Below are positions 1-64,000 of a stretch of DNA of 64,000 bases, piece by piece. How positions within the stretch are numbered: the first letter of the stretch is position 1; each line of letters starts with the position of its first letter. The notes beneath the pieces were generated by a model that did not search any database, was not told the DNA's origin, and worked only from the letters and a program-made list of their open reading frames with translations. Origin of the DNA: Thermoanaerobaculia bacterium. GTDB taxonomy: Bacteria > Acidobacteriota > Thermoanaerobaculia > Multivoradales > JAHEKO01. The DNA lies in contig CALZIK010000033.1 in the NCBI GenBank assembly GCA_945787635.1, positions 1 to 64,000 on the forward strand, read 5' to 3'. A program made the position numbers and the translations under genes.

Positions 1-2087
1 GGGCCGCGGCGCTCGAGCTTGCCGCCCTCGTAGAGCTCTCGACCCGCCGCGCGGCGGAGCTTGCCGCTCGAGGTCTTGGGCACTGTTCGAGGCTCGACCA
101 GGGCGACCTCGTCGGCCGGAGTGCCGATCAGGTCAACCGAAGCCCGCTGGATCCGGTCCCGGAGGTCCTGGAGGGCGGTTTCCTCGGTCTCGCGGGTCTC
201 GGCCAGGACGACGAGCCGCTCGGTGCCCGTCTTGGGATCCTTGGAGCCGAACACCGCGACGCACCCCTTGCGGACGCCCGGCAGGTTCCCTACGACCTCC
301 TCGAGCTCCTGCGGGTAGATGTTGCGGCCCGCCCGAATGATCAGATCTTTCGCCCGCCCGGTGATGAACAACTCGCCGTCGGCGGTGTAGCCGAGGTCGC
401 CCGAGTCCAGCCAGTCGCCGTCGAAGAGCTTCCGAGTCGCTTCCGGGTTGCGAAAATAGCCGCTCGTCGCGGAGGGGCCCCGAAACTGGATTCGGCCTTC
501 GTTTCGTTCGCCGACCTCGACGCCGGTGGCGTCGACGATGCGGATCTCGTGGTCCGGCACCGGATAGCCGGCGCCCACGAAACTTAGGGCTTCGGTGCCC
601 GGGGCGCTTCTGTCGTCGTCGGCCCGGACCGGTTCAGCCCGTCCGGTGGATGCCAGGGTCTCTCGATCGACGTGATCGACGACCGGCCCACGGCCGACCG
701 GTGGGAACGCGAGCGCTAGGGAGCATTCGGCCAGTCCATAGACCGGCATCATGGTGCCGGGGCTGTATCCGTACGGTTCGAAGCGCTCGGTGAACGCGCG
801 GACGGTCTCGGCGCTTACCGGCTCCGCGCCGTTGAGAGAGGCCCGCCAGGATGAGAGATCCAGACCTTCGATCTCCTGATCCTCGATCTTCTTGAGACAG
901 AGCTCGTAGGCAAAGTTGGGCGCCGCGGAGAGGGTGGCCCGGTGGCGGTGGATCGCGCGCAGCCAGCGGGCGGGCCGGGCCAGAAACGCCAGCGGAGACA
1001 TGAGCGTGAGCTGAGCCGCGAAGTAGAGGCTTCCCATCCACGCGCCAATCAGGCCCATGTCGTGGTAGAGCGGCAGCCAGCTGACAACTCGGTCGTTGGG
1101 CGTCAGCTCGGCGGCCCGGCCGATCGAGCGGAGATTGGCGAGCAGATTTGCGTGGCTGAGGATGACGCCTTTGGGGTCGGCGGTCGAGCCCGAGGTGAAC
1201 TGGAGGAAAGCGATGTCGTTGGCACGCACTCTGGGCAGGCGTTTCTTCGGGCGGTCATCGGCCAGATCGGCGGGTGTCATCACGCGTTCGAGCGTCGGGA
1301 CGAGCGCCCGCACCAGCCGGGCGAGAGGCATGACCTCAGCCACCGTGATCAGGTAGCGGGCCTGCGCCGTGTTGAGAATGCCCGCCTGGCGCCGCAGGTG
1401 ATCCTCGATCTGGCTCAGTCGCGCCGGCGGATAGAGCGGAACCGGGACGCCTCCCGCCATCAACACGCCGTAAAACGAGGTGAAGTACTCGAGTCCCGAG
1501 GGCAGCATCAGGCCGACGGCCTGCTGGCTTTCCAGGCTGAGCTCGCGTAGCGCGAGGGCGACGCTCCGGGCTCGCTCGAAGAGCGCTCCATAGGTTAGTT
1601 TCTCGATCCGGTCGCCTTCGGCGAGAAAGGTTACGTGAACACGTTCGGGATGTCGCTCGGCATGCCATTCGAGAACTTCGACCAGGGTCGCGGCGCGTTC
1701 GGGTGCGGGCTCGGCGTCGCCGAGTTCGGCGGTGGCGGTTTCGACCGCCAGGGCTTCGGCGTCCGAGTCCGCCCCGGCGGCCTGAGCCGCCACGACCGCT
1801 CTGAGAAGGTCCCTTGGAGTCTCGGCCGAACCCAGCAGGCGCTCGGAAAGCGCCACATTGAAGCTCTTTTCGAGCTGGCCGATCAGCTCCACCCGGCCGA
1901 GGCTGTCGATCGCGAGCTCGCGGTCGAGCGAACTGTCCAGTGTCACCCGCTTGCGACTGGCGCTCGGGTGAAGCTCGTCAGCCACCCGCACGACGACCTC
2001 GAGAAGGCTTTCCGCGGTGACCTGGCTGGAGCCCTCGCCGGAGCTCTCAGAAGCCCCGCCGGGTTCGCGGCTGTCGGGATCGGCCAT
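1..2087 (-). CDS. Fatty acyl-AMP ligase with N-terminal acyl carrier domain (3' end outside window)
   Basis: This enzyme should adenylate a fatty acid with ATP and pass the acyl group to a carrier or CoA. Residues about 20-100 form an acyl carrier domain, with the phosphopantetheine Ser62 in IDSLGRVEL. The ANL adenylation domain follows: the P-loop FTSGSTADPKG is at 297-307, GRAKDLIIRAGRN near 576-588, and the terminal catalytic lysine sits in SSGKLRR near 675. The start is the ATG at 2087; no stop occurs before base 1, so the protein exceeds 695 residues and its C-terminus is unseen. In known multidomain FAALs the carrier usually follows the adenylation domain, so the N-terminal carrier is notable. 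FAAL versus acyl-CoA ligase is not settled by sequence alone. Confidence 0.88.
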   Translation of the reverse strand, partial: MADPDSREPGGASESSGEGSSQVTAESLLEVVVRVADELHPSASRKRVTLDSSLDRELAIDSLGRVELIGQLEKSFNVALSERLLGSAETPRDLLRAVVAAQAAGADSDAEALAVETATAELGDAEPAPERAATLVEVLEWHAERHPERVHVTFLAEGDRIEKLTYGALFERARSVALALRELSLESQQAVGLMLPSGLEYFTSFYGVLMAGGVPVPLYPPARLSQIEDHLRRQAGILNTAQARYLITVAEVMPLARLVRALVPTLERVMTPADLADDRPKKRLPRVRANDIAFLQFTSGSTADPKGVILSHANLLANLRSIGRAAELTPNDRVVSWLPLYHDMGLIGAWMGSLYFAAQLTLMSPLAFLARPARWLRAIHRHRATLSAAPNFAYELCLKKIEDQEIEGLDLSSWRASLNGAEPVSAETVRAFTERFEPYGYSPGTMMPVYGLAECSLALAFPPVGRGPVVDHVDRETLASTGRAEPVRADDDRSAPGTEALSFVGAGYPVPDHEIRIVDATGVEVGERNEGRIQFRGPSATSGYFRNPEATRKLFDGDWLDSGDLGYTADGELFITGRAKDLIIRAGRNIYPQELEEVVGNLPGVRKGCVAVFGSKDPKTGTERLVVLAETRETEETALQDLRDRIQRASVDLIGTPADEVALVEPRTVPKTSSGKLRRAAGRELYEGGKLERRG

Positions 2088-2138
2088 CGCCGGCCGAGAA
2101 TACCGGATCGGGTGGCGCCGGACCCCGCATCGAACCGG

Positions 2139-2846
2139 TCAGGGCTGCTCTTCGTCGACCACGCGCCGGTCGACGATTCGCATGCCTTGATCGTGCGGTT
2201 CACTGACCGTCAGCGTGTAACGCCCGGGCTCGCTGTACTCCCTGACGGCGCGCCGCTTGAGCACGAGCCCGTCCCCGGAGTGCAGATAGGTCTCGCTGAC
2301 GTGCCGGCTCGGATCTTCTCGCCGTGTGGAGATGACCTCTCGCGTCTCGGCGTCGAAACGCGGAGCGATCAACGCGTCGAGCGCGGCGGAGGGAACAAAC
2401 GTCGCGCTCTCGGGTCGGTACAGCCAGTTCAGGTAGCGTACATTCGGGCCCGCAGGAGCGACCTCGAGAAGCCTGATGTCACGGTAGCCGTCAAAGTTCA
2501 TGTCGAGGACCTGGAAGGCGACGCCGGAGTCGAGCGCGCTCCTGGAGGGCTGTGCATCGAACCCTTCGAGGATCTGGACCGTGCCTCCGGTCGAGCCCGT
2601 TCGCACGGCCATCTTCCGGATCGACACCCGAGCGCCCGGACCCTTATCTTCGCCAAAGACCTCGACCGAGAGCTCCGGCAGGTTTCGGTGCGCGCCGACC
2701 GGGAACACCCAGGTGACGGTGTCTCGATCCGCGGCCGGCGGTGAGGGAGCCACGGTCGGCGCGTTGCGACACCCTCCGAGGACGAGTGCCAGGGCAATGC
2801 CGCTAGACAGCGCCGAATACGCACAGTGCGCGGTGCAGCGCGTCAA
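2139..2846 (-). CDS. XAC2610-like lipoprotein, candidate inhibitor of the neighbouring GH19 hydrolase
   Basis: A 235-residue predicted lipoprotein. I chose the TTG at 2846 because GGAGG lies 6 bases upstream and it gives a normal signal peptide with Arg3, a hydrophobic stretch and the lipobox LVLGGC (Cys26). The ATG at 2906 would add an acidic, over-long leader. Residues 115-123, DMNFDGYRD, form a DxNxDGxxD calcium-type loop, followed by a Tyr-rich 'YLNWLYRPESATF' segment and 'APRFDAETREVIS'. This layout resembles XAC2610-type (PliI-fold) periplasmic lysozyme inhibitors. The gene overlaps the 3' end of the upstream GH19 gene by 44 bases, so the two are translationally linked. The inhibitor role is inferred from family resemblance and pairing. 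Confidence 0.72.
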   Translation of the reverse strand: MTRCTAHCAYSALSSGIALALVLGGCRNAPTVAPSPPAADRDTVTWVFPVGAHRNLPELSVEVFGEDKGPGARVSIRKMAVRTGSTGGTVQILEGFDAQPSRSALDSGVAFQVLDMNFDGYRDIRLLEVAPAGPNVRYLNWLYRPESATFVPSAALDALIAPRFDAETREVISTRREDPSRHVSETYLHSGDGLVLKRRAVREYSEPGRYTLTVSEPHDQGMRIVDRRVVDEEQP

Positions 2847-3594
2847 TTCGGTCCTCCAGTCCGTTGTATCCGCCGTTGATGATCCGGGTGATCGTGGTGA
2901 CGTCATCGCGGTCGGCCTGCTGGTTCAGGCCGCGGCTGCTCCAGAACCAACCGGCCACGTCCGTCGCGGCCTTCGGGTCGTCGCCCAGGAGCTTGGGTTG
3001 ATCGAGGTAGTCGATTCCGGTGGCCTGGCTGTACGCGGCGTAGTTGGCCCGCCCGGTCAGCTGGATCAATCCGCGCCCCTTGAAACGCCTGCCGTCACCG
3101 GGCTCGGTGTTGCCGAGGTCCTGACGCCCTTCGTAGGCCTCGCCGCTGGCGAGCTCCTCAGAGAAGCGCAGAGATCCGCTCTCGTGCGCGAGTTGGGCGA
3201 GGAAATGCGATCGGCGCAGAGGCGTATCGATCGCGCGCCGGCTCATGGCGTCGTCGAGCGGTTTGAAATAGGTGTTGACCAGGGTTTCACTCGCGTGTGG
3301 CATCACGGCGGCGAGCTTCTCTTTGGAAAACGTCGCGTCCTGCGCTTCCACCAAGGCCTGCATGGTGGCGTCGTGGTCTGCGACCAGCGGATGGGTTCGG
3401 CTCGCTCCCACGACCTCGCGCTGGAATCTCTGGATCGCGTCGATGGTCTTTTGCCCGACCAGGCCGTCGACGACCAGGCGCCGCGGCGTGACCGCGCCGA
3501 ACCGTCCCCGGTTGAGGTTGAAGAGCGTCTGGACGAGCTTGGCGTCGTCGGGATGGTTCTTGCCTCGGAAGCCGACACTGCCGGTAAGAAACAT
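2803..3594 (-). CDS. GH19-family chitinase/peptidoglycan hydrolase
   Basis: 263 residues. The N-terminal 60 residues look like a peptidoglycan-binding-like helical repeat (DDAKLVQTLFNLNR, then VDGLVGQKTIDAIQRFQRE). The GH19 catalytic region begins near residue 95; the two acidic residues expected for inverting hydrolysis are Glu138 in HFLAQLAHESG and Glu146/147 in FSEEL, and FKGRGLIQLTGRANY (171-185) is the family signature. No signal peptide is visible, so export would need another route or lysis. GH19 enzymes cut chitin or the peptidoglycan glycan backbone. The overlap with a DxNFDG lipoprotein recalls the Xanthomonas XAC2609/XAC2610 effector-immunity pair, but no secretion-signal domain is recognisable here. 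Confidence 0.85.
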   Translation of the reverse strand: MFLTGSVGFRGKNHPDDAKLVQTLFNLNRGRFGAVTPRRLVVDGLVGQKTIDAIQRFQREVVGASRTHPLVADHDATMQALVEAQDATFSKEKLAAVMPHASETLVNTYFKPLDDAMSRRAIDTPLRRSHFLAQLAHESGSLRFSEELASGEAYEGRQDLGNTEPGDGRRFKGRGLIQLTGRANYAAYSQATGIDYLDQPKLLGDDPKAATDVAGWFWSSRGLNQQADRDDVTTITRIINGGYNGLEDRIDALHRALCVFGAV

Positions 3595-3679
3595 TTGCGG
3601 GACCCTCCTCGATCCGTGAATGAAATGTGCTGCTTGCCGCTCGAATCACCACCAAAAGCTATCAGTAGTGGAGGTATGA

Positions 3680-4444
3680 TTGACTCAAGCGATGCTGGAA
3701 GCCGTCGATCTCTCGTGCAAGCTCGACAAATCGGAGTATCGAGAGCGGATCAACCCGCTACAGGATCGACTCTGGGAGTTGCAGCGGGTCTGTTGGAAGG
3801 CGTCAATTCCGGTGGTGGTCGTGTTCGAGGGTTGGGACGCTTCCGGCAAGGGACGTTGCGTGGCCAAGCTGACCGGCAGGTTGGAGCCGCGAGGTGTCGA
3901 CGTCAACCACGTGACAGGCGAAGCGCGCACCCACGAACTCGAGCTGCCGTGGATGTGGCCCTTCTGGGTGGCGACGCCGCGGCGGGGCAAGATCGCCATC
4001 TTCGACCGGAGCTGGAACCGGCGAGCCCTGGTTCGGCACAGGGAGAATCCCGAAGACGAGATTGGCTGGAGGAGGGCTCTGCGCGACATTGGCGACTACG
4101 AACGATGGCTCGCCGACGACGGCTACGTTCTGATCAAGTTCTTTCTCCACATCAGCCACGAGGAGCAGCTGGAGAGGTATGAGAAGTGGGAGCGGGATCC
4201 GGGCATGAGCTGGAAGGCTCTCGAAGGCGCCTGGCAACGGCCTGAGCACTACGGGGAGCACCTTGCGGCGGCTGAGGAACTCCTGCAGCACACCGAAGAG
4301 AGCTGGAGCCCGTGGACGATCGTCGCTGCCACCGACTCGCGGTGGGCGCGTTTTCGCGTGATCGAGACGGTGGTCAGAAGCCTGGAGGCCACGTTGGAGG
4401 CACGCGGTGTGACGAGGGGCGACGCGGGCACGTCCGGATGTTGA
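3680..4444 (+). CDS. Polyphosphate kinase 2 family protein (first of two)
   Basis: 254 residues. PPK2 enzymes transfer phosphate between polyphosphate and nucleotides. The Walker A motif GWDASGKG is at 51-58 and the Walker B-like motif FDRSWN at 108-113, where most family members have FDRSWY. The C-terminal PPK2 signature 'SWSPWTIVAATDSRWARFRV' is present. The TTG at 3680 is chosen because GGAGG lies 5 bases upstream; the in-frame ATG at 3692 is 17 bases from that site. The last codons overlap the second PPK2 gene by 7 bases. The arrangement resembles a two-domain polyphosphate:AMP phosphotransferase split into two chains; this copy corresponds to the more divergent N-terminal half. Confidence 0.85.
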   Translation: MTQAMLEAVDLSCKLDKSEYRERINPLQDRLWELQRVCWKASIPVVVVFEGWDASGKGRCVAKLTGRLEPRGVDVNHVTGEARTHELELPWMWPFWVATPRRGKIAIFDRSWNRRALVRHRENPEDEIGWRRALRDIGDYERWLADDGYVLIKFFLHISHEEQLERYEKWERDPGMSWKALEGAWQRPEHYGEHLAAAEELLQHTEESWSPWTIVAATDSRWARFRVIETVVRSLEATLEARGVTRGDAGTSGC

Positions 4445-5151
4445 AGACCATCGATCTGGGCGTCGCGCTCGGCAAGGAGGATTACCAGGAGGAGCTGCGC
4501 GCGCAGCAGCTCGAGCTCTTGAGGCTCTCCCGCCAGCTCTACACCGCTCGGCGATCCCTGGTTGTGGTCTTCGAGGGATGGGATGCCGCCGGCAAGGGTG
4601 GCGCGATCCGCAGGACGACCCACGCTCTGGATCCGCGCAGCTACCAGGTCTTCGCAATCTCGGCTCCGACCGAGGAAGAGCTCGCCCATCACTATCTCTG
4701 GCGATTCTGGCAACGGCTGCTGCCCCCGCGCGAGAAGCAGATCCTGATCTTCGATCGCAGTTGGTACGGCCGCGTCCTGGTTGAACGGGTCGAGGGCTTC
4801 GCCGAGCCGTCACAGTGGCAGCGTGCCTATCGAGAGGTCAACGATTTCGAGCGGCAGTTGGTCGACGCGAATGCCGCGATCGTCAAGTTCTGGTTTCATA
4901 TCAGTTCGGACGAACAGATGAGAAGGTTCGAGTCACGTCAGTCCACGCGCCACAAGAGTTGGAAGTTGACCGACGAAGATTGGCGCAACCGAGAGAAGTG
5001 GGCAGAGTACGAGGACGCCGTCCAGGACATGTTGCTCAAGACCAGCACTCAACAGGCGCCATGGACGATAGTCGAGGGGAACGACAAGCGTTGGGCGCGA
5101 GTGAAAACGCTCAAGACACTGGTCGACGCGTTGTCGAGGTCGAGTGCCTGA
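4438..5151 (+). CDS. Polyphosphate kinase 2 family protein (second of two)
   Basis: 237 residues from the ATG at 4438, which lies inside the end of the preceding PPK2 gene (7-base overlap). It carries canonical PPK2 motifs: Walker A GWDAAGKG (47-54), FDRSWYGRVLVERVEG from 105, and 'APWTIVEGNDKRWARVKTL' near the C-terminus. It probably moves phosphate from polyphosphate to an AMP- or ADP-level acceptor; the class cannot be fixed by eye. The perfect motifs make this the likely catalytic partner of the upstream, slightly divergent copy. A start further upstream in the same frame would require long overlap with the first gene and is not supported. Confidence 0.88.
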   Translation: MLKTIDLGVALGKEDYQEELRAQQLELLRLSRQLYTARRSLVVVFEGWDAAGKGGAIRRTTHALDPRSYQVFAISAPTEEELAHHYLWRFWQRLLPPREKQILIFDRSWYGRVLVERVEGFAEPSQWQRAYREVNDFERQLVDANAAIVKFWFHISSDEQMRRFESRQSTRHKSWKLTDEDWRNREKWAEYEDAVQDMLLKTSTQQAPWTIVEGNDKRWARVKTLKTLVDALSRSSA

Positions 5152-5310
5152 TCGGGGGGCCATTCGGTTCAATCCGGCTCTGCTAGACTCCCCGACCACG
5201 AAAGCGGAAGACCGGGCTCAGACGCCTCAGGCGGCAGGTTTCGAGCGCTCGCGACTCGGCATCGCACGTCTCGGATGAGTCGATTGACCAACCAATAGCG
5301 AGGGCCAGCC

Positions 5311-6915
5311 ATGACTGACTCGAAGGGCTCGCAAAACACCCGAGCGAAGGACAAGCGCTCCGGCGCCCCAGCCGGCGGAGGCGGTCCGGAGTCGAAGACC
5401 TGGGTCCACCGCGCGCTGGCGTGGGTCGAGAAGATCGGCAACAAACTGCCCGATCCGGCGATGCTGTTCGCAATCGCGCTCGGCCTGGTTTGGCTGGCGT
5501 CGCTGCTACTCGCCGGATACGAGTTCAGCGTGCCGGGCAAGGACGCGGCACGGACGCTGGCGGTCCAGAACCAGCTCACCGGCTCGGCCATGGCTTCTTT
5601 CCTGTCTCAGATGGTGACGACCTTCACCGGCTTCGCGCCGCTGGGAGTCGTCCTGGTGGCGCTTCTGGGAGTCGGTGTCGCCGAGCATTCGGGTTTCATC
5701 AACGCCGGTTTGAAGGGACTGATCGGTTTTACGCCTCAGTCGCTTCTGTCTCCGATGCTGCTTCTGGTCGCGATCGTGAGCCACACGGCCGCGGACGCCG
5801 GTTACGTCCTGGTGATCCCTCTCGGAGGGGTCATCTTCTACGCCGCGGGAAGACACCCTTTGGCCGGGATCGCTTGCGCTTTCGCGGGTGTCTCGGGCGG
5901 CTTCAGCGCGAATTTCATCCCTTCGGGGATCGATCCGCTTCTGCAGGGCTTCACCCAGTCGGCTGCTCAGATTCTGGACCCGGCGCGGGAGGTCAACCCG
6001 CTGTGCAACTGGGCCTTTACCAGCGCGTCGAGCATCCTGGTGATCCTGGTGGGGTGGTACATCACCGACAAGATCATCGAGCCGAGACTCAAGGGCACTA
6101 AGCTCGACGGCGACGAGGTCGAGCTCACCCAGATGCACGAGCTCGACAAGAACGAGAAGCGGGGCCTGTGGGCGGGGCTTGCCGCGATGGTTCTCGGCGT
6201 GGCGCTTCTGGTGGGCTGGGTCTGGCCGGCGGACTCGCCGCTTCGCTCTCCGGCCGACGGCTCGATCACTGCCTTCAGCGCGCCGATCATGCAGTCGATC
6301 GTGCCGCTCATCTTCTTGCTGTTCCTGATTCCGGGCGCGGTCTACGGGTACGTGGCGGGTACGGTCAAGAACCACCGCGACCTGATCAAGGGCATGAGCA
6401 ACACGATGGCCACGATGGGCTACTACCTGGTGATGATCTTCTTTTGCGCGCAGTTCACGGCCGCTTTCGGTCGTTCGAACCTGGGCGCTCTGCTCGCGGT
6501 CAAGGGCGCCGACTTCCTGCAGGCTCTCGGGCTTCCCGGAACGGTCACGATCATCGGCATCATCGCGCTGAGCGCGGTCGTCAATTTGCTGGTCGGCTCG
6601 GCCTCGGGCAAGTGGGCGCTCCTGGCGCCGATCTTCGTGCCTATTCTGATGCAGGTCGGTCTCTCGCCGGAGCTCACTCAGGCGGCCTATCGGGTGGGTG
6701 ACTCGACCACCAACATCATCACACCGCTCATGCCGTACTTCCCGCTGGTGGTGGCCTTTTGCCAGCGCTGGGTCAAAAACACCGGCATCGGCACGGTCAC
6801 GTCCCTCATGCTGCCGTACTCGGTGACCCTGCTGGCTACCTGGACGATCTTCCTGATCGTCTACTGGCTGATCGGGATTCCGTTGGGCCTCCAGGCCAGC
6901 TACGTCTATCCCTAG
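5311..6915 (+). CDS. AbgT family transporter
   Basis: 534 residues, a multi-pass inner-membrane protein of the AbgT family (p-aminobenzoyl-glutamate importer of E. coli; some homologues export sulfonamides). An N-terminal soluble tail of about 40 residues (Gly/Pro rich) precedes the first membrane segment at about 50-68. Family hallmarks include 'VSHTAADAGYVLVIPL', the re-entrant-like 'GGFSANFIPSGIDPL', and near the C-terminus 'GSASGKWALLAPIFVPILM' followed by 'VGDSTTNIITPLMPYFP'. The gene stands alone between PPK2 and a DinB gene, so context does not indicate its substrate. A folate-precursor or peptide-like substrate is possible but unproven. Confidence 0.92.
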   Translation: MTDSKGSQNTRAKDKRSGAPAGGGGPESKTWVHRALAWVEKIGNKLPDPAMLFAIALGLVWLASLLLAGYEFSVPGKDAARTLAVQNQLTGSAMASFLSQMVTTFTGFAPLGVVLVALLGVGVAEHSGFINAGLKGLIGFTPQSLLSPMLLLVAIVSHTAADAGYVLVIPLGGVIFYAAGRHPLAGIACAFAGVSGGFSANFIPSGIDPLLQGFTQSAAQILDPAREVNPLCNWAFTSASSILVILVGWYITDKIIEPRLKGTKLDGDEVELTQMHELDKNEKRGLWAGLAAMVLGVALLVGWVWPADSPLRSPADGSITAFSAPIMQSIVPLIFLLFLIPGAVYGYVAGTVKNHRDLIKGMSNTMATMGYYLVMIFFCAQFTAAFGRSNLGALLAVKGADFLQALGLPGTVTIIGIIALSAVVNLLVGSASGKWALLAPIFVPILMQVGLSPELTQAAYRVGDSTTNIITPLMPYFPLVVAFCQRWVKNTGIGTVTSLMLPYSVTLLATWTIFLIVYWLIGIPLGLQASYVYP

Positions 6916-6972
6916 GAGATGGCTCTTCGTGATGAGGCGCTGGGGTGGCGGTGCGAGCCCTTCGTCAGGGCT

Positions 6973-6978
6973 TATACT
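6973..6978 (+). promoter_or_regulatory. Candidate -10 element TATACT
   Basis: An AT-rich patch in otherwise GC-rich sequence contains TATACT 35 bases upstream of the DinB start at 7013. No clear -35 hexamer sits 16-18 bases upstream, so this is only a candidate sigma-70-like promoter for the DinB-photolyase pair. Confidence 0.3.
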
Positions 6979-7012
6979 TTCTTCTATCTACTAACGGTTG
7001 GAGGAGACAATC

Positions 7013-7489
7013 ATGCACGCACAAGCATTCGTGGAACAGCTCAAGGCCACCAAGGAGTACTTCGACCGATCGACGCGCTGCTTGGAGGAGAAGGATTCGG
7101 ACTTCAAGCCCACGAAGGAATCGATGACCACCGCCCAGCAGGTGGCGCACGTCGCTAAGACCGTGGACTGGTTTATGGAGGGCGGATTCCGGCCCGAGGG
7201 CTTTGACCTGGACTTCGAGAAGAGCGCCAAGGAGATCATGAAGGTGAGGTCACTCGTAGCTGCGCGCGAGTGGGTCGATCGGGCGTTCGCGTCGGCGATC
7301 GAGGTCACTTCGTCGAAGAGCGCCGAGGAGCTGAGCGCCGCTCTGCCGGAGGGGATGGTCATGGGAGGCGCCCCTCGATTCGCGATCTACGGCGGCATCC
7401 AGGACCACACGGCGCATCATCGTGGAGTCCTGACGGTCCACTCGCGGCTGTGCGGGCACACGCCGGCCATGCCGTACATGGACATGTAG
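7013..7489 (+). CDS. DinB family protein
   Basis: 158 residues. The ATG at 7013 has GGAGG 8 bases upstream and is preferred over a TTG at 6998. DinB/YfiT-type four-helix-bundle proteins bind a divalent metal through three histidines; here the candidates are His46 (AQQVAHVAKTVDWF), His132 and His136 (GGIQDHTAHHRGVL). Many family members are thiol-dependent S-transferases or stress-induced proteins of unknown substrate. The stop codon lies 7 bases before the photolyase start, so the two genes are probably co-transcribed. The linkage to a light-dependent repair enzyme hints at a stress role but does not define the reaction. Confidence 0.85.
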   Translation: MHAQAFVEQLKATKEYFDRSTRCLEEKDSDFKPTKESMTTAQQVAHVAKTVDWFMEGGFRPEGFDLDFEKSAKEIMKVRSLVAAREWVDRAFASAIEVTSSKSAEELSAALPEGMVMGGAPRFAIYGGIQDHTAHHRGVLTVHSRLCGHTPAMPYMDM

Positions 7490-7496
7490 CCGCAAG

Positions 7497-8969
7497 GTGG
7501 TACCGGACCTTCGCATCTTCGACAAGAACGATCGGCCGGTGAACGAGGCCGGCGACTTTGTCCTCTACTGGATGATCGCGAGCCGGAGGGCGCGCTGGAA
7601 CTTCGCCCTGGACCGGGCGGCCGAGTGGGCGGTCGAGCTCGGCAAGCCGATCCTGGTGCTAGAAGCGCTGCGCTCGGACTACCGCTGGGCCAGCGACCGG
7701 ATCCATCGATTCGTGATCGACGGCATGCGCGACAACGCCCGGGCGCTGGCCGGCTCGGGAATCGGCTACCATCCCTACGTCGAGTCCGCCCACGGGGCGG
7801 GCAAGGGGCTGCTCGAAGCGCTCGCCCAGGGGGCGGCGGTGGTCGTGACCGACGAGTTCCCGTGTTTCTTTCTGCCGCGAATGGTCGATGCGGCGGCCGC
7901 CAAGCTCGGCGTCAAGGTCGAAGCGGTCGACTCGAACGGCCTCTTGCCCCTGGCGGCCGCCGACAAACCGTACTCGAGAGCCTTCGATTTTCGCCGCTTC
8001 CTGCAAAGAGAGCTGCCCCAGCACCTGGGAGATTTCCCCAGGGCGAGCATTCAACAGGGCGGGCGCCTCGAGACCTTCACGGGCCTTTCGAAAGACATCC
8101 GAGCGAACTGGCCGGCGGCTTCCGCCGAATTGCTCGAAGGGCAGGAGAGTCTCGAGGCGTTTCCCATCGACCATGAAGTGCCCCCGCTGACGGAGCGCGG
8201 TGGCTATGAAGCCGCCCAACGCGCGCTTCGTCGATTTCTCGACGATCGCCTCGATCGGTACGGCGAGGAGCGCAACCAACCGGACGCCGCTGCCGCGAGC
8301 GAGCTCTCCGGATACCTGCATTTCGGTCACGTTTCGTCCCACCAGATTCTCGACGCGCTCGCCCGCCGCGAGAACTGGACGCCGTTGAAGCTCTCGGACG
8401 AGACCGGTGGCAAACGGCGCGGCTGGTGGAGCCTGGATGAATCGGTCGAGTCGTTTCTCGACGAGCTCGTCACCTGGAGGGAGGTCGGCTACAACTTCTG
8501 CTTCCATCGCCCTGACCATGCCGACTACGAGTCGCTACCGGGCTGGGCGCTGGCCACGCTCGAAGCCCACACTTCCGACGACCGTCCGGAGCTCTACAGC
8601 CTGGGAGACTTCGAGCATGCCCGGACCCACGACGAGATCTGGAACGCGGCGCAGAACGAGCTGCGCGCGCGCGGCCGGATCCACAACTACCTGCGCATGC
8701 TGTGGGGCAAGAAGATCCTCCACTGGACGCGCACACCCCGAGAAGCGCTCGAGATCATGATCGAGCTCAACAACAAGTACGCCATCGACGGCCGGAACCC
8801 GAATTCCTACAGCGGCATCTTCTGGGTCCTGGGACGATTCGACCGCGCTTGGGGTCCCGAGCGGCCGGTATTCGGCAAGGTTCGCTATATGAGCTCGAAG
8901 AACACCCGCCGCAAGCTGAGAATCGACGGCTACGTCGAGCGCTGGGCCGGCGGGCAGCTCAGGCTGTGA
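7497..8969 (+). CDS. Class II deoxyribodipyrimidine photolyase
   Basis: 490 residues. Photolyases bind FAD and use blue/near-UV light to split cyclobutane pyrimidine dimers. The N-terminal Rossmann-like antenna domain (about 1-200) begins FVLYWMIASRRARWNFAL, typical of class II enzymes. The C-terminal FAD/DNA-binding region carries 'NYLRMLWGKKILHWT' and 'PNSYSGIFWVLGRFDRAWG', diagnostic of the class II clade, and ends with 'KVRYMSSKNTRRKL'. The GTG at 7497 starts 7 bases after the DinB stop. Length is normal for the class. A second UV-repair-like gene (SPL family radical SAM) lies at 35.7 kb. Confidence 0.95.
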   Translation: MVPDLRIFDKNDRPVNEAGDFVLYWMIASRRARWNFALDRAAEWAVELGKPILVLEALRSDYRWASDRIHRFVIDGMRDNARALAGSGIGYHPYVESAHGAGKGLLEALAQGAAVVVTDEFPCFFLPRMVDAAAAKLGVKVEAVDSNGLLPLAAADKPYSRAFDFRRFLQRELPQHLGDFPRASIQQGGRLETFTGLSKDIRANWPAASAELLEGQESLEAFPIDHEVPPLTERGGYEAAQRALRRFLDDRLDRYGEERNQPDAAAASELSGYLHFGHVSSHQILDALARRENWTPLKLSDETGGKRRGWWSLDESVESFLDELVTWREVGYNFCFHRPDHADYESLPGWALATLEAHTSDDRPELYSLGDFEHARTHDEIWNAAQNELRARGRIHNYLRMLWGKKILHWTRTPREALEIMIELNNKYAIDGRNPNSYSGIFWVLGRFDRAWGPERPVFGKVRYMSSKNTRRKLRIDGYVERWAGGQLRL

Positions 8970-9036
8970 GACGGCGCCGGAATCCTCTGCACGAGTCTCC
9001 CGGGGTCCTGTCGACTCGATCGCCAAGTGACAAGAA

Positions 9037-9061
9037 GGGCGCCCGCCAGTTGCGAGCGCCC
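9037..9061. terminator. Hairpin between convergent genes
   Basis: GGGCGC-C-CGC pairs with GCG-A-GCGCCC across a 5-base CAGTT loop: 9 of 10 positions pair, with one internal C/A mismatch. It lies between the convergent photolyase (ends 8969) and the secreted protein gene (ends 9090). No T tract follows on either strand, so it is a terminator-like hairpin, not a classical intrinsic terminator. Confidence 0.5.
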
Positions 9062-9089
9062 TCGAGGTGATCGAACCGATTGGCGTCGA

Positions 9090-9800
9090 CTAGTCGACGT
9101 CGAACTCCGCTTCGGAGATCGTCTGATTGCCGCTCTCTTCCTTGGCCAGGACTTCCCACTTGCATTCACCGGCGTCTTCCTGGTTCAGAAACTCCGGGGG
9201 AGCCGTGAAGGTGAAGGTGTCGGCGTTGACGATGGCGCTGGTCTTGGTCAGCTCCGGCTCGTCGCACTCGATGATCACCTCGTAGCTCACGATCTCGCTG
9301 CCCGGCGGGTCGGCGACCGGCGCCCACATGAAGACCACATTGTCCGGATCGACCGCTTCTCCGTTGATCGGGAAGATCAGCATGGGGGCCTCGGGGAAAT
9401 CGTGCGTCAACCGGGTCTTACCGGTCAGGGGCTCGCCATCCGTGGTGACGCCCTCGAAGGTGTATCGACCTTCGGGGAAAAGCGCCATGAGCTCTTCGAG
9501 GGTCTGGACGTCGAACGAGGGCTCGGCGCTCTCGAAGAAGAACTCGGTGATTCCCTGCATGCGCACGGCGTTCTTGTTGCGGACGTCTACGATCTTGTTG
9601 CCGTCGGGGTCGAAGATCTTCATCTTCCTCCAGCCGACGCCATCCAGGAAGACCTGGACGCCGGCGTCGCCGTCGGTAGCGTTGATCTCGATGAAGAATT
9701 CGGCCTCGTCGAGCTTCTTCGCCCAGGCTTGGGGCGCGGCGACCGATGAGACGAGGGCGAAGACGGCGAATAGGACCAACCAAAATCTAGCGTTTCTCAT
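9090..9800 (-). CDS. Secreted protein with C-terminal fibronectin-III-like domain
   Basis: 236 residues. The ATG at 9800 has GGAGG 4 bases upstream; the longer in-frame extension to 9932 has no such site. Residues 1-28 form a signal peptide ending AQAWA before KKLDEAEF. Residues about 30-125 are an acidic domain of unknown type (FFIEINATDGDAGVQVFLDG). Residues about 135-236 resemble a fibronectin type III sandwich (PMLIFPINGEAV, FMWAPVADPPGSEIVSYEV, ending in beta strands). Two cysteines in the second domain could form a disulfide. No enzyme motif is visible; it is probably a periplasmic or extracellular binding protein of unknown partner. Confidence 0.75.
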   Translation of the reverse strand: MRNARFWLVLFAVFALVSSVAAPQAWAKKLDEAEFFIEINATDGDAGVQVFLDGVGWRKMKIFDPDGNKIVDVRNKNAVRMQGITEFFFESAEPSFDVQTLEELMALFPEGRYTFEGVTTDGEPLTGKTRLTHDFPEAPMLIFPINGEAVDPDNVVFMWAPVADPPGSEIVSYEVIIECDEPELTKTSAIVNADTFTFTAPPEFLNQEDAGECKWEVLAKEESGNQTISEAEFDVD

Positions 9801-9932
9801 GTTTCCTCCGTTCCGTCGTGCAGATTCCGCCCGAAACCCGGCGGATTCCACGATTATCATTGGACGGTTGGATGTCTCGGGAAGTGAAATCCTTCGAAGA
9901 AACTTCGAGTTCCCGAGAGACGGCAGAAACAA

Positions 9933-9956
9933 AGCGCCCGGCGGATGCCGGGCGCT
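9933..9956 (-). terminator. Probable intrinsic terminator (minus strand)
   Basis: A perfect 10-bp stem, AGCGCCCGGC with GCCGGGCGCT, closes a GGAT loop. Read on the minus strand it is followed by TTTGTTT, so it fits a rho-independent terminator for a transcript coming from the right. It lies 32 bases beyond the TAG of the start-less minus-strand frame at 9988-10264. Confidence 0.6.
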
Positions 9957-9987
9957 CGCGACTTAGTGGTTGGAGTCGATCGAGTGT

Positions 9988-10264
9988 CTAGTGATTGCCC
10001 GGGCCTCCGGGAGCCAGGCGGACGTGAAAGATCCACAGGCCGCCGTCGGGCCGGTTCTTGACCCAGGTCTCTGAGAATGGGCCGCGGTGAACAGCGACCG
10101 CTCCCGCCGGAACGCCGTCGGGCGCTGTGAACGGGTTGCACTTGGGGCTGTTCGGGTAATCGATCGCGAAACACGACGCCGGGCGAAGGATCTTCGTCGC
10201 TCTGGTATCTAATGGGTTGAGCCGGCTGGAGTACCGGCCTTGAATCGAGCGAGAGACGTAATGA
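9988..10264 (-). pseudogene. Coding-like minus-strand frame without a recognisable start
   Basis: A frame open from about 10264 to the TAG at 9988-9990 encodes about 91 residues with GC-rich third positions and a natural-looking C-terminal part (TKILRPASCFAIDYPN, then HRGPFSETWVKN and DGGLWIFHVRLAPGGPGNH). It contains no ATG, GTG or TTG, and its upstream part overlaps the start of the divergently transcribed sigma-factor gene. With a terminator just downstream, it looks like the 3' remnant of a gene truncated when the sigma locus was placed here, or a gene needing a rare start codon or frameshift. I do not recognise the family. Confidence 0.4.
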
Positions 10265-10902
10265 AATCAAGCCCGCAGGAATTCCAGATGGTTCGCCAAA
10301 TGATCGCCGGGGACGAGGCGGCGTTCGAGAGATTCTCGGACGATTACGTGCCCGCGCTCTACCGGTTCGCGACCCGGCGGCTGCAGGGTGACCGGGAGCT
10401 GGCGCGAGACGTCGTGCAATCGACGCTGTGCAAGGCGATCGAGAAGCTGGCTTCGTTTCGGGGCGAAGCGGCGCTCATGACCTGGCTCTGCTCGGTGTGC
10501 CGCAACGAGATTGCCGGACATTTCCGGCGCGGCAAGAAACACCGAGGCGATGTCGAGTTCCAGGAGCACGAGGATCTCTTCGGCGCTTCGATGGCTCTCG
10601 GCAACGGCGGCTTCGACGGGCCCGAACGGGCCACCCTGCGCAGAGAGGTCCGTGACCAGGTACATGACGCCCTCGATGCCTTGCCGCCCCACTACGGCAA
10701 GGCTTTGGAATGGAAGTACATCGACAACGTCTCGGTCAAGGAAATCGCTCAGCGATTGGACCTGGGTCCCAAGGCGGCGGAATCGCTGCTCACTCGAGCC
10801 CGGGAGGCTTTCCGCAACGGATATGCCCACCTGGTGGACAACATCGGACCGGCACTGGACGGTGTCCAGTCGCCGAGCCCACGAATGGAAACAGCATCAT
10901 GA
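10261..10902 (+). CDS. ECF-type RNA polymerase sigma factor
   Basis: 213 residues from the ATG at 10261 (a TTG at 10240 is in frame but less likely). Region 2 spans about 10-85 (DEAAFERFSDDYVPALYRFA through TWLCSVCRNEIAGHFRR) and region 4 about 135-190 (DALDALPPHYGKALEWKYID, then a helix-turn-helix VKEIAQRLDLGPKAAESLLTRAREAF). Regions 1.1 and 3 are absent, as in extracytoplasmic-function sigma factors. The stop overlaps the next start as ATGA, so sigma and FecR-type anti-sigma are translated together. It is likely held inactive by that partner. Probable targets are the neighbouring small membrane protein and TonB receptor genes. Confidence 0.93.
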   Translation: MKSSPQEFQMVRQMIAGDEAAFERFSDDYVPALYRFATRRLQGDRELARDVVQSTLCKAIEKLASFRGEAALMTWLCSVCRNEIAGHFRRGKKHRGDVEFQEHEDLFGASMALGNGGFDGPERATLRREVRDQVHDALDALPPHYGKALEWKYIDNVSVKEIAQRLDLGPKAAESLLTRAREAFRNGYAHLVDNIGPALDGVQSPSPRMETAS

Positions 10903-11927
10903 GCGAAAATCGAAGCAGTTCATTCCCGGTTTCAGTGAGCGATGCCGGAGAGCCTGAGATCCGGGATCTCTTGAGGAGTGCCGGCTCCCGACCGCCGGTA
11001 GCGGCCGGGGAGCTCGCCGAGATCCGGAGCGCGGCGAAGGCGCAGTGGCACGAGATGGTGCGGATGGAACGCGAGCGAAAGCGCTTCCGGAACGCCCGCA
11101 CCTTCATGGCTCTTGCCGCGAGCCTGATCCTCGCAGTGGCCATCGGCTGGTGGCTGAAGCCCGGCGGTGCCCCCACCGGTTCGGAGATCGTCGCCAGCGT
11201 CGAGCTGGTGCGAGGTGAAGTGTTGTTCGAGGGACTCGCGCTGGCGCAGGGAAGCCGCCTCGCTGCGGGAACCGTGGTCGAGACGTCGGACGTCGATGGC
11301 GCGCCTTCCCGTGTCGCCGTCCGTCTCGATGCCGGGCAGTCTGTCCGAATCGACTCGGGAAGCCGCCTGCGGTTTCTGTCCGCTTCCAGGCTGGATCTCG
11401 AGCGGGGGGCTGTATATATCGACACCGCTGGCACAGGCGGCGCAGCCGGCGTGGAGATCTCGACTCCCTACGGCATGGTGCGGGACATCGGAACCCAGTT
11501 CGAGGTCCGGGTCGACGAAAGGGCCCCGGCGGCGCTGACGGTCAGGGTACGTGAAGGAGAAGTCACGCTCGAGCGCGGCGAGCAGGTCCATTCCGCCTAC
11601 GCCGGCGAAGAGCTGAATCTCGAGGGCGGAGACCTCGATCGGCGCGCCATCGAGCCCAGCAGCGCCGCTTGGGATTGGATCCTGACCGCGACTCCGGCAA
11701 TGGAGCTCGAAGGGGCCACGCTCTCCTCGTATCTGGAGTGGGTCTCGCGCGAGACCGGTCGCGAACTGCGGTACGAGGGCGCGGGCCTCGAGCAGTCGGC
11801 AGGCTCGATCCTGGTTCACGGCTCGATCGAAGGGATGACGCCCGAAGAGTCGCTGAGCGTTGTGCTTCCGGGCAGCGGCCTCGGCTACCTGGTCGAGAAC
11901 GGCTCACTGATCATAGCGAAGCCGTAG
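10899..11927 (+). CDS. FecR-type anti-sigma regulator with C-terminal STN-like domain
   Basis: 342 residues; ATG at 10899 overlaps the sigma gene by 4 bases. The N-terminal cytoplasmic part (1-66) would bind the sigma factor; one membrane segment lies at about 67-87 (MALAASLILAVAIGWWL). The periplasmic FecR domain (about 100-215) includes GAVYIDTAGTGG and 'VEISTPYGMVRDIGTQFEVR'. Residues about 262-342 form an STN/DUF4974-like fold (TLSSYLEWVSRETGRELRYE, then GMTPEESLSVVLPGSGLGY). In Fec-type signalling the FecR C-terminus touches the receptor's signalling domain. The convergent TonB receptor at 12901-15561 also carries an STN domain, making it the natural partner. Confidence 0.88.
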   Translation: MSENRSSSFPVSVSDAGEPEIRDLLRSAGSRPPVAAGELAEIRSAAKAQWHEMVRMERERKRFRNARTFMALAASLILAVAIGWWLKPGGAPTGSEIVASVELVRGEVLFEGLALAQGSRLAAGTVVETSDVDGAPSRVAVRLDAGQSVRIDSGSRLRFLSASRLDLERGAVYIDTAGTGGAAGVEISTPYGMVRDIGTQFEVRVDERAPAALTVRVREGEVTLERGEQVHSAYAGEELNLEGGDLDRRAIEPSSAAWDWILTATPAMELEGATLSSYLEWVSRETGRELRYEGAGLEQSAGSILVHGSIEGMTPEESLSVVLPGSGLGYLVENGSLIIAKP

Positions 11928-12257
11928 CGGCTCGCCGTCTCGGCTCTCTTGCCGGGCTGGCTTCCTTCGGCACTCGGCCGGGTTGGGCAGCGAAGGATTC
12001 CGCCGCCTCGCGCGTCTCACTTCCTAGGGAGCGCGATGGAGTCTTTGAGCCACAGATACGGATTCACCGGGGTCAGGCCTCGGGCGGCACAAGGCCGTCC
12101 GGTGCTCGCGAAGGCCGCCGTCTTGCGGCACAGAGGTCTGGCCCCGGCCTTTCTATTCCCCGCGGACCACTTCGGCACCTTTGTTGCAGTGTGGGTCCGC
12201 AATCTAGTGCGGAGTTCGGCGGGTCCGCGACGTCCAACCAACATCAGGAGGACATCC
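11928..12257. other. 330-base intergenic leader, nothing clear
   Basis: Between the FecR gene and the small membrane protein. The plus-strand frame of the downstream gene stays open across most of it, but the AGGAGG at 12246-12251 shows translation begins at 12258. I see no strong intrinsic terminator, riboswitch or clear promoter. It is long enough to hold a promoter for the downstream gene. Confidence 0.4.
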
Positions 12258-12662
12258 ATGGACGCATCTCGAAGCAAGAGGCTCATGACTCTGGCCGTGG
12301 CGGCGCTGTTTCTGGCGTCGGTCGTGCCAGCCCTGGCCGCAGGGGAGTTCGATCTGCAACTGGAGGCCGCGCTGTCCGATCTAGGGGACGATCTGTCCGC
12401 TGAGGATCTGGATCTGGAGCCTGCCTCGGACACGTTCGTGACCGAGCCCATCCAGGTAGCGTCGCTCAACTCGGAGGAGATCACCGAGATGTGGCGCTCC
12501 ACTGAAGCCGTATCCGCGCAGACCACCGGTGGCTCCGGAGGAGCCGACAAGAGTTGGTGGAAGAAGAAGAAGTGGTGGATTCCGGTGGTGGTCGCCGTGG
12601 TTGCCGGAGCCGCTCTGAGCGACGGTGACGGAGACAGCAACATCGACGACGAGGAAGACTAG
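12258..12662 (+). CDS. Small exported single-span membrane protein, unknown function
   Basis: 134 residues. The ATG at 12258 follows AGGAGG at 12246-12251 with a 6-base spacer. Residues 1-28 are a signal peptide (MTLAVAALFLASVVPALAA). The middle is acidic (LSDLGDDLSAEDLDLEP). Near the C-terminus a WW-KKKK-WW cluster (100-107) leads into a hydrophobic segment IPVVVAVVAGAAL (108-120), then a tail of Asp/Glu (DGDGDSNIDDEED). It lies downstream of the sigma/FecR pair on the same strand and faces the TonB receptor. I do not recognise the family; the basic-aromatic collar followed by a short membrane span and acidic tail suggests a membrane-anchored periplasmic protein. Confidence 0.72.
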   Translation: MDASRSKRLMTLAVAALFLASVVPALAAGEFDLQLEAALSDLGDDLSAEDLDLEPASDTFVTEPIQVASLNSEEITEMWRSTEAVSAQTTGGSGGADKSWWKKKKWWIPVVVAVVAGAALSDGDGDSNIDDEED

Positions 12663-12683
12663 CCGAGCGATCTTTTGAGGTCG

Positions 12684-12810
12684 AGAGGGCGGGGCGGGGC
12701 TTGTCCCCGCCCGGGCTCGACCCGCGTCGTTGCGCGGTTGTTTCTGAGACGAGAACCCGCGGTGGCGACGACCTTGCCTCGAGGCGGGGGCAAGCCCCGC
12801 TCCGCCCTCT
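12684..12810. repeat. REPIN/MITE-like inverted repeat element
   Basis: 28-base terminal inverted repeats at 12684-12711 and 12783-12810 match at 26 of 28 positions. Each arm is itself a hairpin: in the left arm GGGCGGGG pairs with CCCCGCCC around CTTGT (12692-12712); the right arm forms GCGGGG/CCCCGC around GCAAG. The 71-base centre also has complementary patches (GTCGTTGC with GCGACGAC). Two inverted REP-like hairpins with a short spacer match the architecture of REPINs. It lies in the gap between convergent genes, the usual location. No transposase is encoded. Confidence 0.6.
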
Positions 12811-12900
12811 GATTGTTTCTTTGCTTTCGGGCGGCGCAGCCTCGCTGGGCGGCGTTGCTCTTCGGGCGCCTCACCGCTCTCGGTGTCACAAGGAACTTAC

Positions 12901-15561
12901 CTAGAACTCCCAGCGGATTCCCAGGGACGGGAAAAACCCGTTCCAAAGTTCCGGGTTGGGGACGAGCGTGCCGTTCTCTTCGTCGATCTCGTGGTCGAAA
13001 CCGGCGGAGTTCTTGCGGTCGTAGACGTTCTGGATGTCCGCGAAGACGGTCACCCTCCCGGAGCGCAGGTTCCAGCGCCGGCTCGCTCGCAAGTCCAGGC
13101 GGTGATAGGCCGAGAGCCGGTTGCTGAACGGTTCTCCGAGCACCGGAATGAAGACGATTTCGGTTCCTTCATTGGGATCCACTTCGTCGCCCACCTCGTC
13201 GTCGCCGTGTTCAGGAAAGGGGTCGATGCGAGTGACCTCGGCGACCGTCAGGGGAGTCGTCGGCCAGCCGGTGTGATAGCGCCAGGCCAGATTGAGCGTC
13301 CAGAGGTTGGTCAGGCGAAAATCGAAATCGATGTTCAGGCTGTGGGTTTGGTCGAAGCGGCGTGGCTGCCGAGCACCGGCGATCTGGTCTTCCGTCGAGG
13401 CTAGGGCGTAGTTGACGAACCAGTGGGTCTTGCGCCCGGCGCGGCCGCGCAGGAAGAATTCGATACCTTCCGAGAAGCCGCGTTCCGGAGAGATCCGGAT
13501 TCGGTCCGGCTCGACTTCCTGAAACTCGTTCAACGGCTCGTAGACGTTCTCCCAGCGCGGCTGGGGGTTCTTGATCTCACGCTGGTAGAGCTCGACTCGC
13601 AGGGCCAGATTGGCCTTGGGCGCCGCCACGAAGCTGTGCTCGAAGCCGAGCAGACGGTGCTCGGAGCGCTCGACCTTCTGAAAGACGGTGTCGCCATCCT
13701 CGACCTGAAGCTCGTAGGGTCGCTGGCTCTGGTTGAACCGCCCCCAAGCCGCCCGCAGCAGGGAGCTCCGACCCAGGGCATATGCGAGATTGAGTCGCGG
13801 CGTCAGATGGCTTTCGTCGGTTTGGGAGTGAGCGTCAAAGCGCAGGCCCAACTCGAGCGTCGCGGATTTGCCCAGGTCGAAGCGATCCGACACGTACACA
13901 CTATTGTGGGATTCCTCGAAGCGACCGGAGAAGTCGATCGAGCCCTCCGCCATATTGGTTCGCAGTAACGCGACCGGGCTCTCGAAGCAGAAAGCGCTGT
14001 GATAGTCGAACAAGGTGTCGAACTCCCGCAGCTCGAACCCCCACTTCAAGTAGTTGTGAGGCGACGCCTGGTAGTTCCAGTTTTGGCGAAGTGAAAGCAC
14101 CTCTAGGTCGCGCCGATCGGAGACGGTCCACTGGACATCCTCGTCCAGCTCGAGCCCGTTGCGGTCTCGCTCGATCGCGCTCCGCGAGAGGGCAGTCTCG
14201 AAATAAAGGTCACTTCCCAGGATGGCCTGATCGGTGACCCAGAGGTACGAGCTCCGATAGTCGGTGTCGAGGCGCTTCTCGCCATCGACCGTGATCTCGG
14301 CGAAATCGAAGCGGTCGTCCGAGTGCAGGACATTGGCACGGATGCTGTTGCCAGGCTGGATCTGAAAGTCGAGTTTTCCGAAGGCATCCCAGTACACCGG
14401 GCGTTCGGGGCCGAGGAGCCTTCCGGCGAAGTCGTTCGCGCCGCGCCGGATCTGGGCGATCCAGCTGCCGCGTTGCTCTTTGAATCCGCCCGCGCCGCCC
14501 AGCTCCGCTCCTAGGATGCCCACGCCGAAACGTCCACGGGGCGATCCGGTCGGGGTCAGGGTGGTCATGTCGAGCACGCCGCTCATCCGATCGCCGTGCT
14601 CGGCAGAGAAGCTGCCGGTCGAAAGGTCCACGCTTCGCAGGGTGGTCGGGGCGATGATCGACAGAGCGTTATCGAACTCTTTGAGGTGAAACGTGTCATA
14701 GAGCTCCTGGCCGTCCAGGACGATCCGGGTCTCGTCCCGGCGCCCCCCACGGACGTGGAACTCGGCCGAGGCGTCGGTCGCCGTGACTCCGGGCAAGAGG
14801 CTGAGAGCGCGGAAGAAATCGTCGCCGAAGTGGGGCAGAGCGAGAATGTTGTCCCGGCTGAGCGACACCGGGGCCGCCGGTTCCTGGCGGAGCAGCGAGA
14901 CCCGGCTGGGCGTCACGATCAGCTCCTCCTCGGTGACCGGCGCCGGCTTCAGAAGGATAGGAAGCTCGGTCACCTGTCCGATCGCAACCGGGACTCCGTC
15001 CACGACTTCGACGACGAATCCCCTGCGGCGGAGCTCGAGCGCCACCGTTCCGTTCTCGAGGCCGGCGATCTCGAAATGACCCAGAGCATCGCTTCTGACC
15101 TCGATCTCCGTGCCGACGACACGCAGGATGACTCCCTCGATTGGACTGGCATCACCGCCGGAGCGAATGAATCCGACGATCGAACCGCCGTCCCGCGGCG
15201 GAGCGAACTCGACTCGGGGTGTGTCGCGCGGCACGATGACCAGGGTGTCGTTGGGAGCCGCTCGGGCATCGAGCCCATGAGGCTGGAGAATCTGCTCGAG
15301 TGCGCTTGCGAGTTCGGTTGCACGAGCTACTGGCTCGGCTACGACTCTCATCTCCGGGCGAACAACGTTGGTGGTGAAGACGATCCTGAGACCGCGAGCG
15401 CGTAGCTCCAACAGCGCCTCGCTCAGGGGCTTTCCGGAAAGCTGCAGCGGGGCATCGGTGTCCTGGGCCCGCGACGTCGGCGGGAACCCGAGAGCCGTCA
15501 AGCCGGCCACGATCTGGACAGCCAGCACAATGGCGGCATGGAGCTTCGACTGGCGCCGCAT
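12901..15561 (-). CDS. TonB-dependent outer-membrane receptor with STN signalling domain
   Basis: 886 residues from the ATG at 15561. A signal peptide covers about 1-32 (ends PTSRA before QDTD). Residues about 35-105 are an STN domain (PLSEALLELRARGLRIVFTT, then LEQILQPHGLDARAAPNDTL). A carboxypeptidase-regulatory-like domain follows at about 120-205 (GGSIVGFIRSGGDASPIEGV), then the TonB plug (EFHVRGGRRDETRIVLDGQE, then GSFSAEHGDRMSGVLDMTT) and a 22-strand-type barrel ending LGIRWEF. STN receptors signal ligand occupancy to FecR-type regulators. It is convergent with the sigma/FecR genes rather than downstream of them. The ligand is unknown. Confidence 0.9.
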   Translation of the reverse strand: MRRQSKLHAAIVLAVQIVAGLTALGFPPTSRAQDTDAPLQLSGKPLSEALLELRARGLRIVFTTNVVRPEMRVVAEPVARATELASALEQILQPHGLDARAAPNDTLVIVPRDTPRVEFAPPRDGGSIVGFIRSGGDASPIEGVILRVVGTEIEVRSDALGHFEIAGLENGTVALELRRRGFVVEVVDGVPVAIGQVTELPILLKPAPVTEEELIVTPSRVSLLRQEPAAPVSLSRDNILALPHFGDDFFRALSLLPGVTATDASAEFHVRGGRRDETRIVLDGQELYDTFHLKEFDNALSIIAPTTLRSVDLSTGSFSAEHGDRMSGVLDMTTLTPTGSPRGRFGVGILGAELGGAGGFKEQRGSWIAQIRRGANDFAGRLLGPERPVYWDAFGKLDFQIQPGNSIRANVLHSDDRFDFAEITVDGEKRLDTDYRSSYLWVTDQAILGSDLYFETALSRSAIERDRNGLELDEDVQWTVSDRRDLEVLSLRQNWNYQASPHNYLKWGFELREFDTLFDYHSAFCFESPVALLRTNMAEGSIDFSGRFEESHNSVYVSDRFDLGKSATLELGLRFDAHSQTDESHLTPRLNLAYALGRSSLLRAAWGRFNQSQRPYELQVEDGDTVFQKVERSEHRLLGFEHSFVAAPKANLALRVELYQREIKNPQPRWENVYEPLNEFQEVEPDRIRISPERGFSEGIEFFLRGRAGRKTHWFVNYALASTEDQIAGARQPRRFDQTHSLNIDFDFRLTNLWTLNLAWRYHTGWPTTPLTVAEVTRIDPFPEHGDDEVGDEVDPNEGTEIVFIPVLGEPFSNRLSAYHRLDLRASRRWNLRSGRVTVFADIQNVYDRKNSAGFDHEIDEENGTLVPNPELWNGFFPSLGIRWEF

Positions 15562-15627
15562 CGAAAAAAAGCATAGCAGGACGCCTGCCAGAGTAGGCAG
15601 CGGGTGAGGAGGGTAGAGTCGGGTTCG

Positions 15628-16806
15628 ATGAGAACGAAAGCCGGCCGTCCGACTCTCGATGTGGAACAGGTTCTCTTTTTCCGGGACCGGCGCTCGCATT
15701 TGGCGGGTCCCGGCGCGACGGATGCGGCGGCGGCCGCCCGCGCGATTCTGGGCGCGCAGGCTCAGCAAGAAGGCCCAGCCCTGTTTGCCCTCAGCTTGCG
15801 AGCCCGGACCCGGCCCACGGCCGCCGGTCTGAAGAGGCTACTGACAGAGGCCGGCAGAGTCCGCTTGGTTCGCACCTGGGGGCAGCGCGACACGCTTCAC
15901 GTCTACGACCCGGACGACTGGCCGCTGGTGGTGGCGGCCCGCAAGGAGTGGCCTCAAAGCGGACGTCGAGGTGCGATGCCGGGAGAGCCCGATTTGCGCG
16001 AGATTCGACGGCTTTTTGAAGCCGCCGACAAGCCGTTGTTTCGTCGGGACCTGTTTGACGCGATTCCACAGCGCTTTGTCGATGAGGTCGCCGCGCATCC
16101 GGGCGTGGCGGCGACTGGGAGCTCTGCGGTCCGGTTTGCGGCTTCCCGTCTGATCTGGCGCCTGGCTCTCGCGGGCGACATCTGCTTCGCCGAGAAGCGG
16201 GGAGCGGAGCAGAGCTACGCTCATCGCGAGCTCTGGTTTCCGAAGCTCGCCTGGAGGAAGGCCGCGAAGGACACTCGCGCCGCGGCCACGGCTCTCGTGC
16301 GCCGCTACCTGGCTGCTCACGGACCGGCGACGGCGGCGGATTTGGCGCATTTCTTCGGCGCCGGGGTGAAATCTGCCCGAGAGTGGCTAGGTCGGCTCGA
16401 GTCCGAGCTCGTCGAAGTCCGTTGCGGCGCGCGCCAAGGGCTCTTCGCGCTCCGGGCGGATCTGCCCGAGCTGACGAAGCCGGCGCCCAGCGGAGCTTCG
16501 GGCTGGCCGCCGCGACTGTTGCCGAAATGGGACACCCATCTGATGAGGCATGCCGACAAGGATTGGATCGCGCCCGACGAGGGCGAGCGGCGGCTGGTTT
16601 GGCGCAAGGCCGCTGACATCTCGGCTACCGTGCTGGTTCGAGGTCGCGTGGTCGGTGTCTGGTCTCACAAAGCCACCAGGAAGAAAGTCACCGTGAGGGT
16701 GCAGCCCTTGAGTGGCTGGCGCAAGAGTTTTCTTCCGGCGGTCAGGCGGGAGGTCGCGGCCTTTGCGAAGCACCTCGAGGTGACGGACTTCGAAGTGATC
16801 TTGTAG
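15628..16806 (+). CDS. Winged-helix DNA-binding protein, AlkZ/YcaQ (HTH_42) family
   Basis: 392 residues from the ATG at 15628; a GTG at 15604 in the same frame would add 8 residues. The family pattern includes 'LVRTWGQRDTLHVYDPDDW' and a Gln-rich AQAQQEG segment near residue 45, reminiscent of the catalytic QxQ of AlkZ/AlkX DNA glycosylases, which excise bulky or crosslinked bases. Winged-helix segments follow (ATALVRRYLAAHGPATAADL) and the C-terminal 'ATVLVRGRVVGVW' is typical. The gene stands divergent from the TonB receptor. DNA-glycosylase activity is plausible but not proven by motif alone; this may be a non-catalytic HTH_42 member. Confidence 0.75.
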   Translation: MRTKAGRPTLDVEQVLFFRDRRSHLAGPGATDAAAAARAILGAQAQQEGPALFALSLRARTRPTAAGLKRLLTEAGRVRLVRTWGQRDTLHVYDPDDWPLVVAARKEWPQSGRRGAMPGEPDLREIRRLFEAADKPLFRRDLFDAIPQRFVDEVAAHPGVAATGSSAVRFAASRLIWRLALAGDICFAEKRGAEQSYAHRELWFPKLAWRKAAKDTRAAATALVRRYLAAHGPATAADLAHFFGAGVKSAREWLGRLESELVEVRCGARQGLFALRADLPELTKPAPSGASGWPPRLLPKWDTHLMRHADKDWIAPDEGERRLVWRKAADISATVLVRGRVVGVWSHKATRKKVTVRVQPLSGWRKSFLPAVRREVAAFAKHLEVTDFEVIL

Positions 16807-16855
16807 GCGGGCTTCGAGGGGGGCGAGCGCCGCGAACGTGGTATATAAGCGGCCC

Positions 16856-18628
16856 ATGAAGGCACCCTGCTTGGCTTTGCTGCTGTTCGTGTCCCTGGCT
16901 TGTTCGGTCCGGGAGCCCACTCTGGATGAGCGCTTTGAAGCTCTGGCGGCCCGGTTCGTTGACCAGTCGATGGCCCTCGCTCCGGTCCGAGCCTCGTTTG
17001 CCGGGGACCACCGTTTCGACGGGGAGCTCGACGAGATCAGCCCGGAGGCTCGGCGGCGATCGGCCGATTTCGCGCGCTCTCTGCTGGATGAGCTTGCCTC
17101 GATCGAAGGCTCCGAGCTGTCCCGAGCGAATCAGGTCGATGCGGCTCTCTTGCGCAACAGTCTCGAGAGTGACCTTTTCGAGCTGGAGGAGCTCCGAGAG
17201 TGGGCGTGGAATCCGACTCGCTACGCCGGCCTCGCCGGAGGAGCCGTCTACAGCCTGATGGCCCGGAACTACGCGCCGATCGCCGAGCGGTTGAGTCGGG
17301 TGGCCGATCGGCTCGAGCAGTTCCCGCGACTGTTCGAGCAGATCCGTGAGACCCTCGAGCCGGCTCGAGTGCCGCGGATTCATGCAGAGACCGCGGTCTC
17401 ACAGAACCGGGGTGTGCTAGCGGTTCTGACCAATTTGGTCGAGCCCGAGCTCGCGGCCTTGCCGGCTGCCTCGGCGGAGCGCAGGCGGCTTCTCGAAGCC
17501 ATGAGTCTTGCGCGAAAGGCGGTTGGCGAGCACCAGATCTGGCTCGAGACCGAATTGCTCCCTTCGGCTCTCGGCGACTTCCGCATCGGTGCCGAGACGT
17601 TCGACCGGAAGCTCGCCCATACCCTGCACACGCCGATCACCCGTGCCGAGATTCGCAGCCGTGCCGAGGCGATGCTTCTCGAGATCCACGATCGGATGTA
17701 CGAGATCGGGCTGCGGATTCTCGCCGAAGACCTCCCGAACGGTCGTCCGCGCCGTGGAGGACCGCCCGTGGACGCGGACAAGCTGGAGGTGATCCGGAGT
17801 GCCCTGGAGGTGGTGTATCGCGATCGACCGGAACGCGGGGAGATCGTCCCGACCGCAGAGGAGTTCCTCGAGCAGGCGACCCGCTTCGTGGTTGCGGCGG
17901 ATATCGTGACCGTGCCCGAAGATCCCGTTGAGATCATCGTCATGCCCGAGTTTCGACGAGGCGTGTCGCTGGCCTACTGTGATTCTCCCGGGCCGCTCGA
18001 TGTCGGCCAGAAGACCTTCTACGCGGTATCACCCCTGCCGGCGGACTGGACGCCCGAGCAGGACAGGTCGTTTCTTCGGGAGTACAACGACATGGGTGTT
18101 CAAGTGCTTACGATGCACGAGGCCATGCCCGGGCATTTTCTCCAGTTGGCGCACAGCAACCGCTATCCGTCGACGTTGCGGGCGCTTCTCTCCTCGGGGA
18201 TGTTCATCGAAGGCTGGGCGGAATACATCGAAGAAATGATGGTCGAAGAGGGGTATCTCGGTGGCGACCCGAAGCTACACCTGATCGTCCTCAAGCTCTA
18301 TTTGCGGTCGATAACGAACTCGATCATCGATCAAGGCATCCACGCCGAAGGGATGACTCGAGAGGAGGCGATGAGCTACATGGTCGGCAAAGCGTTTCAA
18401 GAAGAGCGCGAGGCCGCGGGCAAGTGGGTGCGTGCGCAGTTGACCTCGAGTCAGCTATCGACTTATTTCGTGGGCTATCTCGAGCACCTCGATCTGCGAC
18501 GGGATGCGGAGGAGCGCGCCGGAGCGAGCTTCGACCTCAAGGCCCACCACGATCGAGTACTCTCCTTCGGCTCGCCGCCCGTGCAGTTCGTCCGCGCTCT
18601 CATGCACGATCTGCCGATTCCCGAGTAG
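16856..18628 (+). CDS. DUF885 family lipoprotein, putative zinc peptidase
   Basis: 590 residues. The ATG at 16856 gives a short lipoprotein signal (lipobox SLAC, Cys17). The DUF885 family has a metallopeptidase-like fold. Here H421-EAMPG-H427 supplies the HExxxxH zinc site, and 'GMFIEGWAEYIEEMM' some 30 residues later supplies the third glutamate. The rest is largely helical. It would act in the periplasm or on the outer membrane, probably on peptides; the substrate is not known. A GTG at 16838 would add 6 residues and spoil the signal. An AT-rich TATATAA lies only 10 bases before the ATG. Confidence 0.86.
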   Translation: MKAPCLALLLFVSLACSVREPTLDERFEALAARFVDQSMALAPVRASFAGDHRFDGELDEISPEARRRSADFARSLLDELASIEGSELSRANQVDAALLRNSLESDLFELEELREWAWNPTRYAGLAGGAVYSLMARNYAPIAERLSRVADRLEQFPRLFEQIRETLEPARVPRIHAETAVSQNRGVLAVLTNLVEPELAALPAASAERRRLLEAMSLARKAVGEHQIWLETELLPSALGDFRIGAETFDRKLAHTLHTPITRAEIRSRAEAMLLEIHDRMYEIGLRILAEDLPNGRPRRGGPPVDADKLEVIRSALEVVYRDRPERGEIVPTAEEFLEQATRFVVAADIVTVPEDPVEIIVMPEFRRGVSLAYCDSPGPLDVGQKTFYAVSPLPADWTPEQDRSFLREYNDMGVQVLTMHEAMPGHFLQLAHSNRYPSTLRALLSSGMFIEGWAEYIEEMMVEEGYLGGDPKLHLIVLKLYLRSITNSIIDQGIHAEGMTREEAMSYMVGKAFQEEREAAGKWVRAQLTSSQLSTYFVGYLEHLDLRRDAEERAGASFDLKAHHDRVLSFGSPPVQFVRALMHDLPIPE

Positions 18629-18704
18629 GCCGTAGCGAGATCCCCCGGCGCCGCTCGCCGCGCGGTGTGATAGAGATCTTCGCGTGAGGCGTTCGGCCGC
18701 CTGG

Positions 18705-19262
18705 CTACGGCCAAAGCCAGCCGAAGACGCCAGCCGTGAGCAGCCCGTAGACCAGCCCGTCAGCGACGTCTTTGAGCGCGCGGCCCCAACCGTGGCCCAT
18801 CCAGATGGCTCCCGGAACGTGAGCGGCGGAATAGGCCAGGAAGGCGACGGTGCCCGCCACCTGAAAGACCTTCAGATAGTCGCTGCCGGCGGCCAACGCA
18901 TGTGCGGTGACGTAGGCGACAAAGATCGAGACCAGTAGGCAGTGAACGAACCATTGAGCAAGGCTCTTGCCCATGTTCATGCTGGATGCGGGGATCACCG
19001 TCACGAAAGCCAGGGGCCCCTCGCTGGCCTTGGTCTGCCAATCCTCACTCTTGCGATCGTTCGGGGTGGCCGCATGCGGGATGGTGTACTCGCCGGTGGG
19101 GACACCTTTTAGAGCCTCCCGAGCCGATTCCTCGTCCGGCAGTTTTGCCCAGTCCGAGCGATGGTGGGGCAGGACCATCCACGCGATGGCGCTGGCAAAG
19201 AAAACCACGACCGCCGAGATCACGATCGGCAGCCACAATGAAGACAACAGGATGGGCTCCAT
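18705..19262 (-). CDS. Four-span membrane protein of unknown function
   Basis: 185 residues. The ATG at 19262 has AAGGAGG with a 7-base gap, so the longer form to 19310 is rejected. One membrane segment lies at about 8-30 (LPIVISAVVVFFASAIAWMV), then a polar cytoplasmic or periplasmic loop of about 50 residues (DEESAREALKGVPTGEYTIP), then three spans clustered at about 95-180 (CLLVSIFVAYVTAHALAA; VAGTVAFLAYSAAHVPGAIW; LVYGLLTAGVFGWLWP). A His-containing stretch (AAHVPGAIWMGHGWG) is notable. I do not recognise a named family. It lies alone between a DUF885 gene and a kinase gene. Confidence 0.7.
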   Translation of the reverse strand: MEPILLSSLWLPIVISAVVVFFASAIAWMVLPHHRSDWAKLPDEESAREALKGVPTGEYTIPHAATPNDRKSEDWQTKASEGPLAFVTVIPASSMNMGKSLAQWFVHCLLVSIFVAYVTAHALAAGSDYLKVFQVAGTVAFLAYSAAHVPGAIWMGHGWGRALKDVADGLVYGLLTAGVFGWLWP

Positions 19263-19377
19263 GGCGCTTCCTCCTTGGATTCCGGCCTTTGACGCGGCCG
19301 TACGGTTCACTGGATTGCCCCGATTCTATCCCGCTGGAATACGGCTGGTCCCTTGGCCCGGCTCCGGGCTCGATTGC

Positions 19378-21603
19378 TCAGCCGGTGGCCGACGTCGGGG
19401 TGACGGGAGAGGTCACCTCTTCGTCAAGGACCTGGCGTACGCGCTGTGCCAGGATCTGAGGTGCAAACGGCTTGAGCAGGTAGAAATCGCAGACCGTGTC
19501 GAGGACGGTCTCGCTCTGTGCGTAGCCGGTCAGAAGGCCGACGCGAATGCCTGGAACTTCTTTCCGCAGCGTCCGAGCGAGCTCGATGCCGTTGAGCTTG
19601 GGCATGACGATATCGGAGACCAGCAGATCGACGCCGCCGGCGTGAGAGCGAGCCAGCTCGAGTGCTTCTTGTCCGTTCTCCGCCACCAGCACTTCATACC
19701 CCTGCTGGAGCAGGAGGTTCGTGAGCAGCGACCTCACGGCCGGCTCATCCTCCGCCACCAGAATCGTTTCCGAGCCGTGGAGATCGGCGATTGGGGCGGT
19801 CTCGTCGCCCGCGGCCTCGGGGCGCTCGTCGACGGTCGGAAAATAGATCTCGAAGGTCGTGCCCCGGCCGATTCGGCTCGACAGATGAATCGAGCCCTGA
19901 TTCTGCTGCACGGCGCCGTAGACCGTCGACAATCCCAGGCCGGTGCCCTTGCTGTCGGCCTTGGTACTGAAGAAGGGCTCGAAGATGTGATCCTGGATCT
20001 CCTCGGGGATCCCGGAACCGGTATCCCGCACCACTAGCTGGACCCAGGGCCCGGAGCCGGAAAGGGGGAGCCGCTTGTCGGCGGTGCTCTTGCCATCGAC
20101 CGATCTGGTGGAGATGCGCAGAACGCCGCCATCGGGCATGGCATCGCGAGCGTTGATCACCAAGTTGATGATGATCTGTTCGAGTTGCGTGGGGTCGGCC
20201 TTGATGAAGTCGTCGCTCGCTCTGAGCTCGACTTCGAGCTCGACGTTGGTGGGGATGAGGCGCCGCAAGAGGGTGTTCATCTCTTCCACGCTCTTGTTGA
20301 CCGAGACGATCTTGGGCTGGAGCGCTTGACGCCGGCCGAAGGAGAGCAATTGGTGCGTCAGTGCCGCGCCTCTCTTCGATACGGCCTTGATCTCCTCGGC
20401 GTGTCGCCCGAGCGAGGAACCCTCGGGCAGGGTCATCGCGATCAGGTCGGCGTAGCCGATGACGGCCGTGAGAAGGTTGTTGAAATCGTGGGCCACTCCG
20501 CCGGCGAGCCTGCCGACGGCTTCCATCTTCTGGCTCTGGCGCAGCTCGCGCTCGAGCTGCTTGGTTGCGGTGACGTCGTGAAGAATCCCTCGAAAGGCAG
20601 TGGCCTCACCGTGGTCGTCGACAATGGTGTTGATCGACGCGAGAACAATCAGCGGTCTGCCGTCACGCGTCTTCAGATTGAGCTCGACTGCTTGAACCGA
20701 GCCTTTCTCGAGCAGAACTGCGACGAGGCGCTTGCGCTCCTCCGGATCCTCATATAGGTCGCGACCCAAGTCGGCCGCTAGCAGTTCCTCCTTGGAATCG
20801 AAGCCGAAGAGCTCGACGCCTGCGGGGTTGATGTCGATGAAGTGGCCGTCGAGCGTGGAGATGTAGACGACATCGTGGGACTGCTCGAACAGAGTCCGGT
20901 ATTTTTCTTCGGATTCCTGGACGATCTCCAGGGCCTCCTTCTGTGCCGAAATGTCGTAGATGGAGCCGACGTATCCGAGAATCTCGCCGCTGTCGTTCAA
21001 GAGCGGCACCGCGTACCCCTCGACCCACAAGATGCTGCTGTCGGGGCGGAGGATTCGATACTCGCGGCCCCGCATCGGGCGTTGGACTTCCATTGCCTTG
21101 TTCCACTCGGAGACCTTGAAGTTGCGGTCGGCGGGGTGGATGGCGGTCTGCCACCCGTCGCCGAGAGCGTCTTCCATCGAGAGCCCGGTGATGTCACTCC
21201 AAGCCTGGTTGACGTAAAGCGTCCGGCCTTCCGGGTCCGAGTGGAAAATGCCGGTTACGGAGTACTCCGCCAGAGCGCGATATCGTTGATCGCTCTCCCG
21301 AAGCGCTTGCTCGATGACGGCTCTTTCGGCGACTTCGACGCGGAGCTCCGTACTGGTGTCAACCAGCTCGGCCGTGCGGTCGTTGACTTCGCGCTCGAGC
21401 TCGGCACGTTGCGCTCGCAGCTCGTCGTTGGCCGCCAGCAGCTCTTCCGATGTCAGCTCGAGGGCGCGCTCCAGCAGCGTACGATCGAGATCGGTCTGCA
21501 TGTAGGTGTCGTCAATGAGCTCGAGCAGCGCCTCGATCTCCGGCGAAAGCTCCTTCAGGCTCGCAAGAGTCTTCTTGATCTGCCGGTCGAGGAGCGAGTG
21601 CAT
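19378..21603 (-). CDS. Hybrid sensor histidine kinase with two PAS domains and a receiver
   Basis: 741 residues, cytoplasmic (no signal or membrane span). An N-terminal coiled coil (about 40-100) leads into PAS1 (about 105-220, [15 protein letters not shown]) and PAS2 (about 232-350, [15 protein letters not shown]). The HisKA helix has the phospho-acceptor His372 in [11 protein letters not shown]. The HATPase domain follows (N box [37 protein letters not shown]). The receiver domain has Asp664 in [13 protein letters not shown]. It sits 13 bases after the FIST gene; FIST proteins are sensory, so the two likely form one pathway. The output partner is not adjacent. Confidence 0.93.
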
Positions 21604-21616
21604 GGCGTTCGCGAGT

Positions 21617-22750
21617 CTAGTTCTCGGCGAAGGTCGTGATGGTCATTGTCTGGTTGTGCAAGCGGCAGGTGGTATTTGCCGAGAACGGCGAGATTTCACC
21701 GTAGGAATAGAAGCCGGCCAGGGTTGTCTTGTCTCCCAGAACTCGACGCACGCCTTCCAGCTCTTCTTCGATTCGCTGTTTGAGCACGATTCTGCGGCCG
21801 ACGCAGCTGATCAGCAGGGCAAGGTCGGGGGGATGGCCGGCGAGGCCCTCGGAGCTGTTCTTAGCGGCCAGCTCGGCGCCGCCGATGAGGCGGTCGAAGT
21901 TCGCCTTCATCAGACGTGCGTAGTTGCCCTCCGGCATGTCCCCGGCAAAGATCATGGCGTCCTTGTCCTCGTCGATGGCGAGCACCGTTCGGACCACGCC
22001 CTCCCCGCCGTCAGCTACGCGCAGGCCGAGTGGAAACAAGAAAGAGCTGGTGGGGAGATTGTCGGCGTAGGGTCCCAGGTACTTTCGATAGAGCCCGAGA
22101 GCCGAGTGCCCGTCGAGCTCGTACAGAACATTGCCTTCGGACCGGGTGATCAGCCGCTCCGGGCCGAACGAGTCCCAGCCACCGAGCGATCCGTACCCGA
22201 CGCGGAGGCTATCCCCATAGAACCCGACCGCCGCTACCAGTGCCGGTCGGGCCTCGCGGCCGTAGATGACCAAAGTGGTCTCGAATCTCTCGGCGTCTCC
22301 TGCGAGGCCGCCGGTGACCTGCACGCCGTCCGGGGCAGTGTCTCGAAGACCGCTGACCAGATCGCTGCCGTTGACGACGTTGCCGTCCGAGAGCACGACG
22401 ACGTGGCGCAGGTCTTTCGTGGCGAGTTTTGCAATGAGAGCCCTGCCGGCAGCTTCGCTGTCGGAGTAGTCGGACAGCTGTACCAGTGCGCCATTGACAT
22501 GAGCTCGCTCGAACCGAATCGCCGTAGACACGATGGTTTGATCGGAGGTTTCGGTGCCGCGAATCTCGCCGGCTGTCGAGCAACCGACGACCTGCGCTTC
22601 GGGGTAGCAGTCGTTGATCTCTTCGATCGCGGAGCTGGCCTCGAAGTGCTCGCGCGCTCCGAAAAGGAAGACCAGGTTGGCGCGCTCGTCGGCGAGGAGA
22701 TCCCGCCATCCGTCGCTCGGGTTCCAGGTCGCTTGGCGTGTTTCGATCAT
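21617..22750 (-). CDS. FIST domain sensory protein
   Basis: 377 residues from the ATG at 22750. FIST_N (about 25-210: LVFLFGAREHFE, VVGCSTAGEIRGTE, VVLSDGNVVNGSDLV) is followed by FIST_C (about 230-365: ELDGHSALGLYRKYLG, ending near GFYSYGEISPF). FIST proteins are proposed to bind small ligands such as amino acids and signal to histidine kinases or diguanylate cyclases. The gene lies 4 bases after the FabH-like stop and 13 bases before the hybrid kinase, so the three form an operon. A longer start at 22798 would overlap the FabH gene by 44 bases and is unlikely. Confidence 0.88.
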   Translation of the reverse strand: MIETRQATWNPSDGWRDLLADERANLVFLFGAREHFEASSAIEEINDCYPEAQVVGCSTAGEIRGTETSDQTIVSTAIRFERAHVNGALVQLSDYSDSEAAGRALIAKLATKDLRHVVVLSDGNVVNGSDLVSGLRDTAPDGVQVTGGLAGDAERFETTLVIYGREARPALVAAVGFYGDSLRVGYGSLGGWDSFGPERLITRSEGNVLYELDGHSALGLYRKYLGPYADNLPTSSFLFPLGLRVADGGEGVVRTVLAIDEDKDAMIFAGDMPEGNYARLMKANFDRLIGGAELAAKNSSEGLAGHPPDLALLISCVGRRIVLKQRIEEELEGVRRVLGDKTTLAGFYSYGEISPFSANTTCRLHNQTMTITTFAEN

Positions 22751-22754
22751 GAGA

Positions 22755-23738
22755 TCAGAACTGGACCAGGCCCGATGCCCAGTGAAATCCCGCTCCAAAG
22801 GCTGTCATGAGAACCAGATCACCGCTATGGAGGCTTCCGCACGTACGCGCGTCGTCGAGAGCGATCGGTATCGAGGCGGAGCCCGTGTTGCCGTATTTAT
22901 CTACGTTGACGAACACCTTGGCCGGGTCGATCCCGAGCGTCTTGGCGACCGATCGGATGATTCTCAGATTGGCCTGATGAGGGATCACTAAATCCACTTC
23001 CTCGAGGGCGACGCCGGACCTCTCGAGCACTTCTCGTGCGGAAGCCGACATACGCCGGACGGCTTCTTTGAAAACCTCCCGGCCGTTGAAATCTATTCTC
23101 AGAAAGTCTTCCGTCTTGGCGACTTCTTTCGAGAAAGGCTTGCGCGTGCCGCCGACTTCTCGCTGGAGGATGTCTGCTCTGGAGCCGTCCGTGCCAGCCA
23201 CGCATGCGATGATCTTGGCGGTGGTCGGCCGGTCGGCGACCACCGCGGCTCCCGCTCCGTCACCGAAGAGCACACAGGTGTCGCGGTCTCCCCAGTCCAT
23301 CAGCTTGCTGAGGACCTCGACGCCGACCACCAGGACTGTGGAGCCATTGCACTGGACACGGCTTCTCGCGATATCCAACGCCATGACAAAGCCGGCGCAT
23401 CCGCTGCCGCCGAGGTCGTAGCCCGGCACCGTACGGGTGCCCAGTCGGTGCTGCAGGAACGAGGCCGTATCGGGCGCATAGACTTCGGGAGTGTCCGTCG
23501 CGACGATGATTTCGTCGACGTCAGCCGCCGTCAGTCCGGCGTCGGCCAACGCCGCGAGAGCGGCTTGTTCGGCCATGTCGGTCGTGGTCTCATCGGCGGC
23601 GGCGATGCGGCGAGTCTTGATTCCGGTTCGCGAGGTGATCCACTCGTCGGATGTGTCCACGTACTCCGACCACTCGTCATTGGTCATGACCCGACTCGGA
23701 AGGTAAGCCCCGAAGCCGAGAATCCCGATGCCACTCAT
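22755..23738 (-). CDS. fabH: 3-oxoacyl-ACP synthase III (FabH-like)
   Basis: 327 residues. FabH condenses acetyl-CoA (or another acyl-CoA starter) with malonyl-ACP to begin fatty-acid synthesis. The catalytic triad is visible: Cys114 in GGSGCAGFVMALD, His254 in VIPHQANLRI and Asn284 in KYGNTGSASI. Length is normal. It is the first gene of an operon with a FIST sensor and a hybrid kinase, not of a fab cluster. That placement suggests a specialised starter-unit role, perhaps making a signal molecule, rather than the only housekeeping FabH; this is inference. Confidence 0.9.
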   Translation of the reverse strand: MSGIGILGFGAYLPSRVMTNDEWSEYVDTSDEWITSRTGIKTRRIAAADETTTDMAEQAALAALADAGLTAADVDEIIVATDTPEVYAPDTASFLQHRLGTRTVPGYDLGGSGCAGFVMALDIARSRVQCNGSTVLVVGVEVLSKLMDWGDRDTCVLFGDGAGAAVVADRPTTAKIIACVAGTDGSRADILQREVGGTRKPFSKEVAKTEDFLRIDFNGREVFKEAVRRMSASAREVLERSGVALEEVDLVIPHQANLRIIRSVAKTLGIDPAKVFVNVDKYGNTGSASIPIALDDARTCGSLHSGDLVLMTAFGAGFHWASGLVQF

Positions 23739-23807
23739 CTTGCGCTCACTCTTGACCGCCTCAGTGTACCTAACGCGCCGTTTCGCGCCCCGGCATCGTG
23801 GCCCGAC

Positions 23808-25511
<1,704 letters not shown>

Positions 25512-25602
25512 AATACCTAACCTGGCCAGGCATTCTACACCTCGGCAGTGAGAGCCCGAGTAGCTTGACATCGATCTCGGGCTGTAGTCCGATCATCGGG
25601 TT

Positions 25603-26184
25603 ATGGCCTGGATCAAGACCGTCGCTCCCGAAAACGCCCGAGGTCTGCTGGCTCAGCTCTATCGCGCTGCAGTGAAGCGCGCGGGGAAGGTCTACAACAT
25701 ACTCTCGATCCAGAGCCAGCGGCCGGCGGCGCTACGTTCCTCGACGCGCCTGTATCTCGAGGTCATGCGCTCGGAAGACTCGGCCCTCAGTCGAGCTCAG
25801 CGCGAGATGATCGCAACCACGGTCTCGAGCCTGAACGGCTGCCATTACTGAACCGAGGCCCACGGCGAGGACCTCCGGGCTGAGGTTCAGGGCTCGGCAG
25901 GTGCCGACGAACTGGTCGCGGCGATCAAGAGCGATTACCGCTGCGCCCAGATCCCTCCTCGCGACCGGGCCATCCTGGATTTCGTCGCCAAGCTGACCCT
26001 GACGCCGGCTGAGACCCGCCGGTCCGATGTCGAGCTTCTGCGGGAGTATGGACTCGACGACGCCGCGATCAGCGACATCGTTCAGGTGACCGCGCTGTTC
26101 GCCTATTTCAACCGTCTGGCGGACGGCCTGGGCATCGATCTCGAAGCGGACATGCATCAGCCTCGGGCACCCGCAGGGAGCTGA
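25603..26184 (+). CDS. AhpD/peroxidase-related enzyme, probable selenoprotein (UGA at 25849-25851)
   Basis: The frame begins at the ATG at 25603, meets TGA at 25849-25851, then stays open to TGA at 26182-26184, giving 193 residues with the first UGA read as selenocysteine. The protein on both sides is one continuous CMD/AhpD-like fold: SRAQREMIATTVSSLNGCHY, then residue 83, then TEAHGEDLR, with downstream IPPRDRAILDFVAKLT. Homologues carry CxxC here; Sec83 replaces the second cysteine, leaving Cys80 as partner and His87 nearby. A SECIS-like hairpin follows the UGA. Likely a thiol/selenol peroxidase-type redox enzyme. A nonsense mutation or sequencing error is the alternative, but the exact position argues against it. 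Confidence 0.8.
25869..25888 (+). promoter_or_regulatory. SECIS-like hairpin downstream of the in-frame UGA
   Basis: A 7-bp stem pairs GGACCTC (25869-25875) with GAGGTTC (25882-25888), with one G-U pair, around the loop CGGGCT. The loop begins 25 bases after the UGA and has G as its second base. This fits the relaxed bacterial SECIS model (a hairpin within roughly 16-37 bases of UGA with a G in the first two loop positions). SelB binding is inferred, not shown. Confidence 0.5.
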
Positions 26185-26196
26185 GTCCGGCCGGGC

Positions 26197-26202
26197 TATA
26201 AT
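26197..26202 (+). promoter_or_regulatory. Candidate -10 element TATAAT
   Basis: A consensus TATAAT lies 53 bases before the PilZ/AMIN gene start at 26255, in the short gap after the AhpD-like gene. The region 17 bases upstream is GC-rich and has no TTGACA-like box. Confidence 0.4.
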
Positions 26203-26254
26203 GACGAAGAATCGAGCCGGCTGACGCGGCTCTTGGCTCACGAGGGGTAGTCAG

Positions 26255-28168
26255 ATGGACGACCGGGATCAGGCATTTCCACAAGACCAGGCGGCGGCGC
26301 TGGTCGTTCTCGAATTTCCCAGCTTTCGTGATTTCATTGACGCCTATTCGCCGATCATCGCGGAAGATGGCATTTTCATCCGCGATGAAGATGTCGCGAA
26401 GAGCAACGCCTTCACGGTCGGGGACCATATCGACTTCGAAGTTCGGCTCAAGGACGACTTCCGGCTGATTCAGGGCAAGGGCGAAGTCATCCGGCTGGGG
26501 ACCGACGAAGCCGCGGGAGGTGCGAGTGGCGCGGCGGTACGGTTTCGCGAGATTGACGAGCCCAGTCAGAGGCTGATCTCCCGGTTGGTCGACAACTACG
26601 TCCGAGACGGCGGCAAACTTTTTGCGGTTGGCGCGCCGGTGGCCGCCGCGGCGGCCGAAGCGGCTGCGGTTGGCGAATCGCAGTTGACCGCGGAAACCCT
26701 GAAGGCGAGTGAAGCCGAGGCGCTGTTCTCGGTTGAAGACGACGGCGAGCTGCTCTCGCCGGTCGAGGTGGAGTCTCTCTCGCCGGCCGATGCCGGTGCT
26801 GTGCCCTCCGGAGACATCGGTGAGTCTGGAGATCCTTTGGTTGTCGAGAAGGGGCTTGCCGATCCGGCGGCCATTCTCGAGGGTCCGGTGGGGCTCGAGA
26901 CGATCGCGATTCCCGCCGGCCTGATCCCCGACGCGCCCTTGCCAACCAAGGACACGGCAATAAGTGAAACCCTCTCGGCGGAGCTCGAGGAGCTCGACGA
27001 CATGCCGTCGTTTGATTCGGATCCGGACATCCTGGACCCTACGCCGCCACTGGAATCTCTCGACCTCCCGCTTTTGGACGACGGGACCGATGGTGAAGAG
27101 GACTCGCCGCCTGGAGCGGAGTCGGTCCTCGCGGCCGCGCTCGGAGAGGACGACACCATCGACCCAGTGGTATCACTTGAAGAATCGGTTTCCGAGATCG
27201 AGGACGCCGAGGGGCCCGACCTGGGAGGAGATGACGACGAGTTTGAAGCCGCGGCAGACTCTCTGGAGTCCGAGCCGGGCGCCCGAGTCGCCATTCCGGA
27301 CGAGATTGCGCAGGTCGCCGAAGAGCTCTCCGGCGTGCATCGCTTCGATCCGGCGGACGATCGGGAGCGTAGCGGAAGGACCTACGCAGGGGCGGCCAGC
27401 GCGAAGTCGGAGGGGAACGTCGGCGGCCGAATCGCAGCGCTGGTGGTGATCGCGACGCTGCTGGGCGCCACCGCGTATTACTTCGGGGACACGATCCGGG
27501 GCTGGTTCGGTCTGGGAGACGCGGACGTCAGTCCGGCGGAGGTGGCAGCGGTCCGGCCCGGCGAAGCACCAACGGCACCGCCAGCTGGCGCTGTACCCGC
27601 CGCGGGCGGTGATTCAACGGCGGTCGAGGGTGTCGAGGTAGGCGACACCGAAACGTCCGATGCCGACGATCCCGTAGATGCCGGCGCCGAACCCGATCAG
27701 GGCTCCGTGGTCGCCGAGGTGCCCGGGACCGACGCCGACGAGGGCGTCTCTCCGGCAGCGACGGCGGCCCAGGTGACTCGCGCAGCTGAAGCGACCCAGC
27801 CGTCGCCCGAACCGGCTTCCGAGGTGATCGGATCTCGCAGGGTGGAGAAGATCGGCTGGCGTAGGGAGGGCGCGACGACGGTGGTCACTATCAGCCTGAA
27901 CACCGAGGTGTCGCAGGCCTATTTCGAAGTGACTCGCGTTCGAGGGGGCGCTCCCCGCGAGGTGCTGAAGATCCGCGGCGTCGACTCTCCCTACTCGCCC
28001 AAAGAAGTGGCGGTCGGGAGCGAACAAGTGCTGCGGTTGCGAACCGGGCTCCACCAGGGCCAGGAGGGGAGCGTCTTGCACGTGGTCGCAGATCTGGCGA
28101 GCCCGGCGGTCACAATCCTCTCGGTCGAGCCCAAGGGGCGCGATCTCGAGATCACGTTCTCGTCGTAG
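26255..28168 (+). CDS. PilZ-like (TIGR02266-type) membrane protein with C-terminal AMIN-like domain
   Basis: 637 residues. Residues 1-115 resemble the TIGR02266 branch of PilZ domains (GIFIRDEDV, then VGDHIDFEVRLKDDFRLIQG and GGASGAAVRFREID). Residues about 130-385 are a long acidic, low-complexity linker rich in Asp/Glu/Ser/Pro. One membrane span lies at about 392-412 (AALVVIATLLGATAYYF). After another low-complexity stretch, residues about 529-637 look like an AMIN domain (KIGWRREGATTVVTISLN, VLKIRGVDSPYSPKE, SVEPKGRDLEITFSS), a fold that targets envelope proteins to peptidoglycan or secretin sites. The protein could couple cytoplasmic c-di-GMP-type sensing to an envelope location. The RxxxR signature for c-di-GMP is not obvious. 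Confidence 0.72.
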   Translation: MDDRDQAFPQDQAAALVVLEFPSFRDFIDAYSPIIAEDGIFIRDEDVAKSNAFTVGDHIDFEVRLKDDFRLIQGKGEVIRLGTDEAAGGASGAAVRFREIDEPSQRLISRLVDNYVRDGGKLFAVGAPVAAAAAEAAAVGESQLTAETLKASEAEALFSVEDDGELLSPVEVESLSPADAGAVPSGDIGESGDPLVVEKGLADPAAILEGPVGLETIAIPAGLIPDAPLPTKDTAISETLSAELEELDDMPSFDSDPDILDPTPPLESLDLPLLDDGTDGEEDSPPGAESVLAAALGEDDTIDPVVSLEESVSEIEDAEGPDLGGDDDEFEAAADSLESEPGARVAIPDEIAQVAEELSGVHRFDPADDRERSGRTYAGAASAKSEGNVGGRIAALVVIATLLGATAYYFGDTIRGWFGLGDADVSPAEVAAVRPGEAPTAPPAGAVPAAGGDSTAVEGVEVGDTETSDADDPVDAGAEPDQGSVVAEVPGTDADEGVSPAATAAQVTRAAEATQPSPEPASEVIGSRRVEKIGWRREGATTVVTISLNTEVSQAYFEVTRVRGGAPREVLKIRGVDSPYSPKEVAVGSEQVLRLRTGLHQGQEGSVLHVVADLASPAVTILSVEPKGRDLEITFSS

Positions 28169-28180
28169 AGTACGCGCGCG

Positions 28181-28960
28181 CTAGCGGGAGGTCGCGCTGA
28201 GATATGGCATCGAGCCGTCTTCAGGCGGCCAGGCGAGCAGAAGGCCGCTTCCGATCCCGCGAGCGACATCCACGCCATACAGCGCGTCGACGAGGTACAT
28301 CGCCGCGTCGAAGCTCCGAGCTCCGCCCTGGGAAGTAATCGCCTTGCCAGAGTGTACGAAGGAAACGTTGATGCGCAGGTCGAGCTGCGGAAAACGCCCG
28401 GCGAACGTCTCGTAGTCCTTCGGGAACGTCGTGCAAGCGGCGTTGTCGAGGAGTCCGGCCTCGGCCAGGACGAACGCGCCCCAGCAGAGCGACAGGATCG
28501 CGCCGGCTCTGCCGCCGACGTCCGCTACCCAGGCGACCATGTCTATCCGTTCGAGATCCCGGTCTCGGCTGCCCTCTGCGCTGGGCACCACAAGGATGTC
28601 GATCCGGGGAGCCTCGGCAAGGCTGTGGTCGGCTCGAATCGTCAAGCCCTCGGCTGTGGTCACCGGCTGGCCGTCGGGCGAAACCGTGAACACCTCGATG
28701 CCGAGCTCGTTCGGAGCGTGGTAGAGGGTGTGCTGGAGGACGTCGTAGGGGGCGGTGAGCTCGGTGTTGTAGACGCCATCCACGATCAGAAAACCCGCGG
28801 AGAGTCGCCGCGTCTCGGCCGCCTTGGCGAGTGCGGCGAGGCTCTCGCCGCCGACACTCGATCCCGTGGCGGTCGCGGGCTCGTTGGCGATGCCTGGCTG
28901 GCAGCCGACCAGCATGAGCGTGAGCAGCACTGTGGCGGCTCGCGGACCGGGTTTGCGCAC
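28181..28960 (-). CDS. DJ-1/PfpI superfamily lipoprotein
   Basis: 259 residues with a GTG start at 28960. The leader TVLLTLMLVGC has a lipobox (Cys20), so it is an exported lipoprotein. The body is a class I glutamine-amidotransferase-like fold as in AraC-type or isonitrile-hydratase-like DJ-1 proteins: FLIVDGVYNTELTAPYDVL near residue 57 and the nucleophile elbow AILSLCWGAFVLAEAGLL with its conserved Cys. A following 'TTFPKDYETFAGRFP' region and 'SGKAITSQGGARSFDAAMYL' match transcription-factor-associated DJ-1 domains, but no DNA-binding domain is fused. Periplasmic location is unusual for this superfamily. Function unknown. Confidence 0.82.
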   Translation of the reverse strand: MRKPGPRAATVLLTLMLVGCQPGIANEPATATGSSVGGESLAALAKAAETRRLSAGFLIVDGVYNTELTAPYDVLQHTLYHAPNELGIEVFTVSPDGQPVTTAEGLTIRADHSLAEAPRIDILVVPSAEGSRDRDLERIDMVAWVADVGGRAGAILSLCWGAFVLAEAGLLDNAACTTFPKDYETFAGRFPQLDLRINVSFVHSGKAITSQGGARSFDAAMYLVDALYGVDVARGIGSGLLLAWPPEDGSMPYLSATSR

Positions 28961-29058
28961 CGCGGGATCCTAGCAGGGCCGACCGTGGGCGCCGGTGTCG
29001 TAGAATCAAGCGGCCGCCGGCGCCCGCCGCGGCCCACTCAAGTCAAAGGAGATCAATT

Positions 29059-29487
29059 GTGTACAGCCCGTTAATGGTTCAGCCGATGCGAGAGGAGCTT
29101 TCCTCGATCGGATTTCAGGAATTGCGCACCGCCGAGGACGTCGAGGCCTTCATGGCGGACAAATCCGGCTCGGCGTTGCTGGTCGTCAACTCGGTCTGCG
29201 GGTGCGCGGCCGGACAGGCGCGTCCGGGCGTTCGCGCCGCTCTCGCGGCCGACATCAAGCCCGACCGTCTGGCGACGGTGTTCGCCGGCCAGGACGCCGA
29301 AGCCACCGCTAGGGTAAGAGGTTATTTCGCCGACATTCCGCCGTCGAGCCCGTCGATGGCGCTGTTCAACCAAGGAGAGCTCGTCTACTTCGTGCCGAGG
29401 CACCGGATCGAGAATCGGTCGGCCGAGCAGGTCGCCGAGGATCTCACCCAGGCCTTCGCGCGCGAGCTCGCCGCCACCGCCCCCTGA
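29059..29487 (+). CDS. Bacilliredoxin-like protein (BrxA/BrxB, YphP/YqiW family)
   Basis: 142 residues with a GTG start preceded by GGAG at 7 bases. The family is a thioredoxin-fold disulfide reductase that debacillithiolates proteins in Firmicutes and is also common outside them. The active site is C47-G-C49 in VVNSVCGCAAGQARPG, exactly the CGC motif of the family; 'DIPPSSPSMALFNQGELVYF' further on is also diagnostic. Cytoplasmic, no signal peptide. It heads a run of three plus-strand genes with 10-base and overlapping junctions. Whether bacillithiol exists in this organism is unknown. Confidence 0.9.
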   Translation: MYSPLMVQPMREELSSIGFQELRTAEDVEAFMADKSGSALLVVNSVCGCAAGQARPGVRAALAADIKPDRLATVFAGQDAEATARVRGYFADIPPSSPSMALFNQGELVYFVPRHRIENRSAEQVAEDLTQAFARELAATAP

Positions 29488-29497
29488 GCGTTTCCCG

Positions 29498-29773
29498 GTG
29501 GGGACCTTCCATCAGGGCAAGAGCGAGCTTCACGGCATCACCGTGGTCGTCGAGACGGCGGCGGGTGATGTCTACGTCGGACGCTGCGAGGACGAGGACG
29601 CCCGAGCCGTGGTCCTGCTCGACGCCGACATGCACCGGCCTACCGACGAGATGAGCCGCGAAGACTACTTGCAGCGGGCGTATCGGTTCGGTGTGTGGAA
29701 CCGGTTTCCGCGGCTCGAGCTGGAGCGGGCCGAGGTGACGGCTATCCGCCAGCTCGGCGAGCTGGCCACATGA
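29498..29773 (+). CDS. Conserved-looking small protein, unknown function
   Basis: 91 residues with a GTG start 10 bases after the bacilliredoxin stop and an ATGA overlap with the DUF423 gene, so expression in an operon is likely. The sequence is beta-strand-rich at the N-terminus (HGITVVVETAAGDVYVGRC) and helical toward the end (SREDYLQRAYRFGVWNRF). No signal peptide or membrane span. The strand pattern with 'GDVYVGRCEDEDARAVVLLD' could be an Sm- or SH3-like small barrel, but that is only an impression. No enzyme motif is visible. Confidence 0.65.
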   Translation: MGTFHQGKSELHGITVVVETAAGDVYVGRCEDEDARAVVLLDADMHRPTDEMSREDYLQRAYRFGVWNRFPRLELERAEVTAIRQLGELAT

Positions 29774-30126
29774 ACTGGCTGGCGGTCGGGCTGGCGTGCT
29801 GCGCGGCGTCGGTCGTCGCCGGCGCCTTCGGGGCCCACGGCCTGGCGTCACGGCTCGACGCGCCGGCTCTAGCTCTCTGGGAGACGGCAGCTCGCTACCT
29901 GATGTACGGAGGGTTCGGAGTCTCCCTGATCGGTCTGGCTTCCCGGGTGCTCGGGCAACCGCTCACCGCCGCCGGCGCCTGCCTGCTGTCCGGTTCGCTC
30001 ATCTTCAGCCTGACCGTGTTCGCCCTGGCGCTCGGTTCGCCGCGCTGGCTGGGAGCAGTGACCCCGATCGGAGGGCTTCTGATGATCGTCGGGTTCGTGC
30101 TGTTTGCGATCGCGGCCTGGCGCTGA
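29770..30126 (+). CDS. DUF423 family small membrane protein
   Basis: 118 residues with four hydrophobic segments. The N-terminal GAFGAHGL motif after the first span is the hallmark of DUF423 (E. coli YgdD) proteins; 'WETAARYLMYGGFGVSLIGL' and 'SGSLIFSLTVFALALG' follow in the usual order, and 'AVTPIGGLLMIVGFVLFAI' ends the protein. The ATG overlaps the previous stop (ATGA). The biochemical role of the family is unknown; it is an inner-membrane protein. Convergent with the ThDP enzyme gene 8 bases downstream. Confidence 0.92.
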   Translation: MNWLAVGLACCAASVVAGAFGAHGLASRLDAPALALWETAARYLMYGGFGVSLIGLASRVLGQPLTAAGACLLSGSLIFSLTVFALALGSPRWLGAVTPIGGLLMIVGFVLFAIAAWR

Positions 30127-30133
30127 GCCGATC

Positions 30134-31867
30134 TCACATCGAGATCGACCCCTTGCGGAAGTCGCTCTTTCCGAGCAGTAGGTTGATGAGCACCGGTCGC
30201 CCCTGGGCGGCTTCGGCCTTGGCGGCTGCGAGGGTCGGTGCGATCTTCTCAGGATCGTCGAGAAGCAGCCCTAATCCGCCGTAGCCTTCAGCTACGAGGT
30301 GGTAGTCGCTTCGGCGCAGAACGGTCCCGACGTCGTCTCCGAGCATTTCGATCTGCTCGCGGGCGATTTGGGCCCAGGAGGCGTCGTTGCCAACGACCGC
30401 GATGACCGGCAGGCCGTGGCGAACGTAGGTGTCAAACTCGGCGATCGAATAGGCCGCGGAGCCGTCTCCGTAGAGGATCCAGACCTCCGCTTCGGGCCGG
30501 CAGAGCTTGGCGCCGACGGCGAAACCGCCGCCGACCCCCAGGGTGCCGAAGACACCGGGATCCAACCATGACAGTGGACCCCGCGGGGAAAGCGAGTAGG
30601 ACGCCGTGGCGACAAAATCGCCGCCGTCGGCCACCAGAACGCTCTCCGGCGCCAGCCGGGACTCGAGCTCGCGGAAGAAGGCGAGCGGGTTGACGTACTC
30701 GGTTTTTTCTTTGGCGCGAGCGGCGATGTCACGTTCCCTCTCTCGGTCGCGGTCTCGTAGCAGTTCCATCCAGCCTTTCCCGCGCTCGTTCGGGCCGGCC
30801 TGCCGCGCCAGGCCTTCCAGGAACCTGCCCGCATCGCAGAGCAGCCCGAGATCGGGATCGCGGTTCTTGCGCAAGTCCTCTTCGCTCAGGTTGGCGGAGA
30901 TGACCTTCGCCTTCGAGGCGATCTGCCGGCCGTAATCGAGCCGGAAGTCACAGGGAACACCGGCCAGGATGACCAGGTCAGCCTCCTTGAGAGCGACCCG
31001 GCGCTGGTGGCGCCTCTGGAGAGGATGTCCCTGGCCCAGCAGGCCTCGGGCCATGCCGGAAAGAAAGGTCGGCAAGCCGAGCGACTCGACCGCACCTGCC
31101 ACCGTGCCCGCCCGCTCGGCGCGGACCAGAGCCTGACTGCCCACCATCAGGACCGGGTGCTCGGCCTTGCCGAGCAGACGGCCGGCACGCCGCAGCTCGT
31201 AGGGCTGAGGAAGTGTCGGTGCCGCTTGCGGCGGTCTGCGGGGCGACCGTCGATCGGCCCCGCGAAAAAGCCCGTCTACGTGCCAGCCCAGGTAGGTTCC
31301 CAGGGCTTTCGCCCCCAGCGTCTTACCTTTGCCTCCGCCCATGTCGAGGTAGAGCTTGCGCACCATGCTCTCGGGATAGAGCAGGTCCACCGGGCACTCC
31401 AGAAAGACCGGTCCCGGAACGCCTTCTTGAGCGACGTAAAGGGCCTTCTCGAGCGCCGGCGCCAGCTCTCGGACCCTCGATGTCGTGCCGGCCCACTTGA
31501 CGTGGGGCTCGACCAGTGCGAGTTGGTCGATATCCTGAAGCGAACCCCGGTTCTTGAGAATGGTGCCGGTGGCTCCGCCGAGGACGACCACTGGCGACTG
31601 CGCCAGCTGCGCGTTCTTGATCGCGGTGATCGCGTTGGTGAGGCCGGGACCGGCCGTGACCGCGGCGATGCCGGCGACTCCGCTGAGGCGAGCTACGGCG
31701 TCGGCGGCGAAAACCGCGCTGGCTTCGTCCCGCACATCGACCACCCGGATTCCTCGCCGCTTGGCGCTCACCAGGATAGGGGAGATGTGCCCGCCGCAGA
31801 GGGTGAACAGGAACCGCACCCGATGGTCGACCAGGACCTCTGCGATTCGGTCGCCGCCGCTCGTCAT
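30134..31867 (-). CDS. Thiamine diphosphate-dependent enzyme (acetolactate synthase/ILVBL-like)
   Basis: 577 residues from the ATG at 31867. The three-domain ThDP layout is complete: the PYR domain has the catalytic glutamate in [18 protein letters not shown], '[20 protein letters not shown]' follows, the central domain spans about 200-340, and the PP domain ends with the cofactor motif '[20 protein letters not shown]' and a following [10 protein letters not shown]. The overall pattern resembles ILVBL/2-hydroxyacyl-CoA lyase-like proteins more than biosynthetic IlvB; no small regulatory subunit is adjacent. Candidate reactions include carboligation or 2-hydroxyacyl-CoA cleavage. Divergent from P5C dehydrogenase. 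Confidence 0.85.
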
Positions 31868-32064
31868 GGCGCCATCACCGGAACTCTCGCCCGCGTCGAG
31901 CGAGCCGCCGGCCAACGAGCCCTTCCGGGCGCCTGCGGTCGGGGGCCCGATTCGTCCTGCGACTCATTGCGGCTAGCGTACCCGAAACGGGCCGCGGTCG
32001 CGCCGATTTGATGGCGCTCGGGGCGCCGTTTCGACGGTGTACCATACGCGCACGGAGGAACTCG

Positions 32065-33696
32065 ATGCCGAACGGAATCGTCAGCCCGCCCACTCCCGCC
32101 AATGAGCCCGTCCGCGACTACGCGCCGGGGTCGCCGGAGCGTGAGTCCGTCAAGAAACGGCTCGCCGAGATGATGACCGAGGAGGTCGATATCCCGCTCA
32201 TCATCGGCGGAGAAGAGGTTCGGACCGGGAACACGGAGCAGGTGATCTGCCCTCACGACCGCGAACACGTGCTCGCCGTCTATCACCGCGGCGGAGCCGG
32301 CGAGGTCGAGGATGCCATCGAGGCTTCGAAGCGCGCCTGGAAGGAGTGGTCCGAGATGGACTGGGAGGCGCGGGCGGGAGTGCTTTTGAAAGCCGCAGAT
32401 CTCCTTGCGGGTCCCTGGCGAGACACCGTCAACGCGGCCACGATGCTGAATCAGTCCAAAACGGTCTACCAGGCCGAGATCGACTCGGCCTGTGAGCTGA
32501 TCGATTTTTGGCGTTTCAACCCGAGCTACATGCGCGGCATCTACGCCGACCAGCCGTCGTCGTCGCCTGGCACCTGGAACCGCGTCGACTACCGGCCCCT
32601 CGAGGGGTTCGTGTTCGCGGTGACCCCGTTCAATTTCACCTCGATTGCCGGCAATCTGCCGACGGCTCCCGCGTTGATGGGCAACACCGTCCTCTGGAAA
32701 CCGGCCTCGACCGCGGTGCTTTCGGGCTACTACGTGATGAAAGTGCTGGAGGAAGCCGGTCTTCCACCCGGGGTGATCAACTTCGTGCCCGGCAGGGGAC
32801 GGGAGGTGGGTGACCCGGTGCTGGCGAGCCCTGATTTCGCCGGCCTCCATTTCACCGGCTCGACCTCGGTCTTCCAGGGTATGTGGGGCACCATCGGCAA
32901 CGGCATCGCCGACTACAAGACCTATCCGCGGATCGTTGGCGAGACCGGCGGCAAGGACTTCGTCTTCGCCCACCCTTCGGCGGACCCACAGGCACTGGTG
33001 ACCGCCCTCGTTCGAGGCGCCTTCGAGTTTCAGGGTCAGAAGTGCTCGGCGGCGTCCAGAGCCTACGTGCCGGCGTCGATGTGGTCCGAGGTCCGTGACC
33101 GGATCGAAGCGCAAGTCTCTCGCATCAAGATGGGTTCGCCTCTCGACTTCTCGAACTTCATGTGCGCGGTGATCGACGAGAGCTCGTTCGACAACATCAT
33201 GGGCTACGTCGAGCACACCCGCGAGAATCCGGATCTCGAAATCCTGTTGGGTGGCGGCGGAGACAAATCCGAGGGTTTCTTCGTCGAGCCCACGGTGGCC
33301 ATGTCTCGCGACGCCGAGTCGCGCCTCATGTGCGAGGAGATCTTCGGCCCATTGCTTTCAATTCACGTGTACGCGGATCACGAGCTCGAGGAAACGCTCG
33401 AGGTCTGCGATCAGACTAGTCCCTACGGACTGACCGGAGCGGTTTTCGCTCGGGGTCGAGGCGTCATCGAGCAGCTTTCCGCCAAGCTCCGCCACAGCGC
33501 GGGCAATTTCTACATCAACGACAAGCCGACCGGCGCAGTGGTCGGGCAACAGCCGTTTGGAGGCGGCAGGGCGTCCGGAACCAACGACAAGGCGGGATCG
33601 GCGGTCAACCTCCTGCGATGGACTTCCCAACGGTCGATCAAGGAGACGTTCGACCCACCGGCGGACTTCGGTTATCCGTTCATGGATGCCGAGTAG
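32065..33696 (+). CDS. L-glutamate gamma-semialdehyde dehydrogenase (P5C dehydrogenase)
   Basis: 543 residues. The ATG at 32065 follows GGAGG with 6 bases between. The enzyme oxidises glutamate semialdehyde (from proline) to glutamate with NAD. ALDH features: 'FAVTPFNFTSIAGNLPTAPA', the nucleotide-binding 'FTGSTSVFQGMWG', the general-base region GETGGKDFVFAHPSADP, and the catalytic Cys in FEFQGQKCSAASRAYVP. The long N-terminus and 'NFYINDKPTGAVVGQQPFGG' are typical of the P5CDH (PruA-type) branch. No proline dehydrogenase is adjacent. It fits downstream of the hydroxyproline/proline genes at 43-45 kb. Confidence 0.95.
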   Translation: MPNGIVSPPTPANEPVRDYAPGSPERESVKKRLAEMMTEEVDIPLIIGGEEVRTGNTEQVICPHDREHVLAVYHRGGAGEVEDAIEASKRAWKEWSEMDWEARAGVLLKAADLLAGPWRDTVNAATMLNQSKTVYQAEIDSACELIDFWRFNPSYMRGIYADQPSSSPGTWNRVDYRPLEGFVFAVTPFNFTSIAGNLPTAPALMGNTVLWKPASTAVLSGYYVMKVLEEAGLPPGVINFVPGRGREVGDPVLASPDFAGLHFTGSTSVFQGMWGTIGNGIADYKTYPRIVGETGGKDFVFAHPSADPQALVTALVRGAFEFQGQKCSAASRAYVPASMWSEVRDRIEAQVSRIKMGSPLDFSNFMCAVIDESSFDNIMGYVEHTRENPDLEILLGGGGDKSEGFFVEPTVAMSRDAESRLMCEEIFGPLLSIHVYADHELEETLEVCDQTSPYGLTGAVFARGRGVIEQLSAKLRHSAGNFYINDKPTGAVVGQQPFGGGRASGTNDKAGSAVNLLRWTSQRSIKETFDPPADFGYPFMDAE

Positions 33697-33710
33697 GTGT
33701 CGGCAAGGGC

Positions 33711-34031
33711 CTAACCGAAGAAAACTTCGGCGACATACCACTTGATCCGTTCACGGTCTTCGGCGCTGATTTCGGTGAAGCGGATACCGACACCCACGGC
33801 GTGGTCGGTCCAGGCGACCTCGCCCTTGCCCTTGACCGGAGTCTCGGTGCCATCTGGTAGAGCGAGTGTGAATTCGACCGGCGCGCCGACCTCGAGCGGG
33901 TGCGACGTTTCGACGAACATGCCGGTCTCGCTGAGGTCGTCGAGCCGTGCCTCGATCGGAGGTGACGCGCTCGAGTACACGATCTCGAGCGCCTTCTTGA
34001 CACGTACCGCTCTTCGCCGCTCGTCCTGCAT
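33711..34031 (-). CDS. PilZ domain protein (TIGR02266-like)
   Basis: 106 residues from the ATG at 34031; the open frame continues upstream but has no good site there. A single PilZ domain: DERRRAVRVKKALEIVY supplies the N-terminal basic RRxxR-like motif (DERRRAVR), 'IEARLDDLSETGMFVET' the (D/N)xSxxG-type motif as DLSETG, and 'GEVAWTDHAVGVGIRF' the final strands. These are the elements needed for c-di-GMP binding. Soluble, with no partner domain, so it may act as a stand-alone effector. Convergent with P5CDH and divergent from the glycosyltransferase gene. Confidence 0.86.
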   Translation of the reverse strand: MQDERRRAVRVKKALEIVYSSASPPIEARLDDLSETGMFVETSHPLEVGAPVEFTLALPDGTETPVKGKGEVAWTDHAVGVGIRFTEISAEDRERIKWYVAEVFFG

Positions 34032-34085
34032 CACGGTGGATTGTAAAGCATCGCGGCGCTTTTTCCTGCGATACCCTCTGTTCGC

Positions 34086-34937
34086 ATGATTCCATCCGTC
34101 GCCGTCGTAGTGCCGAGCCACAACCGTAGGGAGCTTGTCTCTCGTGCCCTCGAGTCGGTCCGGAGGCAGTCACTCCGGCCGGCAGAGGTCGTGGTGGTGG
34201 ATGATGGTTCGCAGGACGGCACCGCAGAGATGGTCACCCGGAGGTTCCCGGAAGTGGCGCTGCTTCGCCAGGTTCGGGCGGGTGTCAGCGCGGCTCGCAA
34301 TCGGGGGATCCGCGCAACCTCGAGTGATTGGGTGGCGTTTCTCGATTCCGACGACGAGTGGCTGCCGCAGAAGCTCTCGCGCCAGATGGCTGCGCTGGCC
34401 CGGGAGCCCGGCGAGCGGTTCTGCCATTGCGACGAAATCTGGCTGCGAAACGGAGTCCGGGTGAATCCCCGCGCGCGCCACGCCAAGGCCGGGGGTTGGA
34501 TATTCACGCTGTGTCTGCCGCTGTGCGCGATCTCGCCTTCGGCTGCGGTCATTCATCGGTCGGTTTTCGAGGACGTGGGTCTCTTCGATGAGGACCTGCC
34601 GGCTTGCGAGGATTACGACTTCTGGCTCCGATTCACGGCGTCGAACCCGGTTCTGTTCGTCGATGACGCGCTGCTGATCAAGCACGGCGGCCATGCCGAC
34701 CAGCTTTCGAGGAGCATCGAAGGGCTCGACCGGTATCGAATTCACGCCCTGGTGAAGATCCTGGAGGAAGGAAACCTGAGCGCTGCCGACAGGACGGCCG
34801 CGGTCACGACCTTGTTGGGGAAGATCGACGTCTACGGGCCTGGAGCCCGCAAGCGTGGCCGAGCCGAGGAGGCTCGGGCTCTCGAGGCGATGCGCGCCAG
34901 ATTCGCGGCGGAGAGTCCGCGAAAGGCGCGGGCGTGA
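34086..34937 (+). CDS. Family 2 glycosyltransferase
   Basis: 283 residues, GT-A fold. The N-terminus AVVVPSHNRRELVSRALESV, the first aspartates in EVVVVDDGSQDGTAEM, and the metal-binding DSDDEW near residue 95 are the standard GT2 set. A conserved 'ACEDYDFWLRFTASNPV' at about 178-194 includes the catalytic-base-type ED(Y/W)D. No membrane span is present, so it is a soluble or peripheral enzyme transferring an activated sugar to an unknown acceptor. Its stop overlaps the next GTG start (GTGA), coupling it to a nucleosidase-like gene. Confidence 0.9.
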   Translation: MIPSVAVVVPSHNRRELVSRALESVRRQSLRPAEVVVVDDGSQDGTAEMVTRRFPEVALLRQVRAGVSAARNRGIRATSSDWVAFLDSDDEWLPQKLSRQMAALAREPGERFCHCDEIWLRNGVRVNPRARHAKAGGWIFTLCLPLCAISPSAAVIHRSVFEDVGLFDEDLPACEDYDFWLRFTASNPVLFVDDALLIKHGGHADQLSRSIEGLDRYRIHALVKILEEGNLSAADRTAAVTTLLGKIDVYGPGARKRGRAEEARALEAMRARFAAESPRKARA

Positions 34938-35734
34938 CTTTTCTCGTCGTGGCACTGCAGTCCGAAGCGCGGCCCCTAGTCGGCCACTTCCGACTGTCGG
35001 GCACCGACGCCCCGGGGCCCTACCGGCTCTACCGCAACGATCGCATCACCCTGGTGGTGAGCGGTATAGGACGAATCGCGTGCGCCGCCGCAACGGCGTA
35101 TGCTTTTGCGAGAGCCGGCGAACCGCGCAACCAACCCTGGGTCAACATCGGCATTGCGGGGCATGCGAACATCGCTCTCGGCTCGGCTCGACTGGCGCAC
35201 CGAATCGTCGATCGGCCGACCGAGCGCGCCTGGTACCCGAGTTTGGTTTTCGAGCCGCCGGTGGCCACCGCCGAGGTCGTAACCGTCGATCGGCCGGAGC
35301 TCGATCTGCCCGGCAATGCCCTGTTCGACATGGAGGCCTCGGCGTTTTTCGCCACCGCCTCGCGCTTCGGCGCGGTCGAGTTGGTGCAGGTGCTCAAGGT
35401 CGTTTCCGACAACCGCGAGTCGCCGGTCGCGAAGATCGACAAGGCTCTCGTGTCGCGGTTGATCGAAGGCCACCTCGAATCGGTGGCTGCGATCCTCGAC
35501 GAGACGGAAGCGCTGGCTCTGAGGTTGGATCGGCGATCACCCGACCTGACGGAGTGGCGGCGGACGGCGAGGTTTTCGGTGAGCCAGAGCCGGCGTCTCG
35601 CCGAGCTTCTCGAACGGCTCGAGGTGGTCGAGAAAAGAGCGCTGTCGCCGTTGGAGTTGCCTCGGCTCGAGGGCGCCAGGGAGATCCTGGCTGCGCTCGA
35701 GCGGCGCCTTCGGCTTCGCGGGGCGGCTTACTGA
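34934..35734 (+). CDS. MTAN/futalosine-hydrolase-like nucleosidase
   Basis: 266 residues with a GTG start overlapping the glycosyltransferase stop. The nucleoside phosphorylase-like fold retains the three catalytic positions of 5'-methylthioadenosine nucleosidase: Glu11 (LQSEARPLV), Glu134 in FDMEASAFF and Asp159 in KVVSDN; 'NIGIAGHANI' is the glycine-rich purine-site loop. The family hydrolyses MTA, S-adenosylhomocysteine, 5'-deoxyadenosine or futalosine. An extra helical tail of about 75 residues follows the catalytic core. Two bases separate it from a radical SAM gene, which suggests a role in removing 5'-deoxyadenosine; this is inference. Confidence 0.78.
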   Translation: MTFLVVALQSEARPLVGHFRLSGTDAPGPYRLYRNDRITLVVSGIGRIACAAATAYAFARAGEPRNQPWVNIGIAGHANIALGSARLAHRIVDRPTERAWYPSLVFEPPVATAEVVTVDRPELDLPGNALFDMEASAFFATASRFGAVELVQVLKVVSDNRESPVAKIDKALVSRLIEGHLESVAAILDETEALALRLDRRSPDLTEWRRTARFSVSQSRRLAELLERLEVVEKRALSPLELPRLEGAREILAALERRLRLRGAAY

Positions 35735-35736
35735 GA

Positions 35737-36747
35737 ATGGCCAGTCGGTCGATCGCGCGGGTGTATGTCGAGACGGAGGTCGCGAGCCGGCCTCGAGCGC
35801 TCGAGATTCTCGACCGGCTCGGAGGAGCCGAGCGGGTGGAGTGCTCGCGCTACACCGAGGTCTTCAATCGTCGCGCGCAGAACTTTCGCCTACAAAAGCT
35901 GAGACCGGCTCTGATCCTGGCAAGGAAGCACCGCGGCCTCGTACTACCCGCCCCGCCGGGTTACGGCGTCGGAGGCCGGCGCAACTTCTACTTCTCACAC
36001 ATGCTCAACTGCGTCTACGACTGCCGGTACTGCTTTCTTCAGGGCATGTACCGGTCGGCGAACTACGTCGTGTTCGTAAACTACGAGGACTTCTTGGCAG
36101 CCTTCGAGCGGCGGCTCGAGGAGGCCCCGGGCGAAGATGTCTGGTTTTTTTCGGGCTACGACTGCGACAGCCTGGCTCTCGACAGCCTGACCGGTTTTGT
36201 CGCCGAGTTTCTGCCTTTCTTCGCCGAGCGTCCCCGGGCCTGGCTCGAGCTTCGCACCAAGAGCACCCAGATTCGGGGGCTCCTCGATCGAGAACCGATC
36301 CCTAATTGCGTGGTTGCCTTCAGCTTCACGCCGGAAGAGGCCCACGCGCGGCTCGAGCGCGGAGTTCCCTCGATCGCGCGGCGGCTCGCGGCCATGACCG
36401 AGCTGGCGACCCGGGGGTGGCGCCTGGGCGTGCGGCTCGATCCGCTGCTCTGGGCTGAAGACTTCGCCGACCAGTACCGGCGGCTCCTCGATCGGATTTT
36501 CGGTGCGGTCTCACCGGCGAGCCTGCATTCGGTCAGTCTCGGGCCGTTTCGGCTGCCGCCCGACTTCTACCGGAGGATGAGGCGACTGATGCCGGAAGAG
36601 CGCCTTTTCGCTGGCGCGCTCGAAACCGTGGAGGGAATGGTGAGCTACCCAGCCGAGCTGGAGCGCGAGATGACGGCATTCGTGACCGCGGAGCTGGAGC
36701 GCCGAGTGCCGGCTGACGTTCTCTTCCCTTGCGTCGAGACGCGCTGA
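35737..36747 (+). CDS. Spore-photoproduct-lyase-family radical SAM protein
   Basis: 336 residues from the ATG at 35737. The cluster motif C92-x3-C96-x2-C99 (CVYDCRYC) matches the SPL family spacing and binds the [4Fe-4S] cluster used to cleave SAM. The preceding 'NFYFSHMLNC' and following 'FLQGMYRSANYVVFVNYEDF' are strongly SPL-like, as is 'WLELRTKSTQIRGLL' further on. A cysteine at 143 lies near the position of the SPL hydrogen-donor cysteine but does not align exactly. Such homologues occur in non-sporulating bacteria; the substrate may be a thymine dimer or other nucleic-acid lesion, unproven here. Confidence 0.85.
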   Translation: MASRSIARVYVETEVASRPRALEILDRLGGAERVECSRYTEVFNRRAQNFRLQKLRPALILARKHRGLVLPAPPGYGVGGRRNFYFSHMLNCVYDCRYCFLQGMYRSANYVVFVNYEDFLAAFERRLEEAPGEDVWFFSGYDCDSLALDSLTGFVAEFLPFFAERPRAWLELRTKSTQIRGLLDREPIPNCVVAFSFTPEEAHARLERGVPSIARRLAAMTELATRGWRLGVRLDPLLWAEDFADQYRRLLDRIFGAVSPASLHSVSLGPFRLPPDFYRRMRRLMPEERLFAGALETVEGMVSYPAELEREMTAFVTAELERRVPADVLFPCVETR

Positions 36748-36760
36748 CGGGTCGCTGCCG

Positions 36761-37951
36761 TCACCGCGGCGAGGCGGTCTCACCGTAGCCGGTCATCTCC
36801 AGGTAGCCGGTCCCCGCCGCGGACCCCGTCAATTCGACCGCGCCCTCCCAGTAGATGAAGGAGTGGCGAAGCTCCTGATCGGAAAGAAGTGGCCGAACGG
36901 TGACCGCAAGGCCTTCTTCGGGTAGCTCGAGCAGGAATCCGGACGGGTAGACGATCCCGGTCTCCGGGCTGGTCCAAGAGCCTTCGGCTTCGAGGGAGAA
37001 ACCGCTCGTTCGAAGCGGCCGAAAGTCACCCCCGGCTTCGACGAGCGTTCCATCCACCCGGGCGCTCGACCCATCGCGCCGCCGCAACCGGAACAGCATG
37101 ACCTCGCGACCGTCGTCGAGGCGCGCGCCCAGCCAGTCCCAGCCCACCTCGTCCGCGGCCAGCAGAGAGGTGCTCCATTCGCGGTCGAACCAGCTTTCGC
37201 CGCGGACCTCGAACGCCTCGCCGTCCACCGTGATCCGGCCGCGGGTGGGCATCCGGGTGTGCGAGTAGTAGTAGGAGGCAGCGCCCGGAAGGTCGCCTTT
37301 TCGGCTCAGCCCTCGGTCGCCGTGCAGCACGCGAGGCTTGCCCGGCGCCAGGGTGAGTGCGACCGAGGTGTTCGCCTCTCGAGCTTCGAGGAGCCATTCT
37401 TCGCCGCCGGCATCGGCAAGCCGGGCGGCCCCGGCGTTCCAGTCTTCGAGCCATACCCGGAACGGCTCGGCTTTCGCACCCGCGAGGCCGGCCGCGCCGC
37501 GACTGAACCGCTCGAATGACCGGAACCCGGAGCCGTCGATATCCGAGACTGCGAAGTGAGCCATGTAGAGGTCGCGGGTGGCCCAATTCGAGGCCGGGCG
37601 CGCGGCGTTTGCGGAGTCGGCCGTTGGGGGCGCCAGCGCGCTACGGAAGAAGGTGAGCTGGTATCCGAAGCGACGCCCCTCGGCGGTCGTGAGATTGCCT
37701 ATCCAGTACCACCATTCGGTCTTGAAGCTGGGATGCGGCCCGTGATCTTGAGGGAACTCGAGAGCCCGAGCTTCCAGGGCCCGTTCGAATCCCGCGAGCC
37801 CTCCCGCGCCTTGACCGCCGAGACCGGCGGCTACCGACAACCGCTGGGGCTCGCGAAGGTCACCGGACGGAGGTGAGCAACCGGCCAACACAGCCCAGCC
37901 GACCGCGGCGAGCAGCAGCGGAGGGAGGGAGACGGGGCGGCGGGCGGTCAC
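36761..37951 (-). CDS. AttH/CrtC-family lipocalin-like lipoprotein
   Basis: 396 residues. The GTG at 37951 overlaps the permease stop (GTGA) and opens a lipoprotein signal ending LAGC. The AttH/CrtC domain is clear: '[20 protein letters not shown]' near residue 75, '[18 protein letters not shown]', and '[20 protein letters not shown]' with the WDW that follows. The family includes carotenoid 1,2-hydratase and the hydroxyneurosporene synthase-like AttH lipoproteins linked to ABC exporters. Carotenoid genes are absent here, so it is more likely the periplasmic partner of the upstream ABC system, binding or presenting a lipid-like substrate. Confidence 0.88.
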
Positions 37952-40563
37952 TCGCCTCGCAACGCCTCCGCGGGGGACGTTCGCGACATCTTGTACGCGG
38001 GGAAAAGGCCGGCCAGAAGCGCCGCCCCGATCGATAATGCGAGCGCCGCGACCAGCGGCTGCGCTGAGATGGTCATCTCCAGCGACCAACCGAAGGAGCG
38101 TCGATTGATGACGTGGATCATGATCGCGGACATCACCAGGCCGACCGGGATCGCGAGCAAACCGGCGACCAGTCCGATCAGGCCCGTCTGGGTGGTGACC
38201 AGGGTCCACACCTCTCGCGGCGTGAGCCCCAGGGCCCTCAAGACCCCTAGCTCGCGGCCGCGCTCCAGCTGAAGGGCGGTGAGCGCCGCCAGCACCCCGA
38301 CGAACGCCACCAGGACCGCCAGGAGGCGAAGCACGCCGGTGACCACGAAGGTCCGGTCGAACACTCGAAGTGACTGTTCGCGCAAGAGTCCGTTGCTTCG
38401 GATGACGAGCTCGCCGCCCAGGGCCGCTTCGGCGGCGGATTTTACCCGCTCGAGCTCGGCGTCGCTCGGAGCCGAGTCCACCGCGATGTCTTGCGACGTT
38501 TCGCGCAGGTAGAGCGCCGCGGCGGTGATTCCGCGGTCGCTCCAAAGCTCTCGATACATCTTCTGGGTCAGCAGGACGGTGCCTTCCTCGGTCGCGTAGT
38601 CGTAGAAGATCCCCGCCACCCGGAAACTCCGGACGCCGGAGGGTGTCTCCAGGCTGAGCGATTCGCCGAGATCCAGCCGGTGCCGGAAGGCAAAGGGCTC
38701 GGAGATCAGCACGCTGTCACCGCGCTCGTAGGCCGGCCAGGCTTGCGCCGGATCACCGTCTTTCAATCGAAACGCCGTGTGGCCGATCTCGACGAGATCG
38801 TGGGCCAGAAGCTGCACCGGACCGACGCTCGAGTTCACCCGCACGCTTCGAACGGTGGTGACGCGGTCGACGCCCTTGAGACCTCGCAGGACCGCGACGT
38901 CGGCGTCGTCGAGTGCGGCCGGGGTCGCCGAGAAGCGGTCCACCAGCGCCTGGGGGGAGGTGACGTAGAGGTCCGCGGGGAGCGAGTTTGAGAGCCAGCG
39001 ATCGACCGTGCCGCGAAAGCTCTGGATCATCACGTCGACGCCGACCGTCACCGCGACCGCCATCATCAGCGCCGCGATGGCGACGCCGGTGCGGCTGAGC
39101 GCGGCGACGACGCTTCGAGCCGAGAATCTACCGAGAGTGCCGAAGAGACCGCCCGCGACCGGCGTCAGGACGCCCATCAGGAGCAGGGTCGTCGCGGGGG
39201 TCAGACAGGCCAGGCCCAGAAGCACCAGGAAAAGCCCCATGAAGCTCGACACCAGATCGGTGAGTGGCAAGAGCAGGCAGGCGCTTCCCGCGGCGGCGAG
39301 AGCGAGGCCGATCGCCGTGACCAGCGGCACAGCCCTATGCAGCCGACCTTCGAGCTCGGCGCGGTCGAGAGCCGAGCGCGGCTCGGTGCGAAGCGCTTCC
39401 GCGGCCGGCCCAAAGGCCGCGACGAGTGCCGCGCCGATGCCCAGGATCACGCCCGCCGCCAGCACCGACAAAGGCACGCTGACGACGCTGACAGTCACCG
39501 TGAAGTACAGATCGTTGACGGTTTGAGCGACGCGGTCCACCAGGATCCTGGCCAGGGCGCTTCCGATCGGGACTCCCAGGGCCGAGCCGAGCGCGCCGAC
39601 GATCGCCGCTTCGACCAGCACGATTGCGAACAGCTCTCTCGAGGTCGCCCCGAGCGCCCTCAGGATTCCCAGCGTGGGCCGCCGCTGAACGACGGCGAAG
39701 GTCATCGTGTTGTAGATCAGGAAGGCGCCGCAAAGGAGCGCGAGCAGGCTCAGAGCTCGCAGATTGAGCCGAAAGGCTCGGGTCATCTGCTCCGCGGCGG
39801 CGGAGCGTTGTTCAGGCCTTACGATGCTGACGCCGGGCGGCAGCGCGTCACGAATCGGGCGCAGCGCCGTTTCCGGCTCGTCTCGCAGATCCGGCGGCAC
39901 CACCAGATCGATCCGCGAAATGCCGGCACCGAGCCCGAAAAGCGCTTGCGCGGTTCCAATGTCGGTGACCAGAAGATCGGCCGAGGCCTGTCGCTCGAAG
40001 TCGTTCTGGGGCTCGAACAGACCCACCACCTCGAGCTGGTGCGGGTGGCCGGCGACGACCACTCGAAGGAAGTCGCCCGGCTCGACGGACAGCTCGCGAG
40101 CGGACGGACCCGACAGCGAGATGCCCGACCGGGTCATCAGGCCGGCCAGGTCGATCGAGCTCGTTCGAGGGTCGAGCTGGTCCCGAAACGAGCTTTCCGC
40201 AAAGAGGTCCACGCCGAGCAGCCGGAACCTGCGGCGAGCCCCGGCCGGCGACGGACTGCGCGGGCCAGGCATCACGAAGACGAAGCCCTCGACGACCGGC
40301 GCCGACCAACGAATACCTAGCTCGATGCGGAGCACGCGGTAGAGATCTCCGGGCACGCCGAGGGACTCACCGACGATATGGTGAGTCGTCCGGCCGGTGA
40401 CGGCTCGGGTGGAGACGTCAAAGGCTCGAAGAGCGGATCCGTTGGCGCCCTCGATGCCGACGAAAACGGCGACGCCGAGCGCGACTCCGATCACCGAGAA
40501 CGCCGCTTGGAGCGGATGCTTCCTGAAGTGGCCGGTGGCGGCCTTGATGAGAAGCCGTCTCAT
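37948..40563 (-). CDS. FtsX-like ABC transporter permease
   Basis: 871 residues. Two FtsX domains: an N-terminal span ([20 protein letters not shown]), a MacB-type periplasmic region, spans near 270-400 ([20 protein letters not shown]), a second periplasmic region, and C-terminal spans ending '[20 protein letters not shown]'. This double-unit layout is typical of the large permeases of lipoprotein- or antibiotic-type ABC exporters (attFG-like fused). The ATG overlaps the ATPase stop as ATGA and its stop overlaps the AttH-like start, so all three are translationally coupled. It likely moves a lipophilic molecule from the inner membrane to the periplasmic partner. Confidence 0.9.
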
Positions 40564-41276
40564 TGCCTGGCGGGCGGCACGAGGTCGATGTCGGAAAGCT
40601 CGACCGGTCGACCGTGATCGAGGCGAAATACTCGGTCCGCAACGTGGGCGACTTCGCGACTGTGAGTCGCCATCACCAGAGTTTTGCCCTCCTGCCGGGT
40701 CATCGAATCAATCAGGTCCAGCACCTCGCGCCCGGTGTCGGCGTCGAGGTTGCCGGTGGGTTCGTCGGCGAGAAGCAGGTCGGGATCGTGCGCGAGCGCC
40801 CTGGCAATGGCGACACGCTGGCGCTCTCCGCCGGAGAGTCGCTCGGGAAAGCTCGCGCGGCGCGCGCCCAGACCGACTCGATCGAGCAGCTCCAGTGCGC
40901 GCTCGCGCTCTTGCTTTCCCAGCCGGCCGGACAGCTCCAGGGGCAGAAGGAGGTTCTCTTCGACGGTCAAGGTGGGCAGCAAGTTGAAGAACTGGAAAAC
41001 GAACCCGATGCGATGCCGGCGGAAAAGAGTGCGCTCGCGCTCGCTCAGCTCATGGAGGGAGACGCCGTCGACGACAACCCCGCCTTCGTCGGGCAGGTCG
41101 ATTCCCGAGACCAGATTGAGCAGCGTCGTCTTGCCGGAGCCGCTGCGTCCGAGGAGAACCACCAACTCTCCCGGGTCGATCGCCAGAGTCGCGCGGTCGA
41201 GGACGACGTGAGTCCGGTCCCCCTCCTGGTACGACTTCGAGAGCTCGAGGAGCTCGATGAACGGATCGCCGCGCAC
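40560..41276 (-). CDS. ABC transporter ATP-binding protein (LolD/MacB type)
   Basis: 238 residues with a GTG start. Walker [10 protein letters not shown] (about 43-51), Q-loop in [20 protein letters not shown], signature [20 protein letters not shown], Walker [13 protein letters not shown] and the H-loop His in [16 protein letters not shown] are all intact. The sequence falls in the lipoprotein/macrolide exporter (LolD, MacB, YknY) group by its Q-loop NLLPTLT pattern. It starts the operon that continues with the FtsX-like permease and the AttH/CrtC-like lipoprotein, and lies 5 bases after the kinase gene stop. Confidence 0.95.
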
Positions 41277-41281
41277 TCTAC

Positions 41282-42628
41282 TTAATGGACTTCGTAGGCG
41301 CTGCCGCCTAAGAACTCCCGGAGCAGCGAGGTCGGCGGAACGATCGAGTCGTCCGCCACGCCCTCGATCGTCGCCAGGAGGTCGTGGATTCGCTTGGCCC
41401 GCAGATAGCCGTCGAGGCGGCGCTCGTCGCCCCGCCAGGCGGACAGGAAGTCGGGTAGGTGCTCGAACAGGCGGTGCTTCAGAAACGGCAACTCGTAAGG
41501 CAGCGCGCTGTTGACCTTGAAATCGGCTGTGGCATGGTGCGGGATGATGTGCTTGAGCTCGCTACGCCGGACGTAGTGCCAGTGCAGGATGGTCTTTTCC
41601 GGCGGGTAGGCTCGAAACTGGCTGTCGCGGAGCATGCGACGGAGCAGACGGATATCGGTCCAGCGGATGTACTCACCGTTGGTGTCCTTGAACTGGCTGA
41701 CGGTCTCGATGTAGATCTTGCACTTGCGCTCCGCTCGAACGCTTTCGGTCAGGCCGCTGTATAGACCGTGGAGGTTGTCGAGGAGGACCAGGCTCCCGGG
41801 CTCGGGCTCGAATCGGGTGGTGTCGCCGGTGCGCTTTCCCGTTCTGAAGTCGTAGGTGGGCATGTCGACCGGCCGCCCGGCGTCTACCTCGGCGAGATGC
41901 CGGTTGATCAGACCCAGGTCGAGCGCTTCCGGAGTCTCGAAGTCGTAGTCGCCGAACTCGTCTTTTGGATGGAGCTCGAGATCGAAGAAGTAGTTGTCGA
42001 GCGACATCGGTATGACATGGAGGCCATGGGCCTCGAGGTGCTCCCTGAGCTTCATGGTCGTGGTGGTCTTGCCGGACGAGCTGGGCCCGGCGACGATCAC
42101 GAAACGCAACTCGGATCGTCGCTCGAGGATCGCGTTGGCCGCGCCCTCGATCATGGCATCGTAGGTTCTTTCGGCTGCCTCGATCAGCGCGGCCAACCGG
42201 CCGGCGCCTACGATCTCGTTGAGACCGGCGACCGTGTGGCAGCCGTGTTCGACGTTCCAGTCGAGGGCCTGCCACATCATCTTGTACGGAATATTGTCGA
42301 TTTGAGCGGACTCCATGAGATCGCGCATCTGGGCCCGCTTACGCCGGTAGGCATTGTAGGCCTTGGCTATCTGGGCCGCCTTGGGATGGGCGCTCTTGAT
42401 CAGAACGCGCTCGACGATGTCCTGAATATTCTCGACGGTGGGCGGCAGTTCGTCGGTGTAGTTGGCGCGGGCGGCTTCGACCACCTTCCGGGTGACCGTG
42501 CCGGCCAAATCCCGATCGTGGTGGCCGACGCTGGCGCCGGCCTTGTAGACGGCGACGGCGATCTTCTCCTGGTCGAACGGGACGATCGTGCCGGTGCGCT
42601 TGATGATGTTTGACGGTGAGGAAGCCAT
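41282..42628 (-). CDS. ATP-cone and uridine-kinase-like fusion protein
   Basis: 448 residues. Residues about 5-100 form an ATP-cone domain ([20 protein letters not shown] through [20 protein letters not shown]), the allosteric nucleotide sensor of ribonucleotide reductases and NrdR. After a helical linker, the P-loop GPSSSGKTT (181-189) begins a uridine/pantothenate-kinase-like domain with '[20 protein letters not shown]', '[17 protein letters not shown]', '[20 protein letters not shown]' and [16 protein letters not shown]. It probably phosphorylates a nucleoside or a related small molecule under ATP/dATP control. The upstream edge is a short gap with a decayed gene; downstream is the ABC operon. 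Confidence 0.85.
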
Positions 42629-42685
42629 TCGCAGTCCGACTCTACGCCATGAAGATAGAGGGGCGGCCGACTTCCGAGCCGGCGG

Positions 42686-43007
42686 CTAGAGTGCCTTGCG
42701 CAGAAAAACGCGCGAGTGGCCGGGTGGATAATCCTCTAGCTCGGCAAAGACGCGGTAACCATGCCGTTCGTAGAACGGACGCGCCTGATAGCTGAGCGTG
42801 TCCAGATGAGCTCGAGCGCAGCCCCGGCGCCGCGCCTTCGATCGCTCGGAGCAAGCGCGAGCCAAGGCCGTATCTCCGCAGCGGGACGGCGACCCAGAGC
42901 AGGTGGACGTGGAGCCAGTTCCAGTTGACCCTGCCGCTGACGCCGCCCGCGAGCCGGCCTTCGACATCGCGCGCTATGATCGCAAGAGGTCGAAAGCCCG
43001 GCTCATC
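42686..43007 (-). pseudogene. Decayed GNAT N-acetyltransferase
   Basis: The C-terminal half of a GNAT protein is spread over two frames. From about 43007 one frame reads PLAIIARDVEGRLAGGVSG, then VNWNWLHVHLLWVAVPLRR and YGLGSRLLRAIEG (the acetyl-CoA pyrophosphate loop). Near 42835-42850 the match moves to a second frame, ARRRGCARAHLDTLSY, then ARPFYERHGYRVFAELEDYP and RVFLRKAL before the TAG at 42686. One inserted base (or two lost) explains the shift. A TAG lies directly upstream of the first frame and no start or N-terminal region exists, so about 50 N-terminal residues are missing. A sequencing error could explain the shift but not the missing 5' end. Confidence 0.7.
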
Positions 43008-43086
43008 CTAGTCACTCCTAATCACCCCGAATCTACCGAACCGGCCCGGACTCGGCGAGGGCGCTCTGCGCTGGTAGCCTTCGCTC

Positions 43087-44061
43087 GTGCGCTTGAGATG
43101 CCTCTCGGCAGCCGACATCGCGGTGGCGCTTCCCATGCGCGCCGCGATCGAGGCCATGAAGCTGGCCTATCTGGCGCTGGCCGAGGGCCGGGCCGTCGCG
43201 CCACAGCGGCAGGTGATTCCGATGGGTTTCGACGCGGTGACCCTCCTGATGGGCGGCTGCGTTCCCGGCGCGGGACTGGCGGCCAAGATCGTTTCCGTCG
43301 TCCCCGGGAATGCCGAGCGCGGCCGGCCGGTGATCAGCGGGCTGGTCGTGGCGCTCGACGAGATCACCGGCGAGCCCGTCGCGATTCTCGACGGAACCTT
43401 CCTGACCTCGTGGCGAACCGGCGCGGCCGCGGGCGCCGCGACCGATCTTCTGGCCCGCAAGGACGCGCGTCAAGCGGCTCTTCTCGGCTGTGGAGCCCAG
43501 GCACCCGCCCAGCTCTTGGCACTCGACACCACGCGCGAGCTCGAGGTCGTGCGGCTCTTCAACCGGACGCGAGCGCGCGCCGAGGCTCTGGCCGAGACGA
43601 TGGCAGCCAAGGTGCGAGCCAGTCTCGAGGTGGCCGATACGGTCGGGGAGGCCGTGCGGTCGGCCGACATCGTCACCTGCGTGACTAGCTCGACCGAACC
43701 GCTTTTCCCCGGCGGCCTGCTCTCTCCCGGCGCGCATCTCAACGCCATGGGCAGCTTCACCCTCGGGATGCGCGAGCTCGACGAGGTGGTGGTGGGGCGC
43801 TCTCGCGTCTTCATCGACTCACTGGAAGCCGCGCTGGCCGAGGCCGGCGAGCTGGTCGCGGCGGAGCGGGCGGGAGCCACCAGCCGAGCCGACTGGATCG
43901 AAATCGGGCGAGTGGTGGCCGGGACGGCCGAGGGGCGGCGGTCCCCGGACGAGATCACGCTGTTCAAGTCAGTCGGTCAGGCCGCGCAGGACGTCCTGGC
44001 GGCGAGTCGAGTCGTCGAAGGAGCGCAGCCGGCCGGGCTGGGAGTGGTTGTTGAGCTCTAG
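43087..44061 (+). CDS. Ornithine cyclodeaminase/mu-crystallin family protein, likely pyrroline-2-carboxylate reductase
   Basis: 324 residues with a GTG start. The OCD fold shows the substrate lysine region 'GLAAKIVSVVPGNAERGRP' and a Rossmann NAD(P) loop AALLGCGAQAPAQLLAL; 'TSWRTGAAAGAATDLLARKD' precedes it as usual. The family includes ornithine cyclodeaminase, alanine dehydrogenases and delta1-pyrroline-2-carboxylate (ketimine) reductases. The next gene, which overlaps its 3' end, encodes a trans-3-hydroxyproline dehydratase-type enzyme that makes pyrroline-2-carboxylate. The most economical role is therefore reduction of that product to L-proline (LhpI-type); this rests on context. Confidence 0.82.
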   Translation: MRLRCLSAADIAVALPMRAAIEAMKLAYLALAEGRAVAPQRQVIPMGFDAVTLLMGGCVPGAGLAAKIVSVVPGNAERGRPVISGLVVALDEITGEPVAILDGTFLTSWRTGAAAGAATDLLARKDARQAALLGCGAQAPAQLLALDTTRELEVVRLFNRTRARAEALAETMAAKVRASLEVADTVGEAVRSADIVTCVTSSTEPLFPGGLLSPGAHLNAMGSFTLGMRELDEVVVGRSRVFIDSLEAALAEAGELVAAERAGATSRADWIEIGRVVAGTAEGRRSPDEITLFKSVGQAAQDVLAASRVVEGAQPAGLGVVVEL

Positions 44062-45082
44062 GCGGCAGGCTCCCTCGGTGCCGGAAGGTTGGCTTCGTCT
44101 GACGACTCTCGATGCCCATGCGGCCGGGGAGCCGCTCCGGATCGTCACCGGCGGCCTTCCCGAGATCCCCGGTGCCACCATGCTGGAGAAAAGAAGGTTT
44201 GCTCGAGATTCTCTCGACCATCTCCGGCGGCTCCTGATCTTCGAGCCTCGCGGACACGCCGACATGTACGCCTGCTATCTGACCGATCCGGTCACTGCGG
44301 ACGCCGATGCCGGCGTTTTGTTTCTCCACAACGAGGGCTACAGCACGATGTGCGGACATGCGATCATCGCGCTCACCAAGGTGGGCTTGGAGGCGGGTTG
44401 GTTCGAGGGGCCGGTGGTCCGACTGGACACCCCGGCGGGTAGGGTCGAGGCGCAAGCCCACCTCGTGGGCGGTCGTGTCGAGTCCGTCTCGTTCGTGAAC
44501 GTCCCGTCCTTTGTTTCGGCCCTCGATCTCGAGGTCGATGTGCCGACCTTGGGAACGATTCGGTGCGACGTCGCCTACGGTGGCGCCTTCTATGCCTACG
44601 TGGAGGCCGCCGCCGTCGGTCTGGCCGTCGAGCCCGACAGCTACCGCAGAATCATCGATATCGCGATGAGAATCAAGCACGCGGTCATGTCGAGCTACGA
44701 TGTTCGTCACCCGTCGGGGGCTTCCGATCTCGAATTCCTCTACGGCACGATTCTGGTCGACTCTCGAAAGCCAGGTGGAGCCGTTCACAGCCGCAATGTC
44801 TGCGTGTTCGCCGACGGCGAAGTGGATCGGTCGCCCACGGGCACCGGCGTGAGCGGTCGAGCTGCGATTCTCCACGCCCGGGGAGCGCTCCCAGCAGAAA
44901 AGCGCATCACGATCGAGAGCCTCGTCGGGACCCGTTTCGATGTGCGCGTGGTGGGAACGACGACCGTCGGAACCGTTCCCGCGGTGGTGCCCGAGGTGAC
45001 CGGCTCAGGCCACCTCACCGGACGTCACGAGTTCGTCCTCGACCCCGACGATCCGCTGGCCGGCGGCGTTCTCCTGCGGTAG
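44048..45082 (+). CDS. Proline racemase family, trans-L-3-hydroxyproline dehydratase type
   Basis: 344 residues from the TTG at 44048; a TTG at 44051 or a GTG at 44078 are alternatives, all overlapping or abutting the preceding gene. The first catalytic motif is Cys102 in TMCGHAIIALTKVG. The second position, cysteine in true proline and 4-hydroxyproline racemases/epimerases, is Thr264 in DRSPTGTGVSGRAAI. A Cys/Thr pair is the signature of trans-3-hydroxy-L-proline dehydratases, which eliminate water to form delta1-pyrroline-2-carboxylate. With the upstream reductase this gives a two-step path to L-proline; collagen-derived hydroxyproline is a plausible source. Confidence 0.87.
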   Translation: MLSSRRQAPSVPEGWLRLTTLDAHAAGEPLRIVTGGLPEIPGATMLEKRRFARDSLDHLRRLLIFEPRGHADMYACYLTDPVTADADAGVLFLHNEGYSTMCGHAIIALTKVGLEAGWFEGPVVRLDTPAGRVEAQAHLVGGRVESVSFVNVPSFVSALDLEVDVPTLGTIRCDVAYGGAFYAYVEAAAVGLAVEPDSYRRIIDIAMRIKHAVMSSYDVRHPSGASDLEFLYGTILVDSRKPGGAVHSRNVCVFADGEVDRSPTGTGVSGRAAILHARGALPAEKRITIESLVGTRFDVRVVGTTTVGTVPAVVPEVTGSGHLTGRHEFVLDPDDPLAGGVLLR

Positions 45083-45095
45083 TTCTGGTGTCCCG

Positions 45096-45278
45096 CTAGT
45101 CGTCGAGCCGGTCGACCTCGACCCGTGTGCCGCCTGCTTCCCGCCGGACTCGCATTCGCCAGGGATTGCAGCAGACTTCGCAGTCCTGAACCATCTCGCC
45201 GCTGACGTCGGCTTCGACGAAGACCTCGACCGGCTCGCCGCAGTATGGGCAGCTCACGGCGACTCCGTCTTCACTCAT
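45096..45278 (-). CDS. CPXCG motif-containing cysteine-rich protein
   Basis: 60 residues. Two CxxC knuckles, CPYCG near residue 10 and CEVC near 33 (followed directly by another cysteine), form a zinc ribbon of the CPXCG family (small proteins of unknown role in many proteobacteria and acidobacteria). The N-terminus is acidic, the C-terminus basic. Its ATG overlaps the stop of the M16 peptidase gene (ATGA), so it is translated with the protease pair. No DNA-binding extension is present. Confidence 0.88.
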   Translation of the reverse strand: MSEDGVAVSCPYCGEPVEVFVEADVSGEMVQDCEVCCNPWRMRVRREAGGTRVEVDRLDD

Positions 45279-46897
45279 TGACTCGCGCCCTGGAACATCC
45301 TTTCGATGGGGACGATCGAGATCGAGTCCGGGTGGACCTTGATCTTCTCGATCGTCTTGTCGGCGTTGATGACTTCCTCCTCGGGAGGGGCGTTGTACTT
45401 CATCGGGCTGGGCTCGTCCCCCGTCAAGTAGGCCTTCACGGTGTCGGCATTCGCCGTGACCACGACGACCTGCAGGTTCTCGCTCTGGAGATGCCTACGG
45501 ACGGCCGCATTGACCTGGTCGAGGGTCAGCGCCTTGAGCCGGGCGTCGATCTCGTCGATGTAGGAAGGCATCTCGTAGAAGCTGCTGTCCATGAGAAAGC
45601 CGAGACGATTGGCTGGACTCTGAGCCCACAACTTCGAATAGTTGACGACGAAGTCCCGGGCGAGCTCGAACTCCTCCTGAGTCATTCCTTTTTCGATCAG
45701 GCGATCCACCTCATAGAGCGCGTTGCGCAGGGCGAAGTGAGCCGTTTCGGGGACCACCGGGCGCACCCACACCGAAAAGTACTGTTGGCGACGAGGGACG
45801 GTGGGGGTCGGATTGCTCGTGAAGGGCGGCAGGTGCCAGTGCTCGATGTAGGAGTAGTCGCCGTAGTTGAGACCGCGCTTGCCCCGCAGCTGCTTCATCA
45901 AACGCCCATGAAAGGTGCGGTGCTCGCCCAGGAAGCTGTTGGCGACCATCAGGGGGTAGTAATCCGGGCTGCTGCGGTTGATTCCGAGCGCATAGCCGAA
46001 GTGGATCCCGACCGAGTCGGTGGGCTTCTCGATCAGTGTGAAGTCTCTTCCCTCGACCTTGGCGGCTGCCGGCAGGTCGAAACTGACGCGGCCGTCTCGT
46101 GCGCCGCCTTGCGGCAGTTCGGCGAGCCGCATGGAAAGCTCCGCGACCAACCCCTCCGGATATCCACCGGCCAGGCCGAGCATCAGGTTGGAGGGATAGT
46201 AGTGCTTCTTGTAGAAAGTTCTGACGTCGTCGAGTGTGATCGCGGCAAGACCCTCGATGGTGCCCTCGGGAGCATGGCCATACGGATGCCCGGCGAAGAT
46301 CACCTGTTGTAGCGCCTCGAGTCCCAGCAACTCGTCGTTGGACGCGCGCAGGGTGTTGGACAAATACGCTTCGAGCTGCGCCTTGTGCCTCTTGAAATCC
46401 TCCTCGCGGAACCCGGGCTCGAGAATGCCCTCGAGGAGCAGATTCAAGTACTCCAAAAGAGTCTCGCGATGGACATCGCCGCCGATCACCGTCACCTCGC
46501 GATCGGTGGTCACATCGATCGAAGCCGCCATGGGGTAGAGCTTGTCGATGACCTCGGCGTAGCTGTGCTTGACGGTTCCGGACTGGGCGAGCATCAAGCC
46601 GGTCAGGGCGGCGAGCCCTTCCTTGCCCTTCGGGTCGTGCATCGAGCCGGCCTTGAAAAGCAGCTTGATCGAGATGAGTGGCGAGCTTGCGCTGCGCAGG
46701 GTCACCACCTTGGCGAGAGCGGTCGCGGAGTCGCCGGCCGTTGCCTGCGAGGTCTCCCCGGCTACTCTGGAGCCCGGGTCGTCGTGGTCGGGACGCGAAA
46801 CGCTTTCGGAGCTCTGGGCGCGGGCAAAAGCGGGAACCGAAAGGGTCGAAACAGCCAGGGCGATGAGAGCCAGTGCGGTAATCGTTGTCTTGCACAT
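45275..46897 (-). CDS. M16 family peptidase-like protein lacking the zinc motif
   Basis: 540 residues with a signal peptide (ends PAFARAQ). The M16 fold is present in two repeats: KEGLAALTGLMLAQSGT occupies the position of the usual HxxEH helix but has no histidines or glutamate pair, and 'HPYGHAPEGTIEGLAAITLD' and 'RTFYKKHYYPSNLMLGLAGG' follow. Proteins of this kind act as the non-catalytic half of heterodimeric M16 proteases, as in mitochondrial processing peptidase. The next upstream gene supplies a full HxxEH partner 12 bases away. Periplasmic. The C-terminal tail of about 40 residues (EEEVINADKTIEKIKVHPD) is charged and unassigned. Confidence 0.88.
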   Translation of the reverse strand: MCKTTITALALIALAVSTLSVPAFARAQSSESVSRPDHDDPGSRVAGETSQATAGDSATALAKVVTLRSASSPLISIKLLFKAGSMHDPKGKEGLAALTGLMLAQSGTVKHSYAEVIDKLYPMAASIDVTTDREVTVIGGDVHRETLLEYLNLLLEGILEPGFREEDFKRHKAQLEAYLSNTLRASNDELLGLEALQQVIFAGHPYGHAPEGTIEGLAAITLDDVRTFYKKHYYPSNLMLGLAGGYPEGLVAELSMRLAELPQGGARDGRVSFDLPAAAKVEGRDFTLIEKPTDSVGIHFGYALGINRSSPDYYPLMVANSFLGEHRTFHGRLMKQLRGKRGLNYGDYSYIEHWHLPPFTSNPTPTVPRRQQYFSVWVRPVVPETAHFALRNALYEVDRLIEKGMTQEEFELARDFVVNYSKLWAQSPANRLGFLMDSSFYEMPSYIDEIDARLKALTLDQVNAAVRRHLQSENLQVVVVTANADTVKAYLTGDEPSPMKYNAPPEEEVINADKTIEKIKVHPDSISIVPIERMFQGASQ

Positions 46898-46909
46898 GTC
46901 GTGTTTCTC

Positions 46910-48277
<1,368 letters not shown>

Positions 48278-48359
48278 TTCATCCTCCTCGTACTGGGTTC
48301 GGGTGAGACTGGGGGAGAGGCTCGAAAGGTGGCCTAGCGTGTGCCCCACAGGTACGATC

Positions 48360-48365
48360 TATACT
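48360..48365 (+). promoter_or_regulatory. Candidate -10 element TATACT
   Basis: TATACT lies 37 bases before the GGDEF gene start at 48402 in the divergent gap. The upstream -35 region is GC-rich and not recognisable. Confidence 0.3.
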
Positions 48366-48401
48366 AGCAAGTGTTTCTAAACGCGTCCGAAAAGAGCCAC
48401 T

Positions 48402-49853
48402 TTGACACTTGACGATTTGTTTTTGCCAGTCCTCAGCCTGGTGGCGGCCGGCGCAGTGCTGGGGCTGGCGCTGGCACGGCGCCGGATCAGCGCTCTGCGC
48501 AGCGAATTGAGCCGGCTGCGGGAGGTCGAGGACAAAGCCTCCGAGCTCCAGCGTCAGCATCAGAGTTTGGGCCAGCTGATCAGCGAGTACCTGGGGTTCA
48601 TGCGGGCGCTTCACAGTGCCGACGGCCTGCGTGAGATTCCGCAGATGCTGCTCAAGTTCATGGCCTGGCTGTTCGATCCTGAAGAAGCCTTGGTTCTGAT
48701 GCATCGCCGCGCGGCGGTCACCGACGGCGAGCGCGAGCATCAGCTGATCGTCGCTGCGTGTATCGGGACCAAAGTCAGGAAGGGGACGATCCTTCGGCTG
48801 GGAGTCGGTGAGCTCAGCACCGTCGCCCTGGCCGGCGGCACGCTCGATTCCGAGCGCGGGCAGGGCGGGCGGGGAGGAGAGCTGGAGGGGTTCGTGCCGG
48901 ATCTCGCGGTGCCGGTTTCGATCGACAGCCAAACTCTGGGAGTCCTGACGTTGATGAAGGCCAACAAGCCGAGAATGCACGCTCGACAGCTGCTGTCGTT
49001 GTTTGCTCAGTCCGCGGCTTTGGCCTATCGCAACGCAAACGCTCTCAACCGGGTTCGCAGTCAGGCGGATGTCGACGCTCTGACCGGAGTTCTCAACAAG
49101 CGAGGGCTGGCGGCGGCGCTCGAGAGCTTCATCGCAAAAACCACCAGTCATGGCCGACCGCTGGCGATCTTTCTCTTCGATATCGACAACTTCAAAAACT
49201 ACAACGACACCAACGGGCATCTGGCCGGTGACGACTGTCTGCGCCTCATGGCGCGTCTGGTGACCGAGTCGATACGGGCGGATGACGCCTTCGGTCGGTA
49301 TGGCGGCGAGGAGTTTCTGGTGATTCTTCCTTGGCGCACCACCGAGGACGCGCACCTCGTGGCGGAGAAGGTGAGAATGAATATCGAGGCCTTTGACTTT
49401 CCCTTCGGGGAGAACCAGCCCCTCGGTCGCGTGACGGTCAGTGGAGGCGTGGCCTCGATACCCGAGCACGCGAGCGACACGACCGATCTCATCGAGGCCG
49501 CCGACCGGGCTCTGTATGCGGCCAAGAACGCCGGGCGCAATCGCGTCCGCCGGGCCGAGATGATGGTCGCACCCGAGCGGGTTGAAAACGCCATCGACGA
49601 GCTCGAGCCTCTCCCACTCGAGATCGAGGACCTCCAGCAGATCAGCGGGATCGGCCCCGCGTTCGCCACCAGGCTCAAGGAGCTGGGAGTGATCAGCTTT
49701 CGGCAGATCTCGGAGCTGGACTGGCGGGGCATTCAGAGTCTGGCTGTCGCTCTCGGCACGACGCCGGAGAGAATCCTGCGCGAGGAGTGGTTGAGCCAGG
49801 CCCGGGAACTGAGCTCGTCCGCCCTCGCTCCTCATTCGGCGGGTGACGACTGA
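48402..49853 (+). CDS. GGDEF diguanylate cyclase with GAF-like sensor and C-terminal helix-hairpin-helix domain
   Basis: 483 residues with a TTG start. One N-terminal membrane anchor (6-26), a coiled coil (about 28-58), and a GAF-like domain (about 65-215). The GGDEF domain follows: FDIDNFKNYNDTNGH, active-site GGEEF (301-305), and an intact inhibitory I-site RADD (292-295) five residues upstream, so it should make c-di-GMP under product control. Residues about 411-470 are a helix-hairpin-helix module (LQQISGIGPAFATRLKELGV, then ISELDWRGIQSLAVALG) as in H3TH/DUF4332-type DNA-binding domains. Such a C-terminal tail on a membrane-anchored cyclase is unusual. PilZ proteins elsewhere in the window are possible effectors. 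Confidence 0.9.
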   Translation: MTLDDLFLPVLSLVAAGAVLGLALARRRISALRSELSRLREVEDKASELQRQHQSLGQLISEYLGFMRALHSADGLREIPQMLLKFMAWLFDPEEALVLMHRRAAVTDGEREHQLIVAACIGTKVRKGTILRLGVGELSTVALAGGTLDSERGQGGRGGELEGFVPDLAVPVSIDSQTLGVLTLMKANKPRMHARQLLSLFAQSAALAYRNANALNRVRSQADVDALTGVLNKRGLAAALESFIAKTTSHGRPLAIFLFDIDNFKNYNDTNGHLAGDDCLRLMARLVTESIRADDAFGRYGGEEFLVILPWRTTEDAHLVAEKVRMNIEAFDFPFGENQPLGRVTVSGGVASIPEHASDTTDLIEAADRALYAAKNAGRNRVRRAEMMVAPERVENAIDELEPLPLEIEDLQQISGIGPAFATRLKELGVISFRQISELDWRGIQSLAVALGTTPERILREEWLSQARELSSSALAPHSAGDD

Positions 49854-49890
49854 AGCCGGGCGCCCGGGTCTCCTCAGTTCTCCCGCTGGA

Positions 49891-50232
49891 TCACGGACGC
49901 GAGCGATCGTGAACGGCCACCCAGATTGTGGCGTCATCGGCGTCGGTCGCCACGACGCGGTGACGGCATCGCGCCGGTAGGTGGATCCAGTCGCCGGGGA
50001 CGAGATCGAGTATTGACGGTGGCACTTCGATCTCGAGCCGGGCTCGGCCCGTGAGAACGGCGACCCATTCGTCCCGTGGCTGGTCGTACCAGAAGTTCTC
50101 GGCCGAGGCCTGTCCCCTGGATACGATTCGTTCGACGCGAAAGCCCGCGCCCTCCGAAAGAGTCTCGAACTTCTCGGTCTGCGAAGCGTCCGGCAGCTGC
50201 TCGAAGAGATTCCCGGTGGCTGGTCGTTCCAC
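49891..50232 (-). CDS. Cupin domain protein
   Basis: 113 residues using the GTG at 50232; the frame is open to a GTG at 50289, but that would leave only 23 bases to the divergent gene. The small beta barrel is a cupin: NLFEQLPDASQTEKFETL opens it, 'ENFWYDQPRDEWVAVLTGRA' contains the first metal motif in altered form, and 'VPGDWIHLPARCRHRVVATD' the second (His in IHLP and RHRV). The first motif lacks the usual HxH, having WYDQPRDEW, so the metal site may be incomplete. Substrate unknown. Similar small cupins are often sugar- or acid-binding; no neighbour specifies one. Confidence 0.8.
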   Translation of the reverse strand: MERPATGNLFEQLPDASQTEKFETLSEGAGFRVERIVSRGQASAENFWYDQPRDEWVAVLTGRARLEIEVPPSILDLVPGDWIHLPARCRHRVVATDADDATIWVAVHDRSRP

Positions 50233-50312
50233 GCCGTACAGGGTACCGTAGCCGCTGAACGCAGGCCGCGGTCCGGCTCCGTCTCGCACGATCCTGACTT
50301 TCTTCCGCCAAG

Positions 50313-51272
50313 ATGCTTCGACGAATAACCCAGATCATCGCCTGGATCGGGCTGTCGATGGCCGCGCCGACGTTAGCGACCGGTGGTGAATCACTGCGCC
50401 CCGTGGCGTTGGTTGAGCTCGAGATCGATGCTCCGGTGGAGCTCGAGCGGTACGCGGCCCGGCTGGCGGATTGGCAATCCGAGCGGCTGCTCGGCTTCGC
50501 CCGCCTGCTAGGGCTCGAGCCCGAGCAGGCGGGATTCCCGATTCCGGTTCGGGTGGTGCTGGCGCCTGAAAGCGTGGCTGTGGAGCTTGAAGCTCCGCGG
50601 TGGGTGGCCGGCTACGCGCGCGGCGACTCAGGCGTCGTGGTGCTTTTTCCCTCCCGAGTGCCGGTGTATCCCGACCGCTCGCTGGAGGAGCTTCTGGGAC
50701 ACGAGATCGCCCACGTACTGCTCTTCAAGGCCTCCGCCGGCCGGAGCCTGCCGCGCTGGTTCCACGAGGGGCTGTCGATGCTGGCGGAGGAGGCCTGGGG
50801 CATCGAAGACCGGTCCCGGGTCGCTCTGGCCCTGCTACGCCACGGACGCTCGAGCTTGGCGGAACTCGACGAGCGCTTCGGCGATCCGAGCCAGGTGTCG
50901 CGGTCCTATGCCCTGGCCGGCGCCTTTGTTCGAGATCTCGTTCGTCGCGAGGGCCGCGACCTGCCGGCCAGGCTTCTCGAGCGAGTCCGCGGCGGCGAGC
51001 CCTTCGACGCGGCCTTCGCGAACGTTACCGGCAAAACCTTGCGGGAATCCGAGGACTCATTCTGGCGGCGCTTCACGTTCTGGTACCGCTGGCTCCCGTT
51101 TCTGACCAGCTCGACCACCCTTTGGATGGCGATCGTGCTCCTGGCGCTGGTGGCCATTCGCCGGCGCCGCCAGCGGGACCGGCTGCTCGAGGAGAAGTGG
51201 AAGCTCGAGGAAGCCTGGAATGAGGAGAGGCTCAGTCAGACGGAAGACGCTCCGCTCGGTCCGGTCAACTGA
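50313..51272 (+). CDS. Membrane-anchored gluzincin-type metallopeptidase
   Basis: 319 residues. A signal peptide (about 1-24) is followed by a periplasmic domain with zinc motif H130-EIA-H134 in LEELLGHEIAHVLLF and a downstream Glu152 in PRWFHEGLSMLAEEAW, the layout of peptidase MA-like gluzincins. A C-terminal membrane span (WMAIVLLALVAIRRRR) and a charged cytoplasmic tail of about 40 residues follow, so the protein is anchored with the catalytic domain outside. Substrate unknown. It is divergent from the cupin gene and convergent with MsrA 18 bases away. Confidence 0.87.
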   Translation: MLRRITQIIAWIGLSMAAPTLATGGESLRPVALVELEIDAPVELERYAARLADWQSERLLGFARLLGLEPEQAGFPIPVRVVLAPESVAVELEAPRWVAGYARGDSGVVVLFPSRVPVYPDRSLEELLGHEIAHVLLFKASAGRSLPRWFHEGLSMLAEEAWGIEDRSRVALALLRHGRSSLAELDERFGDPSQVSRSYALAGAFVRDLVRREGRDLPARLLERVRGGEPFDAAFANVTGKTLRESEDSFWRRFTFWYRWLPFLTSSTTLWMAIVLLALVAIRRRRQRDRLLEEKWKLEEAWNEERLSQTEDAPLGPVN

Positions 51273-51290
51273 GCCCGGACTCGGAAGAGG

Positions 51291-51956
51291 CTATCGCTCT
51301 CCCCAGATCCTCTCGAGGGTGCGATCGCGGCCGCAGCCGGTCCGGTAGCGCTTGTAGTGCACCGGATTCTTCTTGTAGAAATCCTGGTGATACTCCTCGG
51401 CCGGCCAGAAATCCTCTGCCGCGACGATCTCGGTCACGATCGGACCCTTCAGAATTCCGGATTCTTCGATCATTTTCTTGGATTCTCGGGCCAACCGACC
51501 TTCGTCCTCGCCCCGGTAGTAGATCGCGGTTCGGTACTGTGAGCCTTTGTCGCAAAACTGCGCGTTCTCGGTGAGCGGATCGATGTTGCGCCAGAAGACC
51601 TCGAGCAACTCGGCGTAGGTGATCGTCTTCGGGTCGTAGAGCACCTCCACCGCCTCGGCGTGTCCGGTTCGGCCGTAGGAAACATCCTCGTAGCTCGGGT
51701 TCCTTTCCGGCCCGCCGGTATAGCCCGAGGTCGTCGAAACCACCCCGTCGAGCTCGTCGAAAGGGGGCTCCATGCACCAGAAGCACCCGCCGGCGAAGGT
51801 CGCCCTGGCCAATCCGGACTCCTCTGCCGGTGGGGCGGTGGCCGGTCGCAGCTCCTCAGGATCGGCCTTGGCGCCGGCGCAGGCCGAGGTCATGGCGGCT
51901 GCCAGAGCCATGAAGACCGTTACGGTTGTACCGGCCCTGGGGCTTCGGCGGGTCAC
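51291..51956 (-). CDS. msrA: Exported peptide-methionine (S)-S-oxide reductase
   Basis: 221 residues with a GTG start overlapping the upstream stop (GTGA). An N-terminal export signal (VTVFMALAAAMTSAC) with a weak lipobox at Cys26 suggests a periplasmic or lipoprotein form. The active site is Cys58 in ATFAGGCFWCMEPPFDEL; 'TSGYTGGPERNPSYEDVSYG' and 'DFWPAEEYHQDFYKKNP' are further MsrA signatures, and Cys in 'RYRTGCGRDR' may be the resolving residue. It repairs oxidised methionine in envelope proteins. The operon contains a propeller protein and a LolA-like protein, so it likely serves the same envelope compartment. Confidence 0.93.
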   Translation of the reverse strand: MTRRSPRAGTTVTVFMALAAAMTSACAGAKADPEELRPATAPPAEESGLARATFAGGCFWCMEPPFDELDGVVSTTSGYTGGPERNPSYEDVSYGRTGHAEAVEVLYDPKTITYAELLEVFWRNIDPLTENAQFCDKGSQYRTAIYYRGEDEGRLARESKKMIEESGILKGPIVTEIVAAEDFWPAEEYHQDFYKKNPVHYKRYRTGCGRDRTLERIWGER

Positions 51957-53173
51957 TGGGAAGTGCCTACCGCCTCGGCGGGCTTGCGTTGGTAGGAGAG
52001 CTTCTGCATCACGGCCCAGTTCTCTCCGCCGTCGGTCGAGTTCTCGCGCTCCATCTTGAATGAGTCTACCCCGAGGTCGAAGAGCTTCATGCGTTCGTAG
52101 ATCGTCATGCCGAACATCAGCGCCGGCGTGTCGGTCGTAACGTCGTCGAGAACCAACGCCCCCTCTTCGTTCCAGCTACCGGTGAGAATATCCATGACTC
52201 CGCTGCCTGAATGGATGAGAGTCGCCACATAGTGTTCGCGGAAATGGTCGTAAGACAGTGTCCGCAGAGCGCTCGTGCCGTCCGGAGTGCTCCAACTCTC
52301 TTCGAACATGGCGCCGCGAAAGTGGTTTTCAATGGTGGATTCCTGCTCCCGTTCGGTGAACTCTGCCCGGGGGCTCTGGCGAGCTTCGACCGCGATCTGC
52401 CACTCTCCGGCCAGGTTCTGTAGTTTCTCCATGCCGAACGGCGGCGGCATCGAGAACATGGCTTCGTCGACCTCGACGTTGGCCTCGATTGTGTGGGCAT
52501 CGACGACCCGATGGCGGGTGTACCACTGGGTCTCGACATAGTGCGGAATCATGACGCCCGCGACTTCGGCGAAGTTGTCGAAGTAGGTGCGCTGGGTCAT
52601 AGGGCGGCCAAAATCGGAGCCGGGGGAGTCACGCGCCACCTCCAGATAGCTGGCGGGATCGAGGTACCAGGTCTCTTTGGAGCCGTCGGCGCGCTCGAGC
52701 TCGATCGCAAGGACGGCCTGTCCGTCGAGCTCCAGTGAGTCGAGAAGCGTTGCCTTGTGGCCGAGCGCGTCGATGTCGAAGAAGGGGGTGGCGAAGTCGC
52801 GGTCGCGCTCGGTTACCGCGAGGTCGGCGCCAGCGATCTTATCGGCGCCCTTTTTGAAGAAACGGTTGTCCCACCACGCCGTCTCGCCTTCGGCTCCGAT
52901 CACCACCAGCTGATCGCCCCACATGTGATCCATGTGGTACCGGCGGTCGCGGGTCTTGACCATGGTGAAGGGATTCACCTTGCTGAACGCGGTGAACTCG
53001 CCGGTCAGCCTGAGGTTGCCGATGGCGTTCCACGCCTCACGACCTCCCTTGGCTTCGATGTGCCGAGCGATGGCTTCCTCGACGGTCGGCTGGTGCTGGT
53101 CGGCGGCTGCCGGCGCAACCGCCAAGGCGAGCAGAATCGCCGCGCCGGTTTGTAACATAGCGGACTGCCTCAT
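51953..53173 (-). CDS. Outer-membrane lipoprotein-sorting-like (LolA/LppX fold) secreted protein
   Basis: 406 residues. The ATG at 53173 overlaps the PQQ-like gene stop (ATGA); the longer frame is rejected. Signal peptide ends PAAADQHQ. A LolA-type N-terminal part (TVEEAIARHIEAKGGREAWN, then GNLRLTGEFTAFSKVNPFTM) opens an antiparallel-sheet domain with 'VLAIELERADGSKETWYLDP' and 'GVMIPHYVETQWYT'. A second region after about residue 260 ('PPPFGMEKLQNLAGEWQIAV') resembles a DUF1579-type lipocalin-like domain (DHFREHYVATLIHSGSGVMD). It probably binds lipid or a small hydrophobic ligand in the periplasm. Partner genes: PQQ-like propeller upstream and MsrA downstream. Confidence 0.8.
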   Translation of the reverse strand: MRQSAMLQTGAAILLALAVAPAAADQHQPTVEEAIARHIEAKGGREAWNAIGNLRLTGEFTAFSKVNPFTMVKTRDRRYHMDHMWGDQLVVIGAEGETAWWDNRFFKKGADKIAGADLAVTERDRDFATPFFDIDALGHKATLLDSLELDGQAVLAIELERADGSKETWYLDPASYLEVARDSPGSDFGRPMTQRTYFDNFAEVAGVMIPHYVETQWYTRHRVVDAHTIEANVEVDEAMFSMPPPFGMEKLQNLAGEWQIAVEARQSPRAEFTEREQESTIENHFRGAMFEESWSTPDGTSALRTLSYDHFREHYVATLIHSGSGVMDILTGSWNEEGALVLDDVTTDTPALMFGMTIYERMKLFDLGVDSFKMERENSTDGGENWAVMQKLSYQRKPAEAVGTSQ

Positions 53174-54444
53174 CGAGCACCTCCCGAACGCAGGTCGTAG
53201 GCGACCATTTCCGTGTGGGATCTCAGAAAAAGGACACCGTTGGCCAGCGCGGGAGCGGTCCATGTCTTGCCGCTCAAAGCTTGCACACTGCCGCGTTCGG
53301 CGTAGCCCTCCGGTGTCGCGCCGACCTTCAGAAGCCTGCCGCGATCGGAGAGCACGTAGAGGTTGTCGTCCGCCAGGATCAGCGATCCCTTGCCCAGTCC
53401 CCTCTTGACCCAAGCGGTTTCACCGGTCTCGGCCGACACCGCCTTGAAGGTGGCGTTGTCGAACCCGTAGAGGTAGCCGTCATGAACCACCGAGCTGGAG
53501 AAATGATTGCGGAGATTCGGCACTTGCCAGATCTGCGACACGGTCGCTCCTTCAGTTCCCTCGTTGACCTCGATCAATTGGGCTCCAACGCCTTCGGCGC
53601 CCGAAGCGTAGATGCGATTCGAACCAACCAGCACCGGAATGGCATGAGTCTCCCCGCGAGGCCAATCATGCGCCCAGATCTCACTACCGTCAGCGTCTAT
53701 GCATCTCAGCTTGCCGCCTGCGACGTAGACGTAGCGCCGGCTGCCGTTCATGTCCACGGCGAGAGGCGAGTTGTAGCCCGGGCCACGAGCCTCGCCGGTC
53801 GTCCAGAGGACCTCACCGGTCGAGGCATCGAGTGCCGCGTAGGACTTGCCTTCCGGGCCGCCTCCTTCGACAATGACTTTGCCACCGTCGACCAGCGCCG
53901 ATGTCGAAAAGCCCCAACTTGGCAGCGAACTTCCGAAGGTCTCCTGCAGGTTCAAACCCCAGTGCTTGCTTCCGGTCTTGGCGTTCAACGCCGCCAGATC
54001 GCCGCGCGATCCGAGCACGAATAGCGAGTCGCCGACCACGGTAGGCGTTGATCGCGGACCGTTGCCGAATTCGGTGTCCAGGTTTTCGCCGATCGGCGAC
54101 CGCCAGATCTCGGCACCGGTGGCCGCGTCGAAAGCGGCGGCGAATTCGATCCGCTTGTCGCTCGCGGGGTCTTTACCTTCGGCTTCCGGTCCGGCGTACA
54201 TCGTATAGACGCGTTCGCCGACGACCGAGGCCGCTGAATAGCCCTCGCCGATCGGGATCCTCCAGAGTTCGGGCGGACCGGAGTCGGGCCACTCCGCAAT
54301 CAATCCGTCTTCGCTCGAGACCCCGTCACGGTCCACGCCGCGAAACTGCGGCCAGTCTTCCGCGTGGGAGCCCGGGGAAAGAAACAATATGGCCAGGGTC
54401 GCGGCGAGTGGGCTGATAAACGCCCGTATGGTCAAGCTCCGCAT
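53170..54444 (-). CDS. PQQ-like beta-propeller protein
   Basis: 424 residues; ATG at 54444 with GGAGG and a 7-base spacer. Signal peptide ends SPGSHAEDWPQFRG. Repeated blades of the PQQ/quinoprotein type: WPQFRGVDRDGVSSEDGL, 'AAFDAATGAEIWRSPIGENL', 'LAALNAKTGSKHWGLNL', 'YAALDASTGEVLWTTGEARG', 'KAVSAETGETAWVKRGLGKG'. The quinone-binding catalytic residues of true dehydrogenases are not obvious, so this is more likely a binding or scaffold propeller (BamB-like or outer-membrane assembly-type) in the periplasm. First gene of the propeller, LolA-like, MsrA operon. Confidence 0.88.
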   Translation of the reverse strand: MRSLTIRAFISPLAATLAILFLSPGSHAEDWPQFRGVDRDGVSSEDGLIAEWPDSGPPELWRIPIGEGYSAASVVGERVYTMYAGPEAEGKDPASDKRIEFAAAFDAATGAEIWRSPIGENLDTEFGNGPRSTPTVVGDSLFVLGSRGDLAALNAKTGSKHWGLNLQETFGSSLPSWGFSTSALVDGGKVIVEGGGPEGKSYAALDASTGEVLWTTGEARGPGYNSPLAVDMNGSRRYVYVAGGKLRCIDADGSEIWAHDWPRGETHAIPVLVGSNRIYASGAEGVGAQLIEVNEGTEGATVSQIWQVPNLRNHFSSSVVHDGYLYGFDNATFKAVSAETGETAWVKRGLGKGSLILADDNLYVLSDRGRLLKVGATPEGYAERGSVQALSGKTWTAPALANGVLFLRSHTEMVAYDLRSGGAR

Positions 54445-54539
54445 TCTTTGTCCTCCTCGATCATGTTTCTGATATCGATGGATACGCAGGGGCGCATCCC
54501 GGGTTTTTGGAGCGAACCGCGAACCGGTGCGGTCACATT

Positions 54540-54559
54540 CGCGACCGTCCTTGGTCGCG
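54540..54559 (-). terminator. Stem-loop before the PQQ-like operon
   Basis: A 7-bp stem CGCGACC/GGTCGCG with loop GTCCTT lies between the decayed membrane gene (ends 54578) and the PQQ-like gene start. Read on the minus strand it ends the upstream transcript. No T run follows on that strand, so it is a weak, rho-type or attenuator-like candidate. Confidence 0.4.
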
Positions 54560-54577
54560 GGCCGGAAGAAGAGCGAT

Positions 54578-54783
54578 TCAGCCGGCGGCGCTGGCTCGCA
54601 CGGGCTGCCGGGCGCGGCCGCCAAGCCAGGCACCGGCACCCCCGATCAGCGCAATCACCCAGTTGTACCAGGCGGGTTGCCGGGCGTGCGAGCCAGCCTC
54701 GAGAAAACTCAGATGATGCCCGCCAGGTCTACGACCACCATGACGATGTAACCGGCGACGGCGGCCAGGATGTTTCTCAACAC
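54578..54783 (-). pseudogene. Frameshifted small membrane protein remnant
   Basis: From a GTG/TTG at 54783/54780 one frame reads LRNILAAVAGYIVMVVVD, then LAGII and a TGA at 54709-54711. A second frame, shifted by -1, begins at that point and reads LSFLEAGSHARQPAWYNWV, then IALIGGAGAWLGGR, ending with TGA at 54578-54580. Joined, they make a two-span protein whose 'ARQPAWYNWVIALIGG' end looks like the last span of longer four-span proteins, so an internal part seems lost too. A sequencing error could explain only the shift. The remnant sits between the RRM gene and the propeller operon. Confidence 0.45.
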
Positions 54784-54811
54784 GGCTGGTTGTGGCTTCC
54801 GCCCGATTGCT

Positions 54812-55057
54812 TTAGCGGCGTGGCCGGGCCTCGTTGACGTTGAGTTTGCGGCCGCCCATGTCGGTCTGGTCGAGCGCCGAGATCGCCTCTTCGGCGCCGC
54901 TTTCCATTTCCACGAAGCCGAAACCGCGAGGGCGCCCGGTTTCACGGTCGCTGATCAGATTGACCGAGGTGACCTCGCCGAACTCCGCGAACATCGTTCG
55001 CAGTTCGTCCTCGCTGGCGCTAAAGGGAAGATTGCCTACATAGATCCTCTTCGACAT
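54812..55057 (-). CDS. RNA-binding protein with one RRM
   Basis: 81 residues consisting of a single RNA recognition motif: RNP2 as RIYVGNLPFS near residue 4 and RNP1 as GRPRGFGFVEM near residue 42; the final 'NEARPRR' is the short basic tail. These small RRM proteins (Rbp type) are often cold- or stress-induced RNA chaperones in bacteria. Promoter and leader would lie in the large gap to the right. Co-directional with the decayed membrane gene downstream. Confidence 0.95.
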   Translation of the reverse strand: MSKRIYVGNLPFSASEDELRTMFAEFGEVTSVNLISDRETGRPRGFGFVEMESGAEEAISALDQTDMGGRKLNVNEARPRR

Positions 55058-55609
55058 GTCTCGGTTCTCCTAACTCGGCTTGTGACTGGAAAAGACTGTG
55101 GTGGGTCTTGGGCTGATCAACGGAGTCTACCGGAAATTCGCTCGACGGGTCAGCTTTCGCTGCAGCTGAAGCTCTAGCTAGCGCGCGAGCCGGCAAGAGC
55201 GCGAAGGACGGGGCCGTTACCGACATCCAACATGAGGAGGCCGACGGCCGAGTTCCTCCGTATTGTCTTTGTAGGGAGGGCACGCTTCGTTTCCGGCAAG
55301 GGTTTTGCTTGATAGAGACGCCGGAGTCGGCGGCCGCCCCTTTTGGACTAGGAATGGAGAGGTGAGAACTTGCTAGAGGTTTTTAGAGATCGACGCCCGC
55401 TCTCCCAGATTGGTGGACTCCGCGCGTACTTGCGCCAGATCGCGTGGTCGTTGTGGTGGCGCTTGGAGCTGAGGCGTCGGAGTCGAGAGAAGACGCTGAA
55501 CGCCTGAGCCTCGGTGTCTCCTGCGGGAGGCTCCCGGCGACACCCGAACGGGACGCCTACCCGAGGGTCGCTTGAGAGCATCGGTCGTCGGGTGAAGGAC
55601 TTCTCACGG
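55058..55609. other. 552-base intergenic region
   Basis: No strong gene. It should contain the leader and promoter of the RRM gene on its left part. Small inverted repeats such as CGGGA-GGC-TCCCG near 55525 are present but short. The only coding-like stretch is the short plus-strand frame listed at 55370-55507. No tRNA or riboswitch is recognisable. Confidence 0.4.
55370..55507 (+). CDS. Possible 45-residue basic peptide
   Basis: A TTG-started frame with GGTGAG just upstream encodes LLEVFRDRRPLSQIGGLRAY, then LRQIAWSLWWRLELRRRSRE and KTLNA. The composition (basic, amphipathic, Trp-rich) could be a real membrane-associating peptide or the N-terminal remnant of a larger gene. There is no family match that I know and the frame is short, so coding status is uncertain. 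Confidence 0.25.
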   Translation: MLEVFRDRRPLSQIGGLRAYLRQIAWSLWWRLELRRRSREKTLNA

Positions 55610-56842
55610 CTAGCCGACTTCTAGAGTCGCCTTGCGGCCGTCGAGGTTGCGGACCTTGACGCGGGCTCCGGGTTCAACGAACAAGCGCCGCTCGAAACCG
55701 CTGCGGACTCTTTCCCCCAGAAGCGCCGCTCGGGGCCGCACCCGAACGCGGGCGAGGGCGTCCACGTCGGCCAGCCGGAGGGTCACCTTGGACGGGCTTC
55801 GACGTCGGATACTCAGGCGTGGTCCCTCGTAGACCGGAACCCCGGGGAACAGGACCGTGCCGATCTCTTCGAGATGAGCAAAGCGGTAGTGCCCGATTCG
55901 CACGCCTCCGAACTCCGGTCCGTTGCGAGCCGTGGGAAGGCACGTCGTGCCCTCGGCCCAGCCGTTGGCGGTACCGAGGACCACGACATCCGATAGAGCG
56001 CTGCGACGGAGAGCTCTGAGGGTGGCTCGCAACTCGTCTCGACTCTGGGCCAGGAGCCGCACCGGGGCCTGCCCATCCGAGCCCAGAGCCAGCTGGAAGT
56101 CGGTGTCGTCGTACTGGAGGGAAGCCGCCGGGTAGAAATCGAAACCACGACTCGCCCAGTATCCGAACTCGCGTTCGAGCTCGGGCAGTAGCTCGGCCAT
56201 CTCGCGGCGGTCGCCGGGCTTGACGATGCCGGGAACGGCGGAGACGAAGCCCGTGACTCCGCGCATGTGAGGGGGCTCTTTGCGTCCTCCGAGGACGTCT
56301 CCGAGAACATACAGGCCGCGATCGTCGGCCTCGGCGAAGGCGCTCTCGGCGTTGACGATGCCGCCATGCACCGCCCAGACGTAGAGCACGGGTCGGCCCG
56401 CCAGCTGCCAGTACTTCGGTCGGCGGAAGTAGCGCTCCAGGTAATCCAGGTCGGAGCGCCACATCGCGAGGAGCTCGGGGCTGGAAAAGTCGAACGGGAT
56501 CGCCTGGCCCAGACCCCGCTGTTTCACGGCCAGCACCGGGTCGTAGAAGACGCACCACTTCGCCCGTCTGCCGTGCCGTTCGAAGAGGGCAAGCCACGGG
56601 CCGAGGTTGCGGTCGATCTCGTCGCCGGGGCGGATCCATTCCTGGCTCACGACCAGCCCTGTGCCGCCGCGCCCCGTGTACCGCAGCAACCATTGAAGCT
56701 CCTGGCTCTTGGCGGTTGCGTCGGAGCTGCCGGTGCGGCCTAGAAGTGGCTCTACCGGGATCATGGGCCGGCCGTTCAGCACGTAGTTGGCGTAGCCCGG
56801 CGGTCCCGAGAACCACAGATTGTCCTGGACGACGACACGCAT
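55610..56842 (-). CDS. GH99/WbsX-like glycan-processing protein
   Basis: 410 residues from the ATG at 56842 (AGGAG 3 bases upstream); an ATG at 56869 would add 9 residues. The TIM-barrel pattern resembles the GH71/GH99 and WbsX proteins: 'PVLYVWAVHGGIVNAESAFA', 'GVTGFVSAVPGIVKPGDRRE', 'GFDFYPAASLQYDDTDFQL' and VVLGTANGWAEGTTCLPT with its NxWxEGxx pattern, a recurrent active-site region in this clan. A C-terminal beta-rich tail of about 70 residues (LSIRRRSPSKVTLRLADVDA) may bind carbohydrate. No signal peptide is seen. Role: hydrolysis or transfer on a mannan-like or O-antigen glycan, inferred. Confidence 0.75.
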   Translation of the reverse strand: MRVVVQDNLWFSGPPGYANYVLNGRPMIPVEPLLGRTGSSDATAKSQELQWLLRYTGRGGTGLVVSQEWIRPGDEIDRNLGPWLALFERHGRRAKWCVFYDPVLAVKQRGLGQAIPFDFSSPELLAMWRSDLDYLERYFRRPKYWQLAGRPVLYVWAVHGGIVNAESAFAEADDRGLYVLGDVLGGRKEPPHMRGVTGFVSAVPGIVKPGDRREMAELLPELEREFGYWASRGFDFYPAASLQYDDTDFQLALGSDGQAPVRLLAQSRDELRATLRALRRSALSDVVVLGTANGWAEGTTCLPTARNGPEFGGVRIGHYRFAHLEEIGTVLFPGVPVYEGPRLSIRRRSPSKVTLRLADVDALARVRVRPRAALLGERVRSGFERRLFVEPGARVKVRNLDGRKATLEVG

Positions 56843-56904
56843 GGACTCCTCGATAATAGCGGGTGCCATCGGTCAGCCACGCTGCGCTAGGCTCGGCTCG
56901 ACTC

Positions 56905-57750
56905 ATGGCTCGCCGCATCCCCGTTTTCGCGCTGGCTCTGCTGGTTGCCGCCGGACTGACCGTCATGCTTTTTCGAAGCTTTACCGACAGCATGCTGTTC
57001 TACCCCGAGCGAGGCCAGTGGAGAACGCCGGCCGACGTGGGTTTGCCGTTCGAAGAAGCCTGGCTCGATGCGGCCGGAACGCGGATCCAAGCCTGGTGGG
57101 TGGCGGGTGAGTCGAGCGGCCCGGTGATCGTCATGTTCCACGGCAATGGCGGCACGATCGCCGACCGGCTCGAAAATGTCGCCGAGATTGTCGATAGGTT
57201 CGACGCCAGCGTGTTGCAGGTCGAATATCCGGGGTACGGAGATTCGGGCGGAAGACCGTCGGAGGAATCGCTGTTCGCCGCGGGCGAGGCCGGTGTGCGG
57301 GAAGGAAGGCGCCGGGCCCGTGAACGACCGTTGGTGGTTTTCGGGCGGTCGCTCGGCGGAGCCGTGGCACTCGAAGCCGCGGCACGTGTGCCGGTGGACG
57401 GCATCGTCATCGAGTCCAGCTTTACGACTCTCGCCGATATGGCGGCGTCCACCGGAATCCCCCTGGCTCGGTATCTGGCCGCCTACGACTTCGCCTCGAT
57501 CGCCACGATCCGCAGTCTCGAGGCACCGCTACTGGTCGTGCATGGAGACCGCGACGAGGTGGTTCCGCTCGCAATGGGGAAGCGGTTGTCCGATGCAGCA
57601 GTGTCCGCGAGGGTCAAACACTTCCATGTCGTCTCCGGCGGCTCGCACAACGACACCTGGCGGGTCGGTGGGGAGGACTACTGGCGCGCGTGGCGAGATC
57701 TGCTTGCCGCCTCGACCGAATCGGCCGGGGCCGGCGCCAGCAAACCTTGA
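56905..57750 (+). CDS. Membrane-anchored alpha/beta hydrolase (ABHD13/BEM46-like)
   Basis: 281 residues from the ATG at 56905. An N-terminal hydrophobic anchor (7-27) is followed by the BEM46-type opener 'LFYPERGQWRTPADVGLPFE' and a full hydrolase domain: oxyanion HGNGG at 79-83, nucleophile elbow GRSLGG with Ser149, acid in VVHGDRDEVVPL and His in VVSGGSHNDTW. It likely hydrolyses an ester or thioester of lipids or acyl-proteins at the inner membrane. Stands divergent from the GH99-like gene and convergent with the sulfatase-family gene. Confidence 0.88.
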   Translation: MARRIPVFALALLVAAGLTVMLFRSFTDSMLFYPERGQWRTPADVGLPFEEAWLDAAGTRIQAWWVAGESSGPVIVMFHGNGGTIADRLENVAEIVDRFDASVLQVEYPGYGDSGGRPSEESLFAAGEAGVREGRRRARERPLVVFGRSLGGAVALEAAARVPVDGIVIESSFTTLADMAASTGIPLARYLAAYDFASIATIRSLEAPLLVVHGDRDEVVPLAMGKRLSDAAVSARVKHFHVVSGGSHNDTWRVGGEDYWRAWRDLLAASTESAGAGASKP

Positions 57751-57765
57751 GGCGAACGAGCCGGG

Positions 57766-59226
57766 CTACTGGAGATAGCCGAGGGCCTTGAGCTGCTCGC
57801 GGGTGACTTCGTCCATCTCCCGGGGTTCGGCGTTGGTGCCCTCGTCCACCTGGACCTCGAAAGGCGCTTCGTCCCACCACGCGCGCAGCACATTGCGCAG
57901 CCGGCGGAACTCGGCCGGAAACGACTCGGCGACGTTCTCGAGCTCGTCCGGGTCGTTTTCGAGGTCGTACAGGATCCACGGCACATCCGGACCGCCGATC
58001 CAACGTTGATCGGCCGGAACGGTGGCGTTGGTGAGCTTGAATCGGCGATCTCGAACGATCTTGAGCCACTGTCGATTCTCGCCGTAGCCTGCCTCGGTAA
58101 ACGCGTACTTCGGTTCTTCGGTCGGTGCGTCCCCGGGCGGCCATAGACGTGGCGACAGCGACCGGCCCTGCATCCACCGGCCATCGTCGAGATCGACTCC
58201 CGCCGCTTCGAGGAGCGTCGGCGCGAGGTCGATGAGCTCGACCGGCTCCGAGTCGACGCCGGGCGGAACGACGCCCGGAAAGTGCACGATAAACGGTACC
58301 CGCACGCAGGTCTGAAAGCCGAAACGCCCGTGGTCGAAATAGTAATAGTGCTCGCCCAGGGATTCCCCGTGGTCTGACGTGAAGACGGTGAGTGTGTTGT
58401 CGAGCAGCCCATTGCCGTCCATCGCCTCGAGGAGCGAGCCGATCTGGTGATCCGTGTAGGCGATCTCGGCGTCATAGCGCGCGACATAGAAGGCGAGCTC
58501 ATCGCGTCCGTCGAGAACCTGCGAGGCCCCGATGGCGGTCATCTGCTGACGGTCGCGGTCGGCTCGAATCGCGATTCTGGGCTCTGGTGTGAACCACTCG
58601 TCGTCTTGGAAGCGGTCACTCCAGGGCTCGGGTGGGGTGTAGGGGGCGTGTGGATCGAGGTAGTGGATCCAGAGGAAATAGGGCTTCGATCCGTCCAGTC
58701 CATCGATGATGGCGCGGGCCAGCTCGTTGACGGTCTCGGCGGTGGTCGAATCGCCGCCGGGTGTCGGCGGGGGAGACTTCCAACTTTCGAGATAGGTATC
58801 GAAGCCCTGGCCGAATCCGAACTCGCTGCCGACCGCGCCGTTAGACACCACGGCGTGCGTTTCGTAGCCGCGATCCTTGAGCTCCTCGGCAAGCATGCGG
58901 AACTTCTCGGGCATCGGGATGCCGACCTTGCGCACGATGCCGTTGTCTTTCGGGTAGGTCGCGGTGAACATCGAGGCGAACGACGGACCGGTCTTCGGCC
59001 ACTGGACCGAGGGGTTCTCGAATCGCAGTCCTTCCGCAGCGAGCCGGTCGACCACCGGCGACGTCACGCGTGGATAGCCGTAGCTCGACAGGTGATCGGC
59101 CCGTAGGGTGTCTACGGTAATCAGGAGAATGTTGGGGCGCTCGGGAAACGGCGACCGCGAGCACGCGATCAGGCCGAGTAGGAGGACAGTGAGCGGCGCG
59201 AGCCGCCATCGAGGAAGCATGGGCAT
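57766..59226 (-). CDS. Sulfatase/phosphoethanolamine-transferase superfamily lipoprotein with Thr nucleophile
   Basis: 486 residues from the ATG at 59226 (the open frame reaches a TTG at 59247). Lipobox LIAC at Cys22. Metal-binding signature: PNILLITVDTLRADHL near 32-46, SDHGESLGEH, and 'GPDVPWILYDLENDPDELEN' typical of sulfatases. At the formylglycine site (C/S-x-P-S-R) the sequence is PKT79-GPSFASMFTATYP, so Thr79 replaces Cys/Ser and the Arg is Phe. Such Thr members are usually phospho- or phosphonate-transferring or non-sulfatase hydrolases. An arylsulfatase call would therefore be unsafe. Outer-face lipoprotein. Confidence 0.85.
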   Translation of the reverse strand: MPMLPRWRLAPLTVLLLGLIACSRSPFPERPNILLITVDTLRADHLSSYGYPRVTSPVVDRLAAEGLRFENPSVQWPKTGPSFASMFTATYPKDNGIVRKVGIPMPEKFRMLAEELKDRGYETHAVVSNGAVGSEFGFGQGFDTYLESWKSPPPTPGGDSTTAETVNELARAIIDGLDGSKPYFLWIHYLDPHAPYTPPEPWSDRFQDDEWFTPEPRIAIRADRDRQQMTAIGASQVLDGRDELAFYVARYDAEIAYTDHQIGSLLEAMDGNGLLDNTLTVFTSDHGESLGEHYYYFDHGRFGFQTCVRVPFIVHFPGVVPPGVDSEPVELIDLAPTLLEAAGVDLDDGRWMQGRSLSPRLWPPGDAPTEEPKYAFTEAGYGENRQWLKIVRDRRFKLTNATVPADQRWIGGPDVPWILYDLENDPDELENVAESFPAEFRRLRNVLRAWWDEAPFEVQVDEGTNAEPREMDEVTREQLKALGYLQ

Positions 59227-59331
59227 GAAACCTGGGGGATGAGTCAATGAGAAATGCCGAGGAGCGTACGCGGGCCGGAGGACGGCGCCTCGCCGGCGGA
59301 TCCTAGCAAGGTTCCCCCGCCGGACGGGACC

Positions 59332-59595
59332 TTAGCGGGGCTCGATCGGCTCGGCCGACTGGATCCGCCGGAGGGTCTGCGCGTCGATGCGCCCGCCGCC
59401 CGGAGCCGGCGGGGCAGCCGGGCTGTCGATGAAAGGTCGTCCGGGTGGTGGTTCGGTCACCGCGGGTCTCGCGCTCCGCTTTGGGGAGGGCGACCGGCTC
59501 TGCTTGCGAAACAGACGGGGCAGTGCCCGCGCCGCGACCCAGATCACGGCCACGATGAGCCACACCCATTCGCTCAGCTCGCTCAGTTCGCTCAT
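59332..59595 (-). CDS. Small single-span membrane protein, proline-rich tail
   Basis: 87 residues. A short acidic N-terminus (MSELSELSEW) precedes one membrane span (VWLIVAVIWVAARAL), then a basic linker (FRKQSRSPSPKRSARP) and a Pro-rich C-terminus (EPPPGRPFIDSPAAPPAPGG). A tiny helix (IDAQTLRRIQSAEP) ends it. Hypothetical; no family recognised. The start ATG at 59595 has no strong ribosome site, but codon usage is GC-rich as in neighbours. Co-directional with, and upstream of, the sulfatase-family gene. Confidence 0.6.
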   Translation of the reverse strand: MSELSELSEWVWLIVAVIWVAARALPRLFRKQSRSPSPKRSARPAVTEPPPGRPFIDSPAAPPAPGGGRIDAQTLRRIQSAEPIEPR

Positions 59596-59699
59596 AGGCG
59601 AACTATATCGCCCAGCTCCCGCCTGCCGGGCTCCTCGAGCGGCTCACCGGCTTGGCGGACCGTCTGTCGGCGAGGCTGCGCGGCGGATTCGAATCCGGC

Positions 59700-60728
59700 T
59701 CAGAGACCCTGGGCTTTGAACCAGTCGACGACCTGGGCGATCGAGCCGAAGCCGCCCTGGTGAATCGCGCCACGCCCCGGGCGATAGAACTCGCCATGGT
59801 ACGTCCCACCGGTGTCGCGCCGGATCGAGGTCGGACCGCCGGAGGGGTTCATGTTGCCGTACCAGACGAGCGCCTGCTGGTCGCGCTCGCTCAATCCGGC
59901 GCCGGCGGGCAGTCCGCCCATCTTGTTTTCGTAATTGCTCACCGCAGCGGCGATCGTATTGCCGTAACCCACCGTGTTCGGGTTGACGCCGCCCGGTCCG
60001 TTGCCGAGCTGGGTTCTGGGTCCGATGACCGTCCAGATGGTCGGGTTGTTTCCCTTGAACCGCCAGAGTTGTGTCTTGGTCGATTGAATGAGCAGCGAGG
60101 AGGCGGCCAGTTGGTCGGCCGCGGAGAGAGGCCCACTGGTGGGTCCGGGATCCGGATCGGGGTCGGGATTCGGGTTGGGATTCGGGTTCGGGTTCGGGTT
60201 CGGATCGGGATCCGGACATTGCGGCGGAGGAGGCGGCGGCTCGGGTTCCGGGAAAAGATCCTCGAGCGTGATGTCCGAGGCCACGAAGCCTGCGAACTGG
60301 GCCATGTCGTCCTCGCTCTTGGTGCGCCGCCGCAATCGCGGCATATCGGCGAAGGTCGTCTCGAAGGCGACGCCGTCGCCCGGCCTCAGCTTCGGCGCTT
60401 TCTTGCACAGAGTGAGCTCGTTTTTCTTGACCCGCCCGTTGAGCTTCATCTTGGTCACGTCGCCGTTGCGGTGGAGGACGGTGACGTCGGTCTTGATCTG
60501 GCCCTGGTCGCCCTTCTTGGTGGTGTTCGAGTAGAAGACGCAGATCTTGGCGTCGGTGAGGCGAACGGGCACGAAAACGCCACCGGTGATCTCGGTCGGG
60601 TGGACCTGCTCCGCCTTGCTGGCCTGGAAGACCGAATCGGTGACCAGCAGGGTCCCCGCAAAGGCGTTCGACGCAAGGCCCACGAAGGCCATGAGGGAGC
60701 AAATAGCGATGACAATTGATTTCTTCAT
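59700..60728 (-). CDS. Secreted protein with Asp/Asn-Pro repeat linker, unknown function
   Basis: 342 residues with a signal peptide ending SNAFAGTLL. Residues 24-165 form a beta-rich domain (VTDSVFQASKAEQVHPTEIT, FVPVRLTDAKICVFYSN). A linker of PEPEPPPPPPQ then tandem DP/NP dipeptides (about 22 residues) separates it from the C-terminal domain, residues about 205-342 (GPLSAADQLAASSLLIQSTK, then SRTQL-like spacing, TIAAAVSNYENKMGG and an FNxxRPGRG-like 'FYRPGRGAIHQGGFGSIAQV'). Linkers of this type mark two-domain cell-surface proteins. No enzyme motif is recognised. Confidence 0.7.
   Translation of the reverse strand: MKKSIVIAICSLMAFVGLASNAFAGTLLVTDSVFQASKAEQVHPTEITGGVFVPVRLTDAKICVFYSNTTKKGDQGQIKTDVTVLHRNGDVTKMKLNGRVKKNELTLCKKAPKLRPGDGVAFETTFADMPRLRRRTKSEDDMAQFAGFVASDITLEDLFPEPEPPPPPPQCPDPDPNPNPNPNPNPNPDPDPDPGPTSGPLSAADQLAASSLLIQSTKTQLWRFKGNNPTIWTVIGPRTQLGNGPGGVNPNTVGYGNTIAAAVSNYENKMGGLPAGAGLSERDQQALVWYGNMNPSGGPTSIRRDTGGTYHGEFYRPGRGAIHQGGFGSIAQVVDWFKAQGL
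60150..60228. repeat. Dipeptide-encoding microsatellite (GGGTTC/GGATCG type)
   Basis: Near-tandem 6-base units on the plus strand, GG(A/G)TC(G/C)GGGTTCGG, encode alternating Pro with Asp or Asn on the minus strand of the secreted protein. The stretch includes five or more repeats of GGGTTC or GGATTC. Such repeats change length by slippage. Confidence 0.7.
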
Positions 60729-60904
60729 GCCGAGCCTCCGGAGGGGGTGAGGGGCCGAGTGTACCGGATCCCAGAATTACCCAGAAAGCGGCTCTCGGCT
60801 GTGGCGTATTTCACTCGCTCTCGGCCGGCCGTGCTCGGTCCTGACTCGGGCCGTGCTCAGGCACACCAGCGGGGTCCGCGAGCCGCGCAGCGGGAGCGGG
60901 CTCG

Positions 60905-62926
60905 CTACCGATCCAGGACGACGGTTCGGACCGAAAGCCCGGCGCCTTCGACCGCGACCTCGACGTCCTCGAGCTCTTTTGCGGTGAGAGTTGCGGAGGT
61001 CGAGAAGGCGAGCAGGTACTGGTTGCGTAGCTCTGCGTTGATGGCGGCATAGACGGCGCCGAGCTCGCCCATGTCGGCGATCGAGAAGAGGCGGCCTCCG
61101 GTCGCTTTGCTGAAGCTTTCGAGAAAGGCATCTGCTGGAGGCGCTTTCTTCGGCTTGTCGCTCATCCAGGCGCCGGGCATGCGGTTGTAAGCGTCGCTGA
61201 TCGCGATCACGTAGACCGGCACTCCCAGGCGGCGAGCCTCCTCGAGGCAGCGCTTGGTGCTGAATTTGCTGCCGTAGTCGCGACCGTCGGTCAGGAGCAC
61301 CAGGGCTCGCCGACCCGGTTCGTTCTCGAACTGGCTGAGGGAGTAGATGATCGCGTCGTAGATCGCGGTGTTGCCGCCAACCTGCATGCGGCCGAGCGCG
61401 GGGAGCAGAATTCCAATGTCGCCGGTAAGGCTCTGTGCCAGCCGGGGGTGCGTGTCGAAATCGACCAGGAAAGCGCGGTCGTCGCGGAGGACCGTCTGTG
61501 AGATGAAGCTGGCCGCGGCTCGTCTGGTGTCTTCCATCAGGAAGTCCATGCTTCCGGAGCTGTCGATGATCAGTCCCAGCACCAGCGGGACCTCCTCGGC
61601 GAGGGCGAAGCGCTCGATCGGCACCTCACGGCGACCTCGCCGCAACCGGAAGTAGGCTTCGGTGAGATCGGGCACCGGTCGCCCCTCCCGATCGTTGACC
61701 ACGGCGTAGACCTCGACCAGGTTGACCTCGATCCTCTCGCTCGCGACCTGCTCAGAAAGAAGGCGGGCGTCCTCGAGCGAAGCGCCGCTGGCGAGGTGGG
61801 CGACGACGCGGACGAAATCCGAGGGTCCGACTCTCCCCTCGATGACCGCCTCGACCAGGTTGCCGACCCGCGCTTCGGCGATCGTGGCCACCAGTGAATC
61901 GTTCTGGTAGATCTCGATCCTCTCGAGAGTCTCGGCCGGCGGTACCGAGACCTCGGCGATCACCGTGGTCGTTCCCTCTCCGGATTGGGTGTGGTCGAGA
62001 CTTCGTATGCGAACCGCGAAGGGCTGCTCCTCGAGGTTGACGGTGATCTGGTCAGCTCCCAAGACGACGCCTTGATGGCCGAGCGCTTCAACGCGCACCA
62101 CCCGGGCGCGAGGCTCGCGTCCGAGATCGAGCGTCGCGCCGAACGGAGCTCGTTCGTCGGTCTCGATCCGCTCGCCGTCGAGATAGAAAACCGCCGAGCG
62201 CACGCCCTCGAGGCTGACGACGGTTCGAAAGCGTACCCGGCCCACAGCGGGTCGATCGGAAGGCGGGACCAATTGGATGACTTCGCCGCGGCCTGCTGCA
62301 GACGGCTCCGACGGTGCCTGAGCGCCAGCGGGCACGCGCGGGGTTCTCGGCTCGTACGGCGTCGGCAGCGGTATTCGGGCGGTGGGCGGCCTGACAGAGG
62401 CGCCCGCACGGACCGCGCCGGTGTCCTCATCGGCCAACGTCACGAGATCGGCGGCGGGTGAGGGCAGCTCGTCGGTGAGATCGACCAGCACCGCGCCCCA
62501 GCTCCCGGTGGCGAGATCCTCGACGGCGAGGGCCGCATCCTGGAAGTCGTCGGGGACCGCGATCGTCGCGAGATACACCCAACCAGCCCCCGCCCGGTCG
62601 GCGGGCCACTCGACGGTCCGGGTGTAGGTCAAGGCCTCGGCGTCAACCGCCGGAGCGAGCAGAGTGATCGTCCAGCGGGAGCCGGCTGACGGCAGGTCAG
62701 CCCGTGGAACCTGGACCGACAGCCCGGCTTCCGCTCCGTCGCTGAGAGCCAGAGACCCCCGCACCTCGAGGGCTCCACTCTCGAGCTCGCCCGACTCGAG
62801 AAGTCGGCTCGTCCGGATCAGATTTCTTCCGTGCGCCGCGGTGGCCTCCAGGTCGAGAGCTGCTGCCGGAAGCGCCAGACTCGACGCCAGCGCCATCGCT
62901 CCTAGCCTGCGACGGAATGGCTTCAT
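60905..62926 (-). CDS. VWFA-related secreted protein (Acidobacteria-type)
   Basis: 673 residues with a signal peptide ending LPAAALDLE. N-terminal beta-rich part (about 30-400) includes repeated immunoglobulin-like strands (GRVRFRTVVSLEGVRSAVFY). The von Willebrand factor A domain begins near 425: MIDAS DSSGS in LGLIIDSSGSMDF, Thr and Asp in LVDFDTHPRLAQSLTGDIG, and LVLLTDGRDYGSKFS; 'TGGRLFSIADMGELGAVYAA' and ELRNQYLLAFS then close it. This layout matches the VWFA-related domain proteins common in Acidobacteriota. Its ATG overlaps the upstream stop (ATGA). Likely a surface or periplasmic adhesion/binding protein. Confidence 0.88.
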   Translation of the reverse strand: MKPFRRRLGAMALASSLALPAAALDLEATAAHGRNLIRTSRLLESGELESGALEVRGSLALSDGAEAGLSVQVPRADLPSAGSRWTITLLAPAVDAEALTYTRTVEWPADRAGAGWVYLATIAVPDDFQDAALAVEDLATGSWGAVLVDLTDELPSPAADLVTLADEDTGAVRAGASVRPPTARIPLPTPYEPRTPRVPAGAQAPSEPSAAGRGEVIQLVPPSDRPAVGRVRFRTVVSLEGVRSAVFYLDGERIETDERAPFGATLDLGREPRARVVRVEALGHQGVVLGADQITVNLEEQPFAVRIRSLDHTQSGEGTTTVIAEVSVPPAETLERIEIYQNDSLVATIAEARVGNLVEAVIEGRVGPSDFVRVVAHLASGASLEDARLLSEQVASERIEVNLVEVYAVVNDREGRPVPDLTEAYFRLRRGRREVPIERFALAEEVPLVLGLIIDSSGSMDFLMEDTRRAAASFISQTVLRDDRAFLVDFDTHPRLAQSLTGDIGILLPALGRMQVGGNTAIYDAIIYSLSQFENEPGRRALVLLTDGRDYGSKFSTKRCLEEARRLGVPVYVIAISDAYNRMPGAWMSDKPKKAPPADAFLESFSKATGGRLFSIADMGELGAVYAAINAELRNQYLLAFSTSATLTAKELEDVEVAVEGAGLSVRTVVLDR

Positions 62927-63462
62927 CGCGGCAGAATTCTCGCGCGGTCGAGAAGCAGGTATCGGTGATTGTCGTGCGTGAGCCGCAGGTAGCTTCCGTC
63001 CGAGCCTTCGACCCCGCCATCAACCTCCTCGCGACCGACGAGCTCCACCGAGTCGCCGACACCCACCCGCTCGAGCTCCTTGAGGACCGGGCGGCTCCGC
63101 GGCACGAGATGGAGAACCACGAGCGTTCCCTCGGGCCGTTGCTTCGCCGTCCAGTAGAAATTGCCGCCGCCCGAGTCTCCGATCTTCACCAGGCCGGGAT
63201 CGCTGTAATCGCCGGTGGTCACGATGGCGTGGTGGGTGAAGAACGGCGCGGACTTGTACTTGGCGCGCTCGATCAGCCGGACGTCGCCGGCATGCGTGAC
63301 CTCGGGATCCCACGCCGCCTCGTAACGCACCGCCTTGTATTGAATGTAGCCGTTCTCGGCGGCCACGATGGTGTTCGCCACGACGCGGCCTGCGGACGGC
63401 CAGCGCAGATAGAGAAACGCCGCAGCGACGGCGAGTAGCAGGACGACACGGCGGAGGTTCAC
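62923..63462 (-). CDS. Membrane-anchored small protein, unknown function
   Basis: 179 residues from the GTG at 63462. One N-terminal hydrophobic span (VVLLLAVAAAFLYLRW), then a soluble domain (VVANTIVAAENGYIQYKAVR, SAPFFTHHAIVTTGDYSDPG, HLVPRSRPVLKELERVGVGD, and a final YLRLTHDNHRYLLLDRARIL). The soluble part looks beta-rich, with aromatic and charged strands, and may be a small-barrel or OB-like fold. Its stop overlaps the VWFA gene's ATG (ATGA), so the two are coupled. I do not recognise a family. Confidence 0.68.
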   Translation of the reverse strand: MNLRRVVLLLAVAAAFLYLRWPSAGRVVANTIVAAENGYIQYKAVRYEAAWDPEVTHAGDVRLIERAKYKSAPFFTHHAIVTTGDYSDPGLVKIGDSGGGNFYWTAKQRPEGTLVVLHLVPRSRPVLKELERVGVGDSVELVGREEVDGGVEGSDGSYLRLTHDNHRYLLLDRARILPR

Positions 63463-63499
63463 GAATCGCTCACGCCGCCGGATCGCCTGGCGGGCAGCC

Positions 63500-64000
63500 T
63501 CAGAAGCCCCATGTCGCCCCCACGGAAATCGTCTCGAAGGTGTCTGCCACTCGCGCGATCTCGGCAAACGCGCCGATCGGACCGGCGATAGCGAAACGGA
63601 TACCCGCGCCGTAGACCAGTTCCTCGTCGTCCACAGAGGCCAGCTTGAAATCGCTGAAGGCCTCGGAAACGTCGCTATCCCAGGAGGCAATTCCCAGACG
63701 ACCATAAAGGAAGACGTTCTCGCTGAGCGGCCAATGCGGCAGGATCGAGATCGTGACCGCGGAGGAGTCCGCTTTTGCCGGCGCTACCAAGGCGGTGCAC
63801 AGCACGTCGGGAGTGCAGATCGTGTCCTCCCGGGCCGTTCCGAAGTCGTGATAGACACCCTCGATCGCGAGATGCCGGCTGATGTGGAAGCCGACGCCCA
63901 GGCTCCAGCCCTCGTCCTCGTCGGAAATAAGGCGTTGAAACTCGGCGCTCACGTCGAGATCGGTGGATGCGTTGGCAATCGCGCCGCTGACGTAGAAGGG
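63500..64000 (-). CDS. Outer-membrane beta-barrel protein (5' end outside window)
   Basis: 167 C-terminal residues of a porin-like small barrel (OmpA/OmpW-type, about 8 strands). Alternating strands: WSLGVGFHISRHLAIEGVYH, 'VTISILPHWPLSENVFLYGR', 'LVYGAGIRFAIAGPIGAFAE', and the C-terminal 'FETISVGATWGF' ends in Phe, as barrel proteins do for BAM recognition. The frame is open to base 64000, so the signal peptide is beyond the edge. The gene is upstream of, and co-directional with, the membrane-anchored small protein and VWFA gene. Function unknown. Confidence 0.85.
   Translation of the reverse strand, partial: PFYVSGAIANASTDLDVSAEFQRLISDEDEGWSLGVGFHISRHLAIEGVYHDFGTAREDTICTPDVLCTALVAPAKADSSAVTISILPHWPLSENVFLYGRLGIASWDSDVSEAFSDFKLASVDDEELVYGAGIRFAIAGPIGAFAEIARVADTFETISVGATWGF

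Follow-up and report, generated by a model that had tools for sequence, protein, structure and literature searches.

The locus analysed here raises the question of whether a TGA codon lying inside the gene of an AhpD-like protein ends translation or is read as selenocysteine (Sec, U). The window, that is, the whole stretch of 64,000 nucleotides that was analysed, harbors the gene and the codon at the following positions:

25603–26184, + strand: predicted selenoprotein gene, AhpD-like peroxidase-related enzyme (TIGR01926), 193 residues with Sec83
25849–25851, + strand: in-frame UGA as putative selenocysteine codon, at the second position of C80-H-Y-U83

Read from the ATG at 25603 with TGA translated as U, the TGA at 25849–25851 is codon 83, embedded in the motif NGCHY-U-TEAHG and followed by 110 open codons and a TGA stop at 26182–26184. 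The read-through protein matches the TIGR01926 'peroxidase-related enzyme' model with 146 bits (cut-off 81.8) over positions 2–173 of its 178, and also the CMD domain PF02627; a CxxC-type redox pair (C80-H-Y-U83) and a predicted AhpD-like all-helical fold agree with membership of TIGR01926. A previous sequence-only reading had proposed that this TGA splits one AhpD-like protein, that the frame downstream stays open for 110 codons and that the product has about 193 residues, with Cys80 and a Sec codon at residue 83. Translation bears out all of these points: there is a single TIGR01926 frame of 193 codons, and the TGA stands at the second Cys of its C-x-Y-C motif. Taking the sequence evidence together, the gene almost certainly encodes a selenocysteine-containing AhpD-like (TIGR01926) oxidoreductase, UGA being decoded as Sec. 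Standard annotation would split such a gene in two or label it a pseudogene, although it appears to be a conserved active-site selenoenzyme.

Homologues align over their full length with the window protein and keep its start Met. They are present in 74 of the 99 related genomes sampled, and nearly all matches of at least 39% identity in these 74 contain an in-frame TGA. When the 29 high-scoring loci (L032–L060) were extracted and translated, U was placed exactly at C-x-Y-U in every one, and the same was found for four of four loci from a separate collection, three of them titled Planctomycetota (L002, L004 and L005) and one titled 'bacterium' (L003). L058 and L059 fall into a sister subfamily, B, while the window gene and 31 other loci constitute subfamily A (32 sequences). 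Both within and outside the same order, each of the 31 close homologues in the alignment carries TGA precisely at codon 83, with 43–71% identity for those of the same order and the Planctomycetota. In a phylum-wide sample, scored for the presence of TGA and not for its codon position, the better matches had TGA and the TGA-free ones were remote. With identity reaching 71% and other genomes repeating TGA at this very codon, chance falls far short of explaining either the homology across TGA or the TGA codon; the independent genomes read TGA at codon 83, not TGC or TGT. Cys occupies the site in remoter homologues, among them four from alphaproteobacteria and several same-order paralogues. The expectation that Cys should be invariant at residue 83, and that homologues lacking it would count against Sec, is answered by an alignment in which this residue is Cys or Sec in all homologues. 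In the order to which the window belongs, the Sec form of subfamily A is the rule. A Sec-to-Cys reversion was considered for the apparent Cys rows beside the Sec clade (L067, L068 and L070) and rejected, these rows lying on long branches or at open forks. A search of plasmids returned only remote homologues, below 60% identity.

The residues surrounding codon 83 belong to a third feature:

25804–25863, + strand: active-site helical hairpin, with E68 (25804–25806), C80 (25840–25842), Y82 (25846–25848), U83 and H87 (25861–25863)

In PA0269 of Pseudomonas aeruginosa, the proton relay is formed by Glu36, Cys48, Tyr50, Cys51 and His55, whose equivalents in Mycobacterium tuberculosis AhpD are Glu118, Cys130, His132, Cys133 and His137 (PMC3141380). 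The spacing of E68, C80, Y82, U83 and H87 is identical to that of the PA0269 relay, and all five are invariant in 32 of 32 subfamily A members; the window protein thus appears to carry the five-residue relay of AhpD-type enzymes, with Sec in place of Cys. Its AlphaFold model, built with Cys at position 83, is all-helical (pLDDT 93.4), and the best PDB matches of the model (6K40, 2PFX, 3C1L, 2PRR and 2OYO, TM 0.82–0.86) are all TIGR01926-type proteins that share the fold and a site of the C-x-Y-C type, with Cys and not Sec. Given this relay, the enzyme is likely to act as a selenol peroxidase or as an AhpC-reducing adaptor. The proposed model is that the small all-helical product uses its Cys80-x-x-Sec83 pair, with help from Glu68, Tyr82 and His87, to reduce peroxides or a partner peroxiredoxin, and that the catalytic cycle would proceed via a Cys80–Sec83 selenenylsulphide bond. 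A selenoprotein with a role other than peroxide reduction, either as a reductase of disulphides or selenenylsulphides in general or with a different substrate, for example in reductive debromination as carried out by Bmp8, is possible but somewhat doubtful. The debrominase Bmp8 is indeed among the structural matches, the peroxidase activity of PA0269 is only weak (PMC3141380), the name of TIGR01926 is functionally vague and no peroxiredoxin was recognised adjoining the window gene; yet all five residues of the proton relay known from AhpD-type peroxidases are kept, and the closest structures carry annotations as antioxidant proteins or as peroxidase-related ones. The substrate may be a different one, since Bmp8 has the same fold and is a debrominase. 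Computation demonstrates the homology, the conserved TGA, the Sec machinery, the covarying SECIS, purifying selection and the active-site residues; from these we infer the insertion of Sec itself, the peroxidase or adaptor activity, and the identity of reductant and substrate. Being compact and single-domain, the protein could serve to test the biochemical function of its family.

For the decoding step, SelB and Sec-tRNA-Sec are proposed to read UGA at codon 83 during translation, with insertion directed by a bSECIS hairpin that would lie within the coding sequence and start 18 nt downstream. The presence of selA, selB, selC and selD in the genome, on which the sequence-only reading had made its proposal depend, could be established for all four in the draft assembly (4.36 Mb, 97.7% complete). 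SelA scores 426 bits and SelB 342 bits, the latter with its GTPase, SelB beta-barrel and winged-helix domains; the tRNA-Sec scores 73 bits and is called by ARAGORN as tRNA-SeC with anticodon tca; and selD scores 357 bits, with an in-frame TGA of its own at SLASCAG-U-ASK. Two SelD-like genes stand above the selD cut-off, at 1501–2433 of L025 (contig C151 of this genome, G000) and at L026 (contig C195). One of them has the in-frame TGA of a selenoprotein SelD, and the other lies within an open frame of 864 aa, perhaps a fusion. Among the 99 relatives, selA was matched in 94 and was above cut-off in 90, and the four Sec-form genomes of the separate collection have selB above cut-off. No selA above cut-off was found in the four alphaproteobacterial Cys-form genomes. 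These results bear on the proposal that UGA is read as Trp, Gly or Cys, through a change of code or programmed readthrough. As this proposal demands, the frame stays open whichever amino acid TGA is taken to specify, but the window gene itself terminates in TGA, the genome possesses a tca tRNA-Sec together with SelA, SelB and SelD, codon 83 aligns with an invariant redox Cys, and the Cys-form genomes tested are without selA above cut-off, all of which renders a residue other than Sec highly improbable.

The element that would direct the insertion of Sec is the following:

25869–25875/25882–25888, + strand: candidate bSECIS hairpin with a 7-bp stem, GGACCTC pairing with GAGGTTC, and loop CGGGCT at 25876–25881

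The published bSECIS rule calls for a stem of 4–16 bp and a loop of 3–9 nt with G in its first two positions, at 16–37 nt from UGA and with a minimum free energy of at most −7.5 (PMC13188914). Here the stem has 7 bp, it starts 18 nt and the loop 24 nt after UGA, and the isolated hairpin folds with −8.2 kcal/mol. The hairpin at 25869–25888 was therefore described correctly from the letters alone in its 7 bp, its loop and its distance of 18 bases from UGA, and its proposed fit to the bacterial rule holds for the published constraints, the stem also covarying in subfamily A. The hairpin alone is within chance expectation, because stems of at least 7 bp arise under the same rule at 8.5% of random window positions (65% G+C) and because folding of the single sequence yields modest z-scores of −1.0 to −1.6 and favours a different fold. 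Its significance comes from its conservation and covariation across the 32 subfamily A sequences. In these, with nucleotides numbered from the U of UGA, the stem at 21–27/34–40 shows base-pairing in 221 of 224 cells, against 61–111 of 224 when the partner strand is slid by 1–3 nt as a control. Of the 32 sequences, 14 have G-C and 15 have C-G as the outer stem pair, and on a tree from which the hairpin codons were left out this pair changed state at least eight times; another pair, alternating between C-G, T-A and T-G, did so at least six times. What is counted here are pair states, among them unpaired and partly changed ones, so that double compensation does not account for every change. Nearly all of subfamily A retains a CG[G/T]G-type loop at 24 nt after UGA, L002 being different, and no matching conserved hairpin was found in the Cys forms, including the alphaproteobacterial L006–L009. 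The case adds clear SECIS covariation to a family whose prediction has otherwise relied mostly on reads from metagenomes.

Compared with ten relatives, pN/pS is mostly 0.3–0.5 both before and after TGA; values well below 1 downstream of it imply constraint at the protein level on the 110 codons that follow. A true stop, whether in a pseudogene or through a sequencing or assembly error, is thus extremely improbable and excluded for practical purposes: a single in-frame TGA in a draft of 203 contigs could a priori be an error, but about 30 independent genomes also have TGA at this codon, as do other phyla, selection continues downstream of it, a covarying SECIS is present and the genome holds the Sec machinery.

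With UGA read as Sec, the window gene can be compared with systems already known. AhpD-like CxxU selenoproteins were reported from the Sargasso Sea in 2005, with 27 sequences under COG2128 (PMC1088965), and from the GOS set in 2008, with 299 + 70 sequences (PMC2398784), and a review of 2026 lists an 'AhpD-like protein, TIGR01926, CxxU' (PMC13188914). The earlier statement that CxxU versions had been predicted in other bacteria is accordingly matched by the published selenoproteomes. As such proteins are already described, the window gene is a very well supported further member of a known family. It shares with this family, represented by AhpD-like 1 and 2 of the Sargasso Sea and GOS sets and by the TIGR01926 CxxU entry of the review, the TIGR01926 assignment, a CxxU motif with Sec second, a single Sec and a downstream bSECIS; there is no essential difference, and the window member has in common with its own clade a distinctive covarying SECIS. 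PA0269 (2O4D) has the same helical core, in addition to the relay spacing, but it is shorter and has Cys instead of Sec. The AhpD of M. tuberculosis (1GU9), again with the same core, also has Cys, together with a rearranged topology and His for Tyr. The alphaproteobacterial L006–L009 have a site of the C-x-Y-C type, with Cys and without the hairpin or selA noted above. NF041238 (AhpD_rel_CFYUT, alkylhydroperoxidase-related (seleno)protein) is homologous in its C-terminal half, and the CFYUT of its name resembles the CHYUT found here; however, its model has 357 positions against the 193 aa of the window protein, which reaches 84.6 bits, over the C-terminal half only, where the cut-off is 175. 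In genus g11 of family f3 (G019, G027, G034 and others), weak matches have frames of mostly about 350–420 aa with one TGA, and in length these resemble the NF041238 family rather than the window gene.

The same genome encodes a second TGA-containing TIGR01926 paralogue, L061, at 20773–21252 of contig C122, with the motif CHYUVVHHGAGL; it belongs to subfamily B and has a SECIS-like hairpin whose register differs from that in the window gene. In subfamily B, the loop of the hairpin lies about 17–19 nt after UGA, as opposed to 24 nt in subfamily A, and the two hairpins occupy non-corresponding places; in ten subfamily B sequences 59 of 70 cells are paired, and slid controls reach at most 37. Because of these non-corresponding places, a relocation of the SECIS, or else two separate gains of Sec, may tentatively be suggested for this one family in a single lineage.

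Downstream, the selenoprotein gene is followed after 70 bp by another gene:

26255–28168, + strand: PilZ-domain protein (PF07238, 25 bits)

Its product is long and acidic, with an N-terminal PilZ/TIGR02266-like domain. According to tblastn synteny, at least 12 relatives also have a PilZ-domain gene beside the Sec gene, and at least three retain the adenine deaminase encoded upstream on the opposite strand. This conservation of the neighbours indicates that the Sec gene is an old resident of the locus. The PilZ neighbour has no obvious functional link with it and offers no redox partner. The region upstream of the selenoprotein gene showed no sigma-70 promoter pattern. A codon-usage scan of the window gave seven other Sec-TGA candidates (52736, 61895, 58375, 45279, 61499, 38371 and, on the minus strand, 33358), which were rejected by eye, as their translations look like those of a wrong frame and have no recognisable family pattern. 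The window also contains a second thiol-redox protein, a bacilliredoxin of the BrxA/BrxB family (29059–29487, + strand; TIGR04191, 200 bits), located 2.9 kb downstream of the selenoprotein gene.
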